This document shows, one piece after another, positions 1 through 64,000 of a stretch of DNA of 64,000 nt. The notes under the pieces were generated by a model that had not been told where the DNA came from, made no database searches, and saw nothing but the letters and a program-made list of their open reading frames with translations. The stretch lies in NCBI RefSeq assembly GCF_008087625.1, contig NZ_CP042997.1, forward strand, positions 1,736,001 through 1,800,000. The letters are read 5' to 3'. This DNA is from Aquisphaera giovannonii. Lineage in GTDB: Bacteria > Planctomycetota > Planctomycetia > Isosphaerales > Isosphaeraceae. Both the position numbers and the translations under genes were made by a program. The number at the start of each line of letters is the position of its first letter. Within the stretch, counting starts at the first letter, position 1.

Positions 1-555
1 GTCTTCGGCCCGTCGCGGTACACCCTCTTCGTCGCGCCGGCGTACCTGGTCCTGGTGGCCCAGGGGCTCGCCGTCCTGCCCAGGGTCCCGCGCATCGCCG
101 CGGCCCTCTGCGTCTGGTTCCTGGTGCGCCCGGCCCTCCTGCCGCTGCTCCTGGACCCGACCCTGAAGGCCGACTGGCGGGGCTTCGCCGCGACGGTGGC
201 GGAGCGGCTCGATGAGCGGCCGGCGGGCCGGATCACGGTCGTGGTCACGTCGGCCGACCCGTCGCGGAACGTCGAGGTGGAGACGGCGCGCTATTACCTG
301 CCGCCGGCCTGCCGGGTGCTGGCGTTCGAGGGGGACACACCGGAGATCCGGCGGGTAGGCGACGGAGGCGAGACGTTCCTCACGGTCGGCGTGAAGGGCG
401 ACGCTAGCGGGCCCCCGCCGCCCGACCCGCCGGGCGGCCGCTGGGTGCCGGCGCGCGATTTCCCGGGGCTGCGGGTCTATCGGCTGGAGCCCGATCGGCC
501 GGGCGATCGTCCGCCGGCCCCGGCGGGTCGAGGACCGGGAGCATCAGGTCGCTGA
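1..555 (+). CDS. C-terminal end of a GT39-like membrane glycosyltransferase (5' truncated)
   Basis: The frame is open from base 1, so the gene begins outside the window; 184 residues are visible. Two hydrophobic stretches (about visible residues 8-25 and 30-50) are followed by a soluble tail of about 130 residues that starts with ADWRGFAATVAERL. This resembles the segment after the last membrane helices of Pmt/GT39-type transferases, which use polyprenyl-linked sugars on the outer face of the cytoplasmic membrane. The catalytic N-terminal loop is not visible, so the assignment rests on architecture. A complete GT39-like protein lies at 19334-21088. The last 152 bases overlap the 3' end of the convergent gene at 404-1732. 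Confidence 0.65.
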   Translation, partial: VFGPSRYTLFVAPAYLVLVAQGLAVLPRVPRIAAALCVWFLVRPALLPLLLDPTLKADWRGFAATVAERLDERPAGRITVVVTSADPSRNVEVETARYYLPPACRVLAFEGDTPEIRRVGDGGETFLTVGVKGDASGPPPPDPPGGRWVPARDFPGLRVYRLEPDRPGDRPPAPAGRGPGASGR

Positions 556-1732
556 GGGCCCGGGCCATCTCGCCCCGGGCCGTCCCCAGCGCCTTCTCCG
601 TGGCGGCCCCCATGCGCAGGGCTCGGTCCTTCAACTGCGGGGAGACCTGCCCGAGCCCCAGCGACTCGACGAGGGAGAACGCCCGCTTGACCTGCGGGTC
701 GTCCGCGATCCGGTCCCCCTCCCCGGCCGCCACGTCCTCCGGGCGCATGGAGGTCGACTTGATCGCGAAGGGGATCCATCGCTCGGCCGCGACGCGGACC
801 CAGAGGGTGATCTCGACGTTCGCCTGCGAGAGGTCGGGCGGGACTTCCAGGCGGGTGACCACCGCACCGACGCGGCCGCCGTCTCCGATCTTTCGGAAGA
901 CGGCGACGAGGGGGTCGTCCCTCCCCTGCCCCGGATCCAGGTCCAGCAGCTTGGCGAGCGATCCGAGGGCCGAGGACAGGTCCGCCGCCCCCAGGGCCTG
1001 GCCGGCCCCCGCGCCGGCCGCCGTGTCGGGCACGACCATCTCGTGATACCGCACGAAGCGGAGGCCCTCGTCCACCGTCACCTCGGTGGCGGCGCGGCGG
1101 GCGAGCCAGGTGGCCTCGGGCTCGGGGACGAGGGGGAGCAGGCCGGCGATCGAGGGGACGTTCTCCCCGTCGGGGGCGAATCCCCGGGCCTCGACGAGGT
1201 CCTTCAGGTCGTCGACCTTCCTCGTCTCGGCGTCCGGGATCTTGCAGACCCAGCCGAGGACCAGGAGGCGGGTGTTCGCGGGAGTCTGGCGGCTGAACGA
1301 GCGGACGTCGGCCTTCGGCAGGGTCACCGGCATGAGGGCCGAGGGGGCCGCGGCCCGCGCCGGGTCCTCCAGCCGTCGCACCTCGCGATCGATCCAGGCG
1401 AGGATACGGTCATCCGCCGGGACCTTCGCCGACCGATCCCGACGCCACGCCCGCAGGCGTTCGAGGCGTTGCTTCGCGGCGGCCTTGGTCCCGGAGGCGA
1501 GGGCCCGGTCCCACCGGCCGTACCAGGCCCTGAGGTTCTTCTCGGCCCATTCCCGCCGGACGAGCATCTCGACGCCGCCGCGGGACCCGGGCTGGATGCC
1601 GGTGATCACCCCGCGCACCATGGAGCCATCCTGGAGGAGCACGCGCTCGGACGCATGGGGGTTGACCGGCGGCGGGGGCTGCTTCTGGAATGCGGCCAGC
1701 GACGCGGCCAGGAGGATCGTGCCGGGGAACAT
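404..1732 (-). CDS. secreted hypothetical protein, 442 aa
   Basis: Not assigned to a known family. The start ATG at 1732 has a good Shine-Dalgarno (GGGAGGGG, about 6 nt spacing). The N-terminus MFPGTILLAASLAAFQK is a short signal-peptide-like segment, pointing to export. Residues 30-60 (ERVLLQDGSMVRGVITGI) resemble the small beta-barrel motif of planctomycete proteins that carry a signal peptide followed by an SH3/Sm-like strand pair. The rest is a charged alpha/beta region ending in a low-complexity Pro/Ala/Arg tail (last 45 residues). That tail is the part overlapping the convergent gene at the left edge, so the true 3' end could be shorter only if the sequence has an error. Divergent from pxpB. 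Confidence 0.75.
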   Translation of the reverse strand: MFPGTILLAASLAAFQKQPPPPVNPHASERVLLQDGSMVRGVITGIQPGSRGGVEMLVRREWAEKNLRAWYGRWDRALASGTKAAAKQRLERLRAWRRDRSAKVPADDRILAWIDREVRRLEDPARAAAPSALMPVTLPKADVRSFSRQTPANTRLLVLGWVCKIPDAETRKVDDLKDLVEARGFAPDGENVPSIAGLLPLVPEPEATWLARRAATEVTVDEGLRFVRYHEMVVPDTAAGAGAGQALGAADLSSALGSLAKLLDLDPGQGRDDPLVAVFRKIGDGGRVGAVVTRLEVPPDLSQANVEITLWVRVAAERWIPFAIKSTSMRPEDVAAGEGDRIADDPQVKRAFSLVESLGLGQVSPQLKDRALRMGAATEKALGTARGEMARALSDLMLPVLDPPGPADDRPADRAPADRPAAPGNRAPAPSGRPAGRAAGAR

Positions 1733-1888
1733 GATGGCCCCTCCCGAAGGTCCCAGAGAATCCGGGTCCGCCTGGATTCCGATGGTATGATTCTAGCAGC
1801 CCGGGGGCGCCAGGACAGGCCCGGGGCGCGACCCGAGGGCCCCGCGCCCGGATGCAACGGCCGGTTGGATTCGATCGGAGGCACGGCC

Positions 1889-2539
1889 ATGGTCGCGATC
1901 GAGCCGCTGGGGGACCGGGCCTTCCTGGTCCGGTTCGAGGACGAGCGCGGGGCGGCCCGATGGGCGTCGGCGATCCGGGCGGCCCGGCTGGACGGGGTCA
2001 CGGACGTCGTCCTCGCCTACCGCTCGGCGGCCGTCTTCGCCGACCCGGACGAGACCGACCTCGACGCCCTCGAGGCGCGGCTGGCGACCTTCGGGCCGGC
2101 CGCGGGGGAGGGCCTCGAATCGAGGCTCCACGTGGTGCCCGTCCTCTACGACGGGGCGGACCTGGACTCGGCCGCCTCCGCGCTCTGCCTGCCCGTGCCC
2201 GAGCTCCTCGCGGCGCACTCCGGCGCGACCTACGACGTCTTCGCCCTGGGCTTCGTGCAGGGCTTCCCCTACGCGGGCTACCTTCCCCCGTCGCTGAGCG
2301 GCCTCCCCAGGCGGCCCGAGCCCCGACTCCGGGTGCCCGCGGGCTCGGTGGCGATCGCCGGCCGGCAGACCGGGATCTACCCCCGCGAGTCCCCCGGCGG
2401 CTGGCACCTGCTGGGGCGCACCCCCTTGCGGATCGCCGTCCCGGACGAGGGCCACTTCCCCATCCGGGCGGGGGACCGCATCCGCTTCCGGCCGATCGGC
2501 GCCGACGAATTCGAGGAACTCCGCGATGAGCGACTCTGA
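1889..2539 (+). CDS. pxpB: 5-oxoprolinase subunit PxpB (KipI-like)
   Basis: First subunit of the ATP-dependent bacterial 5-oxoprolinase PxpABC, which opens 5-oxo-L-proline to L-glutamate in the cytoplasm. The 216-residue product has the family pattern: IEPLGDRAFLVRFED at the N-terminus, GFVQGFPYAGYLP near residue 125, the RVPAGSVAIAGRQTGIYP signature and the SPGGWHLLGRTP motif. The frame stays open far upstream, but ATG 1889 has GGAG 8 nt upstream and gives the usual family N-terminus. It overlaps pxpA by 14 nt, which suggests translational coupling. Confidence 0.93.
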   Translation: MVAIEPLGDRAFLVRFEDERGAARWASAIRAARLDGVTDVVLAYRSAAVFADPDETDLDALEARLATFGPAAGEGLESRLHVVPVLYDGADLDSAASALCLPVPELLAAHSGATYDVFALGFVQGFPYAGYLPPSLSGLPRRPEPRLRVPAGSVAIAGRQTGIYPRESPGGWHLLGRTPLRIAVPDEGHFPIRAGDRIRFRPIGADEFEELRDERL

Positions 2540-3293
2540 CCCCCGGGCGACCCCGACGCCCGCCGCCCCGCGCGGCGACGACCCCGCCCCGGCCTCGATC
2601 GACCTCAACGCCGACCTCGGCGAGGGCTGCCCGAACGACCGGGCGTTGCTCCGCCTGGTCTCGTCGGCGAGCATCTCCTGCGGGGCCCACGCCGGGGACG
2701 AGGCGACGATCCGCGAGACGCTCCACGCCGCGCGCGAGGCCAGGACCGTGATCGGCGCCCACCCGGGATTCGCCGACCGCGAGGGCTTCGGCCGCCGCGA
2801 GCGGGAGGCCACGGCGGGGGAGGTCGAGGCGTTGATCGTCGAGCAGACCGAGTTCCTCTGGGAGCTCGCCCGGGAGCAGGGGCTGGACCTCCGGTTCCTC
2901 AAGCCCCACGGGGCCCTCTACAACCAGGCCCAGCGCGACCACGAGGTGGCCCGCGGGGTCGTCGCCGCCGCGGTCCGGCTCGGCCTGCCGCTCCTGGGCC
3001 AGCCGGGGACGAGGCTGGCGGAGATTGCCCGGGAACGCGGCGTCGCCTACATCCCGGAGGGCTTCCCGGACCGGGGCTACCGCGACGACGGGTCCCTCGC
3101 CCCCCGGGGCGAGCCCGGGGCGATCCTGGACGACCCGGCGGAGATCGCCATCCAGGCGGTCCGGCTGGCCGCGTCCGGGCGGGTCCGGACGCTCTGCATC
3201 CACGGCGACGAGCCCGGGGCGGTGGCGAACGCCGAGGTCGTGCGCGAGTCGCTGGAGCGCGCGGGGATCGAGATCCGGGGCATCACGGGCTGA
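2526..3293 (+). CDS. pxpA: 5-oxoprolinase subunit PxpA (LamB/YcsF family)
   Basis: Second subunit of the 5-oxoprolinase complex. The 255-residue protein has the LamB/YcsF hallmarks: IDLNADLGEGCPND, SISCGAHAGDE, IGAHPGFADREGFGR, LKPHGALYNQ and CIHGDEPGA. The conserved Asp, His and Glu residues of these motifs are all present. About 20 extra Pro/Ala-rich residues precede the usual LDLNxD start; a slightly later start cannot be excluded, but ATG 2526 overlaps pxpB in the arrangement common for this operon. Gene order pxpB-pxpA-pxpC is conserved in many bacteria. Confidence 0.95.
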   Translation: MSDSDPRATPTPAAPRGDDPAPASIDLNADLGEGCPNDRALLRLVSSASISCGAHAGDEATIRETLHAAREARTVIGAHPGFADREGFGRREREATAGEVEALIVEQTEFLWELAREQGLDLRFLKPHGALYNQAQRDHEVARGVVAAAVRLGLPLLGQPGTRLAEIARERGVAYIPEGFPDRGYRDDGSLAPRGEPGAILDDPAEIAIQAVRLAASGRVRTLCIHGDEPGAVANAEVVRESLERAGIEIRGITG

Positions 3294-3335
3294 ATCGAGG
3301 CGGGGCGAATCCCCTCCACGCGGCGGGCCTCCTCC

Positions 3336-4298
3336 ATGAGCGTGATCGTCATCGAGCCCGGTTTCTGGACGACGGTGCAGGACGCCGGCGTCCCCGGCCG
3401 GCGCGAGTGGGGCGTGCCGCCGGGGGGGGCCTTCGACCTCGGCTCCGCCGAGCTGGCCAACGCCCTGGCCGGCAATCGGCCGGACGCCGCGGTGCTCGAG
3501 TTCACCCTCCGCGGCGGCGTCTACGAGGCGCTCGGGAGCCTGGGGGGGGCGATCGCCGGGGCGACCATCGAGGCCACGCTCGCGGGGCTCGACGGCATCT
3601 CCCGCTCGATCCGCACCCCGTGCAGCTTCTCGCTCCACGCCGGCGACCGCCTGGTCCTGGGCCGGACCCTGGACGGCGCGAGGGCCTACCTGGCCGTCCG
3701 GGGGGGCTTCCAGACCGCGACCCGGCTGGGATCCCGCTCCTCCGAGCATCCGCTGCGGCGGGGCGACTTCCTCCGGACCCGCGAGAGCCTCATCCCGGCC
3801 CGATACCCCGTGGACCTCCCCCCGATCGAGCCGACCGCCGAGCCGTTCCGGGTCGTGCGCGGCCCCGACGCCCCCGCCGGCGACCTGGCCCGGTTCTGGC
3901 GCTCCGGCGAGTTCCGCGTCGGCTCCCGGAGCAACCGCATGGGCCTGCGGCTGGAGGGCCCCGCGCTGGAGGTCATGTCGCCCCCGGACCGCCTCTCCGC
4001 GCCCGTGGCGCCGGGGGCCATCCAGGTGGCCGGCGGCCAGCTCATCGTCCTGGGCGTGGCGGCCGGCACGATGGGCGGATACCCCCACGTCGCCCACGTC
4101 GCCTCCGCCGACATGGACCGCCTCGCCCAGCTCCGTCCCGGGGACCTCATCGGCTTCCGCCCCGTATCCCTCCCGGACGCCCGCTCCCTCGACCGAGAGG
4201 CCCGGCAGGAGCGTCGGTCGCGGCTCCTCCGCATCGGCAGCCTCGCCGGCGACCTGCGATCCGCCGCCGTCCCCCGCCCCGAAGCGGCCCGCGTCTAG
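3336..4298 (+). CDS. pxpC: 5-oxoprolinase subunit PxpC (KipA-like)
   Basis: Third subunit of 5-oxoprolinase, of the biotin-dependent carboxyltransferase-like (KipA/AHS2) fold. The 320-residue product has the typical start VIEPGFWTTVQDAGVPGRR, then GVPPGGAFD, ARAYLAVRGGF, the SRSNRMGLRLEG motif and the APGAIQVAGGQLIVLGV and TMGGYPHVAHV stretches near the end. It follows pxpA after 42 nt and closes the operon. The next gene-like sequence lies beyond a repeat array with much lower GC, so the operon probably ends here. Confidence 0.94.
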   Translation: MSVIVIEPGFWTTVQDAGVPGRREWGVPPGGAFDLGSAELANALAGNRPDAAVLEFTLRGGVYEALGSLGGAIAGATIEATLAGLDGISRSIRTPCSFSLHAGDRLVLGRTLDGARAYLAVRGGFQTATRLGSRSSEHPLRRGDFLRTRESLIPARYPVDLPPIEPTAEPFRVVRGPDAPAGDLARFWRSGEFRVGSRSNRMGLRLEGPALEVMSPPDRLSAPVAPGAIQVAGGQLIVLGVAAGTMGGYPHVAHVASADMDRLAQLRPGDLIGFRPVSLPDARSLDREARQERRSRLLRIGSLAGDLRSAAVPRPEAARV

Positions 4299-4511
4299 GC
4301 GACTCCCTCCAGGCCCCATCGCGATCCATCAAGGCTCGCTGCCCACGGTATGGCCCCTGGAGCGCCGTCTCACCGGTCGCCTCCACAGGAAAGGCTGCTT
4401 CGCAGATTTCTTACTTTGCCGCGGGGAATCCGAATGCCCCCCTTGGGGCGCCCGTTGGCCCCCCCATAAGAACGGCAGGCTATTCAGTCTGCCCGGCTAT
4501 CGGTCACGGAC

Positions 4512-4692
4512 CAGAATGACTCCTTTGGCCTCCTCAGAATGACCCCTTCGGCCTCCTGCTGCCTTTGGGCTCCTCAGAATGACCCCTTTGGCCTCCTGTC
4601 GGTCACGGACCAGAATGAATCCTTTGGCCTACTGACCCCTTTGGCCTCCACACAGAATGACCCCTTTGGCCTCCATGACCCCTTTGGCCTCC
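4512..4692. repeat. array of seven TGACCCC-type direct repeats (left edge of low-GC island)
   Basis: Seven copies of a unit of about 22 bp occur at 4512-4533, 4535-4556, 4575-4596, 4611-4632, 4633-4649 (half), 4653-4674 and 4676-4692 (half). The best-conserved core is TGACCCCTTTGGCCTCC, preceded in full copies by CAGAA. A longer stretch CGGTCACGGACCAGAATGA is also repeated at 4501 and 4600. The spacing is irregular, so this is not a CRISPR. Multiple short repeats of this kind occur at the ends of IS21-family elements, where they are thought to bind transposase; an IS remnant is therefore the favoured, unproven reading. From 4299 to 4511 no gene is visible. Confidence 0.8.
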
Positions 4693-4695
4693 ACG

Positions 4696-4974
4696 ATGCG
4701 GGCGGAGCGGATGAGCTCGATTACCACTGAAATCATGCAGCTCGCCCCTGGAATCCGTGCCGGAAAGTCGCTCGGGCGATTATCGCGAGCGAACCGGGAG
4801 ACGGTAGGGCAAATCGCACGGTTGGGCAAGCGGTTTCTTATGAGAACGGCGACGCGATCTGACGTGGAAGACGGCCCGGAAAGGCGATTCATCCATGCGG
4901 ATTCAGCAGGAGAAGTGTTCAAGATTCCAGGTCGACTGGCGAAAGGCTATACTGAGAAAGACGACGTTGAATAG
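4696..4974 (+). pseudogene. possible remnant of a transposase N-terminus (helix-turn-helix-like)
   Basis: A 92-residue frame starts directly after the last repeat unit. The stretch IRAGKSLGRLSRANRETV followed by GQIARLGKR looks like a degraded helix-turn-helix such as those that begin IstA-type transposases (pattern: slow-RLS-x-x-RETV-x-x-IARL). After about residue 50 the sequence has no recognisable domain and the frame stops at 4974. No downstream catalytic DDE domain or IstB ATPase is present. Its position just inside the repeat array fits a left IS end with a truncated first gene. Weakly supported; it could be non-coding. Confidence 0.28.
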
Positions 4975-5029
4975 AACGTTGTCCGGCGCCGCCGAAGCGG
5001 AGCTGATGGGACGACCGCGAGAATCGAAA

Positions 5030-5671
5030 ATGAGTGCCGATCTTTCGTCTGCGATCTCCGCTATCGCTACCGCCATCGGGACGTTCTTCGGCGTGCTCAC
5101 GTTCTTCGTGGCGGTAGTGGCGCTCTCATCGTGGCGGCATCAGCTCGTCGAAACCCAGCGTTATGAGGCCGGAAGACGGTATCGAACGATCGTTCTTAAG
5201 ATCCGGCACGAGCTTCGAAGGCTGGCAGCCAACGATCGCATGTTCGTAACTTCCCTTTTCTCTTATTACCGAGACGATGAGTTTGGGGTACCAAGCGTAT
5301 TTGGACCATACCTCGCTTGGCAGAACGCAGTCTGGAATGATCAGTCGAAGCTCTTGACCGATGCGGCGAGCGACCTGCGGGCGTTCCTGTACGAGGCAGA
5401 AGGCCTCTGGGGGCCGATGGCCCGCGTAGACACAGCGGACCTGCTCTCGATCGCCGACAACGTGAGCCTCAATTACACGAAGCTGATTAACCCCCTTATG
5501 AGTCAGCCGGAACCTAATTTCTCCGAGCTCCAGAAGCAGATCGATTACCTATGTGATGAAAACCTCAACCTGGACACGGCCTACTCGGAAAAACTGGAGA
5601 AGGCCGTCGAGAAAGCCCTATCGGTCGTGGAACGGCCAATTGTCGGGATCGGCAATTGTCGCAAGCGATGA
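5030..5671 (+). CDS. single-pass membrane protein of unknown function (low-GC island)
   Basis: Not assigned to a known family. ATG 5030 gives a 213-residue protein with a short polar head (MSADLSS), one transmembrane helix (about residues 8-32, rich in Ile, Phe and Val) and a cytoplasmic-looking alpha-helical domain of about 180 residues (SSWRHQLVETQRYEAGRRYR and onward). This layout is shared by small accessory membrane proteins found in mobile regions. In-frame upstream starts (4895, 5005) exist, but they add residues without a domain or convincing ribosome site. Base composition is much less GC-rich than the flanking operons and codon choice is mixed, consistent with transfer. Confidence 0.62.
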   Translation: MSADLSSAISAIATAIGTFFGVLTFFVAVVALSSWRHQLVETQRYEAGRRYRTIVLKIRHELRRLAANDRMFVTSLFSYYRDDEFGVPSVFGPYLAWQNAVWNDQSKLLTDAASDLRAFLYEAEGLWGPMARVDTADLLSIADNVSLNYTKLINPLMSQPEPNFSELQKQIDYLCDENLNLDTAYSEKLEKAVEKALSVVERPIVGIGNCRKR

Positions 5672-5746
5672 ATTATCTCCTGCGATTCGCATTGGAGGAC
5701 CCGTGGCCGTGAAACCGCATGAGCAACCATCTGGCGGAAATACGAG

Positions 5747-6070
5747 ATGAGCTACCTGGTTCAGCGGCACATAAATTCCTGGGAGGACTTTCGCAGGCAG
5801 CGAGATCGCCTTCTGGCAGAGCGGCACTGGGATTCGCCCAGCGAGATGTTCCGGGCGAATCATGCGGTACCCCGTATGCGGACAACGGCGAGCCTGCTTG
5901 ACATGGCCCTCAAGGTGGTTGAGCCTGTCCAGTTCCAAGGAAAGCTTTTCAAGAACTCGGAATCAGTCTCGCGATATCCACAGCCCGCACCTCCAGGAAC
6001 TCAGGAGGCGAAGGGTCTCTTCGTCGAGATCATCTCCCCGATAGACGGGAGGGCGAGGAAGGCGCAGTAG
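5747..6070 (+). CDS. small hypothetical protein, 107 aa (low-GC island)
   Basis: Unrecognised. The product starts MSYLVQRHINSWEDFRRQR, is strongly charged in its first half and has no membrane segment. It lies between two membrane-protein genes on the same strand, 75 nt after the first and 82 nt before the second, which is the main reason to accept it. The ribosome-binding site is weak. An antisense frame of similar length (5618-5938) is open, so coding status is uncertain. Confidence 0.38.
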   Translation: MSYLVQRHINSWEDFRRQRDRLLAERHWDSPSEMFRANHAVPRMRTTASLLDMALKVVEPVQFQGKLFKNSESVSRYPQPAPPGTQEAKGLFVEIISPIDGRARKAQ

Positions 6071-6152
6071 CAGTTTATTGTCTCGGATGCGATGACTAGG
6101 GATCTGTGAGCCTTGCTGACTGAAAACGTCCGATCCTCGAAAGGACTACTCG

Positions 6153-7142
6153 ATGAGAATCATCACCACCAAGTGGATTTCAAGGCAATATTGGGCAGGA
6201 GTACGTACGAACGGCATCCGTAATGTAAGGTCGGCCCTTGATCAATTCAATCGCCAACGCAATCTAGCGAACCAGATAAGGTCCGTAAGTCCGTGGTTCC
6301 CGCACATCGCTGGAGCGCTGTTAATCACACTGGCGTTAGTAATGATACCCAAGTTTCAAGCAAATGAATTCACGGACGCAAAGCAGAGATTCGATGCAGA
6401 AGACGCGGCACGGAAAACCATAGCTCAGATTCTGGCGGGTGGCTTCTTCTTTGTGACCGCCTATTTCACCTGGAGAACCGTCAAGGCCGCAGAGAGCAAC
6501 GTTACAGTTGGTCAAAGAAATGTCGCCATCGCCGAGGACAGGCTGACATCTGAACGATTCTTCAAGGCAACTGAGGGTCTTGAAAGCAAGAACGTTCTTA
6601 CGAGAACGGCAAGCATCTACACACTAGAACGAATAGCTGAGGACTCCGCAAGAGAGCGTAAGACCGTGACGGACGTTCTTTGTGATTTCATCCGCAACGG
6701 ACGGATCGTTGTCGCCCCCGTGAGCCGAGGCGATATCCCTGATAGAGAAGGAGAGTTTCCAAAAGACATTCAGTCGGCGATCACAGTTCTGGGAAGGCTA
6801 AACAAGCGATGGCCGGGAGAGGTCGATATCGAACTTGCTCGAACTGACTTGCGGGGTGCAGATTTTTATCGCAGCGACTTCAGCAGAAGTAATTTCACTC
6901 GTAGTTGGCTTGACGGCGCCGACCTGATGGGGGCTGACTTTAGCAGGTGCGTCCTTGATGGAGCATCTTTAGACTATGCCGACACAACAGGAACAGATTT
7001 CTCGCGATCCCACTTGGATCTCTACAGTTTCGAGAACGTAGAGCTTGGTGACGCCTATCTGGATGGCATTATCGTACCCATGGCTACTTTTTCGGCAATA
7101 CAGGCGAAGTTAAGCGAAGCGGATCAAGAAGAGGATGAGTAG
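6153..7142 (+). CDS. membrane-anchored pentapeptide-repeat protein
   Basis: The 329-residue product has two transmembrane helices (about residues 49-66 and 92-110), then a helical segment (RFFKATEGLESKN ... IYTLERIAEDS ... VLCDFIRN, about 130-190) that often precedes pentapeptide repeats. The repeats run from about 222 to 300, with A(D/N)LxG-type units: TDLRGADFYRSDFSRSNF, LDGADLMGADFSR, LDGASLDYAD. These form a right-handed quadrilateral beta-helix; in other proteins such folds bind partners or mimic DNA, but the role here is unknown. The gene has clearly lower GC than neighbours outside the island and ends 30 nt before the right-hand repeat array. Confidence 0.85.
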   Translation: MRIITTKWISRQYWAGVRTNGIRNVRSALDQFNRQRNLANQIRSVSPWFPHIAGALLITLALVMIPKFQANEFTDAKQRFDAEDAARKTIAQILAGGFFFVTAYFTWRTVKAAESNVTVGQRNVAIAEDRLTSERFFKATEGLESKNVLTRTASIYTLERIAEDSARERKTVTDVLCDFIRNGRIVVAPVSRGDIPDREGEFPKDIQSAITVLGRLNKRWPGEVDIELARTDLRGADFYRSDFSRSNFTRSWLDGADLMGADFSRCVLDGASLDYADTTGTDFSRSHLDLYSFENVELGDAYLDGIIVPMATFSAIQAKLSEADQEEDE

Positions 7143-7169
7143 GCCCGCTCGATAAAACTGAGGAGCGGA

Positions 7170-7385
7170 GGTCAATCGGGGCCATCCACCTTTCATGTCA
7201 TTCGAAGCTGGGGTCAATCGGCGCCATCCACCTTTCATGTCTTAGTCAATCGCGGGTCAATCGGGGCCATCCACTCTTCATGTCTTCGGGGGGTCAATCG
7301 GTTCCATCCACTTTTCATGTCTTCGGGGGGTCAATCGGGGCCATCCACTTTTGGGGTCAATCGGGGCCATCCACTTTTCATGTCT
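7170..7385. repeat. array of about six GGTCAATC-type direct repeats (right edge of low-GC island)
   Basis: About six copies of a roughly 30-bp unit lie head to tail with 5-15 nt spacers. The core is GGTCAATCGGGGCCATCCAC, followed in most copies by TTTTCATGTCTTCG. Copies begin near 7171, 7211, 7255, 7292, 7328 (truncated) and 7354. Some carry single changes (GCGCC or GTTCC for GGGCC; CCTTT or CTCTT for CTTTT). The unit carries GGGGTCA, the reverse complement of the TGACCCC in the left array, as expected of the two inverted ends of one element. No transposase lies between the arrays. From 7386 to 7560 no gene is seen. Confidence 0.78.
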
Positions 7386-7560
7386 TCGAAGCTGGCGCCC
7401 CGTTTCCGATCTGTTGGGCTCGCGGGCCGCGATCCGCATTTTTTCTCAGTCGCCGTGAAATCGGCGGACCTGAACGGGGGATCGTGCTGGGTAAAAGCTG
7501 CGAAATCTCGCGCGTTCGTTCTCCAACGACCCCTCACCCTCGACGCGGAGGCCCCCGACG

Positions 7561-9879
7561 ATGACGACCGAGGTCCGCATTCTGGCGTTCAGGCCTAGCG
7601 AATCGCTCCCGACGGGCCCGAACGCGAAGCGGAGGAAGGCCCGCTCGCGGCCGAAAGGGATCGTGCCGGGGGGAGGGCGCCGGGAGGCGGCGATCCCGAA
7701 GGCGGGCCGGGCGGGTCCGCGGGGGATCGAGGAGCGGGCGGCGGGGTTGCTCCGGGCGGCCAGCCCGGCCGCGAGCGAGGAGAGGGTGCTGCTGAGGAAG
7801 GCCGCCGAGCTGGCCCGGAAGATCGACGAGGCGGAGCGGGCCGAGGGGGCGTACCTCGAGCGGGCCGGCCGCATCGTGGAGGATCGGCGCAGGGCGGCGG
7901 AGGCGGGGGGACCCGGGCGGGTGCTGGAGTTGAGCCGGCGGCTGATGGCGTGGGAGGAGTCCGCCGACCGCGACCCGTCCGACGGGGCGGGGCGCATCCT
8001 GGGCGAGCTGGAGGGCTCGCGCGCGGGCCGGGCGTGGCTGATCCGGCTCTGGGGATGGATTCGCGAGTGGATCGGGCGGAAGGGCCGGTTCGGGGTGATG
8101 GACCGGTATCGGCTCGTGCGGGCGCTCGGCCACGACCCGATCGACGCGGCGAGGCTCCCGCGGGTCCGCGAGGTCTTCGCGGCGCTGAATGCCCTGGACC
8201 CGCGGGGCGGGCTCGATGGCGAGGTGTTCCTCGCCAGGGCGGGGGAACTCGCCGCGGGATGCCACCCGATCGTCGGCTGCTCGCCGGCCTGGCGCGAGGC
8301 GGCGGGGACGTTCGCATCGGCGGAGGAGGCCCGCGCGTTCCTGCTGAACCTGGTGGACGAGCGAGTCCGCCGGCTGGAGGCCCTCCGGGCCGCGTCGGCT
8401 CCCGAGCGGGCCGACCGCGAGGCCCTCGCGGTGATGGCGGCGGTGGAGGGCTTTCGTCGAGAGGCCGAGGCGACGGGGCGGAAGTTCCTCCGGGTCATGG
8501 AGGAGCTTCGCCGGGTGCGGACGGGTGCGTCGGCGGAGGCGGGGCGTCCCGTCGGAGCCGCCTCCGTGCGGCGACCGGGTGAGCCTCGGCCGGCGGTCGT
8601 CCCCGAGGCGGCCGGCCTCCGTGGCGAAGGATTCGGTGAAGCGGCGGAACGCGGTGGTACGGCGGCGGCCAAGGCGTTTGAGAACCGCGGTCATGGCATG
8701 CTCACGAAGGGACTTGCGGCGAGGTTTTCGAAGCGGCGTGCGCGACGAGTGGGGCCGCCCCCGGGCCGGGACGGAGGACATCGGCGTGGGGCCGAAGGTG
8801 ACGCCCCGGCCAGGCGGACCGGTGGGGACGATGGCGTGGGACTTGACGAGCCTGGCCCGAAAGCTCGCGAGTCCGTGCCGACGACCCTGAGTGTCGAAGG
8901 TCCGGGCCGTTCCTCTCCGGACGAGGCCGTCGAAGCGGCACCGACCCAAGGCCTGGCGCTGCGGCTTGACGGTCTGCCGAGGGGCCTGGGTGGCCGCGGT
9001 GGAGCCGCAGGCGACCCCGCGGGGGTGGGCCGTCGCGGCGATCCGGGCGCCGTCCGCACGCCGAGGCGATCCCGCGGGGTCGCCTGCGGCTCCACCGCGG
9101 CCACCCGGCTGCAAGGCCGTGCCGATCGACAAGCGCCGCCGAGGCTGATGCTTCTGTCTCGGGGTGATGCCGGCGAACCCGTTCGAAAACCGTGTTCAAG
9201 GGGTTCCATCGAAAGGATTTGCGGCGAGGCATTCGAAGCACGGCGCGGCGACGAGCGGAGCCATGCGACCGACGCGGCGAGGGCGTCGGGATGGCGTGGG
9301 TTGGCCGGGGCGAAGCGGCGCGAGGACGGGAGGGAAGTGAGGCCATCGTGCCGCCGGGGCGTCACGCGCCGGGACGATTCCCTGGGCATCCGATGTCGGC
9401 GTCCAGGAACGGAGGCTCGACGGCCGGCGGCAGGCTGCGAGATGGCGGAGACGACGGGAAAACCTTGCCCGGGCACGGGCCACAACTCGGCCCGTAAACC
9501 CAGATTCGGACATAATTTAAATACGATAGGGGTTTGCCCATCGAGGCGACGAGCAAACCCACCGAGTCTCGTTCGGGCTGTTGCGAGGGCCGGAGGCCCG
9601 CCCGCGGCATTCCGCCTCCGCGGGGGCGTTCGTCGGGCGTCATGCGACCGGCATGGGCCCTACCGGATGAGGGCCTGGAAGGAGACCTCGCCGGAGGCGC
9701 CCGGGGCGATGACGCCGGGGAGGGTCCACTTCAGCTCGGTCGAGCCGACGCGGTTCTCGGACGCCGAGAAGTCGGTGCCGCGCGGCCCCTTCGCGGTCCC
9801 CTTCACGTACTCGAGCCGGGGGAGCAGGCTGTCCACGATCTCGGCCGAGCGGATGGGGGTGTTGCCCATGTTGCGGTAG
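7561..9879 (+). CDS. hypothetical protein; only the first ~340 residues look coding
   Basis: Unrecognised. From ATG 7561 the first 340 or so codons have the strong G/C third-position bias of genes here and encode an Arg/Ala/Glu-rich, mostly alpha-helical protein (LLRKAAELARKIDEAERAEG; RAFLLNLVDERVRRLEALR) without signal peptide or membrane helix. After about 8550 the bias disappears and the frame runs, open by chance, through repetitive sequence and into the 3' end of the convergent gene at 9660. The natural stop has therefore probably been lost or sits in another frame. The given end is simply the first in-frame stop; the real protein may end near 8.6 kb through a frameshift. Confidence 0.4.
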   Translation: MTTEVRILAFRPSESLPTGPNAKRRKARSRPKGIVPGGGRREAAIPKAGRAGPRGIEERAAGLLRAASPAASEERVLLRKAAELARKIDEAERAEGAYLERAGRIVEDRRRAAEAGGPGRVLELSRRLMAWEESADRDPSDGAGRILGELEGSRAGRAWLIRLWGWIREWIGRKGRFGVMDRYRLVRALGHDPIDAARLPRVREVFAALNALDPRGGLDGEVFLARAGELAAGCHPIVGCSPAWREAAGTFASAEEARAFLLNLVDERVRRLEALRAASAPERADREALAVMAAVEGFRREAEATGRKFLRVMEELRRVRTGASAEAGRPVGAASVRRPGEPRPAVVPEAAGLRGEGFGEAAERGGTAAAKAFENRGHGMLTKGLAARFSKRRARRVGPPPGRDGGHRRGAEGDAPARRTGGDDGVGLDEPGPKARESVPTTLSVEGPGRSSPDEAVEAAPTQGLALRLDGLPRGLGGRGGAAGDPAGVGRRGDPGAVRTPRRSRGVACGSTAATRLQGRADRQAPPRLMLLSRGDAGEPVRKPCSRGSIERICGEAFEARRGDERSHATDAARASGWRGLAGAKRREDGREVRPSCRRGVTRRDDSLGIRCRRPGTEARRPAAGCEMAETTGKPCPGTGHNSARKPRFGHNLNTIGVCPSRRRANPPSLVRAVARAGGPPAAFRLRGGVRRASCDRHGPYRMRAWKETSPEAPGAMTPGRVHFSSVEPTRFSDAEKSVPRGPFAVPFTYSSRGSRLSTISAERMGVLPMLR
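8672..8760. repeat. diverged direct repeat, copy 1
   Basis: This stretch and 9176-9263 align along most of their length, sharing pieces such as TTGCGGCGAGG, TTCGAAGC and GACGAG in the same order. About 25 nt further on both copies also share GATGGCGTGGG. They flank the perfect inverted repeat at 8988-9106. They look like two ageing copies of a non-coding repeat family. Confidence 0.55.
8988..9106. repeat. perfect 36-bp inverted repeat with 47-bp spacer
   Basis: Arm 1 spans 8988-9023 and arm 2 spans 9071-9106; they are exact reverse complements over all 36 bases (arm 1 begins GGGTGGCCGCGGTGGAGCC). Transcribed either way this gives a very stable hairpin. There is no T-tract, so it is not a simple terminator. 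A REP/MITE-like repetitive element is the likeliest nature. Confidence 0.85.
9176..9263. repeat. diverged direct repeat, copy 2
   Basis: Second copy of the repeat described at 8672-8760, in the same orientation and about 500 bp downstream. No convincing gene is seen between 9264 and 9659 apart from the hairpin at 9530-9560. Confidence 0.55.
9530..9560 (-). terminator. hairpin downstream of the 9660-11504 gene
   Basis: An 8-bp stem (GGGTTTGC at 9530-9537 with GCAAACCC at 9553-9560) has a 15-nt loop. On the minus strand it is followed by an A/T-rich stretch (CGTATTTAAATTATG), rare in this genome. It lies 100 nt after the stop of the minus-strand gene ending at 9660, in the right place for an intrinsic terminator. 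Confidence 0.45.
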
Positions 9880-11504
9880 GTGATGGTGAAGGTGACGGTG
9901 TCGCCGGGCTCGGCCTCGGTGGCGCTCACGCGCTTGATGATGGCCATGCCGGGGCGGGCCGGCGGGGTCTCGATGCCGGTCATCGAGAGGGCCTGCCAGG
10001 TCATCACGTTCTCCGACGCGCCCACGGAGACGCCCTTCATGACGGCGGACTCGGCGGTCTTGATTCCGTCGAACCTCACCCGGCCCTTCGCCTGCACCGG
10101 CTGGAGCCGGGCGCGGGCCAGGGACGCGGACTGGCCCTGGGAGCCGGTCTTCGCGTGCTGGGCGTTCAGGAAGCTGTCCAGGGAGCGCATCGACGAGTCC
10201 TCGCCGGCGGTCGTCTTCGCCTCCATGTCCTGCGCCCGCCGTCGCTCGCGGGCGAGCTCCGCCGCCTGCTTCTGGACGAGGCGGTTGGCGTGCGAGCGGC
10301 CGTCGGCCCGCGAGGCGACCTCGACGGTCCGGTTGTAGTTGGCGCCGTGGACCTCGATGGCCTCGTTGGTGCCGGTGCTGACCTGGACCTCGGCGAATCG
10401 CGGGGCGTAGAGGCAGACGCGGTTGGTGGGGAGGATGCGGTGCTTCGTGCGATCGCCCAGGCCGATGTCGAACTTCATGACCGCGTCGCGCGGGTCGATC
10501 CCCTGGAGGCTCCCCTCGCCCCCGACGCCCGCGGGCGCGCCGGCGTCGCCGCCGTCGCAGAGGTACTCATCCCGGGGCAGCCAGGGCCGGCCCGGGGGCG
10601 GGGGCGTGCCGCAGACGGGGCCGCAGGGGAGCTGGCAGGGGTCGCCCTCGGGCGAGGAGAACGGGCAGCGGGTCGAGCCGACGGCGGCGATCGCGTCGAG
10701 CCCCACGTCGCCGGTCGCGCCGGCCTGGATCTCCTCGACCGACGGCCGACGGCCGCCGACGCGGACGATGGCCATCACCCGGCCGAGCGCCTGGGCGACC
10801 TTCAGCGGCTGCTCCGTCGGGTTGAGCGGCACGACCGGGATCCGGTCCTTGGGGAGCTTGATCGGGATCGCCTGCTCCGGCTCCTCCAGGTAGATGACCT
10901 TGGTCAGGAGCCGGCCGCGATCGATGACGCCCCAGAGCTCCTCGTCGGTGAAGACGACGCGGATCGGGTACTTCGACGGGTCGATCTCGCGGGGCCGGTG
11001 GAGGTGCCCGACGACCTCGATGGCCGGGAAGAGCTCGGCGCCGGGGCGCTCGGTGATGTTGGTGAGGCGGAGGCGGTAGCCGACGCCGCGTTCCAGGCCG
11101 ACGGTGGCGATCCCCGCGCCGTCGCCGGGGGGGACGGGCATCGGCGAGGGGGCGAGCACCTCCACGCCGAGGCCGGGCGGGCCGTCGAATCGGACGACCT
11201 GCGTGCTGGGGCTGAGGACCGGGCCGCCCGCCTCCGGGGCATGCCCCTCGGGCGTTATGACGGCGGTGCCGGGGGGGGCCGCGGCGGGCGAGGCCGCCGG
11301 GGCCGGCCCGGGCGTGAGCGGCACGCCGGGCGTGGCCTCCGGCGGCGCGGGGGCGGTTTGCGGCGGGGGGGGTGGGGTGGCGGCGGGGCCCTGGGCCGCG
11401 GCCTTGTCCGGGCAGAGGGCCGCGACGAGGGAGAGACCCAGGAGGGCGGCCGGGGCGATGCGTCGTCCCGCCTCGGCGCCGCGATTTCGACCGTGTCGGC
11501 TCAT
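9660..11504 (-). CDS. secreted DUF11-like repeat-domain protein (paralogue 1)
   Basis: A 614-residue product from ATG 11504, which has AGGA upstream and gives a proper signal peptide (basic MSRHGRNRGAEAGRR, then APAALLGLSLVAALC). The open frame extends 83 codons further, without support. After a Pro/Ala-rich segment comes a domain shared with the next gene (VVFTDEELWGVIDRGRLLTK then VIYLEEPEQA, about residues 180-240). The C-terminal ~95 residues (AEPGDTVTFTITYRNMGNTP ... SAEIVDSLLPRLEYVKGTA) match the DUF11 beta-sandwich found in bacterial surface and outer-membrane proteins. Probably exported or envelope-associated; exact role unknown. Confidence 0.85.
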   Translation of the reverse strand: MSRHGRNRGAEAGRRIAPAALLGLSLVAALCPDKAAAQGPAATPPPPPQTAPAPPEATPGVPLTPGPAPAASPAAAPPGTAVITPEGHAPEAGGPVLSPSTQVVRFDGPPGLGVEVLAPSPMPVPPGDGAGIATVGLERGVGYRLRLTNITERPGAELFPAIEVVGHLHRPREIDPSKYPIRVVFTDEELWGVIDRGRLLTKVIYLEEPEQAIPIKLPKDRIPVVPLNPTEQPLKVAQALGRVMAIVRVGGRRPSVEEIQAGATGDVGLDAIAAVGSTRCPFSSPEGDPCQLPCGPVCGTPPPPGRPWLPRDEYLCDGGDAGAPAGVGGEGSLQGIDPRDAVMKFDIGLGDRTKHRILPTNRVCLYAPRFAEVQVSTGTNEAIEVHGANYNRTVEVASRADGRSHANRLVQKQAAELARERRRAQDMEAKTTAGEDSSMRSLDSFLNAQHAKTGSQGQSASLARARLQPVQAKGRVRFDGIKTAESAVMKGVSVGASENVMTWQALSMTGIETPPARPGMAIIKRVSATEAEPGDTVTFTITYRNMGNTPIRSAEIVDSLLPRLEYVKGTAKGPRGTDFSASENRVGSTELKWTLPGVIAPGASGEVSFQALIR

Positions 11505-11749
11505 CGTCACTGGTCCTGCTCTCGAACGAGGGGGGGAGCCGGGCGTCCCTGCCCGGCCATGGCGGGTCGCTGCGACGGGCGGGGCGGAGGGCCGCCGGCC
11601 CGCCTGAGGCGAGGGCGTATCGGCGAAGCAACCCGGCGGAACACGTCTCGGACGCGGTCCCGCCGGGTTGCTGGGGATGCCGGGCCCGGGGGCCTCGGCT
11701 CCGGTCGCGGCCCGGCGGCCGAGGCCGCCGGTCACGATCCTGTTCCGTT

Positions 11750-12772
11750 TCACTTCGGCGGCTCGGCCAGGCCCGGCGCCGGGGCCGGCGAGGGGGCGGG
11801 CAGCTCGGCCGCCGGGGGAGCGGGCGTCGTCGGGACCGCCGGGGCGGGGGGCGGGGTCAGGCCGGGGGCCGGGGCCGCGGGCGTCGCCGGGCCGACGGGC
11901 TTCGGGGCGGTGTCCACGGGGACGGACTCGACGGTGGGCGCGGGGGCCGGCGAGACGCCCGGAGGCAGGGCGCCCGGGGGCACCTCGGTCACCGGTGCGG
12001 CGACCGGCCCGCCCGCCGGGGCGGCGACCGGGGATCCGACGATCGGCCCGCTGACCGGGCCCGCCGGGGCCGTCGGCATCTCGAGGTCGATCGCACCCAG
12101 CCGGACGATCAGGAGGATGGTCCCCCGCTTGTCGGCCTCGAGGATCGGATCGACGCCCGGCTCGAGCCGGGTGGAGACCAGGGTCTCGGCGCTGGAGACG
12201 GCGAGCTCCTGGTACTTCGGATCGGGCAGGTAGATGACCTTGGTGACGAAGTTGCCGCCGTCGACGACCTGGTCGAAGTCCTCGGCGGTGAACTGCACCG
12301 GGATGGCGTTGTGGGCCAGGTAGGCGTCGGTCACCGGGGTCGTCGGCGCGACCTCGATCGTCGGGTAGAGGGTCACCCCCTGGCGGCCGGGGATGTTCGA
12401 CAGCTTGAGCCGGTAGATGTAACCCTGGTTGAAGTTATACCGGGCCGGCACGACGAGCTGGCTGGCCATGTAGGTCCGCTCGCCGTTGGGGCCGGTGCCG
12501 TTCTGCCAGCCGATGTTCATCCCGTCGGGGTCCAGGAAGTAGACCTGGCTGCGGGTGTTCACGAACCGGCGACCGTTGGCGCCCATGTCCGCGGCGCCGG
12601 GGCCGCCGGCGTTCATCGTGGCGGCCGTGTACGGGGGCGGGCCCGGCGGGCCGTTCTGCGAGACCACGGCGTGGGGGCGCAGCCATTTCTTGAGGCCGAC
12701 GCCCGGTTTGTCGTATCCGAATCCGTCGCCAGCGGTCGCTGCCGCCAGCAGCAGCACTCCGATCGTCTGCAT
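11750..12772 (-). CDS. secreted proline-rich protein (paralogue 2)
   Basis: A 340-residue product starting at ATG 12772, with an excellent ribosome site (GGAGGAG, about 5 nt spacing); an upstream in-frame ATG at 12826 lacks one. The signal peptide is [17 protein letters not shown]. The central domain ([20 protein letters not shown] ... [20 protein letters not shown]) is paralogous to the middle of the neighbouring 9660-11504 protein. The last ~120 residues are a Pro/Ala/Val-rich low-complexity tail, perhaps spanning or anchoring in the cell wall. There is no DUF11 domain. The two genes are on one strand with about 245 nt between them. Confidence 0.82.
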
Positions 12773-13066
12773 GGAACTCCTCCAGCTCCCTCGACCGAGG
12801 CCGGCCGGCCCGGGGGCCGATCGCATCCGATCCGCCGGTCGGGGAGAACGCGTGTCATCCTGACTTCCACCGCGACCGACTCGGCAACGGTCGGGTCGAG
12901 GCCCGCTCGCCCGCGGCCCGCCCCCGATTCCGGTTCCACCGGTCGGGATGGGGCCCGTCCTTCATGGGCCGGGAGCGGCTCTCGACCCGGGCCGCCATGC
13001 ACCTCGGGGGCTCCGCGAGGCTGCGAGGCCCCCGGAGAGGCTCCGCTGGGGGACCGCCTGCCGGAC

Positions 13067-13096
13067 TTGCGTCCTTGGACGCCTGGCGATTATGAT
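13067..13096 (+). promoter_or_regulatory. sigma70-like promoter for the LolA-like gene
   Basis: TTGCGT (13067-13072) and TATGAT (13091-13096) are separated by 18 nt, in a 370-nt gap (12773-13142) between divergent genes that otherwise shows no feature. Initiation about 7 nt later would give a leader of about 40 nt and would exclude the alternative ATG at 13093. Confidence 0.35.
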
Positions 13097-13142
13097 CGGG
13101 CATTCTCCCTACTTCCTTGAGAAATTGCCGTATATCCAAACC

Positions 13143-14288
13143 ATGCAGCATAAACGGACCGGACTCCGTGCCGCGGCGATGATCGCCGCCGGACTCTTCC
13201 TCTGCCCTGCCCCGTCTCGGACCGGGGCCCTGGCCCAGGCACCGCAGGCCCCGGCACCGGGGGCCGGCTCCGGTGCCGCGTCCCCCGGGGGCATGGCCGG
13301 CGCCACCTCGCCCGCGACCCCCCCGAAGCCCGGGGAGGCCCCCGCGGAGCCGCCGACCGAGGCCGAGCGCCTCATCGACGCCGCCATCAAGAAGCTCGCG
13401 GCCATCAAGTCGGTCTCGGCCAACCTGGTCCAGACCGTGGAGATGCTCAAGCAGAAGTTCGCCGTGAGGGGGGAGTACCGCAAGGCCCCCTCGTCGCGGA
13501 TCTACCTGCGGCTGACCGTCGAGGGCCTGGCGGACTCGACCGGCACCCAGCTCCAGGTCTGCGACGGCGACACGCTCTGGGACTATCAGCAGATCCTCGA
13601 GTCCCAGATGTACCGCAAGCGGAGCATCAAGCCGATCCTCGATCGGCTGAACTCGCCGGACATGGACGCCAGGACCCGCGACCAGGTCATGAGCACGCTC
13701 GGCATCTCCGGCCCGGAGACGCTGCTCCTGGGCCTCAGGAAGGCGGTCAAGTTCGACCAGAAGGAGGAGGGTACCCTGGACGGCAAGCCCGTCTACATCC
13801 TCCGCGGCACCTGGCGCAACCGCAGCGGCCTGGTCGGCCCCGACCAGCGGCCGCTCCCCGCCACGGGCGCCCTGCCCGCCTTCATCCCCAGCCTCGCGAC
13901 GCTCTACGTCGGCAAGGAAGACGGCTGGCCCTACCGCATCAATCTGGTGGGGAAGGTCCCGACCATCCTCCAGGACACCCGCCGCATCGGCCCCGACGGC
14001 CGCCCCATCGGCGCGCGGAGCTCGATCGAGAAGGTCGAGCCGAGCCGCATGGAACTGGTGTACTCCGACGTGCAGATCAACCCGACGATCCCGGCCGGCA
14101 AGTTCGCCTTCCAGGCGCCCCCCAACGCCAACGTCGAGGACGACACCGAGTCGATCCTCAAGTTCCTGGACGCCGCGATCCAGTCCCAGGCCCTGATGAA
14201 GCGGGCCCAGGCGACCCAGCAGGACGGCCCGGTGCTCGACCGGAACATCGACATCCCCAAGCCCTCCTCCGAACCCACGCCCCGATAG
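13143..14288 (+). CDS. LolA-like secreted/periplasmic protein
   Basis: A 381-residue product with a signal peptide (MQHKRTGLRAAAMIAAGLFL ... ALAQA), a Pro/Ala linker to about residue 75, and a beta-rich domain (SVSANLVQTVEMLKQKFAVR ... GEYRKAPSSRIYLRL ... LQVCDGDTLWDYQ) resembling the LolA/LolB lipoprotein-carrier fold. It is longer than classical LolA (about 200 residues), with an extra C-terminal part (YSDVQINPTIPAGKFAFQAP). Function inferred from fold: periplasmic handling of lipids or lipoproteins. Other ATGs lie upstream, but 13143 gives the clean signal peptide. Followed 23 nt later by cysI. Confidence 0.75.
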   Translation: MQHKRTGLRAAAMIAAGLFLCPAPSRTGALAQAPQAPAPGAGSGAASPGGMAGATSPATPPKPGEAPAEPPTEAERLIDAAIKKLAAIKSVSANLVQTVEMLKQKFAVRGEYRKAPSSRIYLRLTVEGLADSTGTQLQVCDGDTLWDYQQILESQMYRKRSIKPILDRLNSPDMDARTRDQVMSTLGISGPETLLLGLRKAVKFDQKEEGTLDGKPVYILRGTWRNRSGLVGPDQRPLPATGALPAFIPSLATLYVGKEDGWPYRINLVGKVPTILQDTRRIGPDGRPIGARSSIEKVEPSRMELVYSDVQINPTIPAGKFAFQAPPNANVEDDTESILKFLDAAIQSQALMKRAQATQQDGPVLDRNIDIPKPSSEPTPR

Positions 14289-14311
14289 CCCCGAAAGCAG
14301 GTTGCAGGACG

Positions 14312-16099
14312 ATGACCCAGGACTCCACCGCGCCCGGCGGCTCCCCCAAGCCGAGCAAGGCGGAAGCGCTCAAGGTCGCCAGCGGCTACTTGAAGTCGTT
14401 CGTGGCGGACGAGATCCGCAACGGCTCGAGCCACCTGTCGGAGGACGCCGCGGGGCTGCTCAAGTTCCACGGCTCGTACCAGCAGGATGACCGCGACCTC
14501 CGCAAGCAGCTGTCGCGCGAGAAGAAAGAGAAGGCCTACCAGTTCATGGTCCGGGTGCGGATGGTCGGCGGCGTGATGACCGCCGGCCAGTACCTCGCCT
14601 GCGACGAGCTCGCCCGGACGGTCGGGAACCAGACGCTGCGGATCACGACCCGCCAGGAGTTCCAGCTCCACGGCGTGCTCAAGCAGGACCTGCCCACGAC
14701 CATCCGGACGATCAACGAGACCCTCCTCTCCACGCTGGCCGCCTGCGGCGACGTGGAGCGGAACGTCCTCTGCTGCCCGGCGCCGGTCAAGGATGCCGTC
14801 CGGGACCAGCTCATGGAGGACGCCCGCCGCTGGGCCTCGCACGCCGCGCCCCGGAGCTCGGCCTACTGGGAGATCTGGCTGGACGGGGAGAAGATCGAGA
14901 GCCTGCCGCCGGCCGGCCCGTCCCTCGTGCCGACCGCGGGCGACGACCCGGTCGAGCCGCTCCTCGGGAAGACCTACCTGCCGCGGAAGTTCAAGACCGC
15001 GTTCGCCTTCCCCGAGGACAACTGCACCGACATCCACGCCAACGACCTGGGCTACCTGGCGGTCGTCGAGGGGGGCCGGATCGTCGGCTACAACGTCCTC
15101 GTCGGCGGCGGGCTTGGGACCACCCCGAGCGCCCAGAAGACCTTCCCGATGCTCGCCGTGCCCCTCTGCTACGTCCCCCGCGACCGGTTCCTGGAGATCG
15201 GCGAGGCCGTGCTCAAGGTCTTCCGCGACTTCGGCAACCGGTCCGACCGCAAGCGGGCCCGCCTGAAGTACGTGATCCACGACTGGGGGCTCCCCGCGTT
15301 CCGGGCGAAGGTGGAGGAATACCTGGGCCGCACGCTCGACGACCCGAAGCCGATCGAGGTCGCCGACGTCGACGATCACCTCGGCTGGCGCGAGCAGGGC
15401 GACGGGAAGCTCTACCTGGGGCTCCCCGTCGAGAACGGCCGGATCAAGGACGACGGCTCGTTCCGCCTCCTGTGCGGCCTGAGGGCTTTCTTCAAGAAGT
15501 ACGGGACGCCCGCGCGGCTGACCTGCCAGCAGTCGATCCTGCTGGCCGACCTCGACCCGGCGTGGAAGCCCGAGATCGAGGACTGGCTCGAGGAGTACGG
15601 GATCGCGTCCGTGGAGCGGATCTCGACCGTCCGCCGCTGGGCCATGGCGTGCGTCGCCCTGCCGACCTGCGGGCTGGCCGTCACCGAGAGCGAGCGGGCC
15701 ATGCCCTCGTTCCTCGACGAGCTGGAGGGCGAGCTCGACCGCATCGGCCTCGGCGACGAGCGGCTGACGGTGCGGATGACGGGCTGCCCGAACGGCTGCG
15801 CCCGCCCGTACAACGCGGACATCGGCCTGGTCGGCCGGTCCGCCCAGGTCGGCCCGGACGGGCGGCCCGGCCCGGGGAAGTACACGATCTTCCTGGGGGG
15901 CCGGACCCTCGGCGACCGGCTCAACGTCCCGTTCAAGGACTACGTCCCGTACGACCGGCTCGTGCCGGAGCTGATGGGGGTCTTCGAGCGGTTCAAGGAC
16001 GATCGGCGGCCGGGCGAGAGCTTCGGGGAGTTCTGCGGGCGGGTCGGGAATGCGGCCCTGGGCGGGGAGGTCATCGCCGAGGAGGCCGCCGAGGCATGA
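14312..16099 (+). CDS. cysI: assimilatory sulfite reductase hemoprotein (CysI/Sir type)
   Basis: Reduces sulfite to sulfide with six electrons in cysteine synthesis, using siroheme and a [4Fe-4S] cluster. The 595-residue protein has the two-lobed ferredoxin-like plus siroheme layout. Cluster ligands are Cys447 and Cys453 (ACVALPTCGLA) and Cys492 and Cys496 (TGCPNGCARPY), the last bridging to siroheme. LRITTRQEFQLHGVLK and NVLCCPAPVKD are family signatures. No flavoprotein subunit (cysJ) is adjacent, so the electron donor may be ferredoxin or an enzyme encoded elsewhere. The stop overlaps the cdd start (ATGA). Confidence 0.93.
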   Translation: MTQDSTAPGGSPKPSKAEALKVASGYLKSFVADEIRNGSSHLSEDAAGLLKFHGSYQQDDRDLRKQLSREKKEKAYQFMVRVRMVGGVMTAGQYLACDELARTVGNQTLRITTRQEFQLHGVLKQDLPTTIRTINETLLSTLAACGDVERNVLCCPAPVKDAVRDQLMEDARRWASHAAPRSSAYWEIWLDGEKIESLPPAGPSLVPTAGDDPVEPLLGKTYLPRKFKTAFAFPEDNCTDIHANDLGYLAVVEGGRIVGYNVLVGGGLGTTPSAQKTFPMLAVPLCYVPRDRFLEIGEAVLKVFRDFGNRSDRKRARLKYVIHDWGLPAFRAKVEEYLGRTLDDPKPIEVADVDDHLGWREQGDGKLYLGLPVENGRIKDDGSFRLLCGLRAFFKKYGTPARLTCQQSILLADLDPAWKPEIEDWLEEYGIASVERISTVRRWAMACVALPTCGLAVTESERAMPSFLDELEGELDRIGLGDERLTVRMTGCPNGCARPYNADIGLVGRSAQVGPDGRPGPGKYTIFLGGRTLGDRLNVPFKDYVPYDRLVPELMGVFERFKDDRRPGESFGEFCGRVGNAALGGEVIAEEAAEA

Positions 16100-16539
16100 T
16101 CGCCAACGCCGACCGCGCGGCCCTGAGGCAGGCGGCGCGCGAGGCCGCGGCGAGGGCCCATGCGCCCTACAGCCGGTTCCGCGTCGGCGCGGCGGTCCTC
16201 ACCGACAGGGGGACCGTCCACGCGGGCTGCAACGTCGAGAACGCCTCCTACGGGCTGACCATCTGCGCGGAGCGCAATGCGATCTTCCGCGCGGTCTGCC
16301 AGGCCGACGAGGGCCCCCTCCGGATCCGCGCGGTGCTCGTCTACACGCCCACCGAGGCCCCCACCGCGCCCTGCGGGGCCTGCCGGCAGGTCCTCAACGA
16401 ATTCGGGCCGCAGGCCCTCGTCATCTGCGAATGCGACGGCCCCGACGCCATCGAGACGAGCGTGGACCGGCTGCTCCCCTCCGCGTTCGGCCCGCACAAC
16501 CTGGACGCCTCGTCGGCGTCGCCCGGGAAGGGCCCCTGA
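16096..16539 (+). CDS. cdd: cytidine deaminase
   Basis: Zinc enzyme converting cytidine and deoxycytidine to uridine and deoxyuridine in pyrimidine salvage. The 147-residue protein has the full signature: PYSRFRVGAA, the NVENASYG substrate loop, CAERNAIF (zinc Cys and catalytic Glu) and PCGACRQVLNEF (two zinc Cys). Length fits the small homotetrameric class. The start ATG overlaps the cysI stop by 4 nt, so it is probably translated from the same message, although the two enzymes belong to unrelated pathways. Confidence 0.95.
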   Translation: MIANADRAALRQAAREAAARAHAPYSRFRVGAAVLTDRGTVHAGCNVENASYGLTICAERNAIFRAVCQADEGPLRIRAVLVYTPTEAPTAPCGACRQVLNEFGPQALVICECDGPDAIETSVDRLLPSAFGPHNLDASSASPGKGP

Positions 16540-16761
16540 CCGCCACGGGGTCGGGCCAGTCCGAATTCGCGGGCCGCGATCCCCGGATTTCCGCGGATGT
16601 CGCCCCGCCGGATCCGATATAGGACATATCATCGCCGGGGGACGTCCGTCGCGGCCGTGCGCCAGGATTGGCCTGCATCGCCGCGCGTGTGCCGGACGAA
16701 GAGAGTCGGCGTGCGTCACGTCCCCGGCCCCGGTTGCGGACTTCCAGGGAGGGAAGAGGCC

Positions 16762-17616
16762 ATGCGGCGGATCGCGGTTCTGAATCAGAAGGGCGGCGTC
16801 GGCAAGACGACCACGACGGTGAACCTGGCCGCGGCGCTGGCGATGGAAGGCCACAGGACGATGGTGATCGACCTGGATCCCCAGGCCCACGCCACCCTGC
16901 ATCTGGGCCTCCTCCCCGGCCGGTCGGGCCCGTCCCTTTACGAGGTGCTGACCCAGTCCCGGAGCCTGGCGAGCGTGCGACGCCAGGTCGCCCCCAACCT
17001 CCACGTCTGCGGCAGCCACATCGACCTGGCCGGCGCCGAGCTCGAGCTGCTCGGCACCGTCGGTCGCGAGGTGATCCTCCGCGACCAGCTCGACGCGGAC
17101 GTGGACAAATTTGACTATGTGCTCATGGATTGCCCGCCGTCGCTCAGCGTCCTGACGCTGAACGCCCTGTGCGCGGCGACCGAGGTCTTCATCCCGCTGC
17201 AGGCCCACTTCCTGGCCCTGCACGGGCTCTCGAAGCTCCTGGAGACGGTTCACCTCGTCTCCAAGAGGGTGAATCGCGACCTGAAGGTCGGCGGCATCAT
17301 CCTCTGCCTGTACGACACGGGGACGCGGCACGGGGCCGAGATCATCGAGGACCTGGAAGGCTTCTTCGACAGCCGCCGGACCAAGGCGGCCCCGTGGGCC
17401 GATGCGAAGCTCTTCCAGACGCGAATCCGCCGCAACATCCGCCTGGCCGAGTGCCCGAGCTTCGGCCAGTCCATCTTCCAGTACGCCCCGAGCAGCCGGG
17501 GCGCCGAGGACTATGCCTCCCTCGCCTCCGAGATCCAGGGCCGCGCCCCGGCCGCCATCTGGGAGGTCGCCGAGGACCGCCCGGCCGACGCCGCGGCCGA
17601 CGCCTCCGCGGCCTGA
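16762..17616 (+). CDS. parA: ParA/Soj-family chromosome partitioning ATPase (orphan)
   Basis: A 284-residue deviant-Walker ATPase: NQKGGVGKTTTTVNLAAALA (residues 8-27), VIDLDPQAHAT (Walker A' Asp), and DYVLMDCPPSLSVLTLNAL as Walker B. ATG 16762 has a strong ribosome site (GGGAGGGAAGAGG) and starts directly at the P-loop strand, as in Soj. ParA ATPases bind DNA nonspecifically with ATP and are released by ParB at parS sites, moving origins apart. No parB lies nearby, but several parS-like sites occur from 21 to 49 kb. A plasmid-type or MinD-like role is less likely on sequence. Confidence 0.88.
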   Translation: MRRIAVLNQKGGVGKTTTTVNLAAALAMEGHRTMVIDLDPQAHATLHLGLLPGRSGPSLYEVLTQSRSLASVRRQVAPNLHVCGSHIDLAGAELELLGTVGREVILRDQLDADVDKFDYVLMDCPPSLSVLTLNALCAATEVFIPLQAHFLALHGLSKLLETVHLVSKRVNRDLKVGGIILCLYDTGTRHGAEIIEDLEGFFDSRRTKAAPWADAKLFQTRIRRNIRLAECPSFGQSIFQYAPSSRGAEDYASLASEIQGRAPAAIWEVAEDRPADAAADASAA

Positions 17617-17631
17617 TCGCCCGCCCCTCGC

Positions 17632-17655
17632 CCCGGGGTCGACGCCGACCCCGGG
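17632..17655. terminator. GC hairpin between convergent parA and pncB
   Basis: A perfect 10-bp stem (CCCGGGGTCG at 17632-17641 with 17646-17655) has a 4-nt loop, 16 nt after the parA stop. A second perfect 16-bp palindrome lies at 17661-17676. No T-tract follows, so termination is a guess. The rest of the gap to 17975 shows no gene. Confidence 0.35.
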
Positions 17656-17975
17656 CAAGTGCCTCGCCGGCGAGGCGACTCGATGCTCGAGGACGGCTCG
17701 ATCCGCAAGTGGCGGAGCCCGTCCAGCCCCGGCGAAGCCTCGAGGGGCTATTCAAGCTTCGGCCGAACGGCCGACCGCATCCCCTGCCCTTCCTCCCCGA
17801 GCTCGCGGCCTGTCCCGAGCCGAGGATCTCGGGCCAATCGGTCCGCCACACGGTTCGGTGCCACGTCGACCGCGGCATCCTGCCCGAAGTCCTCGTCCTG
17901 GTACTCCGACCTTCTCGACGCGGGCCCGCCCTTGTCGCGACCCGCCAGGGAGCGGGCGGGGGGCGGTGATGGCCG

Positions 17976-19334
17976 TCAGGCCCCCTGCTCCATCAGCGCG
18001 CGGGCGTCCCGCTCGAGGATGTCGCTGTATGCGATCGGGTAATCCGCGGGTCCGTCGAGCCGCCTCAGGCGGGGGGGCAGGGCCGCGAGCTGCCGGGCGC
18101 ATCGGTCGCGGATTTGCTCCATGGTCGGCAGGGGAGCCGCGAGGCGGCCGCCCAGGATCAGGGGCGAGAGGAGCGGCTCGCCGTCGTGCTGCTCGTCGGC
18201 GCGGGCCACGAGGTCGCCGGAGTACAGCCCATCGGCGTCGCGACGGCGGAAGACCTGCTTGGCCATGGGGTAGGTCTTCTTGCCCGGGCTGAGCTTGATC
18301 CGGCCGTGCCCGCCCGACTCCACGAGCTTGTAGACCATCGAGAGGGCGGGGGCGTCCCGCGACGTGATGAGCTCGGTCCCCACCCCGAAGGCGTCGATCG
18401 GCGCCCCGGCGGCGAGGAGCCGATCGATCTGGAACTCGTCCAGGTCGCCCGAGGCGACGATCCGGATGTCCGGCCGCCCCGCCCCGTCCAGGATGCCCCG
18501 CACCCCGCGGGAGAGGGCGTCCAGGTCGCCGCTGTCGAGCCGGACAGCCTGGACGTGGGGCCGGACCAGCGCGGCCTTCCGGGCGCCTTCGAGCGTGTCG
18601 TAGGTGTCGATGAGGAGCGTGGTGGATCCGGGGAACGTCCGCGCGTAGGCCTCGAACGCCTCCTCCTCCGTCGGGAACGACTGGATCCAGGAGTGGGCCA
18701 TGGTCCCCGACGCCGGGATGCCCAGCCGCCGGGCCGCCTCCACGTGGCTCGTGCCGTGGAAGCCGGCGAGGTACGCCGCCCGGGCCGCGAGCAGCCCCGC
18801 CTGCGGCCCGTGGCCGCGACGCGCCCCGAACTCCAGGAGCGTCCGCCCCCGAGCCGCCGTCACGATGCGGGCCGCCTTGGAGGCGACGAGCGTCGTGTAG
18901 GAGAGCGAGGCCAGGAGGAACGTCTCGACCCACTGCGCCTGCGCGAGGGGGGCCGTCACCCGGGCGAGCGTCTCGCCGGGGAAGACCACGGTCCCCTCGG
19001 GGATCGCCCAGAAATCCCCTCCGAACCGGAGCGACGCGAGCCCCTCGAAGAAGGCCGACGGCATCCCGGAGAACGCCGGGAAGGCCCGCAGGCCTTCGAC
19101 CTGCTCGGCCGAGAAGCGCAGGTTCAGGAGGTCCCCGACGGCTTGCTCGAGGCCCGCGAAGACGAGGTAGGATCGCCCGGGAGGCAGGCGGCGGACGAAG
19201 ACCTCGAAGGAGGCCTCCACCCCGTCCATCCCGACGGCCCGATACCCGGCCATCATCGTGAGCTGGTACAGGTCGGTGACGGGCCCCAGGGCGTTCGGGT
19301 CGGGCCAGAGCGAGACCGGCGGGACGGGTTCCAT
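17976..19334 (-). CDS. pncB: nicotinate phosphoribosyltransferase
   Basis: Makes nicotinate mononucleotide from nicotinate and PRPP in the NAD salvage (Preiss-Handler) pathway. The 452-residue protein has the family order: LGPVTDLYQLTMMAGYR, FEVFVRRLPPGRSYLVFAGL, LLEFGARRGHGPQAGLLAAR, GTMAHSWIQSFPTEEEAF, VRLDSGDLDALSRGVR and a C-terminal SPGKKTYPMAKQVFRRR. The start ATG at 19334 shares its A with the TGA of the upstream membrane-protein gene, indicating coupled translation. The long open frame before it belongs to no protein. Confidence 0.94.
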   Translation of the reverse strand: MEPVPPVSLWPDPNALGPVTDLYQLTMMAGYRAVGMDGVEASFEVFVRRLPPGRSYLVFAGLEQAVGDLLNLRFSAEQVEGLRAFPAFSGMPSAFFEGLASLRFGGDFWAIPEGTVVFPGETLARVTAPLAQAQWVETFLLASLSYTTLVASKAARIVTAARGRTLLEFGARRGHGPQAGLLAARAAYLAGFHGTSHVEAARRLGIPASGTMAHSWIQSFPTEEEAFEAYARTFPGSTTLLIDTYDTLEGARKAALVRPHVQAVRLDSGDLDALSRGVRGILDGAGRPDIRIVASGDLDEFQIDRLLAAGAPIDAFGVGTELITSRDAPALSMVYKLVESGGHGRIKLSPGKKTYPMAKQVFRRRDADGLYSGDLVARADEQHDGEPLLSPLILGGRLAAPLPTMEQIRDRCARQLAALPPRLRRLDGPADYPIAYSDILERDARALMEQGA

Positions 19335-21088
19335 CAGCGGGCTCCCGGCATTCGAGGGCGGAGCAACCAGAGCGGCACGGACGCCGCGGACTCGATCGAC
19401 GGACGACGAGCGGCCAGGGGATCTCGGTCGAGGAGCGTGGGGAGGTTCAGGCGGGCGGGGAACTCCCCGACGACGTCCCATCGCTCCAGGAGGGACGCGA
19501 GGGCGGCCTCGCGGTCGCCCTCCTGGTCCAGCATCGCCGCGTCCACGAGGGCCCAGCGACCGGAGCGTTCGGGCTCGAGGAGCGTCGACAGGCCGGGCTC
19601 GAGCTGGGCCGAAATCCTGCCCCCGATGTAGTAGAAGGCCGCGGGCCTCGCCAGGACGCGGAGGGAGGGCACCCCGGCTGGCACCGACGGTAAAGCCTCC
19701 CGGACGGCGACCCTGAGGGAATCGGACGGATCCCACGGGCCGAGGCCGCGAGGGGGGCGAGCCGCGAGCGGCCTCGGGACGAGGTCGGGCGCCACGATCG
19801 CGGCGACGAGCACGAAGAACAGGGCGAACGCGACGCGCCCCCTCGCCGACCGCCCCCGCAGGCTCACGCCGAGGATCTCGCGAACGGGACGTGCTCCCCC
19901 CTGCCCCGCGGCCCGCAGGGCACGCGCGACCAGCCCCGCGACGAGCACCCAGCAGAGGAGGAGCAGCGGCAACCAGAGCCTCGCGTAGGGGTGGTAGAAC
20001 GGCGTCAACACGGTCAGCATCAGCCACGCCGCCGCGAGCAGGCGCGCGGCCGGGGTGTCCCTCCACGAAGCGGGCAACATCGATGCCGAGGCCGGCCAGA
20101 GGAACCTCGGCAGGACCACCGCACCCAGAAGACCCAGCCCCAACCAGGCGGGTTCACGCCACGACGCCCGCGACCGCGGAAGCGCGATCGCCAGCGAGGC
20201 GAGGGCCGCGGCCCCATATCCGGCCAGCCTCCACGTCCATCCGCCCGAGAGGGCATCGGCCTCCTCGAACTGGAGCCCCAGGTGGACCATCCAGGACCCG
20301 ACGCCTCCCATGTAGGAACGATGATGGGCGAGCAGCGAGCCGTAGCCGCCGTGGGCGTCCACGAACCGGAACCATGGCGCGTAGATCGCGGCCGCGACCA
20401 CGGCTGCCATGGCCCCGAATCCCCAGACCGCCCTCAATCGCCTACGGTCCGACCGCGCGCGGGGATCGGCGAGCTCCGCGGCCGCGACCGCGATGACGGC
20501 GGCCCCGAGGAGCCAGCCGTTGTACTTGACGAGCTGGGCCGCACCCACGCCCGCGCCGAGCCCCATGGCATTCCCGAACCCGGGCCGCTCCAGGAACCGG
20601 CCGGCGAGGGCCAGGCCGAGCACCCAGGCGAGCAGGAACGTGGCGTCGGTCAACGCCATCCTGGAGAACGAGACGTGGAAGCACGAGAGGGCCACGAGCG
20701 TCGCGGCGGCCGCCCCGGCGCCCGGGCCGAAGGTCCGGCGGGCGAGCCAACCGGCGGCCGGGATCGTCAGCACGCCGGCGACGATCGACGCGAGGATCGC
20801 GGCCGCGTCGCCCGGCCCCAGGGCCATGTCGAACAGGCCGACGAGGAAGGGGAACCCGACGGGTGCATAGGGGATCACCGAGGGATCCAGGCCGGCGAGC
20901 CCCGCCGTCCGGAAGGGCCAGAGCCCCGCCATCGCGTAGATGCCCTCGTCGAAGTGGACGAATCCCAGGCGTGGGAGGCCCTGGAGTCGCAGGGCGGCCC
21001 CCACGACCGTGGCCGCTGCGATCCAGAGGACCTCGCGCCGGAGGGCGGTGGCCGGTGCCGCGTCATGGGGTTGGGGCCGCATGGCCAT
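19334..21088 (-). CDS. GT39-family (Pmt-like) membrane glycosyltransferase
   Basis: A polytopic protein of 584 residues with about 10-12 predicted membrane helices. After the first helix comes LGFVHFDEGIYAMAG, whose Asp-Glu pair is the catalytic-loop motif of the C-type GT39/ArnT superfamily using polyprenyl-phosphate sugars. HVSFSRMALTDATFLLAWVL and VKYNGWLLG are further family patterns, and a soluble tail (~120 residues) follows the last helix. Sugar and acceptor cannot be deduced. The gene overlaps pncB at its stop (TGATG). Start is ATG 21088 or 21082; neither has a clear ribosome site. The left-edge gene is of the same broad class. Confidence 0.85.
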   Translation of the reverse strand: MAMRPQPHDAAPATALRREVLWIAAATVVGAALRLQGLPRLGFVHFDEGIYAMAGLWPFRTAGLAGLDPSVIPYAPVGFPFLVGLFDMALGPGDAAAILASIVAGVLTIPAAGWLARRTFGPGAGAAAATLVALSCFHVSFSRMALTDATFLLAWVLGLALAGRFLERPGFGNAMGLGAGVGAAQLVKYNGWLLGAAVIAVAAAELADPRARSDRRRLRAVWGFGAMAAVVAAAIYAPWFRFVDAHGGYGSLLAHHRSYMGGVGSWMVHLGLQFEEADALSGGWTWRLAGYGAAALASLAIALPRSRASWREPAWLGLGLLGAVVLPRFLWPASASMLPASWRDTPAARLLAAAWLMLTVLTPFYHPYARLWLPLLLLCWVLVAGLVARALRAAGQGGARPVREILGVSLRGRSARGRVAFALFFVLVAAIVAPDLVPRPLAARPPRGLGPWDPSDSLRVAVREALPSVPAGVPSLRVLARPAAFYYIGGRISAQLEPGLSTLLEPERSGRWALVDAAMLDQEGDREAALASLLERWDVVGEFPARLNLPTLLDRDPLAARRPSIESAASVPLWLLRPRMPGAR

Positions 21089-21150
21089 CGATTCTAGTGG
21101 ACGGGACGGCCCGGGCAAGGGGACCGCACGCACGCCCCGCCCCGTCGCGG

Positions 21151-21166
21151 CGTTTCACGTGAAAGC
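21151..21166. other. parS-like site
   Basis: CGTTTCACGTGAAAGC contains the exact palindromic core TTTCACGTGAAA of the bacterial parS centromere (consensus TGTTTCACGTGAAACA; 13 of 16 match). It lies in the gap between the divergent GT39 and HDAC-like genes. Confidence 0.75.
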
Positions 21167-21298
21167 GAAACGGGCTCCCCGCCCCTTCGACATGGGGCCG
21201 TGTTTGTTACAGTAGGAACGGCTCCCCTGCTCTGCCATGAGGTCAACGCGCCGGCCCCTGGAAGGGACGCCGTCGCGAGAGGAAGAAGCGAGGCGACG

Positions 21299-22255
21299 AT
21301 GTCCGTCACGTTGTTTACCGACCGGCGGATGATCGACCACCGGGTGCCTCCCCACCACCCGGAGCGTCCGGAGCGACTCCAGGCGATCCTCCGCCACCTG
21401 GAGCGCACCGGGTTCACGGAGACGTGCCCGTCCGGGACGGTCCGCGAGGCCACCCGAGATGAGCTGCTGAGGGTCCATGGCACCGCGTATCTCCGCGAGG
21501 TTGAGCAGCTCGAGGCGCGCGGGGGCGGCTCCCTCGATCCGGACACCTGGCTCTACCCCGGCTCCGCCCTGGCCGCTCGGCTTGCGGCGGGCGCGGCGAT
21601 CGAGGCGGTGCGGGACGCGATGAAGGGCAAGGATCGCCGGGCGGTCTGCCTCGTCCGCCCCCCCGGACACCACGCGCTGCCGGACGACGCGATGGGCTTC
21701 TGCATCTTCTCGAACGTCGCCCTCGCCGCCATGGAGGCGATCACCGCGCTGGACCTGCGGCGCGTCCTGATCGTCGATTTCGACGTCCACCACGGGAACG
21801 GGACGCAGGACGTCTTCTACGCCTCCGAGCGCGTCGGCTTCCTCTCCATCCATCGGTACCCCTTCTATCCCGGCACCGGCTCCCGGGCGGAGACCGGCAC
21901 CGGACCGGGCCTGGGGCACACCGTCAACGTGCCGATCGCCCACGGCACGCCCACGCGCGAGTACCACGCCGCATTCCGCGCCGCCCTCGACAAGCTGGCG
22001 GACGAGATCCGGCCCGACCTCGTGCTAGTGAGCGCCGGCTTCGACGCCCACGCCGAGGACCCGGTCGGGGACCTTGGACTCGACTTCGAGGACTTCGCGA
22101 AGATCACCGAGGACCTGGTCCGCGTGGCGGAGACGCACTCGCAGGGGCGAATCGTCAGCGTCCTGGAAGGCGGCTACAACGTGCCGATCCTCGCGGGCTG
22201 CGTCGAGGCCCACCTGAAGGCGCTCGGGGCCGAGCCCGGCCATCCGGGGGCGTGA
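21299..22255 (+). CDS. histone deacetylase-family zinc hydrolase (AcuC/acetylpolyamine amidohydrolase type)
   Basis: The 318-residue protein belongs to the HDAC superfamily, which removes acetyl groups from lysines or polyamines. Visible motifs: HHPERPERLQAIL, VRPPGHHALPDDAMGFCIF (catalytic His pair), the zinc-binding VDFDVHHGNGTQDVFY (Asp and His), and SAGFDAHAEDPVGDL (second zinc Asp). ATG 21299 follows AGAGGAAGAAG and gives the common start; the frame upstream is not protein-like. Physiological substrate is unknown; bacterial members act on acetyl-CoA synthetase or acetylated polyamines. The gene stands alone, followed by a tRNA on the opposite strand. Confidence 0.92.
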   Translation: MSVTLFTDRRMIDHRVPPHHPERPERLQAILRHLERTGFTETCPSGTVREATRDELLRVHGTAYLREVEQLEARGGGSLDPDTWLYPGSALAARLAAGAAIEAVRDAMKGKDRRAVCLVRPPGHHALPDDAMGFCIFSNVALAAMEAITALDLRRVLIVDFDVHHGNGTQDVFYASERVGFLSIHRYPFYPGTGSRAETGTGPGLGHTVNVPIAHGTPTREYHAAFRAALDKLADEIRPDLVLVSAGFDAHAEDPVGDLGLDFEDFAKITEDLVRVAETHSQGRIVSVLEGGYNVPILAGCVEAHLKALGAEPGHPGA

Positions 22256-22308
22256 TCGTCCCGCCCTGACGGGCGAGTGGACGCCGGGCGGAACGATGGA
22301 GGTGAAGA

Positions 22309-22383
22309 TGACCCCGACGGGATTCGAACCCGTGTTGCATGCGTGAAAGGCATGTGTCCTGGACCAGGCTAGACGACGGGGCC
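22309..22383 (-). tRNA. tRNA-Glu (anticodon TTC)
   Basis: A 75-nt cloverleaf. The acceptor stem GGCCCCG (22377-22383) pairs with CGGGGUC (22310-22316), with one G-U pair and discriminator A at 22309. The anticodon loop is CUUUCAC with UUC, and the T-arm has GGTTCGAATCCC. CCA is not encoded. It reads GAA and GAG codons. Confidence 0.95.
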
Positions 22384-22550
22384 GGGTGTCGCTGCCGGAG
22401 CCACTTTAATACGCACCCGCCTCGGGGGTCAAGGGCGGCGAATCGCCGGGGCGTTGCAAGGTGGCAGAGTGTTGCAAGCTCTCGGCGGCGTCGCTATGGT
22501 ATCGTCGAAGTTGGCCGTCCGCGGCCCGATCCCGCCATCGAGGTGCAGCC

Positions 22551-23111
22551 GTGCTCAATATCCTCATCCTGACAGGCGACGCGGGCGAGGCGCAGGAAAT
22601 CTACTACGCCAAGTACCGCCTCGAGGAAGAGGGATGGAACGTCGCCATCGCGGCCCTGGAGAAGAGGACGTTCCTGTCGGTCGTCCACGACTTCGACCCC
22701 GGCTGCGACACATACGTCGAGCGTCCGGGATATCTCGTGAAGGCCGACGTAGGCATCGATGACGTTCGGCCGGAGGACTACCACGCCCTGGTCCTCCCGG
22801 GCGGCCGGGCGCCCGAGTACCTCAGGAACAGGCCCAAGGCGGTCGCGATCGTCCGCCACTTCGTGGAGGCGGGGAAGCCGATCGCCGCCAATTGCCACGG
22901 CCCCCTGCTCCTCCTGGTGACGGGAGGGGTCGCCGGTCGAAAGATGGCCTCCTATCCCGAACTGGAACCGGACCTCCGTGCCGCGGGCGTGGAGTTCGTG
23001 AATAAGGATGTGGTGGTCGACGGCCCGCTCGTGACCGTCCGCGGCTGGCCCGACAACGGGCCATGGATGCGAGAGTTCGTGAAGATCCTGCGCAAGACGG
23101 AACAACGCTGA
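22551..23111 (+). CDS. DJ-1/PfpI-family protein
   Basis: The 186-residue protein has the flavodoxin-like DJ-1/PfpI fold: MLNILILTGDAGEAQE, YHALVLPGGRAPEYLR, and the nucleophile elbow AANCHGPLLLL with Cys115. The family includes proteases, glyoxalases and deglycase-like stress proteins; substrate cannot be told here. GTG 22551, with AGGTG upstream, gives the normal N-terminus; an ATG 30 codons earlier adds unrelated residues. It is isolated between a tRNA and csrA. Confidence 0.88.
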   Translation: MLNILILTGDAGEAQEIYYAKYRLEEEGWNVAIAALEKRTFLSVVHDFDPGCDTYVERPGYLVKADVGIDDVRPEDYHALVLPGGRAPEYLRNRPKAVAIVRHFVEAGKPIAANCHGPLLLLVTGGVAGRKMASYPELEPDLRAAGVEFVNKDVVVDGPLVTVRGWPDNGPWMREFVKILRKTEQR

Positions 23112-23202
23112 GGCAGCCCCGGGCGGCCGCACACCTCGGCTCGAGGGAGTGCGTCGCTGGCCCGCTAGTGCCGGATGGGTCCGACCGAATCGCCGCTCGA
23201 GA

Positions 23203-23412
23203 TCAGAGATCGGACGTCGGGACAGGCCGGGCGGAATCCACGGGGCGGGTCTGATTCTGGATCGCCTCGTAGACTTCCTGGCGATGCACCGTAACGTCCT
23301 TGGGAGCCTCGATGCCCAGTCGGACCTTGTCTCCGCGGATCTCGATCACCGTCACCGTGATGTTGTCGTTGATGACGATGCACTCATTTTTCTTGCGGGA
23401 GAGAACCAGCAT
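23203..23412 (-). CDS. csrA: carbon storage regulator CsrA
   Basis: A small dimeric RNA-binding protein that blocks or stabilises mRNAs at GGA motifs. The 69 residues match the family: MLVLSRKKNECIVINDNITV, then VIEIRGDKVRLGIEAPKDV, then VHRQEVYEAI. The conserved RNA-contact residues Leu4, Arg6 and the RLGIEAP segment are present. ATG 23412 has AGGAG 5 nt upstream; the adjacent GTG at 23415 sits too close to it. The C-terminal 15 residues are a non-conserved extension. The own ribosome site contains GGAG, so autoregulation is possible. Confidence 0.95.
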   Translation of the reverse strand: MLVLSRKKNECIVINDNITVTVIEIRGDKVRLGIEAPKDVTVHRQEVYEAIQNQTRPVDSARPVPTSDL

Positions 23413-23539
23413 CACCGCTCCTCTCTGGTGATCAACAAGCGAGGCTTAGCCAGTCCACGGTCTTGGCGCTTCGCACGGTTCCGCAGGGGCCCTGGTGCGT
23501 CATGGGCCATCCAGTCCGCGCACCTTGCCCTTATTGGTA

Positions 23540-23567
23540 ACTGTATAAGCCGAAATGGCGCGGTCAA
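23540..23567 (-). promoter_or_regulatory. candidate promoter for csrA
   Basis: On the minus strand TTGACC (23562-23567) is followed after 16 nt by TACAGT (23540-23545), within an unusually A/T-rich patch. It would give a leader of about 120 nt before csrA. Nothing else is seen between 23413 and 23639. Confidence 0.35.
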
Positions 23568-23639
23568 GCCTCTACGAGCGTTTTTCCGCAATCGCCGAGA
23601 GGCAGGCGACGATCCTCGCGGCGGCGGGGACGCCGGGGC

Positions 23640-24350
23640 CTAGCGGTCGTGGGCCGGGCCGTATCGGTTATAGAGATAGCCCAGGCCCAGGTCGAAGATC
23701 TCGGCCTCGACATCCTCGTTGCGGGTCGAGTGGAGGGTGTCCTTCAGCTCCTGGATGAGCAGCTCGACGAACTTGGCACGGGCGCGCTGGAGGTTCTTCC
23801 TGAAGGCCTCGGGGCTCATGACGACCCCGTTCAGCCTGGCGAGGTGTTCCGAGATCTCGTCGATGGAGGCCTTCGGGTAGTCCCGGCGGATCTGGAGGAC
23901 GCTCGCGTACCGGTTCTTCGGGGTGGCGGCCTGGAAGGTCTCGAGTCGGGACCAGACCCGGCTGAGGACGGCGTCGCGCCAGACGCGGTCGAAATCCTCG
24001 TCCGGCTGCGTCGCATCCAGGAGGTCGCCCGGGGGGAGGGATTGGAGCTTCCGGTTGCGAAAATGGTCGATGATCAGGCGGTGGAGCACGGTCCGCAAGT
24101 AGTCGCGGAACCGGCCCTTGGTCCGGTCCGCCCCCGCGAGCTTGCCGGTGAGGAGCTTCGTCCAGAATTCCTGGAGCACCTCGTCGGCGAGGTGATCGTC
24201 GCGGACCTTGAGGTGGATGTAGCGCGTGACCGCGTCGTGGTAGCGACCGACCAGCTCATTCATCGCCTTCTGGCTCTCGGGCCCGGGAGCGTGGGCGCTG
24301 CTGATTGTCGTCCAGTTTGTGGGGATCTGGGTCAGTCGCTCTTCGGCCAT
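23640..24350 (-). CDS. ECF-like RNA polymerase sigma factor
   Basis: The 236-residue protein has sigma region 2 at about residues 35-105: YHDAVTRYIHLKVRDDHLAD ... EVLQEFWTKL ... GRFRDYLRTVLHRLIIDHFR, the pattern of ECF factors. A less conserved region-4-like helix pair follows (ISEHLARLNGVVMSPEAF, RKNLQRARAKFVELL). Planctomycetes carry many such ECF genes. No anti-sigma gene is adjacent. Start ATG 24350 gives a normal N-terminus (MAEERLTQIPTNW); the upstream in-frame ATG at 24452 lies beyond a parS-like site and is not supported. Confidence 0.85.
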   Translation of the reverse strand: MAEERLTQIPTNWTTISSAHAPGPESQKAMNELVGRYHDAVTRYIHLKVRDDHLADEVLQEFWTKLLTGKLAGADRTKGRFRDYLRTVLHRLIIDHFRNRKLQSLPPGDLLDATQPDEDFDRVWRDAVLSRVWSRLETFQAATPKNRYASVLQIRRDYPKASIDEISEHLARLNGVVMSPEAFRKNLQRARAKFVELLIQELKDTLHSTRNEDVEAEIFDLGLGYLYNRYGPAHDR

Positions 24351-24417
24351 CGCACGGATCCACGGTGAATGGAATGGCCTGTCCCTTACGAGATGCCCGA
24401 GGCGGGGCACCCCGGCG

Positions 24418-24431
24418 GTTCCACGTGAAAA
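24418..24431. other. parS-like site (degenerate)
   Basis: GTTCCACGTGAAAA differs from GTTTCACGTGAAAC at two positions, one of them the position known to vary in parS. It lies just upstream of the sigma-factor gene. Confidence 0.45.
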
Positions 24432-24583
24432 CCCCGGACCTGTTGACTCCATCCTAGCATCATGGAACAGCGCTGTCTCGATGGGGTGTCGGAAGCCTGC
24501 TGGGAAAATGGTGCGGCGGGCGGATTTGGCCGGGCGAACGGGTCTGGTCGAAGGGCGTTCAGGCGGCGAGAGATCCGATCCAA

Positions 24584-24657
24584 TACGCCCGGCAGGACTC
24601 GAACCTGCGACCGACGGTTTAGAAAACCGTTGCTCTATCCGCCTGAGCTACGGGCGC
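24584..24657 (-). tRNA. tRNA-Arg (anticodon TCT)
   Basis: A 74-nt cloverleaf. The acceptor arm GCGCCCG (24651-24657) pairs with CGGGCGU, with discriminator A at 24584. The anticodon stem ACGGU/ACCGU encloses loop UUUCUAA, giving UCU. The T-loop is GGTTCGAGTCC. CCA is not encoded. It reads AGA. Confidence 0.95.
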
Positions 24658-24711
24658 CACGTCCGGCCTGGTCCACGGCGCGCATCACGCTCGTGGGTAT
24701 CGACTCCGGGA

Positions 24712-24785
24712 TGCGCTCGGCAGGACTCGAACCTGCGGCCTGCGGTTTAGGAAACCGCCGCTCTATCCGCCTGAGCTACGAGCGC
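24712..24785 (-). tRNA. tRNA-Arg (anticodon CCT)
   Basis: A 74-nt cloverleaf. The acceptor GCGCUCG (24779-24785) pairs with CGAGCGC, with discriminator A at 24712. The anticodon stem GCGGU/ACCGC encloses loop UUCCUAA, giving CCU. The D-arm and T-arm are nearly identical to the tRNA-Arg(TCT) 54 nt away, suggesting tandem duplication. It reads AGG. Confidence 0.95.
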
Positions 24786-24884
24786 GGGGACGCTTTGCGA
24801 TTCTCACCCAACGGGCTGTATGCTGTCAACGGAGCGGCGGCCTCAAGTTGGGGCCGCCTACCTGGATGACGAGGAGGTCCGCCG

Positions 24885-25682
24885 ATGACCGGATCGCCCC
24901 CCCCTGCCCCGTCCCGCGTCGCCGTCGTCACGGGCGGGAGCCGCGGGATCGGCCGGGGTATCGTGGCCGAGCTGGCGGCGATCGGCTACTCGGTCGCGAT
25001 CAATTATCGCGAGGACCACGCGGCCGCGGAGGCCTGCCGGCGGGAGGCCGAGGCGCGGGGGGCGCCGACGGCCTCGACCTTCCGGGCCGACGTCGCCGGC
25101 CTCGCCGACGGGCGTCGCCTCCTCGGGGAGGTGCTCGCTCGGTTCGGACGCATCGACCTCTGGGTGAACAACGCGGGCGTCGCGCCGGCGGCCAGGCTCG
25201 ATCTCCTCGAGGCCACGCCCGAGAGCTGGGACCGAGTCCTCGGCACCAACCTTCGGGGCCCGTTCTTCCTGACCCAGGCCGTGGCGAGCGAGCTGATCCG
25301 GCTCCGCGAGGGCGGGATCGTCCCCGATCCGCAGGTCGTATTCATCACCTCCGTGTCCAGCGCGTTCGCCAGCGTCAATCGGGCGGACTATTGCGTCGCC
25401 AAGGCGGGGCTCAGCATGGTGGCGCAACTCTTCGCCGCCCGCCTGGCCCCCCACGGGATCCGGGTCTATGAGGTCCGGCCCGGGATCATCGACACCGACA
25501 TGACCCGCCCGGTTCACGACGCCTACTCCGAGCGGCTCGCCGCGGGCCTCGCGCCGATCCGACGATGGGGCACCCCCGAGGACGTGGGCCGGGCCGTGGC
25601 CGCCCTCGCCGCGGGCAGCCTGGGCTACTCCACCGGCGAGGTCATCCACGTCGACGGCGGGATGCACCTCCGCACGCTCTGA
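24885..25682 (+). CDS. short-chain dehydrogenase/reductase (3-oxoacyl-ACP-reductase-like)
   Basis: A 265-residue classical SDR with a Rossmann fold: TGGSRGIGRGI (cofactor loop), NNAGVAPAARL, catalytic Ser in ITSVSSAFAS, YCVAKAG (catalytic Tyr and Lys), and RPGIIDTDMT. The C-terminal STGEVIHVDGGMHLRTL is typical of FabG-like members. NADP preference is suggested by Arg after the Gly-rich loop. Substrate unknown; the annotation style is usually 3-ketoacyl-ACP reductase. ATG 24885 has GAGGAGG upstream. The gene stands alone. Confidence 0.9.
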   Translation: MTGSPPPAPSRVAVVTGGSRGIGRGIVAELAAIGYSVAINYREDHAAAEACRREAEARGAPTASTFRADVAGLADGRRLLGEVLARFGRIDLWVNNAGVAPAARLDLLEATPESWDRVLGTNLRGPFFLTQAVASELIRLREGGIVPDPQVVFITSVSSAFASVNRADYCVAKAGLSMVAQLFAARLAPHGIRVYEVRPGIIDTDMTRPVHDAYSERLAAGLAPIRRWGTPEDVGRAVAALAAGSLGYSTGEVIHVDGGMHLRTL

Positions 25683-25889
25683 CCCCACCGGGTGCCGGCC
25701 TGGTCACAGCGTCCCGCCCGCCGTCGTACGGTCGTGGGCGAAGCTCGCGGCGGCAAGGACGGGCCGGCACGGCATTTGGGACATCGACGATCCGAACCGA
25801 CTTCCCGAGCGTACAATACCGAGGGACGCTCTGCGCCCGGTGGATTCACGTCGGGCGGGCGCGTTGTCGATGGCCGGCACCGTTGATGG

Positions 25890-28800
25890 ATGCAGAAGAC
25901 GATGTCCCAGAGCGACCCACCGAGCACCGAGCTGACGCGGCACCAATATGGTAGCTATCGCGTCCTCCATCCGCTCGGCTCGGGGGGCATGAGCTCCGTC
26001 TATCGGGCCGTCCACGAGGATACCGGCCACGAGGTCGCCCTGAAGGTCCTGCCGCCGGGCCTCGCCAGGAATCCGATCGCGCTGCAGCGGTTCCTCCGCG
26101 AGGCGCGGAGCGCCGAGCGCCTCGAGCACCCGAACGTCGTCTCGATCTACGACCGGGGGGTGGATCGGGGCAGGAACTACATCGTCCTGGAGTACGTGGA
26201 AGGGGGCGACCTCCACGGCTACGTCCAGGTGAACGGACCCCTCGTCGTCGGCGAGGCGGTCCACATCATCCGCGACGTCGCGGACGGGCTGGGATACGCG
26301 TCCCGCCTGGGGCTGGTCCACCGGGACGTGAAGCCCTCCAACATCCTCCGCAGCAGCTCGGGCGAGATCAAGATCACCGACCTCGGCCTGGCGCTCCAGT
26401 CGGACCTGGAGGACGAACGAGTCACCCGCGAGGGGACCACGGTCGGGACGGTCGACTACATGGCGCCGGAGCAGGCGCGAGACAGCCGGGCGGCCAGCGA
26501 GCGCAGCGACATCTACTCGCTCGGGTGCACGTTCTACTACCTGCTGGCGGGGATCCCGCCCTTCCCCGGCGGGGACATCACGGACAAGCTCACCCGCCAC
26601 GCCCGCTCGGCCCCGCCGGACATCCGCGACCTCCGGCCGGACGTGCCGGTCGAGCTCGCCCGGCTCATCCAGAGGATGATGGCCAAGCGACCGGAGGACC
26701 GCTTCGCCAGCTTCGATGAGCTCATCCGGGCCCTCGATCAGGTGGCCCTGCCGCCCCCCGCCGACGGACCGGGCGTCTCGCTCGTCCCCCTGGAGGGCCC
26801 GCCCGAGGGCCGCCCCCGCATCCCGGTCGTCGCCCTGGGCGGGGCGCCGCGGCCCCCCTCCTCGGTCCCCGAAATCTCGCTGGCGAACCTCGACCTGGAC
26901 GAGGACTCGCCGCTGGATGCCGGGCGGGCGGGGGGAGCCGGGTCGGGGAGCAATGGCCTCGGCTCCTTCCCGGCCGCGCCCCTGCCCCGGCTGCCCGCCG
27001 CCGAGATCGCGGGGGCGGGCCCGGGGGGCCATCCCGGGGGCTCGACGTCGTTGGGGGGTTGGGCGGCCCTCTTCACCGCGGTCGGGCTGATCTTCATCCT
27101 GTCCGTCGTCCTCATCGACCGCCTGGTCCGCACCGGGCCCGACGATCCGAGGTTCGCGGCCGAACTCGCCCCCGAGGACGACGGGGAGGAGGAAACCGCT
27201 CCTGCCCTCGCCTCCCGCCCGCCGGAGCCCGAGCCCGAGGCCGCCACGGTCAGGCCGATGACGACCGTACCGGGCCCGGTCCGGAAGCCGCCGGTCCCCG
27301 TCCCCCCGGATCCCGAATCGACCTGGGCGGAGCCGGAGGACCCGGACGTCCGGCCCAGGCGGGAGGCCTTCTCCGACGAGATCCTGAGGGCTTACCTCCC
27401 CGACTGGGCCCTCGTCCCTGTGCCGACGAGGCTCGAGGGCCCGCTCACGGTCGTCCGGCGAGTCCCCGCCATCCGGGATGCCTCGGTGGTCAACACCCTC
27501 CGCGCGGGCCTCGAGAAGACGAAGGGCACGATCGAGATCGCCGATGAGGGCCCCTTCTCCATCTCCACCCCCCTGCTCTCCACCGAGAACCGGATGGTCC
27601 GGGCGCGTCCCGGGTATCGGCCCGTGATCCGGGTGGAGGCGTCGCCGGCCCCCGCGGCCCGCCAGTTGCCGGGCCTGGTGACGCTCGAGTCGAAGGGCCT
27701 GGTGCTCGACTCGCTGGACTTCGTCGTCAACCTCCGGGACGCCGGCGCCTCCGGGGTCGTCCTGTTCCATTGTCGGGACGCCAGCCTGACGATCCGGAAC
27801 TGCACGTTCACCCTGGTGAACCCCAAGAACATCCCCGTCACCCTGTTCCACGGGGAGGGCGATCCCGCGCGGGGCGCCCGGATTCGCCTCGAAGGGTGCC
27901 TCTTCCGGGGCCCGTTCGCGACCGCCCTATCGATGGGAGGCGGCCCGGTGGACGCCGCGATCCGGGACACCGTCGTCATCGGCGGCCAGTCGGCCACCGT
28001 CCGGGAGCTGGAGCAGTCGCCGGGCCATCGGGTGTCGATCGTCGGCGCGGTGATCGGCGGACGTGGCCCGTGCGTGGCCCTGGGCGAGCCCTCGCCGGGC
28101 CCGACCGGGAAGCCGCTGGTCGTCCGCGCCTATCGGACGGTCCTCGGCCGGTTCCAGGGGGCCGGGATCGCGAGCGTCATCGCCGCCCTGAAGGCCGGCG
28201 TGCCGGCCCAGTCGGTCTCCTGGTCGGGCGATCACAACCTCTTCGCGGGGTGGAAGGGCTTCTTCGCTCACGGCCCGGAGGCCATCGTGCTCGTGGATGG
28301 GCTCGCGGGGGTCCGTTCCACGTGGAACGGCTCGGACCGCAACAGCCGAGAGGTCCTCGCCGCCTGGCCCGACCTGGAGGGATCGACGTGGGCCCCGCCC
28401 TCCATCCTCGGCCCGTTCGTGCCCGGCTTCGAGGCCCTCCTCGACGGCCTACCCCGGCCGCGTCCCTTCCTGGACGCCAGGACCGTCTCGGCCTTCCCGG
28501 AGCCCATGATCCCCACCCCCCTGGTCGTGGCCATGGAATCCGCGAACCCGGCGGCCATGGACGGCCCGGGCCGGGTCCTCCTCCCGTCCAAGCCGAGGGC
28601 CGCCCCGCGGATAGCCGGCATCCCCGCCGCGGCCCCCACGGGTCCCGCCGCAACGCTCGACGGCGAGATGCTGCTGGATTGCGACAGCCCCGAGTGGCAC
28701 GGCGACCTCGGCTACTTCCTCAGGGAAAAGATCGGCCCGGGGATGAAGCACGCGAGGGTCCGCGTGACGGGCTCCGGGCCGTTCCGGTGCTCGGCCGTCC

Positions 28801-29837
28801 GCCTGCCGGACGGCCTGCTGCTCGAGCTGAGGGTCGCGCCGCCGGCCCGGCCGGAGGCGGGCTGGCTCACCTGGCAGCCCGACCCGGGGCAGCAAGGCAA
28901 GGCCCTCATCGAGCTCAAGGGGGGCGGGATCCTCCTCAGCCAGGCTCATTTCCAGACGGAGCCGTCGGCACCGCTGGAGTCGCTCATCCACGTGGAGGAC
29001 GGGCACCTGATCCTCCATCGCTGCCTGATCGCGGCCCCCCCGAGGGCGGAGGGCGGCTCCGGCCGCCTGGTGACCTTCCGCGCCGCGACGACGCGGCCGG
29101 GCGTCGGGCCGCCGTCGTCGGGACTCTTCGTCCGGGAGCCGGGCCGCCCCACGTGCGTGATCGCCGACAGCACCCTGATCAGCAACGCCGCCGCGGTCCG
29201 ACTGGAGCTCGGCCGGGGCCAGGCGGCGATCGCCGGGTCGGCCATCGCCGCGGCAACCGACGCGATCGAGCTGGCACCCTCGCGGGTGGCGAGGAGCCGG
29301 TTCGAAGCCGACATCGTCCTCGAGCGCTGCACGATCACCTCGGAGTCGAATCTACTCCGCCTCGAACCGTGGCCCGGCAATCCGCCCGGCCCCGACAGGC
29401 CCTGGCTGGTCACCACCCGCTCCTGCGCGTTCCTGGGCACCTACGATCGCCGCGTGTCCCTCACCACCCTGCTCCGCGTCGACGAGGAGGCCATGGCGGG
29501 CGGCGCCCTCTTCTGGGAGGCCCGGGGCGATGCGCTGGACGTCGACGCGTTCACGGCGGCCGGCGCGGACACGCCCCAGCTCCTCCTCCGCGACGTGGCG
29601 TTCCAGTGGGTCGCCTTCTGGGGGTCGAACCACGTCGCCCACGTGACGGGGCCCCGGGCCGGGACGAGCCGCCCGGGCGCCCGCCTCCTCGAGAAGCTCA
29701 AGCCCGGGCGGGTCGACCCGGCCGGCCTGATCCTCGACCCGACCTATCACCCGGACCGGCCGGCGCTCGACTTCGGGGCCGACCTCTCGCGACAGGGCAT
29801 CCGCCCCAGGCCGTCCGGGACCGCCCGCCGATACTGA
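25890..29837 (+). CDS. transmembrane Ser/Thr protein kinase with large beta-helix-like ectodomain
   Basis: A 1315-residue protein. Kinase domain about 22-290: LGSGGMSSVYRA, Lys52 in VALKVL, catalytic Asp146 in HRDVKPSNIL, Asp164 in ITDLGLA, and GTVDYMAPEQ. A Pro-rich linker leads to one transmembrane helix (about 390-411, AALFTAVGLIFILSVVLIDR). An acidic Pro-rich segment to ~500 and about 800 exported residues follow. These contain two similar halves with right-handed beta-helix (pectate-lyase-like) strands, such as GLVLDSLDFVV / LTIRNCTFTLV and GILLSQAHF / LILHRCLIA. The ectodomain probably senses a ligand outside the membrane. A start at Met5 (25902) is equally possible. Confidence 0.9.
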   Translation: MQKTMSQSDPPSTELTRHQYGSYRVLHPLGSGGMSSVYRAVHEDTGHEVALKVLPPGLARNPIALQRFLREARSAERLEHPNVVSIYDRGVDRGRNYIVLEYVEGGDLHGYVQVNGPLVVGEAVHIIRDVADGLGYASRLGLVHRDVKPSNILRSSSGEIKITDLGLALQSDLEDERVTREGTTVGTVDYMAPEQARDSRAASERSDIYSLGCTFYYLLAGIPPFPGGDITDKLTRHARSAPPDIRDLRPDVPVELARLIQRMMAKRPEDRFASFDELIRALDQVALPPPADGPGVSLVPLEGPPEGRPRIPVVALGGAPRPPSSVPEISLANLDLDEDSPLDAGRAGGAGSGSNGLGSFPAAPLPRLPAAEIAGAGPGGHPGGSTSLGGWAALFTAVGLIFILSVVLIDRLVRTGPDDPRFAAELAPEDDGEEETAPALASRPPEPEPEAATVRPMTTVPGPVRKPPVPVPPDPESTWAEPEDPDVRPRREAFSDEILRAYLPDWALVPVPTRLEGPLTVVRRVPAIRDASVVNTLRAGLEKTKGTIEIADEGPFSISTPLLSTENRMVRARPGYRPVIRVEASPAPAARQLPGLVTLESKGLVLDSLDFVVNLRDAGASGVVLFHCRDASLTIRNCTFTLVNPKNIPVTLFHGEGDPARGARIRLEGCLFRGPFATALSMGGGPVDAAIRDTVVIGGQSATVRELEQSPGHRVSIVGAVIGGRGPCVALGEPSPGPTGKPLVVRAYRTVLGRFQGAGIASVIAALKAGVPAQSVSWSGDHNLFAGWKGFFAHGPEAIVLVDGLAGVRSTWNGSDRNSREVLAAWPDLEGSTWAPPSILGPFVPGFEALLDGLPRPRPFLDARTVSAFPEPMIPTPLVVAMESANPAAMDGPGRVLLPSKPRAAPRIAGIPAAAPTGPAATLDGEMLLDCDSPEWHGDLGYFLREKIGPGMKHARVRVTGSGPFRCSAVRLPDGLLLELRVAPPARPEAGWLTWQPDPGQQGKALIELKGGGILLSQAHFQTEPSAPLESLIHVEDGHLILHRCLIAAPPRAEGGSGRLVTFRAATTRPGVGPPSSGLFVREPGRPTCVIADSTLISNAAAVRLELGRGQAAIAGSAIAAATDAIELAPSRVARSRFEADIVLERCTITSESNLLRLEPWPGNPPGPDRPWLVTTRSCAFLGTYDRRVSLTTLLRVDEEAMAGGALFWEARGDALDVDAFTAAGADTPQLLLRDVAFQWVAFWGSNHVAHVTGPRAGTSRPGARLLEKLKPGRVDPAGLILDPTYHPDRPALDFGADLSRQGIRPRPSGTARRY
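28313..28330. other. 18-bp perfect palindrome, parS-like, inside the kinase gene
   Basis: CCGTTCCACGTGGAACGG is its own reverse complement. The inner 14 bases differ from GTTTCACGTGAAAC only by a symmetric T-to-C/A-to-G pair. It falls within coding sequence. Confidence 0.45.
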
Positions 29838-29924
29838 TCCACTCCGCGACGCATTTACGCCCCGACCACCGGTCGCGATAATACGTACTGGAGATCATCA
29901 GGGCCGCGCGAGGAGGATACGGTC

Positions 29925-30791
29925 GTGAGCGGACTCCGGCGAGGTTATCGGACCAAGGCGATGCTCGCGGCCGCGATCCTGGGCTCCCTGGGATCGGCGC
30001 GGGCGGACGACCAGCCGTCGGGCACCTCCACCAAGCACCGGCCCCGGCCGCAAGGTCCGGGCGTCGCCGTGGGGGCGACGGGCGGAATCGGCTGGCGCAA
30101 TTACTGGGTGCCCTACTTCGCCGTCGGCCTCCCGGACGGCGAGGTCGCCTACTACGTCCCGCCCCCCATCCTCTACACCCCGGCCGGGCCCGTGATCGGC
30201 GCCGGCCCGCTGGCCGCCCCGGTCCCCGTCTCCATCCAGCGAGGGCCGCTCGCGCCCGCGCCGCCGCCCGGCCTGGTGCCCGAGCCCGCCCCGAAGCGGC
30301 CCGGCCCCGCGCCGATCGCGCGGAAGGAGTCGGCCCGGGCCGCCCAGCTCGTCGTGCTCGGCGACCGGCATTTCAAGGCGGCGAACGTCAAGCGCGCCGA
30401 GGAGCGATACCAGCAGGCGGAGAAGCTCGACCCGAGCTCCGCGACGGCCCAGCTCCGGATGGCCCAGGTGGCGATCGTCCGCGAGCGCTACGCGGAGGCG
30501 GCCCAGCGGCTCCGCGACGCGCAGACGGCGCAGCCCGGCTGGATCGCCGCGACCCCGGACATCCAGTCCCTCTACGGCGAGCCCCAGGAATTCGCGAGGC
30601 ACCTCAACCGGCTGGAATCGCACCTCCAGGCCCATCCCGAGGACCGCGACGCCTGGCTCGTCCTCGGGGCCGAATGGTACCTCTCCGGCCGGACGGCGCG
30701 CGCCGCCGACGTCTTCGCCCGGATCGACGACCCTCACCGCAAGCCGGACATCGCGCTGGCGGCGTTCCTCGAAGCCACGAGACAGCACTGA
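29925..30791 (+). CDS. secreted TPR-like repeat protein
   Basis: A 288-residue product from GTG 29925, with a strong ribosome site (AGGAGGA). The signal peptide is RTKAMLAAAILGSLGSARA. Residues 35-105 are Gly/Pro/Tyr-rich; 105-135 are Pro-rich. From about 140 there are helical TPR-type repeats (LGDRHFKAANVKRAEERYQQ AEKLDPSS; MAQVAIVRERYAEAAQRLRD). Such proteins act as scaffolds in the periplasm or at the surface. It ends 4 nt before the next gene, with which it is probably co-transcribed. Confidence 0.78.
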   Translation: MSGLRRGYRTKAMLAAAILGSLGSARADDQPSGTSTKHRPRPQGPGVAVGATGGIGWRNYWVPYFAVGLPDGEVAYYVPPPILYTPAGPVIGAGPLAAPVPVSIQRGPLAPAPPPGLVPEPAPKRPGPAPIARKESARAAQLVVLGDRHFKAANVKRAEERYQQAEKLDPSSATAQLRMAQVAIVRERYAEAAQRLRDAQTAQPGWIAATPDIQSLYGEPQEFARHLNRLESHLQAHPEDRDAWLVLGAEWYLSGRTARAADVFARIDDPHRKPDIALAAFLEATRQH

Positions 30792-30795
30792 GCCC

Positions 30796-31737
30796 ATGCC
30801 CCGCCTCGATCGATATTACGCCGCGGCGTGCCAGGTCGACCTCCCCTGCCCTCGGCACCGCGACGAGATCGCCGGCCGCGTCGGCCATCTCCTCGGGATG
30901 GTGGACCGGGCGGTCGTCGGTTATGAGCCGTTCTTCGACGTCCGGCTCGTGGTCTTCCCCGAGTTCGCCCACGCCGCCCCGGTCTACGAGACGGCCGAGG
31001 AGCTGGCCGACAAGCTGGCCGTGCCGATCCCCAACGAGCACACCGACGCGTACGCGAGGAAGGCCCGCGAGCGCGGGATCTTCATCCAGACCGGGACGTT
31101 CCTGGAGGTCGACCCGGGGTGGCCCGGGTCGGTCTTCAACACGACCTGCCTGATCGGCCCCGAGGGCCTGCTCAGCCGCTATCGCAAGGTCAATCCGTGG
31201 CTCCCCTGGGAGGTCCACGCGAGCCCCCACGACCTGCCCGGCTACGACGAGCCGCTCTTCCCGGTCGTCGAGACGGAGATCGGCCGCCTGGGCGCGGCGA
31301 TCTGCTACGACTGGCTGTTCCCCGAGGCGATCCGGGCCCTGGCGTTGCAAGGCGCGGAGGTCCTGATCCGCGTCTCCGCGTACATGGATCCCTGGGGGGC
31401 GACCCCGCCGATGGACTGGTGGACGCTGTTCAACCGGGCCCGGGCGGCCGAGAACTTCGCCTACGTCGTGGCCGCGAACCAGGCGGCGAGCGCCGCCAAC
31501 TACCCGCCGTTCTCCTGGCCCGGCGGCAGCATGATCGTGGACTACGACGGCCGCATCCTGGCCCAGGCCGACCCGGGGCCCGGCGAGAAGATCGTCGTGG
31601 GGCCGATCGACCTCGCCTCCCTCCGCGCCGAGAGGGCCCGCCGCCGCGGCCATCATCTGCTTTCCCATATCCGGGCGGAGGCCTATACTAGCCTCTACGC
31701 CGCGCCCATCCATCCGCCCGCGCGACGTTTCCCGTGA
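30796..31737 (+). CDS. carbon-nitrogen hydrolase (nitrilase/aliphatic amidase family)
   Basis: A 313-residue CN-hydrolase with the Glu-Lys-Cys triad: Glu56 (VVFPEF), Lys131 (SRYRKVNPW) and nucleophile Cys170 (LGAAICYDWLFPEAIR). The family hydrolyses amides, nitriles or carbamoyl groups, releasing ammonia in most cases. Exact substrate is not readable from sequence; aliphatic amidase or N-carbamoyl amino-acid amidase-like enzymes are closest in appearance. It begins 4 nt after the TPR gene. Its stop codon lies in a parS-like sequence. Confidence 0.88.
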   Translation: MPRLDRYYAAACQVDLPCPRHRDEIAGRVGHLLGMVDRAVVGYEPFFDVRLVVFPEFAHAAPVYETAEELADKLAVPIPNEHTDAYARKARERGIFIQTGTFLEVDPGWPGSVFNTTCLIGPEGLLSRYRKVNPWLPWEVHASPHDLPGYDEPLFPVVETEIGRLGAAICYDWLFPEAIRALALQGAEVLIRVSAYMDPWGATPPMDWWTLFNRARAAENFAYVVAANQAASAANYPPFSWPGGSMIVDYDGRILAQADPGPGEKIVVGPIDLASLRAERARRRGHHLLSHIRAEAYTSLYAAPIHPPARRFP

Positions 31738-31740
31738 AAC
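31727..31740. other. parS-like site at the end of the amidase gene
   Basis: GTTTCCCGTGAAAC matches GTTTCACGTGAAAC at 13 of 14 positions. It includes the TGA stop of the amidase gene. Confidence 0.5.
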
Positions 31741-31853
31741 CCCGAGTGCTCGGCTCGCAGCCCGATCACGGCGGCGAGCCCTCGCGGCGACCGGGGTGAA
31801 CGGGAGAGTCGCCCGATCGTGCGATCATTCATCTTCCTCGTTCGAGGCCCTCC

Positions 31854-34800
31854 ATGAGTCGTCTCCCGGGAGTCGCCCCGCCCCGCCGTCTCGCGATCCT
31901 CCTCATCATGGCCTTCTCGGGCATCGCCTGCCGCTCCCGCGAAGAGCCCGCCGCCGGGCCCCCCGCGGCACAACGACCCCAGTCCCAGCACGCCGGCTCG
32001 ACGGAGCCCGCCCCGCGCCCGGCGGAGCTGAAGGACGAGATCCCGCCCGCCGAGCTCGACGCGGTCCTCGCGGCCTCCTACCGGGGCGCGGGGCTGATGG
32101 AGCAATTCGAGTACGCCAAGGCCTCCAAGGAATTCCGGGAGGTCCGCCGGCGGGCCCCCGGCTGGATCCCGGGCTCGATCAACCTCGCCATCGCGCTCCT
32201 GAACATGTCGGGCGAGGAGGCCGAGGCCTCCAAGTCGGCCGGCGGCGAGGCCCCCAAGGGGAACTTCGACGAGGCGCTCGAGCTGCTCCGCGAGGTCCTC
32301 GATCGCTCGCCGGACAACCCGCACGCGCACTTCTGCACGGGCATCATCCTCCAGCAGCAAGGGCTGCTCCCCGAGGCCTACAAGCACTTCTCACGGGTCA
32401 CCCAGATCGACCCCCTGGACGCGGCGGCCTGGTACTGGGCGGCGAGCACGCTCACCGATCCCGCGAACCCCCAGGCGTCCGTCAGCCCGGCCCTGGCCAA
32501 GGAGCAGGCCGCGCTCTACCAGAAGGCGCTGGACCTCGACCCCTACCTCACCCAGGCCATCTACAAGCTCTCCGTCGTCTCGCGGATGGCCGGCGACCCG
32601 AATCGCCAGAAGGCCCTCCTGGAGCTCTGGAACAAGATCAATCCGGATCGCCCCCAGCCGGTGCCCGGGCCGGGCAACTCGGCCGCGAAGGTCTACGGCG
32701 AGATGGGCAAGTACGCCACCGTCACCGGCCTGCCTCGCCCCCGGGGCAAGGACCAGGCGGCCCCGCTGCCGCCGCGGTTCGACCCGGCCCGTCCGCTCGT
32801 CGTGACGCTGGCGGCCGGGGACCGCTGGGCGAAGCCCGAGGACTTCCGCGGCCCGGCCGCCGTGATCGGCCGGGCCCGGGCCCGCTTCGGCGCGGCCGTC
32901 GCGGCGTTCGACGCGGACGGCGACGGCAAGGCCGACCTGTACCTCGCCGCGTCGGTCGTCGGGCCGAAGGGGCTCCGCGACGCCCTGCTCCTGAACCGCG
33001 GCGAGGCGGGCTTCGAGGACGTCACCGCCCGGTTCGGGCTGCCGATGGACCGCGCCAGCCTGGGCGTCGCCGCCGCCGACTTCGACGCCGACCGCCGCGT
33101 CGACCTCTTCCTGACGGGCGTCGGCAAGAACGCCCTCCTGAGGAACCGCGACGGCTCGGGCTTCGAGGACCTGGGCGAGGCCCTCAAGCCGGCCGGCCCC
33201 CCGGCCGTCGCGCTCCAGGCCCGCTGGCTGGACCTCGACCAGGACGGGGACCTCGACCTGTTCCTCGTGAACCATTGCGCGGCGGAGCTCGCCGACAAGG
33301 CCTTCGTCCCGGGCCAGCCGCCGCCGCCGGGGATCGCCTGCACGGCCTATCGGAACGACGGCCAGCCGGAGGCGGTCCCCGGGTCGCCGCAGCCGGCCTG
33401 GGCCCCGATGGCCACCGCCTGGGACAAGGGCCGCGTGAAGTCCGGCCTGTCGGTGGTCCTCACGCCCTGGCCCGACGCCGCGGCCCCTTCCGCGGGCCCC
33501 GCGGCCTATACCGGGGTCGCGGCCCTCGACGTCGATGCGGACCGCGACCTGGACCTCATCCTCGCCGCCGACGGGGCGCCGCCCGTCGCCATGCTCAACG
33601 ACCGGCTCGGCCGGTTCCACGCGGCGCAGGTGGAGCTGCCGTCGTCCCTGGAGGGCACGTCCGGGCTGCTGGTCGCGGACCTCGACCAGGACGGCATGTC
33701 GGACCTGGTCGCCGCGTCGGCGTCCGGGGCGGTCCAGGCGCTCCGGAACGCGACCGAGCGGAAGACCGAGGCCGAGACGAAGCTGCGGTTCGAGGCCTTC
33801 GCCGCCAACGCACGCTCCTGGAACGCCGCCGCCGCCGCGGACCTGGATCTCGACGGACTGCCGGACGTCGTCGGCCTCGAGCCGTCCTCCGGGAAGGCCC
33901 CGGGCCGCACGCCGTCCTGGGCCCGGAATGAGGGGACTCGCCTCGCCCGCGTCGACTGGCCGGTCGCGGCGGAGACGCCCGGCGCGGCCGGGCTGGCGAT
34001 CGCGGACCTCGCCGGCGACCCGCTGCCCGACCTGCTACTCGCCCGCGACGGGGAGCCGCCGGCGCTCGCCCTGAACCGCGGCAACGGCCACCATTGGCTG
34101 TCGCTGGAGCTGGCCGGCCACTGGCGCGTGAAGCCCGAGCTGATGCGGACCAACTCCCACGGCCTGGGCACGCGCGTCCTCGTCGAGGGCCAGGACACGC
34201 ACGTCGCCCACGAGCACACGACCCCGGAGACCGGGCTCGCGCAGTCGATCGGGCCGGTGGTCCTCGGCCTCGGCAAGCGGGACGCCGCGGAGCTGCTCCA
34301 CCTGCGCTGGCCCGACGGCGTCATGCAGTGCGAGCTGAACGTCGCCGCCGACCAGAAGCGGGCGATCGGCGAGAACAACCGCAAGACGGGTTCCTGCCCG
34401 GTCCTGTTCACCTGGGACGGTTCGAAGTTCGCCTGCCTGGGCGACTTCCTGGGCGGCGGCGGGCTCGGCTACCTCGTCGCGCCGGGCGTGTACGGCCAGC
34501 CGGACCGCGACGAGGCCGTGGCCATCGGGCCCTCACAGCTCCGCGAGGAGCAGGGTGCGTATCGGCTCTCGATCACCGAGCCGATGGACGAGATCGCCTA
34601 CCTGGACCACGTCCGGCTCGACGTGGTCGACAGCCCGCCGGGCGTCACCAGCACCCCGGACGAGCGGTTCGCGCCGACGGGCAACCGGCCGACCGGCGAG
34701 CTGATCGCCTGGCGACGGGCCGTCGAGCCCGAGCACGCGACCGACCTCGCCGGCCGGGACGTGGCCGAGGCGCTCCGCCACTTCGACCGGGTGACGGTGG

Positions 34801-35675
34801 ACTCCTTCCGCAAGCTCGAGGGCTGGACGGGCTACGCCGAGGAGCACGGGATCGTCCTCGACTTCGGGGATCGGCTCTCGGGATTCGGCCCCTCGGATCC
34901 GCTCGTGCTGTGCCTGGCCGGCTGGGTCGAGTACCCGTACTCCCAGACGAACTACGCGGCGGCCACCGCGGGGGTCTCCCTCCGGCCGCCGGTCATCGAG
35001 CGCCGCCGCGGCGACGGGTCCTGGGAGGTCATCGAGCCCGACGCCGGCTACCCGGCCGGCCTGCCGCGGCTGACGACGCTGGACCTGACCGGCAAGCTGA
35101 CCGGCCCCTCGTGCGTCCTCCGGATTCGCACGAACATGGAATGCTATTACGACCAGGCCTTCATCGCCGTCCGCGACCGCCGGGCGGAGGGCTCCCTGCG
35201 GGTCTCGACGCGGGAGGTCGCCCGCGCGGAGCTCGGGCATCGGGGCTACTCCCGCGAGGTCTCCCCGGACGGGCGGCTGCCGCTCCTCTACGATTATCGC
35301 TACGTCGACCCCGCGCCCCTCGCGCGGCTGTCCGGCAAGCTGACCCGCTTCGGGGACGTCGTCCCGCTCCTGAAGGCCGACGACGACATTCTCTGCGTGA
35401 TCGGCCCCGGGGACGAGGCCCGGCTCGAGTTCTCCGCGGAGGGATTGCCCCCGCTGGAGCCCGGGTGGACGCGGTCGTTCGTCCTGCGATCGTTCGGCTA
35501 CTGCAAGGACGCCGACCCCTCCACGGCGCTCAGCGACACCGTCGGGCCGCTGCCGTGGAAGGGCATGCCGCCGTTCCCGTTCGGGGGCGGGGCCTCGCGG
35601 CCGGCCGATCCGGCCTATGAGGCGTACCTCCGCGACTACCAGACGCGGCCCGCCGGGGGCGGGGCCGGGCGCTGA
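31854..35675 (+). CDS. large lipoprotein with TPR, FG-GAP and UnbV-like domains
   Basis: A 1273-residue product. The signal sequence ends in a lipobox (MAFSGIAC, Cys near residue 26). A TPR-like region spans about 65-260 (GSINLAIALLNMSGEEAE; LHFCTGI-like helices). FG-GAP/VCBS calcium-binding blades span about 340-780, each with a D-x-D-x-DG core: FDADGDGKADLYLA, DFDADRRVDLFLT, LDQDGDLDLFLVN, LDVDADRDLDLILA, DLDQDGMSDLVA, DLDLDGLPDVVG. An ASPIC/UnbV-like segment follows (NGHHWLSLELAG ... VVLGLGKRDAAELLHLRWPD, about 745-835), then a long C-terminal part of unknown fold (DFLGGGGLGYLVAP). Probably surface-exposed; ligand unknown. Confidence 0.87.
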   Translation: MSRLPGVAPPRRLAILLIMAFSGIACRSREEPAAGPPAAQRPQSQHAGSTEPAPRPAELKDEIPPAELDAVLAASYRGAGLMEQFEYAKASKEFREVRRRAPGWIPGSINLAIALLNMSGEEAEASKSAGGEAPKGNFDEALELLREVLDRSPDNPHAHFCTGIILQQQGLLPEAYKHFSRVTQIDPLDAAAWYWAASTLTDPANPQASVSPALAKEQAALYQKALDLDPYLTQAIYKLSVVSRMAGDPNRQKALLELWNKINPDRPQPVPGPGNSAAKVYGEMGKYATVTGLPRPRGKDQAAPLPPRFDPARPLVVTLAAGDRWAKPEDFRGPAAVIGRARARFGAAVAAFDADGDGKADLYLAASVVGPKGLRDALLLNRGEAGFEDVTARFGLPMDRASLGVAAADFDADRRVDLFLTGVGKNALLRNRDGSGFEDLGEALKPAGPPAVALQARWLDLDQDGDLDLFLVNHCAAELADKAFVPGQPPPPGIACTAYRNDGQPEAVPGSPQPAWAPMATAWDKGRVKSGLSVVLTPWPDAAAPSAGPAAYTGVAALDVDADRDLDLILAADGAPPVAMLNDRLGRFHAAQVELPSSLEGTSGLLVADLDQDGMSDLVAASASGAVQALRNATERKTEAETKLRFEAFAANARSWNAAAAADLDLDGLPDVVGLEPSSGKAPGRTPSWARNEGTRLARVDWPVAAETPGAAGLAIADLAGDPLPDLLLARDGEPPALALNRGNGHHWLSLELAGHWRVKPELMRTNSHGLGTRVLVEGQDTHVAHEHTTPETGLAQSIGPVVLGLGKRDAAELLHLRWPDGVMQCELNVAADQKRAIGENNRKTGSCPVLFTWDGSKFACLGDFLGGGGLGYLVAPGVYGQPDRDEAVAIGPSQLREEQGAYRLSITEPMDEIAYLDHVRLDVVDSPPGVTSTPDERFAPTGNRPTGELIAWRRAVEPEHATDLAGRDVAEALRHFDRVTVDSFRKLEGWTGYAEEHGIVLDFGDRLSGFGPSDPLVLCLAGWVEYPYSQTNYAAATAGVSLRPPVIERRRGDGSWEVIEPDAGYPAGLPRLTTLDLTGKLTGPSCVLRIRTNMECYYDQAFIAVRDRRAEGSLRVSTREVARAELGHRGYSREVSPDGRLPLLYDYRYVDPAPLARLSGKLTRFGDVVPLLKADDDILCVIGPGDEARLEFSAEGLPPLEPGWTRSFVLRSFGYCKDADPSTALSDTVGPLPWKGMPPFPFGGGASRPADPAYEAYLRDYQTRPAGGGAGR

Positions 35676-35681
35676 TGTCGA

Positions 35682-38123
35682 TCAGGATGCCGGAGGGGTC
35701 TGCTGGCCGATCGGGAACTGATCGGCCTTCTTCTCCCACTCCGGCAGCCTCGACTTGAGCTCCTCGCGGAATGCCGCGGCGAGCTGCTTCCCCGGCTGCG
35801 AGGCCAGGAGCCCGTCGAGCCTGAGGGCCTCCTTCGCCTCCGCCGCGGCGTCCTGGAACATCTGGATCGCGGCGCTCGACCGGGCGAGCTCCGCGTGCAG
35901 CAGGGGGTTGGTCGGGTACAGGCGGGACGCGGTGCGGAGGGCCTCCACGACGCTCCCCTGGAGGGTGATCAGCTCGCGGGGCGTGAGGCTGGAGCCGACG
36001 AGGCCGAGGAGGTCGCGGGTCGCCCGGGCTCGCTCGTAGTGCAGCGACCAGTTCGCCGGGTTCCGTGGCGGGGACGCCGCCTTGAGCAAGAGCGCCGGGA
36101 CCTTCCGCCACCGCTGGTCCGCCGGCTTTGCTCCCCGCGATTGCCAGATGAGGAGCTGGAGGTAGGCGTCCCCGAGCCACGGGCGGGGGCTGTACATGTC
36201 GGCGAGGCGGGCGGACTCGTACGCGGCCTCGGCCCGCTCGAGCTGCGGCGGCTGGCGTGCCAGCGCGTCGTCGGCCGCGGCGACGGCGGCCTCGGACCTC
36301 CAGAAGGGCAGGATCGCGCCGGCGAAGATGCCCGCGAGGGCCGACCAGCCGACCGCGAAGGCCAGGCCCGGGATGCGCGTGTCCGCGACGCGGAGCCGGC
36401 CGCAGCCGCGGTCCTCCCGGAGGTTCAGGCCCAGGGCCAGGATGGTCCACATCTCGAGCGAGACGCTCGCGAATCCGATCCCGCCGGCCGCCAGCAGGTT
36501 GATGGCCATCCCGAGCACCGCCGCGCCGCAGGCGAGGCCGGGCAGGGGGGCGCGACGCCAGAGCGCCGAACCCGACCACGCGGCCAGTCCCCAGGTCGCC
36601 GCGAGCACCAGCCACCGCGTCAGGAGGTCGTTCTGGAAGAGGTTGAAGTGGCCCACGAGGAAGACCGCGAGCAGGCCGGACGCGCCGCACCAGGCCAGCC
36701 AGGCGGCCGACGCGGGAGGTCCGGCTCGCCCGTCGCCCTCGTCGCGGGGCACGCCCGGCGTTTCCCGTGAAACGAGCTCGTCATCGCGGACCGGCCGGAG
36801 GGTGTTCCAGAGGCCGAATCCGAGCGCGGCGACGAGGAAGGCGAACGCCCACACGCCGGCGGTCGCCCAGGCCTCGAGGAACAGGTCGTGGGGGTCCTGG
36901 ATCTCCTCGCTGGACCAGGGCAGCTTGTGGAGCAAGTAGCTGTGACCGAAGTTGCCCGGCCCGACGCCCGCCCAGAAGGTCGGCGCCGCCAGGGCCTGGC
37001 CGACGGACCCAGCCCCCTCGGTGATCACGCCCCACGTCCCGCGCCAGTATTGCGTCCGGTATCGCATCGAGAGGGTGGATTGCGTCAGGACCTGGACGTC
37101 CAGCCTCCCGGTCGCCAGCCCGAGCCCGAGGAGGCCGGCCAGGGCCAGGACGCCGGCGAGGCCCGCCCCCCAGACGAGGCGGCGCGGCACCCGCCCCCGG
37201 AGGCCCCAGGCCAGGGCCGCGAGCGCCGCGGCGGTGCCCAGCCACGCACTCCGGCTCTTGGTCAGCTCCAGGCAGATGAGCAGGGAGAGCAGGGGGATGG
37301 CGGCCAGCCCGAACGCCGGCCATCGCGAACCGGCCGCCTTCCGGTCCAGCAGGCCGGCGAGGGCCATCGCCAGCGCCAGCGTGGTGGGGCCGATCAGGTA
37401 GCCGGCCAGCGAGTTCGCCAGGCCGAACGTGGAGAAGACCTCATTCGAGCCGAGGAGCCGGTCCTCGAACGCCTTCACCTGGCGGGGCTCGTCGGCCGCC
37501 ACGCCCGCCTCGCGGAGCATCCGGGCCCCGTCCCGGAGATAGTCGCGCTTGAGGGAGGGCATCTCCACCGCCGCCTGGTAGAGGCCGTAGGCGGAGACCG
37601 CGACGGCAGACGCCACCAGTACGCCCAGGATCGCCTTCGACTCCGCCCGCGTCCGCGGCAGGTTGCGGGCCAGGAGATACGCGATCGCGACGCCGCCCCA
37701 TTCCCAGGCGAGGTTGATCGCCGGCCGGCGATCCAGGCCCCGCGAGGCGCTCAGGCCCACCAGCGCCGCGAGGGCGATCACCGCGGCATCGCCCCACGAC
37801 CATCGGAAGCGGAACCGGCCCCCGATGAGCGCCGCCGCCACGGCCAGCCCCGCGGCGACGAGGAGGGCGAGCACCCAGGCGAGCCCCGCGCCGGCGCCCT
37901 GGGTGAGGTTCGGCTCGCTCGGCCAGTAGGCGCGGCAGGAAACCAGCGCGACGAGCAGGCCGAGCGCCACGCGCCGGAGCCGCTCGCCGACGGCCTCGGC
38001 GGACGTCGCCTCGTCGGGCGCAGGGTCGCGAGCGAGGGGCCTTCCGGCCTCGCCGGGCCGTCGGGTCGCGGGTTCGGGCCTGGGGGGACGTGAGCCGGAC
38101 GGGTTCGGTCCGCGCCTGGGCAT
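35682..38123 (-). CDS. O-antigen ligase-like membrane protein (Wzy_C family) with C-terminal TPR-like region
   Basis: An 813-residue product with about 10-12 membrane helices from residue 50 to about 600, then a soluble helical region (about 600-813, ERAEAAYESARLADMYSPRP; LLHAELARSSAAIQMFQDAA) of TPR type. The hallmark loop FWAGVGPGNFGHSYLLHK ... QDPHDLFLEAWATAG is that of WaaL/Wzy polymerase-ligase proteins, which attach or polymerise glycans outside the membrane. AGGAAC precedes ATG 38123. A parS-like site falls inside the gene at 36760. Together with the WecA gene next door it points to a surface polysaccharide pathway. Confidence 0.87.
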   Translation of the reverse strand: MPRRGPNPSGSRPPRPEPATRRPGEAGRPLARDPAPDEATSAEAVGERLRRVALGLLVALVSCRAYWPSEPNLTQGAGAGLAWVLALLVAAGLAVAAALIGGRFRFRWSWGDAAVIALAALVGLSASRGLDRRPAINLAWEWGGVAIAYLLARNLPRTRAESKAILGVLVASAVAVSAYGLYQAAVEMPSLKRDYLRDGARMLREAGVAADEPRQVKAFEDRLLGSNEVFSTFGLANSLAGYLIGPTTLALAMALAGLLDRKAAGSRWPAFGLAAIPLLSLLICLELTKSRSAWLGTAAALAALAWGLRGRVPRRLVWGAGLAGVLALAGLLGLGLATGRLDVQVLTQSTLSMRYRTQYWRGTWGVITEGAGSVGQALAAPTFWAGVGPGNFGHSYLLHKLPWSSEEIQDPHDLFLEAWATAGVWAFAFLVAALGFGLWNTLRPVRDDELVSRETPGVPRDEGDGRAGPPASAAWLAWCGASGLLAVFLVGHFNLFQNDLLTRWLVLAATWGLAAWSGSALWRRAPLPGLACGAAVLGMAINLLAAGGIGFASVSLEMWTILALGLNLREDRGCGRLRVADTRIPGLAFAVGWSALAGIFAGAILPFWRSEAAVAAADDALARQPPQLERAEAAYESARLADMYSPRPWLGDAYLQLLIWQSRGAKPADQRWRKVPALLLKAASPPRNPANWSLHYERARATRDLLGLVGSSLTPRELITLQGSVVEALRTASRLYPTNPLLHAELARSSAAIQMFQDAAAEAKEALRLDGLLASQPGKQLAAAFREELKSRLPEWEKKADQFPIGQQTPPAS
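36760..36773. other. parS-like site inside the ligase gene
   Basis: GTTTCCCGTGAAAC, 13 of 14 matching GTTTCACGTGAAAC. On the coding strand it is read as VSRET, a residue string often created by parS sites within genes. Confidence 0.5.
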
Positions 38124-38185
38124 GCGGGTTCCTTCGGGTCTCGACGGGCAGGGGGCCGACCTCGGCGCCGCCCCGGCCGGTTGCG

Positions 38186-39289
38186 TCAGCGTTCCTCGGC
38201 CCGGCCCTGCGCCAGCTCGAGGATCGCGACGACCCCGAGGAGGCTCACCGTCTGGGCCACGACGACGACCGCGCCGCGGGCGTCCAGCCGGTGCAGGAGC
38301 AGGGCCCCCAGGCCGCCCGCCAGGGTGATGAGGTCAATGGTCCACACCGCCTGAGGCCGCGTCAAGCCTCGGGCCACCAGGCGATGGGACAGGTGCCGCT
38401 GGTCGCCCTCGAAGGGGCTGCGGCCCTCGCGCAGGCGGATCAGGATGACCGACGTCGTGTCGTAGAGCGGCACGGCCATGACCAGCAACGGGGCCAGGAC
38501 GCCGTAGGGCGAGTCCACCGCGGAGACGTGGTACGTGCCGACGACGGTCATCGCGCCCAGCAGGAAGCCCAGGAAGTTGCTGCCGGCGTCCCCCATGTAG
38601 AGCCGCGCCGGCGCGTGGTTGTGGACAAGGAACCCGGCCAGCGCGCCGACCACGGTCAGCAGCACCGCCGGGGGGAAGAGGCTGCCGACCGCCGCCTGCG
38701 CCCCGCCGAAGAGCAGGGCGGCGATCAGGCCGACGCTCGCCGCCAGGCCGTCCATGTTGTCGAGCATGTTGAACGAGTTGGTCAGCCCGACGATCCAGAG
38801 CACGGTCACCGCGCCGCCGAGGAGCGGATGGGTGAACGGCCAGAACAGCGTCACCCGCACGCCCGAGGCGGCCAGCAGCGTCGCGCAAAGCACCTGGATC
38901 CCCAGGCGGATCTGCCACTTCAGGTTGACCCGATCGTCGATCAGGCCCATCGCCATGATCACGGTCGCGAGCCCGAGGATCCGCAGCAATTCCCCCGTCG
39001 TGCCCAGGGCACCGCTCGCGTGGCGGGCGAGCGCATCCGGCAGGAAGTCGCGGGCGAGGAAGGCGCAGAGCCCTCCCGCGCCGATCACCAGGAGGATGGA
39101 CAGCCAGATCGCCACGCCCCCGCCGAGGGGCACCGGGGCCTTGTGCCCCTTGTGCCCGCCGGGGCGGTCCAGGAACCCCAGCCGCAGCGCATACCGCCGG
39201 GCGAGCAGCCCGAAGATCGCCGAGAGCAGGAATGCCGCCGCGGCCAGCGTGAGCCCGGCCGCCGCCAGGATCGCCGTGTCGTGTGCCAT
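38186..39289 (-). CDS. wecA: WecA/MraY-family polyprenyl-phosphate sugar-1-phosphate transferase
   Basis: Transfers a sugar-1-phosphate (usually GlcNAc-1-P) from a UDP-sugar to undecaprenyl phosphate, the first step of lipid-linked glycan synthesis, at the cytoplasmic face. The 367-residue, about 10-helix protein has all signatures: PVPLGGGVAIW, GLIDDRVNLKW (catalytic Asp pair), NSFNMLDNMDGLAASVG (Mg and nucleotide binding), YMGDAGSNFLGFLLG, and the loop GDQRHLSHRLVARG. MraY itself would be longer with different loops, so WecA/TagO-type is preferred. It ends 63 nt before the start of the ligase-like gene on the same strand. Confidence 0.9.
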   Translation of the reverse strand: MAHDTAILAAAGLTLAAAAFLLSAIFGLLARRYALRLGFLDRPGGHKGHKAPVPLGGGVAIWLSILLVIGAGGLCAFLARDFLPDALARHASGALGTTGELLRILGLATVIMAMGLIDDRVNLKWQIRLGIQVLCATLLAASGVRVTLFWPFTHPLLGGAVTVLWIVGLTNSFNMLDNMDGLAASVGLIAALLFGGAQAAVGSLFPPAVLLTVVGALAGFLVHNHAPARLYMGDAGSNFLGFLLGAMTVVGTYHVSAVDSPYGVLAPLLVMAVPLYDTTSVILIRLREGRSPFEGDQRHLSHRLVARGLTRPQAVWTIDLITLAGGLGALLLHRLDARGAVVVVAQTVSLLGVVAILELAQGRAEER

Positions 39290-39375
39290 CGCCTTCGCGG
39301 CCGGATCGGCCGAGCCTCATCGTCGCGTCGTCGCGGGTGCATCGGGGTAGGGGCGGGGCCGCCGGCCTCGGCCTG

Positions 39376-39633
39376 TCAATCTCGGGACCTGGGGGACGGC
39401 CTCGGCCGGGGGCGGTGCCAGGCGCCGAGGCTCACGCAGGCCGCGAACAGCCCCAGGAACAGGATCATGACCGCAGCGATCGCGACCCACTCCACCGGAC
39501 GATCCGGCGGCCACCCGGCGTTCGGGCCGCCCCGGACCGCGGCGAGCATGACGAACGGCCCCCCGAAGGAGACCGCCGTCATCGCGATCAGCAGGACGTA
39601 GGGGAGCCGGGGGAGGGGCTCGGCCGGGCTCAT
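39376..39633 (-). CDS. small two-helix membrane protein, coupled to proS
   Basis: An 85-residue product, too small for a confident family. Two hydrophobic helices (PYVLLIAMTAVSFGGPFVML, about 11-30, and VEWVAIAAVMILFLGLFAA, about 48-66) are followed by a basic tail. Its ATG (39633-39631) overlaps the proS stop (ATGA), which supports it being real and translated with proS. Nothing links it to tRNA charging. Confidence 0.62.
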   Translation of the reverse strand: MSPAEPLPRLPYVLLIAMTAVSFGGPFVMLAAVRGGPNAGWPPDRPVEWVAIAAVMILFLGLFAACVSLGAWHRPRPRPSPRSRD

Positions 39634-41405
39634 GCGGGCTTCGCCCCGGCCCTCGCGGCGACCTTCTCCTTGCAGGCGGCGGCCTGCCGCGAGCGGACGG
39701 CCGCCAGCTCCGCCAGCACGGCCTCGGCGGCGTTCGCCAGCGGGATGTTCTTCGACTCGCCCTCGCAACGCCACTTCACCTCGATCGTGCCTTCCTTCAC
39801 CCCCCGATCGCCGATGACGACGCGGAGCGGGATGCCGATGAGGTCCACGTCCTTGAACTTCACGCCCGGCCGGAGGTCGCGATCGTCCACCAGGACGTCC
39901 ACCCCGGCCGCCTCCAGGGCCTTCTCCAGGGCGGAGGTGGCCTCCATCACCGGGGCGCTCGTGACCTGTAGCGGCGCGATCACCACCGTGTACGGCGCGA
40001 TCGCGAGGGGCCAGATGATCCCGTTGGCGTCGTGGCCGGCCTCGACGGCCGCGGCCATGATCCGGTTGATGCCGATCCCGTAGCAACCCATGATGAGCGG
40101 GATCTCCGTCCCCTTCTCGTCCAGGTAGGTCGCGCCCATCGCCTTGGAGTACTTGGTGCCGAGCTTGAAGACGTGGCCGATCTCGAGCCCGGCGCGGTTC
40201 TCCATCGCCGTGCCGCAGCGGGGGCAGGGGTCCCCGGCCTCGGCGTTGCGGAGGTCGTGCACCTTCTCGAGCGGGAAGTCCCGGCCGGGGACCACGCCCT
40301 TCAGGTGGACGTCCAGCTCGTTGCCGCCGACGACGACCGTGGGCATCGCCGCGACCGCCCGGTCGATGATCAACGGGATCTTGATGTCCACCGGCCCGAG
40401 GAAGCCCATCGGCGCGCCGGTCGCCTTCTGGATCGTCGCCGGGTCCGCGGGCACCAGGGTGGAGACCCCGAAGGCGCGGCGGACCTTGGCCTCGTTGGCC
40501 TCGTGATCGCCGCGGATCAGCGCGGCCACCGGCTTGCCGTCGCCCAGGAAGACGAGCAGCTTGGCGGAGCCGGCCTCCTCCACCTTCAGGAACTCGCAGA
40601 CCTCGCGGATCGTCCGCTTGTTGGGCGTCTCGACCCGCTCGTACGCCGGCCCCGATGCGTCCCGGGTTGCGGCGTCGCCGGATCCCTCGCCGATCTCGGC
40701 CCGCTCCTGGTTCGCCGCGTAGCCGCACTTCGGGCACTGGATCACGCGGTCCTCGCCGGTGGAGCAGGGGACCATGAACTCGTGGGACGCGTCGCCGCCG
40801 ATCGGGCCGCTCTCGGCCTCGACGATGACGTAGGGCAGGCCGCAGCGGTCGAAGACCCGGCAGTAGGCCTCGTACATGGCGTCATAGCTCGCGTTGAGCT
40901 GGGCGACGTCCGCGTCGAAGCTGTACGCGTCCTTCATCAGGAACTCGCGGGTCCGGACGATCCCGAACCGCGGCCGGGGCTCGTCGCGGAACTTCGTCTG
41001 GATCTGGTAGAGCGTGATGGGGAGCTGCTTGTACGAGTTGAGGAGGTCCCGGACCAGGTCGGTGATGACTTCCTCGTGCGTCGGGCCGAGGCACATGGAG
41101 GCCCCGCCGCTGATGGTCAGCTTCATCAGCAGGTCGCCGAAGGTCTCGAACCGGCCCGACTCCCTCCAGAGCTCGACCGGCTGGAGGGCGGGCATGAGGA
41201 GTTCGAGGGCCCCGGCTGCATCCATCTCCTCGCGGACGATCTGCGCCGCCTTGTGGATCACCCGGAGGCCCAGCGGCAGATAGGTGTAGGTGCCCGCGCC
41301 AAGCTGGCGGATCATGCCCGCCCGGACCAGCAGGATATGGCTGGGAGCCACGGCGTCGGCCGGCGACTCCTTCAGCGTCGGGATCAGGGCATTCGACCAG
41401 CGCAC
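39630..41405 (-). CDS. proS: prolyl-tRNA synthetase, bacterial type
   Basis: Class II aminoacyl-tRNA synthetase of 591 residues. N-terminal catalytic part: MRWSNALIPTLKE, HILLVRAGMIRQLGAGTYTY, motif 2 (TKFRDEPRPRFGIVRTREF), LMKDAYSF, with the inserted editing domain about 225-410 that removes mischarged alanine. Motif 3 area near MGCYGIGINRIMAAAVE. The C-terminal anticodon-binding domain (APYTVVIAPLQVTSAPV, LVDDRDLRPGVKFKDVDLIG, RVVIGDRGVKEGTIEVKWR) is complete. A zinc-like CPKCGYAAN is also present. The gene is followed by the small overlapping membrane protein. Confidence 0.96.
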   Translation of the reverse strand: MRWSNALIPTLKESPADAVAPSHILLVRAGMIRQLGAGTYTYLPLGLRVIHKAAQIVREEMDAAGALELLMPALQPVELWRESGRFETFGDLLMKLTISGGASMCLGPTHEEVITDLVRDLLNSYKQLPITLYQIQTKFRDEPRPRFGIVRTREFLMKDAYSFDADVAQLNASYDAMYEAYCRVFDRCGLPYVIVEAESGPIGGDASHEFMVPCSTGEDRVIQCPKCGYAANQERAEIGEGSGDAATRDASGPAYERVETPNKRTIREVCEFLKVEEAGSAKLLVFLGDGKPVAALIRGDHEANEAKVRRAFGVSTLVPADPATIQKATGAPMGFLGPVDIKIPLIIDRAVAAMPTVVVGGNELDVHLKGVVPGRDFPLEKVHDLRNAEAGDPCPRCGTAMENRAGLEIGHVFKLGTKYSKAMGATYLDEKGTEIPLIMGCYGIGINRIMAAAVEAGHDANGIIWPLAIAPYTVVIAPLQVTSAPVMEATSALEKALEAAGVDVLVDDRDLRPGVKFKDVDLIGIPLRVVIGDRGVKEGTIEVKWRCEGESKNIPLANAAEAVLAELAAVRSRQAAACKEKVAARAGAKPA

Positions 41406-41585
41406 GGATCAATCCTCCCGCGAACAATCGGGCCGGGCACCCGCCCCAGCGGACGCCCCCGGCGGGGCGGCCTCGCCCCGCGGGACAGGCAGTCTACCAG
41501 ATTGACGGGGATCGGAGCAGGGAGGTTCAACCCGGCCCGAGGGCGGGTCCCGCGCGGCCGGCGATCCGCGGGATCGGGCCGCGAG

Positions 41586-42068
41586 TCACTCGGGCGGGGT
41601 GGCCGCCAGCGTCTCCAGGTCCTCGGCCTTGAGGTCGAAGATCCGGCCGAAGCCGCCGACGAACCGGGCGGCGTGGGGCAGGAGCCGGACGAGGAGGAAG
41701 TCGCCGAGGTCGAAGTTCATGGCGGCGGCCGGGAACCGTTCCAGGTAACCCGCCCGCGCGGCCTTGTACTCGGGGTCGCCGGGCGAGAGGGGCACCGCCT
41801 CCGCCTGGACGGACAGCCGGGGGATCGCCTGGGGATTGCGGGTCTGTCGGTCGGGCTCGGCGATGAGCAGCCCGACCCTCCGGAAGGCGAGCAGGCCCTC
41901 CGTGTGCCGGGCGAGCCGGCTGACGTGGATGTCGAACGCGGCCGGCCCGAAGGCCGGGGCGAAGGGGACCAGCGAGATGTAGGGTGCGCCATCGACGAGC
42001 GTCCCCAGCGAGGCGACGCGTTGGGAATGGACCAGGTGGGCGAGGGCGTCGTGGGAATGCTTGTCCAT
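41586..42068 (-). CDS. FMN-binding, pyridoxamine-phosphate-oxidase-like protein
   Basis: A 160-residue protein of the split-barrel PNPOx/HugZ-like family: AHLVHSQRVASLGTLVDGAP (FMN-binding start), SLVPFAPAFGPAAFDIHVSRL, RVGLLIAEPD, and a C-terminal GDFLLVRLLPHAARFVGGFG. Family members bind FMN or heme; some HugZ members degrade heme. Function unproven. Located between proS and the PDZ gene. Confidence 0.85.
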   Translation of the reverse strand: MDKHSHDALAHLVHSQRVASLGTLVDGAPYISLVPFAPAFGPAAFDIHVSRLARHTEGLLAFRRVGLLIAEPDRQTRNPQAIPRLSVQAEAVPLSPGDPEYKAARAGYLERFPAAAMNFDLGDFLLVRLLPHAARFVGGFGRIFDLKAEDLETLAATPPE

Positions 42069-42135
42069 GGTGGCCTCGGGCGCGTCGGAGGGGCCGGCGA
42101 GCGGACGGCTGAGGGCCCGCCCGCCGGGGCTTGCC

Positions 42136-43635
42136 TCACGGGAGATCGATCTTCACCGGCGTCTTCCGGCCGGTCTTGACGTCCAGGACGTTGAGCACGA
42201 ACGAGTTGCCGGCCGTCCTGAGGGCCTCCTCGAAGAGGTCCGGGGCGAAGACGACCTTGTCATTGATCCCGACGATCGAATCGCCGGGCTCGATGCCCGC
42301 CTTCGCCGCGGGGCTCCCGGGGGTGACCTGGGCGACCTTCACGACCGGGAGCAGGTCCGCCGTGCCGGCCTCGACGACGATCCCGAGCGATCGCACGCTG
42401 GCCCCGCCCCCGGGGGCGGGCCGGGACGCGGGCCCCGGGATCGGATTGACCGGCCCGCCGGGGACGGGGGGGGTGCGGGGGCCGCTCGCGACGTCGCCGT
42501 CCATGTGCACCTGCACCGGGACCTCGCGGCGAGTCCGGGTGTCCAGGACCTTGAGGTTCAGGACGGGACCGCTCTTCTGGACGGCCGCCTCCAGGTCCCC
42601 GACGTCCGACGTCTTGCGATCGTCGGCGGCGGTGATGACGTCGCCGGGCTCGATGCCCGCCTTCGCCGCGGGGCTCCCGTCCTCGACGGCCGTCACGCGC
42701 AGCGCGGTGGCGAAGATGCCCGCGCGGACCTTCTCCGCCTTCACGCCGAGCGAGCGCCTGGCCGCCGGCGCCGGCTCGGGGGCGGGCTCGGGCTTGCGCG
42801 AGCGGTCCTGGGCCAGGATCTCGCCCACGTCCACCTTCACGGGCACGGTCTGCCCATTCCGCACGTTGAGCGCGGTGAAGGTCGCGGTCGGGCCGCCCTT
42901 CGCGAGGGAGCTCCCCAGGTGGTCCAGGTCGGTGATGAAGTCGCCGTTGACTCCGACGATCGCGTCGCCCTTCTCGAAGCCCGCGTTGGCCGCCGGGCTG
43001 TTGGGCACGACGTCGAGGATCTTCAGCACGAGTCGGCCGCTCACCTTGACCTGCTCCGCCCGGATGCCCAGGCGCTGGAGGATGCCGCCGCTCGGCTCCT
43101 CCGCGTCCGGGGTCGGGGCCGAGGGGGCGGGGGAGGACGGCGACGACGGGGCAGGGGCGGGGGCGGGGTTGGCGGCCGGGGGCTCGGGGTCGTTCTGCCC
43201 GCGGCCCGACGGGGGCCCGCCGACCTGGTCGAACCAGTCCGGGAAGGCACCGACCCACCCGCTCTCCGACCGCGGATAGAGGTAGGCGCGGATGGTGCTC
43301 CGCTCCTCCGGGATGGCGTTGTAGCCGCCCCCGGCGTTGCCGATCGCCTGGAAAAGGTGCACGTACACCTGGTCGCCGGGCGCGGGGGCCAGCACCCGGC
43401 GCCGATCGGCCGGGGCGCGGCCGTACTCCGCCCGGTTGACCTCGAGGAGGACGATGTAGTCCACCCGGGATTGGCGGGGGCTCCGGAAGACCTCGCGGAC
43501 GACGCCATCCACGACGATCGACGCCCCCTCCTTGGCCTGCGGCTGTTGCGCGGGGGCCGTAGCCGACGCCGCCAGCGACGCCGCGAGGGCCGCGCCCATG
43601 GCCATCCTCGCCACGGGACCTGTCGCTACTCTCAT
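42136..43635 (-). CDS. secreted protein with three PDZ domains
   Basis: A 499-residue product from ATG 43635, with a signal peptide (VARMAMGAALAASLAASATA). An N-terminal beta-rich part spans about 30-135; a Pro/Ser linker follows. Three PDZ domains lie at about 185-275, 295-375 and 415-495, each with the V-x-x-x-SPAAxAGxExGD pattern (VVPNSPAANAGFEKGDAIVG; VEDGSPAAKAGIEPGDVI; VTPGSPAAKAGIEPGDSIVG). No protease domain is attached, so it is not DegP-like; it probably binds C-terminal peptides in the periplasm. Two PDZ copies share an identical 39-bp DNA stretch. Confidence 0.85.
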   Translation of the reverse strand: MRVATGPVARMAMGAALAASLAASATAPAQQPQAKEGASIVVDGVVREVFRSPRQSRVDYIVLLEVNRAEYGRAPADRRRVLAPAPGDQVYVHLFQAIGNAGGGYNAIPEERSTIRAYLYPRSESGWVGAFPDWFDQVGGPPSGRGQNDPEPPAANPAPAPAPSSPSSPAPSAPTPDAEEPSGGILQRLGIRAEQVKVSGRLVLKILDVVPNSPAANAGFEKGDAIVGVNGDFITDLDHLGSSLAKGGPTATFTALNVRNGQTVPVKVDVGEILAQDRSRKPEPAPEPAPAARRSLGVKAEKVRAGIFATALRVTAVEDGSPAAKAGIEPGDVITAADDRKTSDVGDLEAAVQKSGPVLNLKVLDTRTRREVPVQVHMDGDVASGPRTPPVPGGPVNPIPGPASRPAPGGGASVRSLGIVVEAGTADLLPVVKVAQVTPGSPAAKAGIEPGDSIVGINDKVVFAPDLFEEALRTAGNSFVLNVLDVKTGRKTPVKIDLP

Positions 43636-43764
43636 GCCTTCTGCCTCCAAACAGGGATGATCGATACCAAGCGGCACGGCGACGCCGGACGGACGATGGC
43701 CCGCGATGGTATGCCCGGCCGCATCAACCTTCGACCCTGCGATGGGAATCACCGTGGTCCCGCA

Positions 43765-45513
43765 TCAGAACTCCATCCGCTTGAATGCCCGGATGCCGAT
43801 CCGCAGCGGCAGGACGGTGCCGATCAGCCCGACGACGAGGCTGCCCGTGATCGCGACCGTGAGCCACCTCCGCAGCCCGGCGTGCGAGAGGACGAACGAC
43901 GCGGTGTCCGCCCTCTCCTGCCCGGCGTAGTAGAGGTGGCAGGGCAGGGCCAGGGCCGTGACGATCGCGAAGATGAAGACCAGGCTCACCAGCAGGTTGA
44001 GGGTGCCGCCGAAGCCGGCCGCGATCTTCGAGGGGTCGGTCTCGCGGAGGTTCGGCAGCCGGGCCCCGAGCCCCACGCTGATCCCCGAGAGCCCGAGGCA
44101 CAGGACCGCGATCATCCCCACGTGCAGCGCGATCATCCAGGGGGAGATGCGGAGCATCAGGTCGCTGAGCACGATGAGCGCCTCGGTCGCGGGCAGGGAG
44201 ATCCCCGCCGAGAAGACGAACTTGCCCCAGAGGATCTCCTCGCGGCGGAGCGGCAGGAGGCCGAGGACCCAGAAATTCCGGCCCTCCAGGGAGAGCAGGG
44301 GGAAGATGAAGCGGCTGGTGAACGTCGAGAGGATGAGCGCCGTGACCGAGAGGTTGAGGAAGCTCACCAGGTTCCGCCAGTAGGGCGACTGCACCGCGTA
44401 GCCGAGCCGCGGGATGTTCAGGAAGTAGAAAGCCAGCAGCCCGAAGAAGATCAGGAACTGCGACCACTGGGCCGGGTCGCGGAGGAACGTCCGCAGGTCC
44501 TTGAGGATCAGCAGGCGGATCGGCCGGGGCAGGAAGAAGAAGGCCCGGTGGAGGGCCCCGTCCAGGTGGCCGAGGCCCCGCCGTCGCCGCGACGACCGTC
44601 CCCCCTGGACGCGGCTGTAGCCGCGCCGGTAGAGGTCCCGGGCGAGGACGGCCGCCACCAGGTAGCTGAGCCCCGCGTTCGCGGAGAGGTACATCAGCTC
44701 GTAGCCGGCCTGGCGGAAATCCCCCCGCGCCGCGGCGAGCAGCCCGGCCGACATCCAGCGGCTCGGCAGGAGCGGGTTCTGGCAGAACGCCAGGCGATTC
44801 AGCACGCCCCCCAGCCAGTCCGCCGTGAGCGGGTCGTGCGGGGTCTGCCAGAGGCGGAAGCCCATCCGGCCGCCCACGACCAGGATCGCCGCGACGGCCG
44901 TCACGAGGACCGCCCGCTGGCGGTGCGGGAAGACGTTCGCCACGACGATCGCCGCGACGGCACCGAGGCTCCCGGGGATCATCACGAAGCAGAGCAGGAA
45001 CGGGATGAACACCAGGTAGAACGAGGCCGGCGCCTTCACCGTCAGGCCGTAGGCCACCAGCAGCGGGCTGCCCAGCAGGAAGAAGGCCCAGCTCGAGAAG
45101 GCGATCGCCTCCGCGAACTTGTAGGCGAAGACGCGGTCGGCCGGGGCCGGCGTCGTCAGCAGGTAGGCGGCCTCCCGCGAGTGGAAGAGCGTCGTGTACA
45201 CGATGATCCCGTTGGAGAACAGGAGCATCACCAGCAGCGAGAGGAAGAAGAGGCTGAACAGGTACTCGATGATCGTGTTCACCAGGTCCACGTACATCCC
45301 GATGAACTCGAACCCGCCCAGGAACAGGCCGAAGAGCCCGGCCCAGAAGATGGCCGAGCAGATGAGGATCATGGAGATCCGCAGCCGGGAGCCGTGGGCG
45401 AGCCCCCTCAGGATGTTGCGGACCTGCCACCAGCGGAGGTGCCGCAGGGCCGACTCCGGCCCCCCGGCGGGGGCCTCGGGCAGGCTCAGGGGCTCGCGGA
45501 TCGCCAGGCTCAT
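43765..45513 (-). CDS. ABC transporter permease, fused two-half type
   Basis: A 582-residue product with about 12-13 membrane helices in two halves, joined near residue 305 by a basic Arg-rich loop (RSSRRRRGLGH). First half: RNILRGLAHGSRLRISMILI ... LFFLSLLVMLLFSNGIIVYT. Second: LLILKDLRTFLRDPAQWSQF, a stretch typical of ABC-2-type permeases. It is translated 1 nt after the stop of the ATP-binding subunit (45515-46282). Substrate unknown; the operon contains no binding protein, so an exporter is more likely. Confidence 0.85.
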   Translation of the reverse strand: MSLAIREPLSLPEAPAGGPESALRHLRWWQVRNILRGLAHGSRLRISMILICSAIFWAGLFGLFLGGFEFIGMYVDLVNTIIEYLFSLFFLSLLVMLLFSNGIIVYTTLFHSREAAYLLTTPAPADRVFAYKFAEAIAFSSWAFFLLGSPLLVAYGLTVKAPASFYLVFIPFLLCFVMIPGSLGAVAAIVVANVFPHRQRAVLVTAVAAILVVGGRMGFRLWQTPHDPLTADWLGGVLNRLAFCQNPLLPSRWMSAGLLAAARGDFRQAGYELMYLSANAGLSYLVAAVLARDLYRRGYSRVQGGRSSRRRRGLGHLDGALHRAFFFLPRPIRLLILKDLRTFLRDPAQWSQFLIFFGLLAFYFLNIPRLGYAVQSPYWRNLVSFLNLSVTALILSTFTSRFIFPLLSLEGRNFWVLGLLPLRREEILWGKFVFSAGISLPATEALIVLSDLMLRISPWMIALHVGMIAVLCLGLSGISVGLGARLPNLRETDPSKIAAGFGGTLNLLVSLVFIFAIVTALALPCHLYYAGQERADTASFVLSHAGLRRWLTVAITGSLVVGLIGTVLPLRIGIRAFKRMEF

Positions 45514-45514
45514 C

Positions 45515-46282
45515 TCAGGCCCCCCCGACGCCCGCGGCGGGCTCGCCCTGCGCCGCCCCCGCGAGGATGTCGTTGCCGGTCAGTTTCAGGAACAGGTCCT
45601 CGAGCGACCCGTCGTGCTGGGCGCGCTCCCGGAGCTGGGCGAGCGTCCCGACCGTCAGCATGCGGCCGCGGTCCACGATCCCGATCGTGTCGGCCAGCTC
45701 CTCGGCGATCGCCAGCAGGTGGATCGACATCAGCACCGCGGCGCCGCCGCGGGCCTGCGAGACGAACATATTCTTGACGATCCGGGCGCTCCGCGGGTCG
45801 AGCCCGACCAGGGGCTCGTCCACCACCAGCACCTGCGGCGAATGCACCAGCGCCGAGGCGAACACCACCCGCTGCTTCATCCCCTGCGAGTAGTTCTCGC
45901 AGAGGTCGTCGATGAAGTCCCGCATCTCGAAGGTGTCGATCAGCTCGTCGATCCGCCGGCCGGCCAGGGACCGGGCGATGCCGTACATCTCCACCACGAA
46001 GCGGAGGAATTCCCGGCCGGTCAGCTTGTCGTACAGGTACGGCTGGTCGGGGACGTACCCGAGGAGCCTGCGGGCCTCCGGCGACGAGGCGGGGTGCCCG
46101 CCGACCAGGACGGTCCCGGAGTTCGGCTTGAGCAGGCCGCAGATCATCTTGATCGTCGTGGTCTTGCCCGCCCCGTTCGGGCCCAGGAACGCGTACAGCT
46201 CGCCGGCGCGGACCGTCATGTCGAGCCCGTCCACCGCCCGCTTGGATCCGAACAGCTTGGTGACTCCGGCCAGCTCGATCAT
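45515..46282 (-). CDS. ABC transporter ATP-binding protein
   Basis: A 255-residue ATPase with Walker A GPNGAGKTTTIKMI, Q-loop DQPYLY, signature YSQGMKQRV (a common variant of LSGGQ), Walker B VLVVDEPLVGLDP and the His switch (SIHLLAIAEE). It is of the ABC-2 exporter type (like CcmA/YxlF). Its start overlaps the stop of the upstream membrane-anchored gene (ATGA) and its stop is 1 nt before the permease start, so the three genes form one tight operon. Confidence 0.94.
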   Translation of the reverse strand: MIELAGVTKLFGSKRAVDGLDMTVRAGELYAFLGPNGAGKTTTIKMICGLLKPNSGTVLVGGHPASSPEARRLLGYVPDQPYLYDKLTGREFLRFVVEMYGIARSLAGRRIDELIDTFEMRDFIDDLCENYSQGMKQRVVFASALVHSPQVLVVDEPLVGLDPRSARIVKNMFVSQARGGAAVLMSIHLLAIAEELADTIGIVDRGRMLTVGTLAQLRERAQHDGSLEDLFLKLTGNDILAGAAQGEPAAGVGGA

Positions 46283-47136
46283 CGGGCGCCCTCCTGGGAT
46301 TGACCTTCAGCCGCCGCCTCGGGCACCCGCTCGAGGACCAGGTGCACGAGGGGGAAGGGGACCTCCTGCCGGAGGATCAGCCCGTCGGTCCGCACCCAGG
46401 TCCGCGCGGTCATCGCGTTGGCCCGCTGCTCGACCTCGAAGGCGCTCACCGGCCCGCCGCCCCAGTGGATGAGCGTCCGCCGGAGCACCTCGACCCTGAG
46501 CTTCTCGGTCTGCCCGGTGAACGGGTTGAGGGACAGCGAGTCCCACCTCTGCCCGACGTGCAGGCCCGGGAGCCGGTCGAGCGGGCCGAGCGCATCCTGC
46601 ACCACGCTCCGCGGCTCGTAGTGGAAGTGGAACGTGTCGTTGAGGATGGGCAGGGGCCCCTTGCCGACGACCTCCATGTCCGTCCCCTTCAGCCGGCCGG
46701 CCAGCGTGAACAGGTCCTCCTTCAGGTCCCTCGGGTAGACCTTGATGTCGAAGGACTTGAGGTTCCCCGACGGGTCCACCCGGTAGACGCTCTCGATGCG
46801 GACGCGGACGCTCGCCCGCCCGCCGAAGGGCGTCGCCCGCAGGATGTTCCCGGCGTCGAGCTCGACGCGGCTCTCCAGCTCGAACCACCCGTCCTGGAGG
46901 CGCCTCGACGACGTCACGGCCTTGCCCACCGGGCGGGACTGCCCCGGCGCCTTGGGGTCGTCCACCGCCCCGATCTTCCAGGTGACCGGCCGGTCGTCCC
47001 CCCCGGCCGCCGCGATCGCCCTCAGGTCGGGGGCGTAGCCCAGGCTCAGCTCCGGCAGGATCTCCCAGGTCAGCAGGCAGAAGGCCGCGATGCACCAGTA
47101 GACCAGCAGGAGCAGCGAGAGGAACCGCGAGGGCAT
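46279..47136 (-). CDS. membrane-anchored protein of the ABC operon
   Basis: A 285-residue product, unassigned. ATG 47136 has GGGAGG at good spacing. A single N-terminal helix (FLSLLLLVYWCIAAFCLLTW) anchors a beta-rich domain (RVRIESVYRVDPSGNLKSFD ... TFHFHYEPRSVVQDALGPLD ... LRVEVLRRTLIHWGGGPVSA). No lipobox or binding-protein fold is seen. It is the first gene of the operon with the ATPase and permease, and may be an accessory of the exporter. Confidence 0.72.
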   Translation of the reverse strand: MPSRFLSLLLLVYWCIAAFCLLTWEILPELSLGYAPDLRAIAAAGGDDRPVTWKIGAVDDPKAPGQSRPVGKAVTSSRRLQDGWFELESRVELDAGNILRATPFGGRASVRVRIESVYRVDPSGNLKSFDIKVYPRDLKEDLFTLAGRLKGTDMEVVGKGPLPILNDTFHFHYEPRSVVQDALGPLDRLPGLHVGQRWDSLSLNPFTGQTEKLRVEVLRRTLIHWGGGPVSAFEVEQRANAMTARTWVRTDGLILRQEVPFPLVHLVLERVPEAAAEGQSQEGAR

Positions 47137-47331
47137 GGGCAGCCTCCCAGGACGACGACTTGCACAGGGATATGGTAGGGGACCGCGGCCCGGCGTGGCA
47201 ATGGCACGCATCGCGGCCGGGCCGCCCGGCCGGCCGTGGCCCCCGGAACCGATCTGTACGGGGGCCGAAACGATCCGCTACGCTGGGCGAGGCGGCGTGG
47301 AGCGATGAGGCCCGGCCCGGGGGGAACGATC

Positions 47332-49173
47332 ATGTGCGGGATCGTCGGATACACGGGGCTGCACCAGGCCAGCCCCATCCTGGTGTCGGGGCTGCGACGC
47401 CTGGAATACCGCGGGTACGACAGCGCCGGGGTGGCGGCCGTGGAGGACGATCGGCTCGAGGTCCGAAAGCGGGCCGGGAGGGTGCGGGCGCTCGAGGAAT
47501 TGCTCGACGAGATGCCCCTCCACGCCCGCTGCGGGATCAGCCACACGCGATGGGCCACGCACGGCCCGGCGAGCGACCGCAACGCCCACCCGCACCTGGG
47601 CGGCCGCGGCGGGCGGATGACGGTCGCCCTCGTGCACAACGGCGTGATCGAGAATCACGTCGCCCTGCGTCGCGAGCTGGAGGCCGAGGGCTTCCTGTTC
47701 CAGAGCCAGACGGACACCGAGGTGATCGCCCACCTCGTGGCCCGCGAGCTGGAGAAGGCCGACGACCCCTTCCTGGCCGTCCGCCGCGCCCTGCCGCGCC
47801 TGGAAGGGACCTACGGGCTGGGCGTCGTCTGCGCGGGGCACCCGGGGGTCGTCGTCGGCGCCCGCTTCGGCAGCCCCCTGGTGGTCGGCGTAGGGGACAG
47901 CGAGCACCTGCTGGCGAGCGACGCCGTGGCGATCGCGCCGCACACCGCCCGGGTCGCGTACCTCCAGGACGGCGAGGTCGTCCGCCTGACGCCCCAGGAC
48001 TTCCAGATCCAGCACCTGGAGAAGGGGCCCATCACGCCCCGGATCGACCGCATCGACTGGAAGCCCGACGCCGTCGAGCTCGGCGGGCACGCCCACTACA
48101 TGCTGAAGGAGATCCGCGAGCAGCCCGAGACGGTCACCGACGCCTGCCGGGGGCGGCTCATCCGCGCGGAGGGCACGGCGCACTTCGGCGGCCTGAACCT
48201 GTCCCCCCGGCAGCTCCGCCGGGTGCGCCGGGTCGTCTTCGCGGCCTGCGGCACGAGCTGGCACGCCGCGATGGTGGGCGAGTACCTCATCGAGCGGCTC
48301 GCCGACCTGCCGGTGGAGGTCGAGTACGCCAGCGAGTTCCGCTACCGCAACGCCCCGCTCGACGACCGCACCCTCGTCTTCGTGCTCAGCCAGTCGGGCG
48401 AGACCGCGGACACCCTGGGGGCCCTCCGCGAGGCCCGCCGCCGCGGGCACCCCACGCTCGCCATCGTGAACACCGTCGGCAGCACGATCGCCCGCGAGGC
48501 CGACGGCGGCATCTACCTCCACGCCGGCCCCGAGGTCGGCGTGGCCAGCACCAAGGCCTTCTCCGCGCAGGTCGTCGTCCTGGCGATGCTGGCGCTCCAC
48601 CTCGGGAGGCTGCGGCACCTCTCGTTCCCCGACGGCATGGCGGTCCTCGAGGCCATCGAGTCCGTCCCCGCGCTGATGGGCGAGGTCCTCAAGACCGAGG
48701 CGAAGATCGACGAGGCCGCCGCGCTCATGACGCAGGCGAGGAACGCCCTGTACCTCGGCCGCGACATCCATTTCCCGGTCGCCCTCGAGGGGGCGTTGAA
48801 GCTGAAGGAGATCAGCTACCTCCACGCGGAGGGCTATCCGACGGCCGAGATGAAGCACGGCCCCATCGCCCTGGTGGACCGCGAGACGCCCTGCGTGTTC
48901 GTGGCGCCGAAGGGCTCGCTGCACGCCAAGACGCTGAGCAACGTGGAGGAGGTCAAGGCGCGGCACGGCACGATCATCGGCGTCGGGACGGAGGGCGACG
49001 AGGGGCTGGCGTCGCTCTCGGACATCTTCCTGCCGATCCCCGAGGCCCCGGAGGTCATCCAGCCCCTGCTGGCCGTCGTCCCCTTGCAGCTCCTGGCCTA
49101 CCACGTCGCCCGCCGCCGCGGCTGCGACATCGACAAGCCGAGGAACCTGGCCAAGAGCGTGACCGTGGAATAG
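47332..49173 (+). CDS. glmS: glutamine-fructose-6-phosphate aminotransferase
   Basis: Makes glucosamine-6-phosphate from fructose-6-phosphate and glutamine, the entry to UDP-GlcNAc and hence peptidoglycan and lipid glycans. The 613-residue protein has the N-terminal glutaminase domain with nucleophile Cys2 (MCGIVGYTG), YRGYDSAGVA and ISHTRWATHGP; then two SIS sugar-isomerase domains with VFAACGTSWHAAMVGEY, VLSQSGETADTLGALREA and ASTKAFSAQV; and the fixed C-terminus DKPRNLAKSVTVE. ATG 47332 is fixed by the required Met-Cys; the upstream open frame is not used. No glmS ribozyme is visible. Confidence 0.97.
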   Translation: MCGIVGYTGLHQASPILVSGLRRLEYRGYDSAGVAAVEDDRLEVRKRAGRVRALEELLDEMPLHARCGISHTRWATHGPASDRNAHPHLGGRGGRMTVALVHNGVIENHVALRRELEAEGFLFQSQTDTEVIAHLVARELEKADDPFLAVRRALPRLEGTYGLGVVCAGHPGVVVGARFGSPLVVGVGDSEHLLASDAVAIAPHTARVAYLQDGEVVRLTPQDFQIQHLEKGPITPRIDRIDWKPDAVELGGHAHYMLKEIREQPETVTDACRGRLIRAEGTAHFGGLNLSPRQLRRVRRVVFAACGTSWHAAMVGEYLIERLADLPVEVEYASEFRYRNAPLDDRTLVFVLSQSGETADTLGALREARRRGHPTLAIVNTVGSTIAREADGGIYLHAGPEVGVASTKAFSAQVVVLAMLALHLGRLRHLSFPDGMAVLEAIESVPALMGEVLKTEAKIDEAAALMTQARNALYLGRDIHFPVALEGALKLKEISYLHAEGYPTAEMKHGPIALVDRETPCVFVAPKGSLHAKTLSNVEEVKARHGTIIGVGTEGDEGLASLSDIFLPIPEAPEVIQPLLAVVPLQLLAYHVARRRGCDIDKPRNLAKSVTVE

Positions 49174-49201
49174 CGGCGGGGCAGGGCAGGGGATCATGCG
49201 A

Positions 49202-49215
49202 GTTTCACGTGAAAT
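49202..49215. other. parS-like site, glmS-distal pair, copy 1
   Basis: GTTTCACGTGAAAT matches GTTTCACGTGAAAC at 13 of 14 bases, with the exact 12-base core. It lies 28 nt after the glmS stop. Confidence 0.78.
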
Positions 49216-49239
49216 GACCCAAAGCAGGGGGTCGCTGGA

Positions 49240-49253
49240 GTTTCACGTGAAAT
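49240..49253. other. parS-like site, glmS-distal pair, copy 2
   Basis: A second identical GTTTCACGTGAAAT, 38 bp from the first. Both lie in the gap between convergent genes, just before a hairpin. Confidence 0.78.
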
Positions 49254-49258
49254 GAAGC

Positions 49259-49285
49259 GGGGCGGCCCGGTGACCCGGCCGCCCC
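49259..49285. terminator. bidirectional hairpin between convergent glmS and Spy-like gene
   Basis: GGGGCGGCC (49259-49267) pairs perfectly with GGCCGCCCC (49277-49285), with a 9-nt loop. TTCCTT follows on the plus strand and TTCATTT on the minus strand. It could serve both genes. Confidence 0.55.
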
Positions 49286-49332
49286 TTCCTTGGCTCGGAG
49301 ATGTTCGACGGGCCTGAACCCGTCCGATCGGC

Positions 49333-49986
49333 TCAGCGGCCGCCCCGGCCTTCCATCTTGATCTCGAACGGCTCGCCGGTCATCTCCTTCCAGGTGGACT
49401 TCTGGGCGTCGGTCAGCTTGGCCTCGACCTTGGCGAGGGTCTCCTTGCGGAACTCCCTCATCTTGGTCATCATCGCCTCGCGGTCGCCCTGGGCCTCCTG
49501 GAAGATCTCCCGCATCTTCTCGCGGGACTCCTCGCCGATCTGCTTGATCTCGTCCTTCTGGGCGTCGGTCAGCTCCAGCTTCTTCTGGACCTCCTCGTTC
49601 GTGAAGGCCATGTAGCCCTGGACCTGGTGCTGGATCTGGTGCAGGCGCTTGATCTGCTCCGGCTTGAGCACGTCCTTCATCGCGGCCTTGGCGTCGTCGT
49701 CGAGCTCCTTGGCCATCTCGCGCATCTTGGCGCCGCGCTCCGGGCCCTCCAGCCCCTCGGTGGCCTTCTCGATCTTCTCGCGGGTCTTGGCGGCGAGATC
49801 CTTGGCCTTCTCGGCCTGGTCCTCGGTGAGCTTCAGCTCCTCCTGGACGCTCTTGTTGGACAGCAGCATGCTGAGGCCGCCGCCGCCCATGCCCATGCCG
49901 CGGCCGCCCGGGGGCTGTGCCATCACCGGGACGGAGAGGAAGGCCGCCAGGCCGAATGCCACGAATGTCTTGCTCAACGTTGTCAT
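49333..49986 (-). CDS. Spy/CpxP-like secreted LTxxQ-repeat protein
   Basis: A 217-residue product with signal peptide MTTLSKTFVAFGLAAFLS ... VMA, then a Gly/Met-rich patch and a highly helical charged domain. The LTxxQ pattern of Spy/CpxP occurs three times (LKLTEDQAEK, LELTDAQKDE, KLTDAQKSTW). Spy-type proteins are ATP-independent periplasmic chaperones; CpxP is a stress regulator. This planctomycete version is longer and ends in GGR repeats. Function inferred from motif only. Confidence 0.8.
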   Translation of the reverse strand: MTTLSKTFVAFGLAAFLSVPVMAQPPGGRGMGMGGGGLSMLLSNKSVQEELKLTEDQAEKAKDLAAKTREKIEKATEGLEGPERGAKMREMAKELDDDAKAAMKDVLKPEQIKRLHQIQHQVQGYMAFTNEEVQKKLELTDAQKDEIKQIGEESREKMREIFQEAQGDREAMMTKMREFRKETLAKVEAKLTDAQKSTWKEMTGEPFEIKMEGRGGR

Positions 49987-50174
49987 CGCGTCGATCCCCA
50001 GGAACGATCAGGCGCTCCGGCCCGCGCCGCGGGAGGCCCCGGCCGCACGAGCCGGGGCCGCCGTCCCGGCGGTCGGATACGGGGGGAGCCGTCAAGGGCC
50101 CTGTATCGAATCAAGCGACAGCCGGCGCCGGGGCGACCGGGGTTTTCCCGACGGCCCCGGAAGAAGCTGCCGCT

Positions 50175-50777
50175 TCATTCCGGCTTCTTGACCTCCTCCT
50201 CGATCAGCTTGAGGAAGTCGTCGTCCTCTTCCTTCTTCTTCGGCTTGGGCTTCGCCGGGGACTTGAAGTGCTCGGGCACGGCGTCGTCGAACTCGGCCTC
50301 GTCCGCGGAGACCCGCTCGATCAGGGTCGGCGCCTTCTTGGGGCGGGGGGCCCGCGCCGCGCTCACGCCGTCGGTGTCGAGGCCGGCCAGCTCCATCAGG
50401 GAGTGCCGCTTGCGGTCCTCCTGCACGTCCTGGTCGAGCACCTTGTGCGTGGCGATGAAGGCCTCCGGGCCGCTGGGCACGTAGTCGATCGTGTACAGGT
50501 GATCGGCGATGCCGAGCTCATCCTCCGGCATCAGCGCGTGGGGGCTGCTGAGCCTCGCCCCGTTGACGCTCGTGCCGTTGGTGGAGCCCATGTCGCGGAC
50601 CGTCCACACCCCGTTGACGAGCAGGAGGGTGCAGTGTTTCCCCGAGACGTTCTCGAAGTCGAGGCGGATGTCGCATCCCGGCCTCCGCCCGACGAGCAGC
50701 TCGGGCTTCAGCAGGGGGATCGGATCCCCCCCGCCCACCGGCACCATGGTCCCCAGGACATCGGCTTGAGGCGGCAT
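50175..50777 (-). CDS. FHA-domain protein
   Basis: A 200-residue product. The FHA domain lies in the first ~100 residues: LLVGRRPGCDIRLDFENVSG (GR and S, phosphothreonine binding), KHCTLLLVNGVWTVRDMGST and NGTSVNG. The rest is a charged Lys/Glu-rich tail (KSPAKPKPKKKEEDDDFLKL). ATG 50777 has GAGGAG at good spacing; ATG 50804 upstream has none. FHA domains read threonine phosphorylation, so it may act downstream of Ser/Thr kinases such as the one at 25890, but no direct link is visible. Confidence 0.9.
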   Translation of the reverse strand: MPPQADVLGTMVPVGGGDPIPLLKPELLVGRRPGCDIRLDFENVSGKHCTLLLVNGVWTVRDMGSTNGTSVNGARLSSPHALMPEDELGIADHLYTIDYVPSGPEAFIATHKVLDQDVQEDRKRHSLMELAGLDTDGVSAARAPRPKKAPTLIERVSADEAEFDDAVPEHFKSPAKPKPKKKEEDDDFLKLIEEEVKKPE

Positions 50778-50934
50778 GCTCGGCTCCTCCGTCGCGGGCG
50801 GCATAGGGGCGATTGCGGCTCGGCACGGCTCGATCGGATGATCCTATCAGACCCCATCGCGGCCGCTCAAGGACCGAGGCGGATTGCGATCCAGCGGCGT
50901 GGAGACCACGCCGACCGGGGCCGTGTCCGCCGCG

Positions 50935-51345
50935 TCAAGGTTCCCTCCGCCGCGCGAGCCGCTCGGCCTCCCGCCGCCTCTGCCGGCCCCAGGACCTGGA
51001 TAACCGGTACCCGCCCAGGAACGTAAGTTCCAGCCAAACGATGGAGGAGAACAGAAAGAAGGCCGCCAGCGGGAAATCTCCCTCCCGCGCGCAGCTGACG
51101 CCCACCAGCGGTAGCAGGGCCAGCGACATCCATGTGACGGCCCTCAGGAGATGGAGGCTGGTGGCGGGGGTCATCAGCGACAGAAGGGCCGGCGCCGCGA
51201 GCCCGGCGAAGAAAGCCGGGCCGAGGAACCAGATCAGGAGCCCCTGGTCGTCGCGGTCGCAGACGCCCCGAGCGACGAGGAACACCGGCGCGGAGCACGC
51301 AACCGCGGTCATCAGCGAGCGGGTCGAGGGCCGGAACCGACGCAT
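50935..51345 (-). CDS. small four-helix membrane protein
   Basis: A 136-residue product of unknown function with about four transmembrane helices (LMTAVACSAPVFLVARG, LIWFLGPAFFAGLAAPALLS, TWMSLALLPLVG and FPLAAFFLFSSIVWLELTFL). It begins MRRFRPSTRSLM, a motif seen at the start of many small planctomycete membrane proteins. A GTG four codons earlier (51357) is a possible alternative start. The C-terminus is Arg-rich. Confidence 0.68.
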   Translation of the reverse strand: MRRFRPSTRSLMTAVACSAPVFLVARGVCDRDDQGLLIWFLGPAFFAGLAAPALLSLMTPATSLHLLRAVTWMSLALLPLVGVSCAREGDFPLAAFFLFSSIVWLELTFLGGYRLSRSWGRQRRREAERLARRREP

Positions 51346-51554
51346 CGTCGCTTTCACACGTTAAAGGTCATTGGTCGGCCGGCTGGCGAGGCCGGGCCGG
51401 GGGGTGTCGTCGATCTTATCGCCGCCGCGACCGCCCTCCGAGAGTGCCCTCCTCGGGGAGGCCGGCCAGGGCAGCAACTGGAACCGGGCCCGGAGGTGGG
51501 GTAGCCTGGCGGCGATCGGGTTCGCCTGCGTTTCGAAGCTCAAGGAGACACGAC

Positions 51555-52433
51555 ATGTCATCCGGGGAACATCGGGGATGGACGCGCCGCCAGGTGCTGG
51601 GCGCCGGGGTCGCGGCGGCGGGGCTCCTCACCACGGGGCCAGCCCGGCTGCTGGGGGGGGCCCTTCGCGAGGAGGAGGCCGGCTACGGCCCGTTCAAGGT
51701 CGGGCTCCAGAGCTACTCGCTCCGCGGGTACGAGTCGGACGGCAAGCCCGACCGGGCCAAGGCCCTGGCGGTCACCCGCGACCTCGGCCTGCACCACTGG
51801 GAGGCCTTCCCGGCCCACGTCCCGGTGACGGAGGACGAGGCGGCCATCAAGGCGATGAAGTCGGAGTTCGAGGCGGCCGGCGTCCACCTGGGCGGATACG
51901 GCGTGGTCGCGCTCGGCAAGGACGAGCGGGCGGACCGCCGGATCTTCGAGTTCGCCAAGGCGATGGGGATCGCCTACATCTCCGCCGACCCCGATCCCGA
52001 GGGATTCGCCCTCGTGGACAAGTTGGTGGATGAGTACGGGATCCCGGTCGGCATCCACAACCACGGGCCGGGGCACCGCTTCGCCCTCATCGACACGATC
52101 GCCAGGGCGATCAAGGACCACAGCCCGAAGATCGGCTGCTGCATCGACACCGGCCATTTCCTCCGCTCGCGGGAGGACCCCGTCCGGGCGGTCGAGGTCT
52201 TCGGGGATCGGATCTACGGCGTCCACCTGAAGGACGTGAAGGACGCCGAGACGTTCACCGTCCTGGGGCGGGGGGACCTCCGGACGGACGCCCTGCTGAA
52301 GGCACTGGCCGGCCGCAAGTACTCGTACAACCTCGCCCTGGAATACGAGGAGAAGCCCGAGGATCCCGTCGAGGACATCAAGGCCTGCCTGGCCGCGCTG
52401 AAGAAGAGCGTCGCGACCCTGGCCGCTCGCTGA
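51555..52433 (+). CDS. sugar phosphate isomerase/epimerase-like protein with Tat signal
   Basis: A 292-residue product with a twin-arginine signal (RRQVLGAGVAAAGLLTT), so probably exported folded. The TIM-barrel xylose-isomerase-like domain follows: VGLQSYSLRGY, LGLHHWEAFPAH, VHLGGYGVVAL, YISADPDPEG, VGIHNHGPGHRF, CIDTGHFLRS (conserved acidic and His metal ligands) and LALEYEEKPEDP. ATG 51555 has AAGGAG upstream. Substrate unknown; planctomycetes have many such genes for sugar catabolism. Confidence 0.9.
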   Translation: MSSGEHRGWTRRQVLGAGVAAAGLLTTGPARLLGGALREEEAGYGPFKVGLQSYSLRGYESDGKPDRAKALAVTRDLGLHHWEAFPAHVPVTEDEAAIKAMKSEFEAAGVHLGGYGVVALGKDERADRRIFEFAKAMGIAYISADPDPEGFALVDKLVDEYGIPVGIHNHGPGHRFALIDTIARAIKDHSPKIGCCIDTGHFLRSREDPVRAVEVFGDRIYGVHLKDVKDAETFTVLGRGDLRTDALLKALAGRKYSYNLALEYEEKPEDPVEDIKACLAALKKSVATLAAR

Positions 52434-52479
52434 CGAGCAGGCCAGCCCGGGGGCGGCCGGCCGGCCGGGCCGCCCCCGC

Positions 52480-52875
52480 TCACGCGGGGTCGCCGATCAG
52501 CGAGGCGATCGTCTTCACGTCGACCGGCTTCGTGACGTGGTGGTCCATGCCCGCCTGCTGAGACCGCCTGCGATCCTCCTCCTGGCCGTAGCCGGAGATG
52601 GCGATGATCAGCATGTTCAATCCCTCGTCGCGGAGGGTGCGGGCCACCTGATAGCCGTCGATGCGGGGCAGCCCGATATCAAGCAGGATGGCACGCGGCT
52701 GGAATTCCCGGGCCGCCTCGATCCCGCGTGCCCCATCGAACTCGGTCCTGACCTCATAGCCCAGGATACTCAGGAGCCGCGCGAGGCTGAGGGCCAGGTC
52801 CTTGTTATCATCGACGATCAGGACCCGGGAGTTCCTCGCGGGGGCATCCGGCGACCGGGATGGGGGCGATGCCAC
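52480..52875 (-). CDS. single-domain response regulator
   Basis: A 131-residue CheY-like receiver with no output domain: acidic pair Asp22/Asp23 (LIVDDNKD), phosphoacceptor Asp66 (ILLDIGLP), Ser94 (IAISGYG) and Lys116 (HVTKPVD). It starts at GTG 52875, with GGAG about 6 nt upstream. No histidine kinase lies nearby, so it is an orphan that may relay to a hybrid kinase or partner elsewhere. The 264-nt gap before the next gene shows no further feature. Confidence 0.92.
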   Translation of the reverse strand: MASPPSRSPDAPARNSRVLIVDDNKDLALSLARLLSILGYEVRTEFDGARGIEAAREFQPRAILLDIGLPRIDGYQVARTLRDEGLNMLIIAISGYGQEEDRRRSQQAGMDHHVTKPVDVKTIASLIGDPA

Positions 52876-53139
52876 GTCTAGCTCCTTCGCGGCCGGCCGT
52901 CCTGCCCGCAGGGGAGGGCGGACGACCGGCTTTCATGCACCAATTGACCCGCATGGTAATTCAACGAATTTTGCACGCATCGTCAACCCGACCCCACGCG
53001 AGTGACGCCGAATGGGGCCGGCGGCCGGGGGAACTGACCTCGCTCATCCGATGCCACGTCTGATAGATTGCGCGAGGGGACCCGGGGGCGGGGGCCCGTC
53101 GGCCGTCATCACCAGGGTAGCGACCCTCGAGGGGAAAGG

Positions 53140-54003
53140 ATGCCTTCAACCTTGACGGAATCCCGGGACGACACGCTGATCTCGCGCGACGGGATGCGCC
53201 TGCTCGTCCGGTCGTGGCCGGTGGCGGCCCCGCGCGGCGTGGTGGTCGTCGCGCACGGGCTGGGCGAGCACGGCGGGGCCTACGCGCCGCTCGCGGAGGC
53301 GGTCGGCATCCCGCTGGGCCTCGAATTCGCGGCCCTCGACTTCCGCGGCCACGGCCGTAGCCCGGGGCGTCGCGGCGTCGTCCGCCGATACGAGGACTTC
53401 GTGGGCGACCTGCACGCGGCGGTGGAATGGGTCCGCGCCCGCCGGCCGCGACTGCCGATCTTCGTGCTCGGCCATTCGAACGGCGGCCAGATCGCCCTCC
53501 GGTATGCGCTCGAGTCGCCCGACCGGATCGCCGGGGTCGTCGCCTCCAACCCGTTCATCCGGATCGCGATGCCGGTCCCCCCGGGCAAGCTCCGGCTCGG
53601 CAGGCTCCTCCTCTCGGTCGCGCCCTGGCTGACCCTCCGCGCCGACACCCCGATCGACGGGATGACGCGGGATCCCGCGATGAGGGACATGTACCGGACC
53701 GACACGCTGCGCCACAACCGCATCAGCGCCCCGCTCTTCTTCGGCATGGTCGAGGGGGGCGAGATGCTCATGGAGCGGGCGGGGGCGATCCGCAGCCCGC
53801 TGCTGATGATCGTCGGCGGGCAGGACCCGGTGGTCAGCCCGGCGGCCACGCGCGACCTCTTCGACCGGGTGGGGGCGGCCGACAAGACGATGCTGCTCTA
53901 CCCGAAGATGCTCCACGAGCCGTTCAACGAGCTCGGACGGGCCCAGGTCTTCCAGGACGTGGCACGCTGGATCGAGCCGCGGCTGGGGGACGGCCCGCGC
54001 TGA
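53140..54003 (+). CDS. alpha/beta hydrolase, monoacylglycerol-lipase-like
   Basis: A 287-residue serine hydrolase with the typical fold: VVVVAHGLGEHGGAYAPLAE (oxyanion loop), LDFRGHGRSPGRRGVVRRYE, nucleophile Ser113 (LGHSNGGQIALRYA), acid Asp229 (VGGQDPVVSP) and His259 (LHEPFNELG). HGLGEHGGAY and RGHGRSPGRRG are typical of the lysophospholipase/monoglyceride lipase branch. ATG 53140 has GAGGGGAAAGG upstream. Followed by convergent trpE. Confidence 0.92.
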   Translation: MPSTLTESRDDTLISRDGMRLLVRSWPVAAPRGVVVVAHGLGEHGGAYAPLAEAVGIPLGLEFAALDFRGHGRSPGRRGVVRRYEDFVGDLHAAVEWVRARRPRLPIFVLGHSNGGQIALRYALESPDRIAGVVASNPFIRIAMPVPPGKLRLGRLLLSVAPWLTLRADTPIDGMTRDPAMRDMYRTDTLRHNRISAPLFFGMVEGGEMLMERAGAIRSPLLMIVGGQDPVVSPAATRDLFDRVGAADKTMLLYPKMLHEPFNELGRAQVFQDVARWIEPRLGDGPR

Positions 54004-54033
54004 GCCGCGGGCCCCGGCCTCCGCCCGGGGCGA

Positions 54034-55533
54034 TCAGAGCTGCGACTCGGCGATCTCGATCGTCTTCAGCAGGACCCGGGCCTTGCTCACGGTCTCCTCG
54101 TACTCCGTGGGCGGATGGCTGTCGTAGACGATCCCCGCACCGGCCTGGATGTAGGCGGTCTTGCCCTGAAGGACGAGCGTCCGCAGGGCGATGCAGGTGT
54201 CCATGTTGCCGGTGAAGTCGATGTAGCCGACGGCGCCCGCGTAGGGGCCGCGACGGGTGGGCTCCACCTCGTCGATGATCTCCATGGCCCGGACCTTCGG
54301 CGCGCCCGAGACGGTCCCCGCGGGCAGCCCCGCGCGGAGGGCGTCGAACGCCGTCTTCCCGGGCCGGAGCTTGCCCGTGACGTTCGACGTGATGTGCATG
54401 ACGTGGGAGTAGCGCTCGACCTTCATCACGTCGCTGAGCGAGACGGTCTTGTAGTCGGCGACCTGGCCGACGTCGTTGCGCGCCAGGTCCACCAGCATGA
54501 TGTGCTCGGCCCGCTCCTTGGGGTCCGCGAGCAGTTCCTCGGCGAGCGCCAGGTCCTCGTGCTCGTCCCGGCCCCGCCGCCTCGTCCCGGCCAGGGGCCG
54601 GATGGTGACCTCCCCGTCCTCCACGCGGACGAGGATCTCCGGGGAGCTGCCGATCAGCGAATACTCGCCGAAGGTCAGGTAGAACAGGAACGGGCTGGGG
54701 TTCACGACGCGGAGGACGCGGTAGATGTTGAAGGGAGACGCGACGGTCTCGAGCTGGAACCGCTGGCTGGGCACGACCTGGAAGATGTCGCCGGCCTTGA
54801 TGTACTCCTGGCAGTGCCGGACGACGTCCTCGTACTGCTCGCGGGTGAGGTTCGATCGGGGCCGGAGGCTTGTCGGGCCCTCCGTATCCACATCCCGCAG
54901 CGGGAGCTCCGCCGCGGGCGAGGAGAGCCGCTCCACCAGCTCGTCCACCCGCCTGCGGGCCAGGTCGTAGGCGGCGAGCGGATCCGCCCCCGGCTCCAGG
55001 TGCGCCTGGGCCACGACGAGCACCGTCTTGCGGATGTGGTCGAAGATGACCATCCGGTCGAAGAACGAGAACGAGAGGTCCGGCAGGTTGCGGTCGTCCT
55101 CCGGGGCGTTTGGCAGGTGCTCCGTGTACCGGACGGCGTCGTACGCGGCATAGCCGACGGCGCCGCCGGTGAACCGCGGCAGGCCCGGGATGTGGACGGC
55201 CCGGTAACGGTCCACGAGCGCCTGGAGGTCCGCCAGGGGATCCGCGGAGGCGTACCTGCGGGTCGCGCGAGGGTCGCCGGGGACTTCCACCACGACCTGG
55301 TCGCGCCGGGCCTCGAACCGGAGGAACGGCTCGGTCCCCAGGAAGCTGAAGCGGCCGACCTTCTCGCCGCCGATCACGCTTTCGAACAGGAAAGACGGCG
55401 CAGCACGCTCGATCCGCCCGAAGGCGGAGACCGGCGTCAGGCTGTCGCCCGTGAGCTGCCGATAGACGGGGACGCACCGCGCCGTGCCTCGGACGCGCTC
55501 GAACTCTTCATACGTGGGTCGATGCGTTGTCAT
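54034..55533 (-). CDS. trpE: anthranilate synthase component I
   Basis: Converts chorismate, with ammonia from the glutaminase partner, to anthranilate in tryptophan synthesis. The 499-residue protein has the N-terminal Trp-binding element region ([16 protein letters not shown]) and the chorismate-binding domain: [52 protein letters not shown] and [19 protein letters not shown]. No trpG follows. Start ATG 55533 lacks a strong ribosome site; ATG 55569 is a weaker alternative. No trp leader or attenuator is seen. Confidence 0.93.
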
Positions 55534-56164
55534 GTCGGACGCATTCCGCGGGCCGGCCTGGAGATCCATGGACGATTGAAAGTTAACAGCCGGCCGTCGT
55601 CGCGACAAGCCGCCCACTCCCCGCATCGGCCGCCGGCCGACATCCCGTCGCCCGCTGCCGACCCTCGACGCCCCGCGCCGCGGCCGACGCCCGTCAGGCC
55701 CGACTGCCGCGACCCCTCGCGGCGGCGGGCTCGCCATCCTCCGAAGCGTGACGGCGTGCCGGGGTGTCGGCGTGGCGGCGTGGCTCGGAGTTTCCGGTTT
55801 CGGGCTTGCCACTTCGGCGTACGACGCATATACCTCGCTACCGTCCTGCGTTCGCCGGATCTCGCGGCCCGGTTCGCGACTCGACCGAAGCGCGGCCGAC
55901 GCAGTTCCGTTCATGGAGGACGCGACGTTCTCGGCATGGGCAGGCCCAGGAGGGGCCGGGAAATCCCCCCGACTTCCCCCCCGAAAAGGAGCGGCGCACC
56001 GCGCCACTCCTCGCCGACCATCCCGCCAGGTCGCGAAGCCCGACGGCCCTCGCCGCCCGAGCGGCGGGGCAGGGCCGCGGTCCCAGCCAGGGATGCCCCC
56101 TGCGGCCGCCTCGCGGGATCGCGCGACCCTGCCGCAGAGAACCTTGCAGATCAGGAGTGGTCCC
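55534..56164. other. 631-nt divergent intergenic region
   Basis: Between trpE and the large glycosyltransferase. It is GC-rich and open in several frames by chance, with no recognisable protein, repeat or structured RNA. It probably holds the promoters of both genes. Confidence 0.5.
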
Positions 56165-59100
56165 TTGCCCGAATCGGAAGGCCGGTCCCAGGAGTATCCA
56201 AACCTGCTGGAGGATGGCCAGGAGGAAGGCCGCTTCCTCAGGTCGCGCCGGTGGCTCCTGGACGCGGGCGTGCAGGACTCAATCGGCCTGCTCCGAGGCT
56301 TGCGCGGCGAGGCCGCCCGGCTCGCGGAGATGGAAGGCCGGCCCGTGTTCTCCCTCCTGGCCGTGCTCCGCGACCCCCATCCCCAGCACCTGCGCGAGCT
56401 GATCCTCTCCTGCCGCTGCCAGTCGTACCAGGACTGGGAGCTGATCCTGGTGGATGACGGGAGCCGGGATCGCGGCCACATGGAGATGGTCGAGGAGTGG
56501 GCCGCCCGGGACCCCCGGGTCCGCCCGATCGCGCGGGAGATCCCCGGCGGGGACAGCCATGCGAGGAACGTCGCCGCCGCGGCGGCGACCGGCGACTTCC
56601 TCTCCGTTGTGGACGCCGACGGGATCCTCCACCCGATGGCCCTGGGCATCCTGGCTCGCCACCTCCGGGAAGATCCCGCCGTGAATCTGGTCTTCACGAA
56701 CGAGCTCGAGCTCGAGAGGGACTCGGACCGGCCGGTGGCCCACCTCCTGAAGCCTCCGTTCGACGCCTTCACGCTCCTGAGGATCCCCTACCTGGGCCGA
56801 CTCGTCGCCATGCGCCGCGACCTGGTGCTCCAAGTCGCGGACGGGGGGCCGATCTTCCGGCAGGAGCTGGATGGGATCGAGGAGCACGACCTCTGGCTCC
56901 GGCTGGCCCTGTCTGGTCGGGTCGTGGCACGCCACGTCCCGCTCTACGCCTATAGCCGCCGCGAGGGCTCCGCGGAGGCCGCGGCCGCACGCCACGCGGC
57001 GCTGCCCGAGAAGCGGGCGGCACTCCTCCATCGCCATGTGCCGCGGGCCTACCCGGGGGCTACCTGGACGTCGAGGCCCGCCGACGGGCCTTCGCCGCTC
57101 GTCGCGTCGAGCGTCTGGATCACGGGCCTGCCGGGCCGGCCGCGCCCCGGGCTCCTGATCGTGGTCCCGTTCAAGGACCAGGCGGACACGACCCTCGCCT
57201 GCCTGGACGCGATCGAGCGCCAGGTGCACTCCCTCGACATCCGGGTGGTGCTGGTCGACAACAACTCGGCCGAGCCGGAGACGGGCACGAAGCTGGCCGC
57301 CTGGCTGGGCCGGCCGCGGGGGGGCCGCTACGAGGTCCTGGAGGACCGGGGGGCGTTCAACTTCGCCCGGCTCAACAACGCGGCCGTCGCGCGGTTCGGC
57401 GGCGATCGCGACCTCATCCTCTTCCTCAACAACGACGTCGAGCTCTCCACCCCGCAGGCGCTTCAGGTCATGGCCATGCAACTGCTGGCCTGCCCGGACG
57501 CCGGATTCGTCGGGATCAAGCTGAATTACCCCGGCGGCCGGGGGGTGCAGCACGGCGGTGTGAGGTTCGTCGAGCACATGCTCGGATCCGGCTATCCCCA
57601 GCTCGTGCACGCGAACTCGCCCCAGGAGTTCGTCGACGCGGACCGGGTGGCCCTGTGCGTCACGTTCGCCTGCGCCATGACGCGGAGGGAGACGTTCGAA
57701 TCCCTGGGCGGCCTGGAGGAGCGCTTCGTCCCCAACGGCTTCGGGGACGTCGACATCTCCCTCAGGGCCCTCGCGGCGGGCTATCGCCATTACTACCTGG
57801 GCAGCCTGGAGGGCGTGCATCACGAGTCGCTCTCGCGCGGGTCCTCGAACGAGGACGTCGAGTTCAGCACGCTGCACGAGCGGCACGGCCGGGTCATCGC
57901 CGAATGGCGGATGAGGCACCTCTTCCGCGCGGCCAGGCATCCCTGGCCCGTCGCTTCGCCTCTCCAGGGGGCGGGCGTCGAGGCGGTTCATCCGGCGGGG
58001 ATGCCGCTCCGCTACCGCATCGCCGACCGGGCGGCCAACGCCCTCAGGCGATTGCTCGGCCCCGGGTACGGGCCCTGCCGCACGGCCGCCGTCAGGGCAG
58101 TCAAGCTGGCCCGGCGATTCCGGTCGCTAGCGGCGATCTTCTCCGCCCTCCGGGCGGCCATCAAGCCGATCCCGCTGCTGGGCCCGGCCGCCGCGTGGGG
58201 GATCCGCAGCGGCCGCAGGGCGATCCGCTCGGCCCGCATCGCGAAGGCGGTGGCCGGCCACGTCCTGCGCGAGCCGAGGGCCGTGAAGCGGCTGGGCGGC
58301 GCCCTGTCCGCGGGCGGCGTCGAGGGCCTGCTGCGAGAGCTGGCCGAGCAGCTCCCCGAGCTTCCCCTCCAGCCCTACGCGGCCGCGCTCCAGTTCCGGA
58401 AGAGCCGGCCCACTCCCGAACGGCTGGCGTCGCTCCGGTCGCGCGACTGGCCCGCGGACGCGCCGAAATTCAGCGTCATCGTGCCGGTCTACAACACCCG
58501 AGAGGCGTGGCTGCGCGAGATGCTGGGGAGCGTCCTGGGGCAGACCTATCCCCACTGGGAGCTGATCTGCGTCGACGACGCGAGCCCGTCCCCCCGGGTG
58601 CGCGAGGTCCTGGAGGAATTCGCGGCGAGCGACCCGCGGATCGTCCCCATCCTCGAGCGGCGGAATCGGGGGGTCGCGGCCGCGACGAACCGGGGGCTCG
58701 AGGCCGCCTCGGGCGACTACGTCGCCTTCCTGGACCACGACGACTCGCTGGAGCCCCACGCCCTCCAGGCGTTCGCCGAGGCCGTCCTCCGCGACCGGCC
58801 GGACATGCTCTACAGCGACGAGGCGGTCACCGGCGAGCGGCTCGACAAGGTCCTCCGGGTCGACCTCCGGCCGGACTTCAGCTACGACCATTACCTGGGG
58901 CATCCCTACTTCGTCCACCTGATCGCGGCCAGGACGAGCATCGTCCGCGGCGTGGGCGGGCTGGACGAGGGCCTCGCCATCTCCCAGGACGTGGACCTGA
59001 ACCTGCGGCTCATCGAGGCGTGCGAGACCGTCTGCCACGTCCCCGAGGTCCTGTACCGCTGGAGGACCCACGTCGGCAGCCTCGGCCACCGCAAGATGGA

Positions 59101-60154
59101 CGAGTGCACCGAGGTCACCCGCGGCGTGCTGGAGCGGCACTTCCGGAGGACCGGGCAGCGGGCGGAATTCGAGGATCGGATCCACTTCAACCATCGCGAC
59201 GTCCGCTTCCTGCCGCCGCAGGGCCTGCGCGTGGCGGTCCTGGTCACGCCGTCGGGCATCCCGGGCCGTACCGAGGAGTGCCTGGCCGGCCTCGGGCGAA
59301 GCCTGGACCGCGCCCTGGCCGACGTCGTGGTCCTCGATCCGCGAGACGGGGTCGGGCTGGCCCGCCGCCTCAACGAGGCCGTCGGCGGGCTGGAGGGGGC
59401 GTACACTCACCTGCTCTTCCTCGACGACGCGATCCGGGCCGGGGATCGGGGGTGGCTGGAGCACATGCTCGGGTTCGCGAGCCGGCGTGACGTGGGCGTC
59501 GTGGGGGCCCTCATGCTGAACGACCGCCGGCGGGTGGTGCATTCGGGCCTCGCGATCCGACGCGACGGCCGGATCGTGGCGTCCCACCGAGGCTCCCCGT
59601 TCCGCCACTGGATCGCCGGCCGGAACCCCGGGAGGATCGGCGAGCTCCTCGCCAGCCACGACGTCTCGGCGGTCGCCGGCGCCTGCCTGCTCACGGGCGT
59701 CGGCGTCTTCGAGGGCCTGGGCGGATTCGACGAGGGCTACAACGCGGGCCGCCACGACGCGGACTACTGCCTTCGGGCGGCGGAGTCGGGCTACAAGGTC
59801 GTCCTGGACGCGTACGCGGTGCACCGGCTCGCCGATGCCCGCGCGGAGGACGCGATCCTCCGGGGCTCTCCGGACGACGACGCCCGCTTCCGCGAGCGCC
59901 ACGGGGGGCGGATCGAGCGGGGCGACCCCTTCGACCGGGCCGCCGACGAGGGCTCGGCGCGGCCCCCCCGCACGACCCGGATCGACCTCCCGTCGTCCCC
60001 GAAGGGGGCCAGGCCCGCGCGGGTCGAGTTGCACGGGCCCGACGAGTCGAAGAGGCGCCCGCACGACCCTCCCGCCGGGGCGTCGAGGCGGGGCGCGTCG
60101 GATCTTGACCGAGAGCGATATCCCTGGGGCATGAAGGCCGGGAATCCGGAGTAG
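56165..60154 (+). CDS. multi-domain GT2 glycosyltransferase (four domains)
   Basis: A 1329-residue product. TTG 56165 is chosen because AGGAG lies 7 nt upstream; ATG 56093 is an in-frame alternative. Four GT-A (family 2) domains follow one another: about 60-270 ([10 protein letters not shown] ... VVDADGI), 327-580 ([36 protein letters not shown]), 767-1000 ([36 protein letters not shown]) and 1020-1280 (degenerate: [17 protein letters not shown]). Such proteins build cell-surface polysaccharide chains in the cytoplasm, often with a GT and methyltransferase neighbour as here. Confidence 0.88.
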
Positions 60155-60206
60155 CCGACGAAGGCCGACCGGCATGGCCGGCAAGACCGAAGGTGGAGCG
60201 GCGAAC

Positions 60207-61502
60207 ATGAAGAGTCCATCGCATCTCTCCGCGTCCTCTTTCTGGACGCCGGAACACATCGTCTACCCCTACCCCTGGGTCGGCCACCTCCCGTTCGCGT
60301 TCTGGGTCGTCGAGGCGTTGCGGCCGCGATGCCTCGTCGAGCTCGGGACGCACTCGGGCAACTCCTATTTCGGGTTCTGCCAGGCGGTCGAACGCCTGTC
60401 CTTGCCGACGCGTTGCCACGCCGTGGACACGTGGCGGGGCGAGGAGCACGCCGGCTTCTACGGCGACGAGGTCTTCGAGGCCGTGGCCGGGAAGAACCTC
60501 CGCCGATACGACCGGTTCTCGACGCTCCACCGCTGCCTCTTCGACGAGGCGATCGACCGCTTCCCGGACGGCTCGATCGACCTGCTCCACATCGACGGCC
60601 TCCACACCTACGAGGCCGTCCGCCACGACTTCGAGGCGTGGCTCCCCAAGCTCTCCCGATCCGGGGTCGTCCTCTTCCACGACACCACCGTGCGGGAGCG
60701 GGGGTTCGGCGTCTACCGCCTGCTCGAGGAGCTGGCGGCGCGATTCCCGAGCTTCGAGTTCACGCACAGCTACGGCCTCGGCGTCGTCGCGGTCGGCGAC
60801 GTGCCCGAGGGCATCCGCGACCTCCTCGAGGCCCGCTCGGACCCGGCGCTCGTCGAGGAGATCCGGGCCTGCTACTCGAGGCTCGGCGAGGCGGTGCTGG
60901 AGCAGGCCTCGCGGCGGGACGCCGAGGCCCTGGCCGCGGAACGCCTCGGCGAGATCGGGAGGATCCGCTCTCTCCACGAGGGGGTCCAGCATCGCCTCGA
61001 CGAGGTGCTGGAGGGCCTGCGAGTCCTGGGCGCCGCGGACGACGCCTATCGCGTCCTGGGCGCCGAGCGGGATCGCCTCCTGGCGAGGCTCGACGAGGCG
61101 GCCGAGGAGAACCGGCGTTACGCCGCGGAGCTCGTCCGGCTCGCGGCCGAGAAGTCGCGGATCGCGGCCGAGAGGGAGCTGCTCCGGGAGAAGGCCGACC
61201 GGGCGACGCGGGAAGGCCAGGCCGCCGCCGAGGAGTACCGGGCCGCCATCGAGGGGCACAGGGCCGCCGTCGAGGGGCACAGGGCCGCCGCCGAGGCGCA
61301 GCGGGCCGCCGCCGAGGAGAACCGCCGCCTGGCCGAGATCGTCCGCGCCCAGGAGGCCGCGATCCTCGAGATCCATCGGAGCCTCGGCTGGTCCCTGCTC
61401 GATCGGGCCCGCGCCGCGCGTCAGGCGGTGATCGGCAGGAACGGGAGGCTGGCCCGCGGCTGGTCGGCGATGACCCGATTCCTCCATCCCGGCCTCGGCT
61501 GA
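60207..61502 (+). CDS. SAM-dependent methyltransferase-like protein with long coiled coil
   Basis: A 431-residue product. Residues 15-200 form a class I methyltransferase of the Methyltransf_24 type: [20 protein letters not shown] (SAM loop), [33 protein letters not shown] and [20 protein letters not shown]. Residues 240-410 are a coiled coil ([20 protein letters not shown]), including a clear heptad block ([20 protein letters not shown]). ATG 60207 has GGTGGAG upstream; ATG 60174 has none. Just downstream of the GT2 gene, so likely part of the same glycan pathway (sugar methylation). Confidence 0.85.
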
Positions 61503-61630
61503 GCCCCCCCGAGGGGGCGGGGCTCGCCGGCCGGATTGGCCGAGGGCGCGGGACGTGGACCGCGGTCGTATAATCGAGCGACCCGCGGACCGGCTCGACG
61601 GCCGTCCCCGGGGACCGGGGGGCCACACCC

Positions 61631-62341
61631 GTGCCATCGACGATCCGCTTCCTCGCGCCCGACGAGGCGTGCAGCTACCTGCCGGGCCGGATGGCCCGGA
61701 TGGAATACGAGTTCGTGGCGAGCATGACGGCCGACCGGTACGCCGGCCTCATGATCGCCGGGTGGCGGCGATTCGGCTCCGTGCTCTTCCGCCCGAGGTG
61801 CCGGCATTGCGACGCCTGCCGCTCGCTCCGCGTCGACGCGCAGCGGTTCCGCCCGAATCGCAGCCAATCGAGGAACCGCCGGCGCAATGAAGGGGTGATG
61901 GCCCTGGAGATCGGCCCGCCGCGGGTCACGCCGGAGCGGCTGGATCTCTATCAGCGGTTCCACGACCATCGAGCCGGCACGCGCGGCTGGCGGGAGCGGG
62001 AGGTCGATCCGGCCGCCTACCGGGAGTCCTTCGTCTCGAACCCCATCCCGACCGAGGAATGGGCCTACCGGATCGACGGCCGCCTGGTCGGCCTGGGCCT
62101 GGTGGACGCCCTGCCGGTGGGGCTCTCGGCGATCTACTTCGTCCACGACCCGGACGAGTCCCGGCGGGCGCCCGGGACGTGGAACGTGCTGTCGCTCCTC
62201 GAGGAGACCCGGCGGCGGGGCCTCCCGCACCTCTACCTCGGATACTGGGTCGCGGATTGCCTCTCGCTGGCCTACAAGGCGAATTTCCGCCCCCACGAGG
62301 TCCTCGGGCCGGACGGGGCCTGGCGGCCCGCGGGCCCCTGA
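61631..62341 (+). CDS. bpt: arginyl/leucyl-tRNA-protein transferase (Ate1/Bpt family)
   Basis: A 236-residue N-end-rule enzyme that adds Leu or Arg from a charged tRNA to N-terminal Asp/Glu (or oxidised Cys) of proteins, marking them for Clp degradation. Visible: ACSYLPGRMARMEYEFVAS, the Cys cluster FRPRCRHCDACRSLRVDA, PNRSQSRNRRRN, and the C-terminal acyltransferase part (YFVHDPDESRRAPGTWNVLS; YLGYWVADCLSLAYKANFRP). Bacterial members are usually leucyltransferases (Bpt); arginyl activity cannot be excluded. It starts at GTG 61631. Its stop is 1 nt from the end of convergent glnE. Confidence 0.87.
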   Translation: MPSTIRFLAPDEACSYLPGRMARMEYEFVASMTADRYAGLMIAGWRRFGSVLFRPRCRHCDACRSLRVDAQRFRPNRSQSRNRRRNEGVMALEIGPPRVTPERLDLYQRFHDHRAGTRGWREREVDPAAYRESFVSNPIPTEEWAYRIDGRLVGLGLVDALPVGLSAIYFVHDPDESRRAPGTWNVLSLLEETRRRGLPHLYLGYWVADCLSLAYKANFRPHEVLGPDGAWRPAGP

Positions 62342-62342
62342 C

Positions 62343-64000
62343 TCAATCGCCGGGCGGGACGGGGCCGATGATGGCCTCGAAGGCCGCGCGGATGCGGAGG
62401 GTGTGCCGCGCCGCGTCGGCGAGCAGGGCGGACACGGAGGCCTGGGCGTCGGGCCGATCGTAGCCGAGCCGGCGGGCCAGGCCGTGGAGCTCCACGGGGT
62501 CGTCCGGCAGGTCCGCGCCGGGCCGGTTGGTGATCAGCCTCAGTCGCCCCTCGACGGTGCGGAGGAAGTCGTACGCGTCGCGGAGGTCCGCGTGCCTTTC
62601 GGCCGGCAGGATGCCGGCCCGCCGGAGGGCGTCCAGCGCCTCCCAGACGTTCGGCCGGACCAGGTCGGGCTGGTCCGCGGCGTGGACGAGCATCAGGAAC
62701 TGGACGACGAATTCCACGTCCACGAGCCCGCCGATCCCCCGCTTCATGTCGCCACGGCCGCACGAGCGCTCGAGCTTCCGGCGCATGGCGATGACCTCGG
62801 CGGCCAGGGCGGGCCGGTCGAAGCGGCGGGCGAAGAGGCCCCGGAGCGTGTCCCCCACCGCGCGGCCGAAGCCCCCCGTCGCGTGGATCACCCGGGCCCT
62901 CGTGAGCGCCAGCCACTCCCAGGGCTGGGCGGCGTCCCGGAAGTAGTCGCCGAACCGCGCCAGGGTCACCACGAGCGGGCCGGAGGCGCCGTAGGGCCGC
63001 AGCCGGGCGTCCACCTTGTACAGGGGCCCGGTCGCGGCGTCGCCGGCGAGCGCCTTCAGGACCCGCTGGGCGACCTCGGCGACGAGCTGGTCGTTGGAGA
63101 TCACGCGGTCCGGGCCGGCGGTCCGGCCGTCCTCCTCGTGCAGGAAGACCAGGTCGAGGTCGCTGTGATAGTTCAGCTCGCGGCCGCCGAGCTTGCCCAG
63201 GCCGAGGATCGCCCACCGGTCGCGGCGGCCGTCGCCGGCCCGGGTCGGCAGGCCGTGCCTGGCGACCCGCCGCTGCCACTGGTCCCGCGCGACCTGGCCG
63301 ACGATCGCCTCGGCGGCCTCGGAGAGCTCGCGCGTGACCTGCCGGATGGGCTCGCGGCCCAGGATGTCCCGCGTGCCGATCCGGATCCATTCCTTGTTGC
63401 GGAAGCTCCAGAGGATCGGGGCCAGGTCGGTCGCGCCCGCGGTCAGCTCCGCCAGCTCCGCCTTCACCGCGGCCCCGGGGAGGGCCCGGTCGACGACCAG
63501 CGAATCCATCAGGTCGTCGATCATCCCGGGGTTGCTGATCAGGATCTGCGACAGGAACTGGCTGGTGGCGCAGAGGTCCACGTACAGCTTGAGGCTCGGC
63601 GGGTTGAAGTTGAACAGCTCCCAGAGGATGGCCTTGGCCCCCAGCGAGGCCGAGACCTTCTCCAGGTTGGTCAGCGTCATGTCGGGGTCCGCGGTTCGGC
63701 CCACCGCCTGGAGCAGCCGCGGGGCGATCGCCGCCAGGAAGTGGCGGCACCGCGCGTGCGAGAGGAACGGGAAGTCCTCGCGGGCCAGCGCCATGAGGTT
63801 CTGGTAGGCCGTCGCCCGGTCCCGGAAGGGGTAGCGGCCCAGGACCTCCGCGATGTGATCCTCGCCGGGGTCGGGGTCCAGGACGAGGTCCACGACCGGG
63901 TCCACCGCGGGGTCGTCGCCCTCGTCGAGGAACGCGTCGTGGAGGATGTGGTTGAGGATCCGCCGGTTCAGCTCGGTCTTGCTGCGGTAGTCGGCGAAGA
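62343..64000 (-). CDS. glnE: glutamine synthetase adenylyltransferase, C-terminal half (5' truncated)
   Basis: GlnE adds and removes AMP on glutamine synthetase in response to nitrogen status. The frame is open to the right edge; the N-terminal half lies outside. Visible order: DYRSKTELNRRILNHILHDA (end of the first half), the linker, then ILISNPGMIDDLMDSLVV and the C-terminal nucleotidyltransferase domain with ILGLGKLGGRELNYHSDLDL (catalytic acidic residues) and YKVDARLRPYGASGPLV, GGLVDVEFVVQFLMLVHA, RTVEGRLRLITNRPGADLP. An internal GTG near 63905 is not the start. Confidence 0.94.
   Translation of the reverse strand, partial: FADYRSKTELNRRILNHILHDAFLDEGDDPAVDPVVDLVLDPDPGEDHIAEVLGRYPFRDRATAYQNLMALAREDFPFLSHARCRHFLAAIAPRLLQAVGRTADPDMTLTNLEKVSASLGAKAILWELFNFNPPSLKLYVDLCATSQFLSQILISNPGMIDDLMDSLVVDRALPGAAVKAELAELTAGATDLAPILWSFRNKEWIRIGTRDILGREPIRQVTRELSEAAEAIVGQVARDQWQRRVARHGLPTRAGDGRRDRWAILGLGKLGGRELNYHSDLDLVFLHEEDGRTAGPDRVISNDQLVAEVAQRVLKALAGDAATGPLYKVDARLRPYGASGPLVVTLARFGDYFRDAAQPWEWLALTRARVIHATGGFGRAVGDTLRGLFARRFDRPALAAEVIAMRRKLERSCGRGDMKRGIGGLVDVEFVVQFLMLVHAADQPDLVRPNVWEALDALRRAGILPAERHADLRDAYDFLRTVEGRLRLITNRPGADLPDDPVELHGLARRLGYDRPDAQASVSALLADAARHTLRIRAAFEAIIGPVPPGD

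Follow-up and report, generated by a model that had tools for sequence, protein, structure and literature searches.

A low-GC gene island of Aquisphaera giovannonii framed by TIRYT-like repeat arrays

The window, which is the whole 64,000-nucleotide stretch analyzed here (bases 1736001-1800000 of a 10.37 Mb contig, in a genome of 10.5 Mb, three contigs and ~71% GC), contains a small group of low-GC genes lying between two oppositely oriented tandem arrays. The genes are probably horizontally acquired accessory cargo held between decayed terminal-repeat arrays of the TIRYT type, as one of a set of islands that is partly defensive. The evidence comes from the island itself, from the likeness of its arrays to the ends of transposase genes, and from sibling islands on the same chromosome.

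The island, its genes and the same slot in relatives

Between ~4.5 and 7.4 kb of the window the GC content is 0.51-0.58, as against 0.70-0.77 on either side. A two-state HMM calls one island in the entire window, at 4466-7526, with a GC of 0.55 in surroundings of ~0.71. An earlier note on this DNA had drawn a low-GC island at 4400-7400, and both its base composition and the codon usage bear this out: GC3 is 0.68 in ORF1, 0.70 in ORF2 and 0.53 in ORF3, compared to 0.96-0.98 in the two upstream genes. All three reading frames lie inside the island on the plus strand, the single orientation already described, with ORF2 counted as possibly a gene.

ORF1 (5030..5671, plus strand, ~213 amino acids) encodes an orphan protein with one N-terminal transmembrane (TM) helix and a long-helical domain; start candidates are found at 4895, 5006 and 5030, and the frame is open from 4895. 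ORF2 (5747..6070, plus strand) would encode 107 amino acids with no assigned family. ORF3 (6153..7142, plus strand) has an RBS-like AAAGGA a short way upstream of its start, and its product consists of an N-terminal TM region, a linker and C-terminal pentapeptide repeats that belong to Pfam PF00805 (E 4e-13; 49.1 bits against a cut-off of 20.2). No Pfam family matched ORF1 or ORF2, no PADLOC defence model matched any of the three, and searches of plasmids returned neither the ORF1 and ORF2 proteins nor the island DNA. When the predicted structure of ORF1 (pLDDT 62) was compared with the folds of solved structures, nothing appeared at E < 0.001 and the matches were helical bundles only; the model of ORF3 (pLDDT 42) was too poor for use. 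The N-terminal region of ORF3 is 28-38% identical to plasmid-borne members of a cyanobacterial and actinobacterial family of TM-anchored pentapeptide-repeat proteins, which are annotated "pentapeptide repeat-containing protein". ORF3 differs from that family, for which the searches gave no function, in that, within the planctomycetes searched, only its pentapeptide part matched outside this copy.

The left flank of the island is metabolic, with genes of the LamB/YcsF (PxpA) and carboxyltransferase (PxpC) families. The PxpC-family gene (3336..4298, plus strand; Pfam CT_A_B, 8e-58) forms a conserved left border and is present in 13 of the 15 relatives searched. On the right, an ORF at 7561..9879 (extent approximate, plus strand) has a homologue that opens the conserved right flank in a sister species, which is also the nearest relative (G002). 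Neither an integrase nor a tRNA site nor a phage gene was seen in the island, and an ORF and Pfam survey combined with a search for Y1 transposases found no transposase gene within or beside it.

The nearest relative, with ~76% identity over the left flank, continues from the PxpC side into DNA that holds another C-rich array as well as a DUF4145-like ORF. Its right side, located in a search of the relatives that used one gene, begins with a G-rich array resembling type A, along with other genes, and conserved sequence returns where the homologue of the 7561 ORF lies. The exact insert was not seen because these two pieces sit on separate contigs, a gap that the comparison spans, and neither a target-site duplication nor a clean empty site was seen. 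A further relative (G001) has another gene after PxpC and no arrays there. These arrangements suggest that the locus is a turnover site at which related species hold different cargo. Among 98 relatives, ORF1 found no match and ORF3 found pentapeptide cross-matches only; vertical synteny of these genes at matching GC was not found among the relatives. The accessory module proposed in the earlier note is upheld by these results and by the different slot of the nearest relative, and it is highly likely that the three genes are acquired accessory cargo.

The framing arrays and the ends of TIRYT genes

The left array (type A, CAGAATGACCCCTTTGGCCTCC; 4431..4694, plus strand) consists of 8 full or truncated units with the C-rich strand on plus. 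Its clean part extends over 4512-4694, with 8 copies of TGACCCCTTTGGCCTCC at 4517-4694 (tandem score 140) and a degenerate unit at 4431; some type A units have the fuller start CAGAATGACCCC. The right array (type B, GGGGTCAATCGGGGCCATCCACTTTTCATGTC; 7169..7390, plus strand) has 6 units with the G-rich core strand on plus, namely 6 copies of GGGTCAATCGGGGCCATCCAC-TTTTCATGTC at 7169-7390 (tandem scores 208-234). With these scores, both arrays are far above chance. As had been noticed earlier, the two are different arrays with reverse-complementary cores, TGACCCC and GGGGTCA. The earlier note gave them no explanation; here they are likened to TIRYT-type terminal repeats that recur across the genome.

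RAYT and TIRYT enzymes are widespread relatives of Y1 transposases whose purpose is unclear, and the prevailing view is that REPtrons do not move as units. TIRYTs have been described as RAYT-like, single-tyrosine HUH transposases whose genes lie between inverted repeats with the TIR motif GGGGWSAS, the TIRs being sometimes clustered (PMC3733652), and they fall mostly into TnpA_Y1 subclass 2.1, for which no REP-like flanking sequences were found (PMC6006769). We call the transposases discussed here TIRYTs after this literature name, and subclass 2.1 is that of most described TIRYTs. The window arrays contain a core of this kind, with GGGGTCAT on the left and GGGGTCAA on the right each fitting the motif at 7 of 8 positions.

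Both A. giovannonii and relatives contain Y1 (HUH) transposase genes. In three relatives (G005, G007 and G009) such genes are preceded by GGGGACATTCTA, often arrayed, and followed by TAGAATGTCCCC in inverse orientation; the exact inverted matches measure 14-24 nt. Type A variants in the A. giovannonii genome read AGAATGTCCCCTTTGGCCTCC, and so type A shares the AGAATG[T/A]CCCC half of this end. Type E (GGGGACGCAGCTAG) lies directly upstream of one A. giovannonii TIRYT (L024) and is arrayed beside or upstream of a TIRYT of G018, and two further transposases of A. giovannonii (L021 and L022) are flanked by types C/D and I. The units that flank a Y1 gene in inverted orientation are AGAATG[T]CCCC-type units (in G005, G007 and G009) and types C, E and I, not exact type A or B. 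A transposase gene ending in type B units turned up neither in this genome nor in the relatives, and none was found with the exact type A unit as its ends.

Judged by this likeness of sequence, the window arrays are quite likely terminal repeats of the TIRYT type. They share with the TIRYT/TIRtron the core GGGG[A/T][C/G]A and the presence of extra clustered copies; an inverted placement around transposase genes is seen for A-like, C, E and I units in this genome or in relatives. They differ in that the window's island has no transposase gene, and in that long arrays frame several kb of unrelated cargo with a polarity opposite to that of the gene-flanking pair; no description of array-framed cargo with such opposite polarity was found in the literature searched. 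REP/REPIN arrays and RAYT REPtrons are similar in that short repeats have multiplied around a domesticated Y1 transposase and form intergenic arrays. However, the units here are not of the GTAG-tagged hairpin type, and subclass 2.1 genes are reported to lack REP-like flanks (PMC6006769).

Type A and B units and their variants occur at ~12 other places on the chromosome, often as oppositely oriented pairs some kb apart; positions 6543035 and 6074119 hold arrays related to type B. A TGNCCCC/GGGGNCA-like core is common to many array families (A, B, C/D, E, I and others). Type A and B units are almost absent from relatives, and viral contigs contained no exact type B unit.

Array-framed islands elsewhere and their cargo

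The association between arrays and island edges was measured over 1.16 Mb in three stretches of the same chromosome (S1-S3), one of them picked with its array pair already known. In this sample, and with the array class and motif set fixed after examples had been seen, 4 of the 9 arrays in this class had a low-GC island edge no more than 150 bp away, compared to none of the 55 tandem arrays of other kinds; by chance, 0.06 arrays would be expected at island edges rather than the 4 observed. Throughout the sampled parts of the chromosome, which also include loci chosen through their arrays, most low-GC islands bear such arrays on at least one edge and in some cases on both. Four islands have none, among them those at 361-365 kb (S1) and 5175-5181 kb (S2), and arrays without an island also exist (L017).

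The polarity of the edges, scored with the same motif set chosen after examples, is uniform. At 17 of 17 scorable edges (p 8e-6), in a set made up of islands of at least 1 kb from S1-S3, the window, the array-chosen loci and one island of G022, the C-rich CCCC strand lies on the left and the G-rich GGGG strand on the right, the left edge of one locus (L011) being barely concordant with 4 against 5 motifs. S1-S3 alone give 6 concordant edges of 6 (p 0.016). Gene direction does not set this polarity, because the SIR2-HerA genes of one island lie on the minus strand and its right edge is still G-rich. The density of the core motif is 5.9/kb at edges, 1.4/kb in island interiors and 2.5/kb in the background, and repeat-covered DNA is concentrated at island edges and nearly absent inside, with one exception (L012).

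Encoded in the sibling array-framed islands are SIR2-HerA (E 1e-233 and 3e-130), a PDC-S65 SIR2 protein (1e-196), an N6-methylase (MTase) with an MBL-fold protein, and DUF4062 (PDC-S60-like) and DUF4145 proteins, and others hold TPR or orphan proteins. The G022 island, from another genus, has matched TGAAATGCAGAATGTCCCC ends and contains a Cap12-like TIR protein (7e-37, under the model's curated cut-off) next to an uncharacterised protein. VapC/HigA-like genes, as read from their sequence only, lie beside several arrays. On a Manganitrophus plasmid that carries a relative of the SIR2-HerA island, the annotation places a tyrosine-type recombinase next to the SIR2-HerA genes.

The islands resemble bacterial defence islands and cargo hotspots in holding low-GC, patchy cargo (SIR2-HerA, PDC-S65, methylase/MBL, Cap12-like TIR) that varies at a conserved site, and differ from them in a frame made of TIRYT-type repeat arrays. 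By analogy, the window genes may belong to the same defence-rich class, and a defence role for ORF1-3 can tentatively be proposed from the likeness to sibling islands. The phage-response function suggested in the earlier note gains some plausibility from the defence genes in these siblings, but the window's own proteins, which match no defence model, do not bear it out.

Possible origins of the arrangement

On the plus strand, the order around a TIRYT gene is G-rich, gene, C-rich (GGGGACATTCT-gene-AGAATGTCCCC), and the order around an island is C-rich, cargo, G-rich. Since these orders are opposite, the island is placed between two TIRYT elements and not within one. An intact case is found at 8353160-8355076, where a minus-strand TIRYT gene, a low-GC island (8353443-8354487) and a plus-strand TIRYT gene at 8354732 are arranged head-out. 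A third TIRYT gene of this genome (249621) is 2.2 kb beyond the right end of the 244-247 kb island, and in relatives a GC drop of at least 0.12 surrounds TIRYT/Y1 genes in 8 of 20 cases, as against 1 of 19 controls (MWU p 0.03).

The most likely course of events would begin with foreign genes lodged between two TIRYT elements, so that the present island would extend from the outward-facing end of one lost element to that of the next. The genes could have arrived in a composite unit moved by a TIRYT acting in trans, or through recombination of one repeat copy with another. Afterwards the transposase genes would have decayed, while the end repeats expanded and were truncated into arrays. The window's ends are of types A and B, so it is not obvious how a single enzyme would recognize both. 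Such a mismatch argues against one-enzyme transposition at this locus, whereas matched ends at two other islands (the A/A pair at 5586304/5591325 and the G022 island) would allow it. Movement of the cargo by a TIRYT is possible but rather doubtful.

A comparably uncertain alternative treats the dispersed arrays as landing pads, short homologies between which RecA or single-strand annealing swaps cargo, without a transposase acting on the cargo; it amounts to the second of the two routes above, taken alone. This mechanism would suit the other arrays and cargo in the nearest relative's slot, the recurrence of shared array types at many sites, and the truncation of units at C- or G-runs (CCC/GGGG microhomologies). 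However, the type A family is nearly private to this genome (30 matches, versus 0-3 in relatives), and therefore donors with matching homology would be few.

Somewhat less probable is a passive history, in which low-GC genes arrived via phage, plasmid or transformation and TIRYT repeats were later inserted and amplified in a nonessential junction, leaving the arrays as bystanders. A preference of REP and TIR repeats for intergenic DNA is known (PMC3733652), arrays occur without islands, and island ends are often of different families, both in the window and at the 5081 kb island of S2. Bystander arrays would nevertheless not be expected to show the same polarity at every scored edge whatever the gene direction, nor the depletion of motifs inside islands, and other tandem arrays have no excess at edges. 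Very improbably, an IS21-like or other DDE transposon carried the genes as passengers and its multi-repeat ends have decayed into the present arrays. IS21-type elements do have several repeats at each end, but the units resemble TIRYT gene ends instead, and IS21-like ends were rejected, the genome having no full IstB and weak ATPase-domain matches only.

To date, TIRYTs are known only as lone genes flanked by inverted repeats. It is conceivable, at a level well short of probable, that composite TIRYT units with expandable array ends carry defence and accessory genes in Isosphaeraceae-like planctomycetes, and that the uncharacterised ORF1-3 are possibly defensive cargo of this kind. If TIRYT end repeats do frame, and perhaps move, defence genes, this would give these enzymes a role and would explain the turnover of defence cargo in large planctomycete genomes. 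Oppositely oriented GGGGWSA arrays around low-GC DNA would then be a sequence handle for finding defence genes, possibly including ORF1-3.

Low-GC islands in the source genome

At L019 (G000:C1:8353160-8357670), a low-GC island lies between two genes for TIRYT, the RAYT-like single-tyrosine HUH transposase, in head-out orientation; it is followed by a DDE-type transposase fragment and then by a second island, which is framed by arrays. The low-GC island that carries a SIR2-HerA defence pair (L016:8391-11200, equivalent to G000:C1:5588391-5591200) has arrays of type A, the repeat family of the window island's left array, at both sides, the outer left one at a distance of 2 kb. As read from sequence only, type A repeats also adjoin putative VapC/HigA-like toxin-antitoxin genes at two different islands (G000:C1:5033558-5034540 and L016:11600-12226).

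Islands and TIRYT genes in related genomes

A low-GC island with arrays at its edges is found in G022, a genome from another genus (L184:9090-11520); its inverted end of 20 nt is TGAAATGCAGAATGTCCCCTT, and it encodes an uncharacterised protein of 345 aa as well as a TIR protein that is Cap12-like. The small one-TM protein encoded immediately after a TIRYT gene in G010 (L187:8751-9332) is similar in layout to ORF1 of the window island, and the two genes adjoin a 5.6-kb low-GC island carrying a DUF4062 gene. Another TIRYT gene, in G002:C46, adjoins an array of about 20 copies of TGACCCCTTATCGCCCT (L185:7950-8600), in which the longest units contain the start of that gene and the shorter ones are nested truncations.

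A REPtron-like arrangement

The GC-rich dispersed repeat GGCTCACCCGGTCGCCGGACGGAGCCGGCTCCCACGGGG, which differs from the island-edge repeats, forms long arrays at either side of a Y1 transposase gene (L026 and G000:C1:5139066-5140545), an arrangement that resembles a REPtron.

Follow-up and report, generated by a model that had tools for sequence, protein, structure and literature searches.

What kind of element is the perfect palindrome at positions 8988–9106 of the window, the 64,000-nucleotide stretch of the Aquisphaera giovannonii genome analysed here? Its two arms, 8988–9023 and 9071–9106, are 36 nt each and 100% complementary across a 47-nt spacer, and among the 11 pairs listed when the full window was scanned for inverted repeats (seed 12, length ≥20, distance ≤200), no other is fully complementary. 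The initial annotation had described the arms as identical over 36 bases and too long to arise by chance, and both statements held: the identity is exact, the number of 36-bp perfect inverted repeats expected in the window from base composition is 1.15e-12, and in ten simulated sequences of equal length (first-order Markov) the longest perfect inverted repeats reach only 12–16 nt. Folded as single-stranded DNA, 8960–9130 gives −82.7 kcal/mol against −54.05 ± 3.43 in 200 shuffles (z −8.35). The same annotation placed the palindrome where coding bias has vanished, in agreement with the third-position GC of the upstream frame, which is 0.86–0.98 until about 8610 and 0.58–0.80 thereafter.

Copies of the palindrome are numerous. 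A 171-bp query (8960–9130) gave 71 BLAST matches in its own genome (10.5 Mb in three contigs, labelled C1, C3 etc.), all on C1, in either orientation and often clustered. Counted by eye, 63 of the 71 are confined to the query part 8981–9112, and eight extend outside it. A covariance model of the repeated unit, hereafter REP, found at least 150 units in the genome; its matches in the 64-kb window are both arms and a third, weak one (E 0.69). A copy count had been proposed earlier as one way to check the palindrome, a single copy without conservation in relatives being taken to argue for a local rearrangement. The palindrome is neither single nor unconserved, with many copies in its own genome and 51 REPs in a second Aquisphaera genome (G002), taken as Aquisphaera insulae JC669. 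It resolves into the following parts:

8988–9106, no strand assigned: the 119-bp REPIN, a pair of inverted REP units, recognised by its 36-bp arms, the REP-model matches and the genome-wide spacing.
8988–9029, plus strand: left REP, alpha subtype (47.6 bits with the REP model; alignment; pair counts).
8990–8993: foot GTGG of the left REP, followed by the stem, 8994–9001 with 9015–9022, which has one T–C mismatch.
9065–9106, minus strand: right REP, alpha subtype (62.7 bits with the REP model; alignment).
9101–9104: foot GTGG of the right REP, read as CCAC on the plus strand.

Iterated profile searching of 56 loci from the own genome, together with the window, yielded 108 unique units of at most 42 bases, of which 67 (59 distinct) make up alignment A1; truncated, degenerate and some further units were omitted by eye. 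In the aligned units, the REP consists of GGGTGG followed by an 8-bp stem and loop. The GTGG foot directly precedes the stem, with the T and two adjoining G invariant or nearly so, and the family thereby carries the GT[AG]G foot at a hairpin that is expected of REP sequences. Two subtypes occur, alpha with a loop like GAGCCGAAGGCGA and beta with a loop like GGAAGCGCAGCGA. Stem positions pair in 97.2% of cells, and 55 cells are changed on both sides against 21.5 in shuffles; when the stem partner is slid by 1–3 columns, pairing falls to 28–62%. Stem pairs with two-sided change number three, not above the 2.9 in shuffles. Because unit selection and kinship favour such a result, the pair counts support the REP hairpin without being independent proof of it.

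A stable, covarying hairpin might also act as RNA, and a structured regulatory RNA was one of the two options first suggested for the palindrome. The hairpin would then be transcribed and serve as a terminator, an mRNA stabiliser or a regulator of the upstream gene, a role that suits the very low folding energy, the covariation of the stem and the location past the end of the coding bias of the gene at 7561. The covariation, however, follows equally from recognition of a DNA hairpin, and the suggestion found no supporting result of its own. An Rfam search of 1301 bases produced no family at its gathering score, the sole match at E ≤ 1 being 9216–9283 (E 0.18, 22.3 bits where the gathering score is 40), and the single promoter type scanned for has no candidate site in 8500–9700. 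The palindrome has no terminator T-tract, as had been noted, and so does not have the hairpin plus T run of an intrinsic terminator; the single terminator-like site in 8500–9700 is 9543–9524 on the minus strand. We regard a structured RNA as an improbable account of the palindrome. REPs can be co-opted as RNA elements, and an RNA role is thus not exclusive of a REPIN.

The REPs follow a recurrent layout. The matches listed form 90 REP islands, 50 of which hold a single listed REP, which tells against a doublet layout but is partly due to the listing ending at 150 matches; among the same matches, neighbouring REPs no more than 300 bp apart are in opposite orientation in 53 of 60 pairs, and 26 of 30 plus–minus neighbours measure 115–123 bp end to end. 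Two inverted REPs of one family at a fairly fixed spacing are what characterises a REPIN. Most doublets combine the two subtypes: the 39 in plus–minus order comprise 28 alpha–beta, two alpha–alpha and three beta–beta doublets and six with an unclassified member, and 28 of the 33 that are fully typed are mixed, compared with about 16 expected by hand arithmetic from subtype numbers of 56 and 43. The window REPIN is unusual in that both its arms belong to the same subtype while most doublets are mixed; it and its sister at C1:10228726 are the two alpha–alpha doublets. Its long perfect arms arise because both REPs share one subtype, and in a beta–beta doublet (L018) identity runs over 35 bases.

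The flanks of REP islands look non-coding. Using codon-position GC in stop-free frames of the 150-bp flanks, without gene calling, we found coding-like sequence on both sides of none of 45 islands, as opposed to 55–68% of background position pairs in the window. The left flank of the window REPIN scores 0.204, marginally above the loosest coding-like threshold of 0.2; by composition, its surroundings look non-coding. With this distribution and its copy number, the family is abundant and chiefly intergenic, as REP sequences are.

The genome also encodes what is probably, to judge from sequence and a structure model, the REP-associated tyrosine transposase (RAYT) partner of this REP family. The gene, C1:135853–136428, is an intact open reading frame of 191 aa with the motifs PEHMH and YVHANP. 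It is flanked by REPs at 135743–135784 and 136523–136564, the nearest of them 94 nt upstream and 68 nt downstream of its ends, and thus lies, as a RAYT gene should, among REPs of a dispersed family; 23-bp tandem duplications follow downstream. A second copy, C1:4890594–4891156, is frameshifted and also has REPs on both sides. A Pfam Y1_Tnp search of the genome returned six genes, which were rejected as partners, none being within 20 kb of REPs among the matches listed; a degenerate REP lies 777 nt from the stop of one Y1_Tnp gene (C1:8352836–8353528), and by eye separate REP-like repeats accompany two of the six genes, one of these confirmed. The partner is absent from the six Pfam genes and was found only by a protein search with its homologue from G002, the contig C236 protein, which matched C1:135859–136422 at 70% identity.

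The RAYT has no Pfam match at E ≤ 0.001. It scores 80.4 bits with the NCBIfam model REP_Tyr_transpos (NF047646), a margin of 0.4 over the cut-off of 80; at E ≤ 0.001 this model detects all 12 aligned RAYT homologues, and Pfam Y1_Tnp six of the 12. A sequence search with P0001 found no solved structure at E ≤ 0.001. An AlphaFold2 model of the protein (mean pLDDT 86.6) has as its best Foldseek match 4ER8, a RAYT bound to a REP hairpin (E 1.2e-8, TM 0.62/0.71, 20% identity), with an rmsd of 7.4 as the weak point of the match; IS200/IS605-type transposases rank after it. Taken together, PEHMH, YVHANP, NF047646 and 4ER8 indicate a Y1 HUH fold with an HUH motif and a single tyrosine. The nature of this enzyme bears on another explanation, that the palindrome is a classical MITE, in which terminal inverted repeats of a DDE transposon are moved in trans. 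Short length, many copies and inverted ends would all fit. Yet each arm is itself a footed hairpin, REP units are also found alone and in arrays of alternating orientation, and the transposase linked to them is of the Y1 HUH type; a MITE is accordingly a very remote prospect.

The palindrome is thus, very probably, a REPIN of a GTGG-footed REP family, moved as proposed by the RAYT at C1:135853–136428, and the two constitute a new REPIN/RAYT family, probably of the genus Aquisphaera. This reading draws directly on the number of copies, the covarying hairpin, the arrangement in doublets, the surroundings that look non-coding, the RAYT linkage and the intact HUH and tyrosine motifs. The other option first suggested, a mobile palindromic element, stood as regards the kind of element, given the many copies, fixed layout, relatives in a second species and matching transposase gene; its movement is proposed here from related systems. 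In single-stranded DNA, for instance on the lagging strand, a hairpin would form from each REP. The RAYT, a single-domain HUH tyrosine transposase, would recognise the hairpin together with the foot, and its tyrosine would nick beside the foot. The REP pair could then be excised or copied as one unit and rejoined elsewhere in non-coding DNA. Binding, cutting and REPIN movement are modelled on the RAYT systems as presented in PMC3116915 and PMC6006769, while single-strand cleavage, action in trans and a preference for the lagging strand would follow from published work on IS200/IS605 elements and RAYTs. By this analogy, the RAYT has probably scattered the repeat through the non-coding DNA of the genome.

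The window copy itself raises a further question. Matches to longer queries extend into its flanks, and the REPIN therefore sits within a somewhat larger repeat, in a region with several others:

8931–9289, plus strand: larger dispersed repeat carrying the window REPIN, 81% identical to C1:10228669–10229025.
9170–9290, plus strand: dispersed repeat B1, adjoining the REPIN unit and present elsewhere in the genome without the window's REPIN.
About 8660–8770: second, diverged copy of B1.
8545–8595, plus strand: unit of a different REP-like family, with 45 of 51 bases identical to units flanking a Y1 transposase gene.

Near-full matches to 8960–9130 are found at C1:10228698–10228867 (90%) and C1:7907763–7907930 (82%), and 8961–9161 is 80% identical to C1:7907763–7907963. 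Both flanks of the window REPIN are common to two other copies (C1:10228669–10229025 and, in part, C1:7907763–7907963), and one flank is common to five (C1:578850, 1447162, 1934649, 5707797 and 5936427). Because other copies share its flanks, duplication together with the flanks is a live option for the window copy, which, from these alignments, may have spread by ordinary duplication instead of RAYT action. Extended to the palindrome as such, this would make it a passenger, either of an intergenic repeat about 360 bp long or of a series of repeats following a multi-copy gene, duplicated by recombination, its arms kept identical by conversion and the RAYT having no present part. The shared flanks in these two plus five copies favour such an account, as does the finding of gene paralogues near repeats of the same kinds, and the 36 identical bases suggest recent homogenisation. 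Against it, all but eight of the 71 matches keep within 8981–9112, so that most end near the REPIN ends, and the doublet spacing, alternating orientation and tight RAYT linkage are unexpected under plain duplication. We therefore find it rather unlikely; moreover, it can hold for the window copy alone with the family still a REPIN family.

Searches for an empty site bear on the same question. With the joined flanks of 39 REPINs as queries, 183 matches crossed the junction, many of them inside REP arrays, and none of the 183 was established as an empty site. The joined-flank matches of the window copy and its sister lead to L075, the sole locus that joins both window flanks. It was rejected as an empty site for the window REPIN, since the left REP persists there in its first 20 bp, and it looks like a deletion remnant.

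The neighbourhood of the REPIN contains further repeated sequence. A gene of a multi-copy family extends from 7561 to about 8540, and DNA similarity among the compared gene copies ends near 8524–8546, with REP or B1 repeats beyond in several. At E ≤ 0.001, the residues encoded by 7561–9480 had 20 matches in the own genome, which include the window itself and some to the repeat region, 23 in G002 and 11 in G029. The full-length open frame, 7561–9879, has no Pfam match at E ≤ 0.001; long open frames over such repeats in 71% GC DNA, as here, are probably not genes over their full length. Upstream of the multi-copy gene, 7170–7378 is occupied by tandem arrays whose units measure about 26, 37 and 80 bp (GGTCAATCGGGGCCATCCAC...). 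B1 is about 100–130 bp long, contains TTCGAAAACCG in several copies and occurs at about a dozen other places in the genome, some with two copies. Two loci in opposite orientation, L192 (C1:8477500–8483500) and L193 (C1:6538500–6544500), carry the same set of gene copy, REPIN and B1, and 132 bp beside their REPINs are 94% identical. Relatives of the unit at 8545–8595 flank the Y1 transposase gene C1:5139410–5139925 (L057). At L056 (C1:506000–516000), a Y1 transposase gene, C1:511123–511692, lies between GTAG-headed hairpins with GTAGGGTGCGTC and its complement, by eye; these hairpins are perhaps a third REP family of this genome.

Across 45 genomes of the bacterial family, under stricter filters that may lose weak matches, the REP family numbers at least 144 in its own genome, 51 in G002, two in G029 and one each in G026 and G066, and none in the other 40, including G001 of the same genus. 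The REP family is narrow in range, since 43 other genomes hold 0–2 each. The exact degenerate alpha pattern had no match in a genome-contig collection from which the own or very near genomes are possibly left out. The G002 RAYT gene at C236:36463–37035 (L153/L144) has one in-frame TGA and is the weakest of ten Y1_Tnp matches. A beta-like REP heads every one of its six flanking units, three of which lie inverted on the upstream side and three direct on the downstream side; the six REP units are closely similar, with an 83–85-bp period, despite the in-frame TGA. In G002, inverted copies of hairpins headed by GGGTGG lie beside the RAYT homologues at both C236 and C251.

RAYT genes elsewhere show comparable flanks. 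At RAYT loci of the family, the 5′ and 3′ flanks share a repeat in 14 of 15 cases. Among the best 80 of 552 confirmed candidate relatives, 73 had usable flanks: an inverted repeat is common to both flanks at 60 of the 73 loci, against 3, 4 and 5 with shuffled partners, and a direct repeat at 43 of 73, against 0, 3 and 3. For the same best 80, GTG[GC]C[ACT] on either strand occurs in 54 of the 60 shared flank segments, where 20.8 are expected for segments of matching length drawn at random from these flanks, in a regular-expression count of a loose motif. Automatic hairpin detection gave a foot at 21 of the 60 loci: 11 GTGG, eight GTGC and two GTGT. In genome G015, the REP head of its RAYT, GGGTGCCACGGGTTC, is present in 58 copies, and 36 of them form 18 plus–minus pairs, by eye, spaced 87–89 bp apart, and the backward control pattern is absent; elsewhere the head has 14 copies in G010, is rare in G066 (two copies) and does not occur in G009, G000 or G002. 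These loci may belong to a planctomycete-wide RAYT clade whose REPs have a GTG[GC]C foot, including GTGC, which lies outside the GT[AG]G rule, and a hairpin that varies by genus. The REPINs described here are mostly of mixed subtype, as if left and right ends were needed as in IS200/IS605. The looseness of the motif, the 21 loci given a foot by hairpin detection and the scarcity of the G015 head in G066 and G009 speak against the proposal. On it as a whole we are close to evenly divided, leaning slightly towards doubt; what could prove to be new in it is the GTGC foot, along with the mixed doublets.

The REPINs of Pseudomonas fluorescens SBW25, as portrayed in PMC3116915, are also inverted REP pairs with a spacer, compensatory changes, extragenic location and tandem clusters, and there a REP cluster lies beside each of three RAYT genes. 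The present family differs from them in sequence and in that most of its doublets (28 of 39) combine two REP subtypes. Subtypes of one family in inverted pairs are likewise reported for the Escherichia coli REPs Y, Z1 and Z2 with TnpA-REP, which have a GT[AG]G tetranucleotide foot at the hairpin and a RAYT gene between REPs (account in PMC6006769); unlike in E. coli, the foot here is GTGG and the RAYT is diverged, at 20% identity to 4ER8 in the structural alignment. GTAG-tagged palindromic repeats occur in many phyla, Planctomycetes included, and are similarly footed stem-loops, most of their stems being 6–9 bp; GTGG is the foot of most O. terrae GTAG-20 elements, and the main-text description of GTAG-repeat families does not name the window's REP family (PMC3733652). 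Class 3 TnpAY1, mainly from Planctomycetes, Acidobacteria and Proteobacteria, resembles the present system in its Y1 HUH protein and hairpins beside the gene; its foot CnGA and motif Y----Q, compared by eye with the class as characterised in PMC6006769, differ from GTGG and YVHANP, and membership in that class was rejected. The papers listed from the open-licence literature on Planctomycetes, Isosphaeraceae and Aquisphaera yielded no description of this REP/RAYT family, and the one found on Isosphaeraceae uses "palindromic" in the CRISPR sense. The finding adds to the Isosphaeraceae a REPIN/RAYT family in which enzyme and repeats occur in one genome. It also yields matched RAYT–REP pairs across many planctomycetes, through which the way in which a RAYT reads foot and hairpin can be compared from pair to pair.
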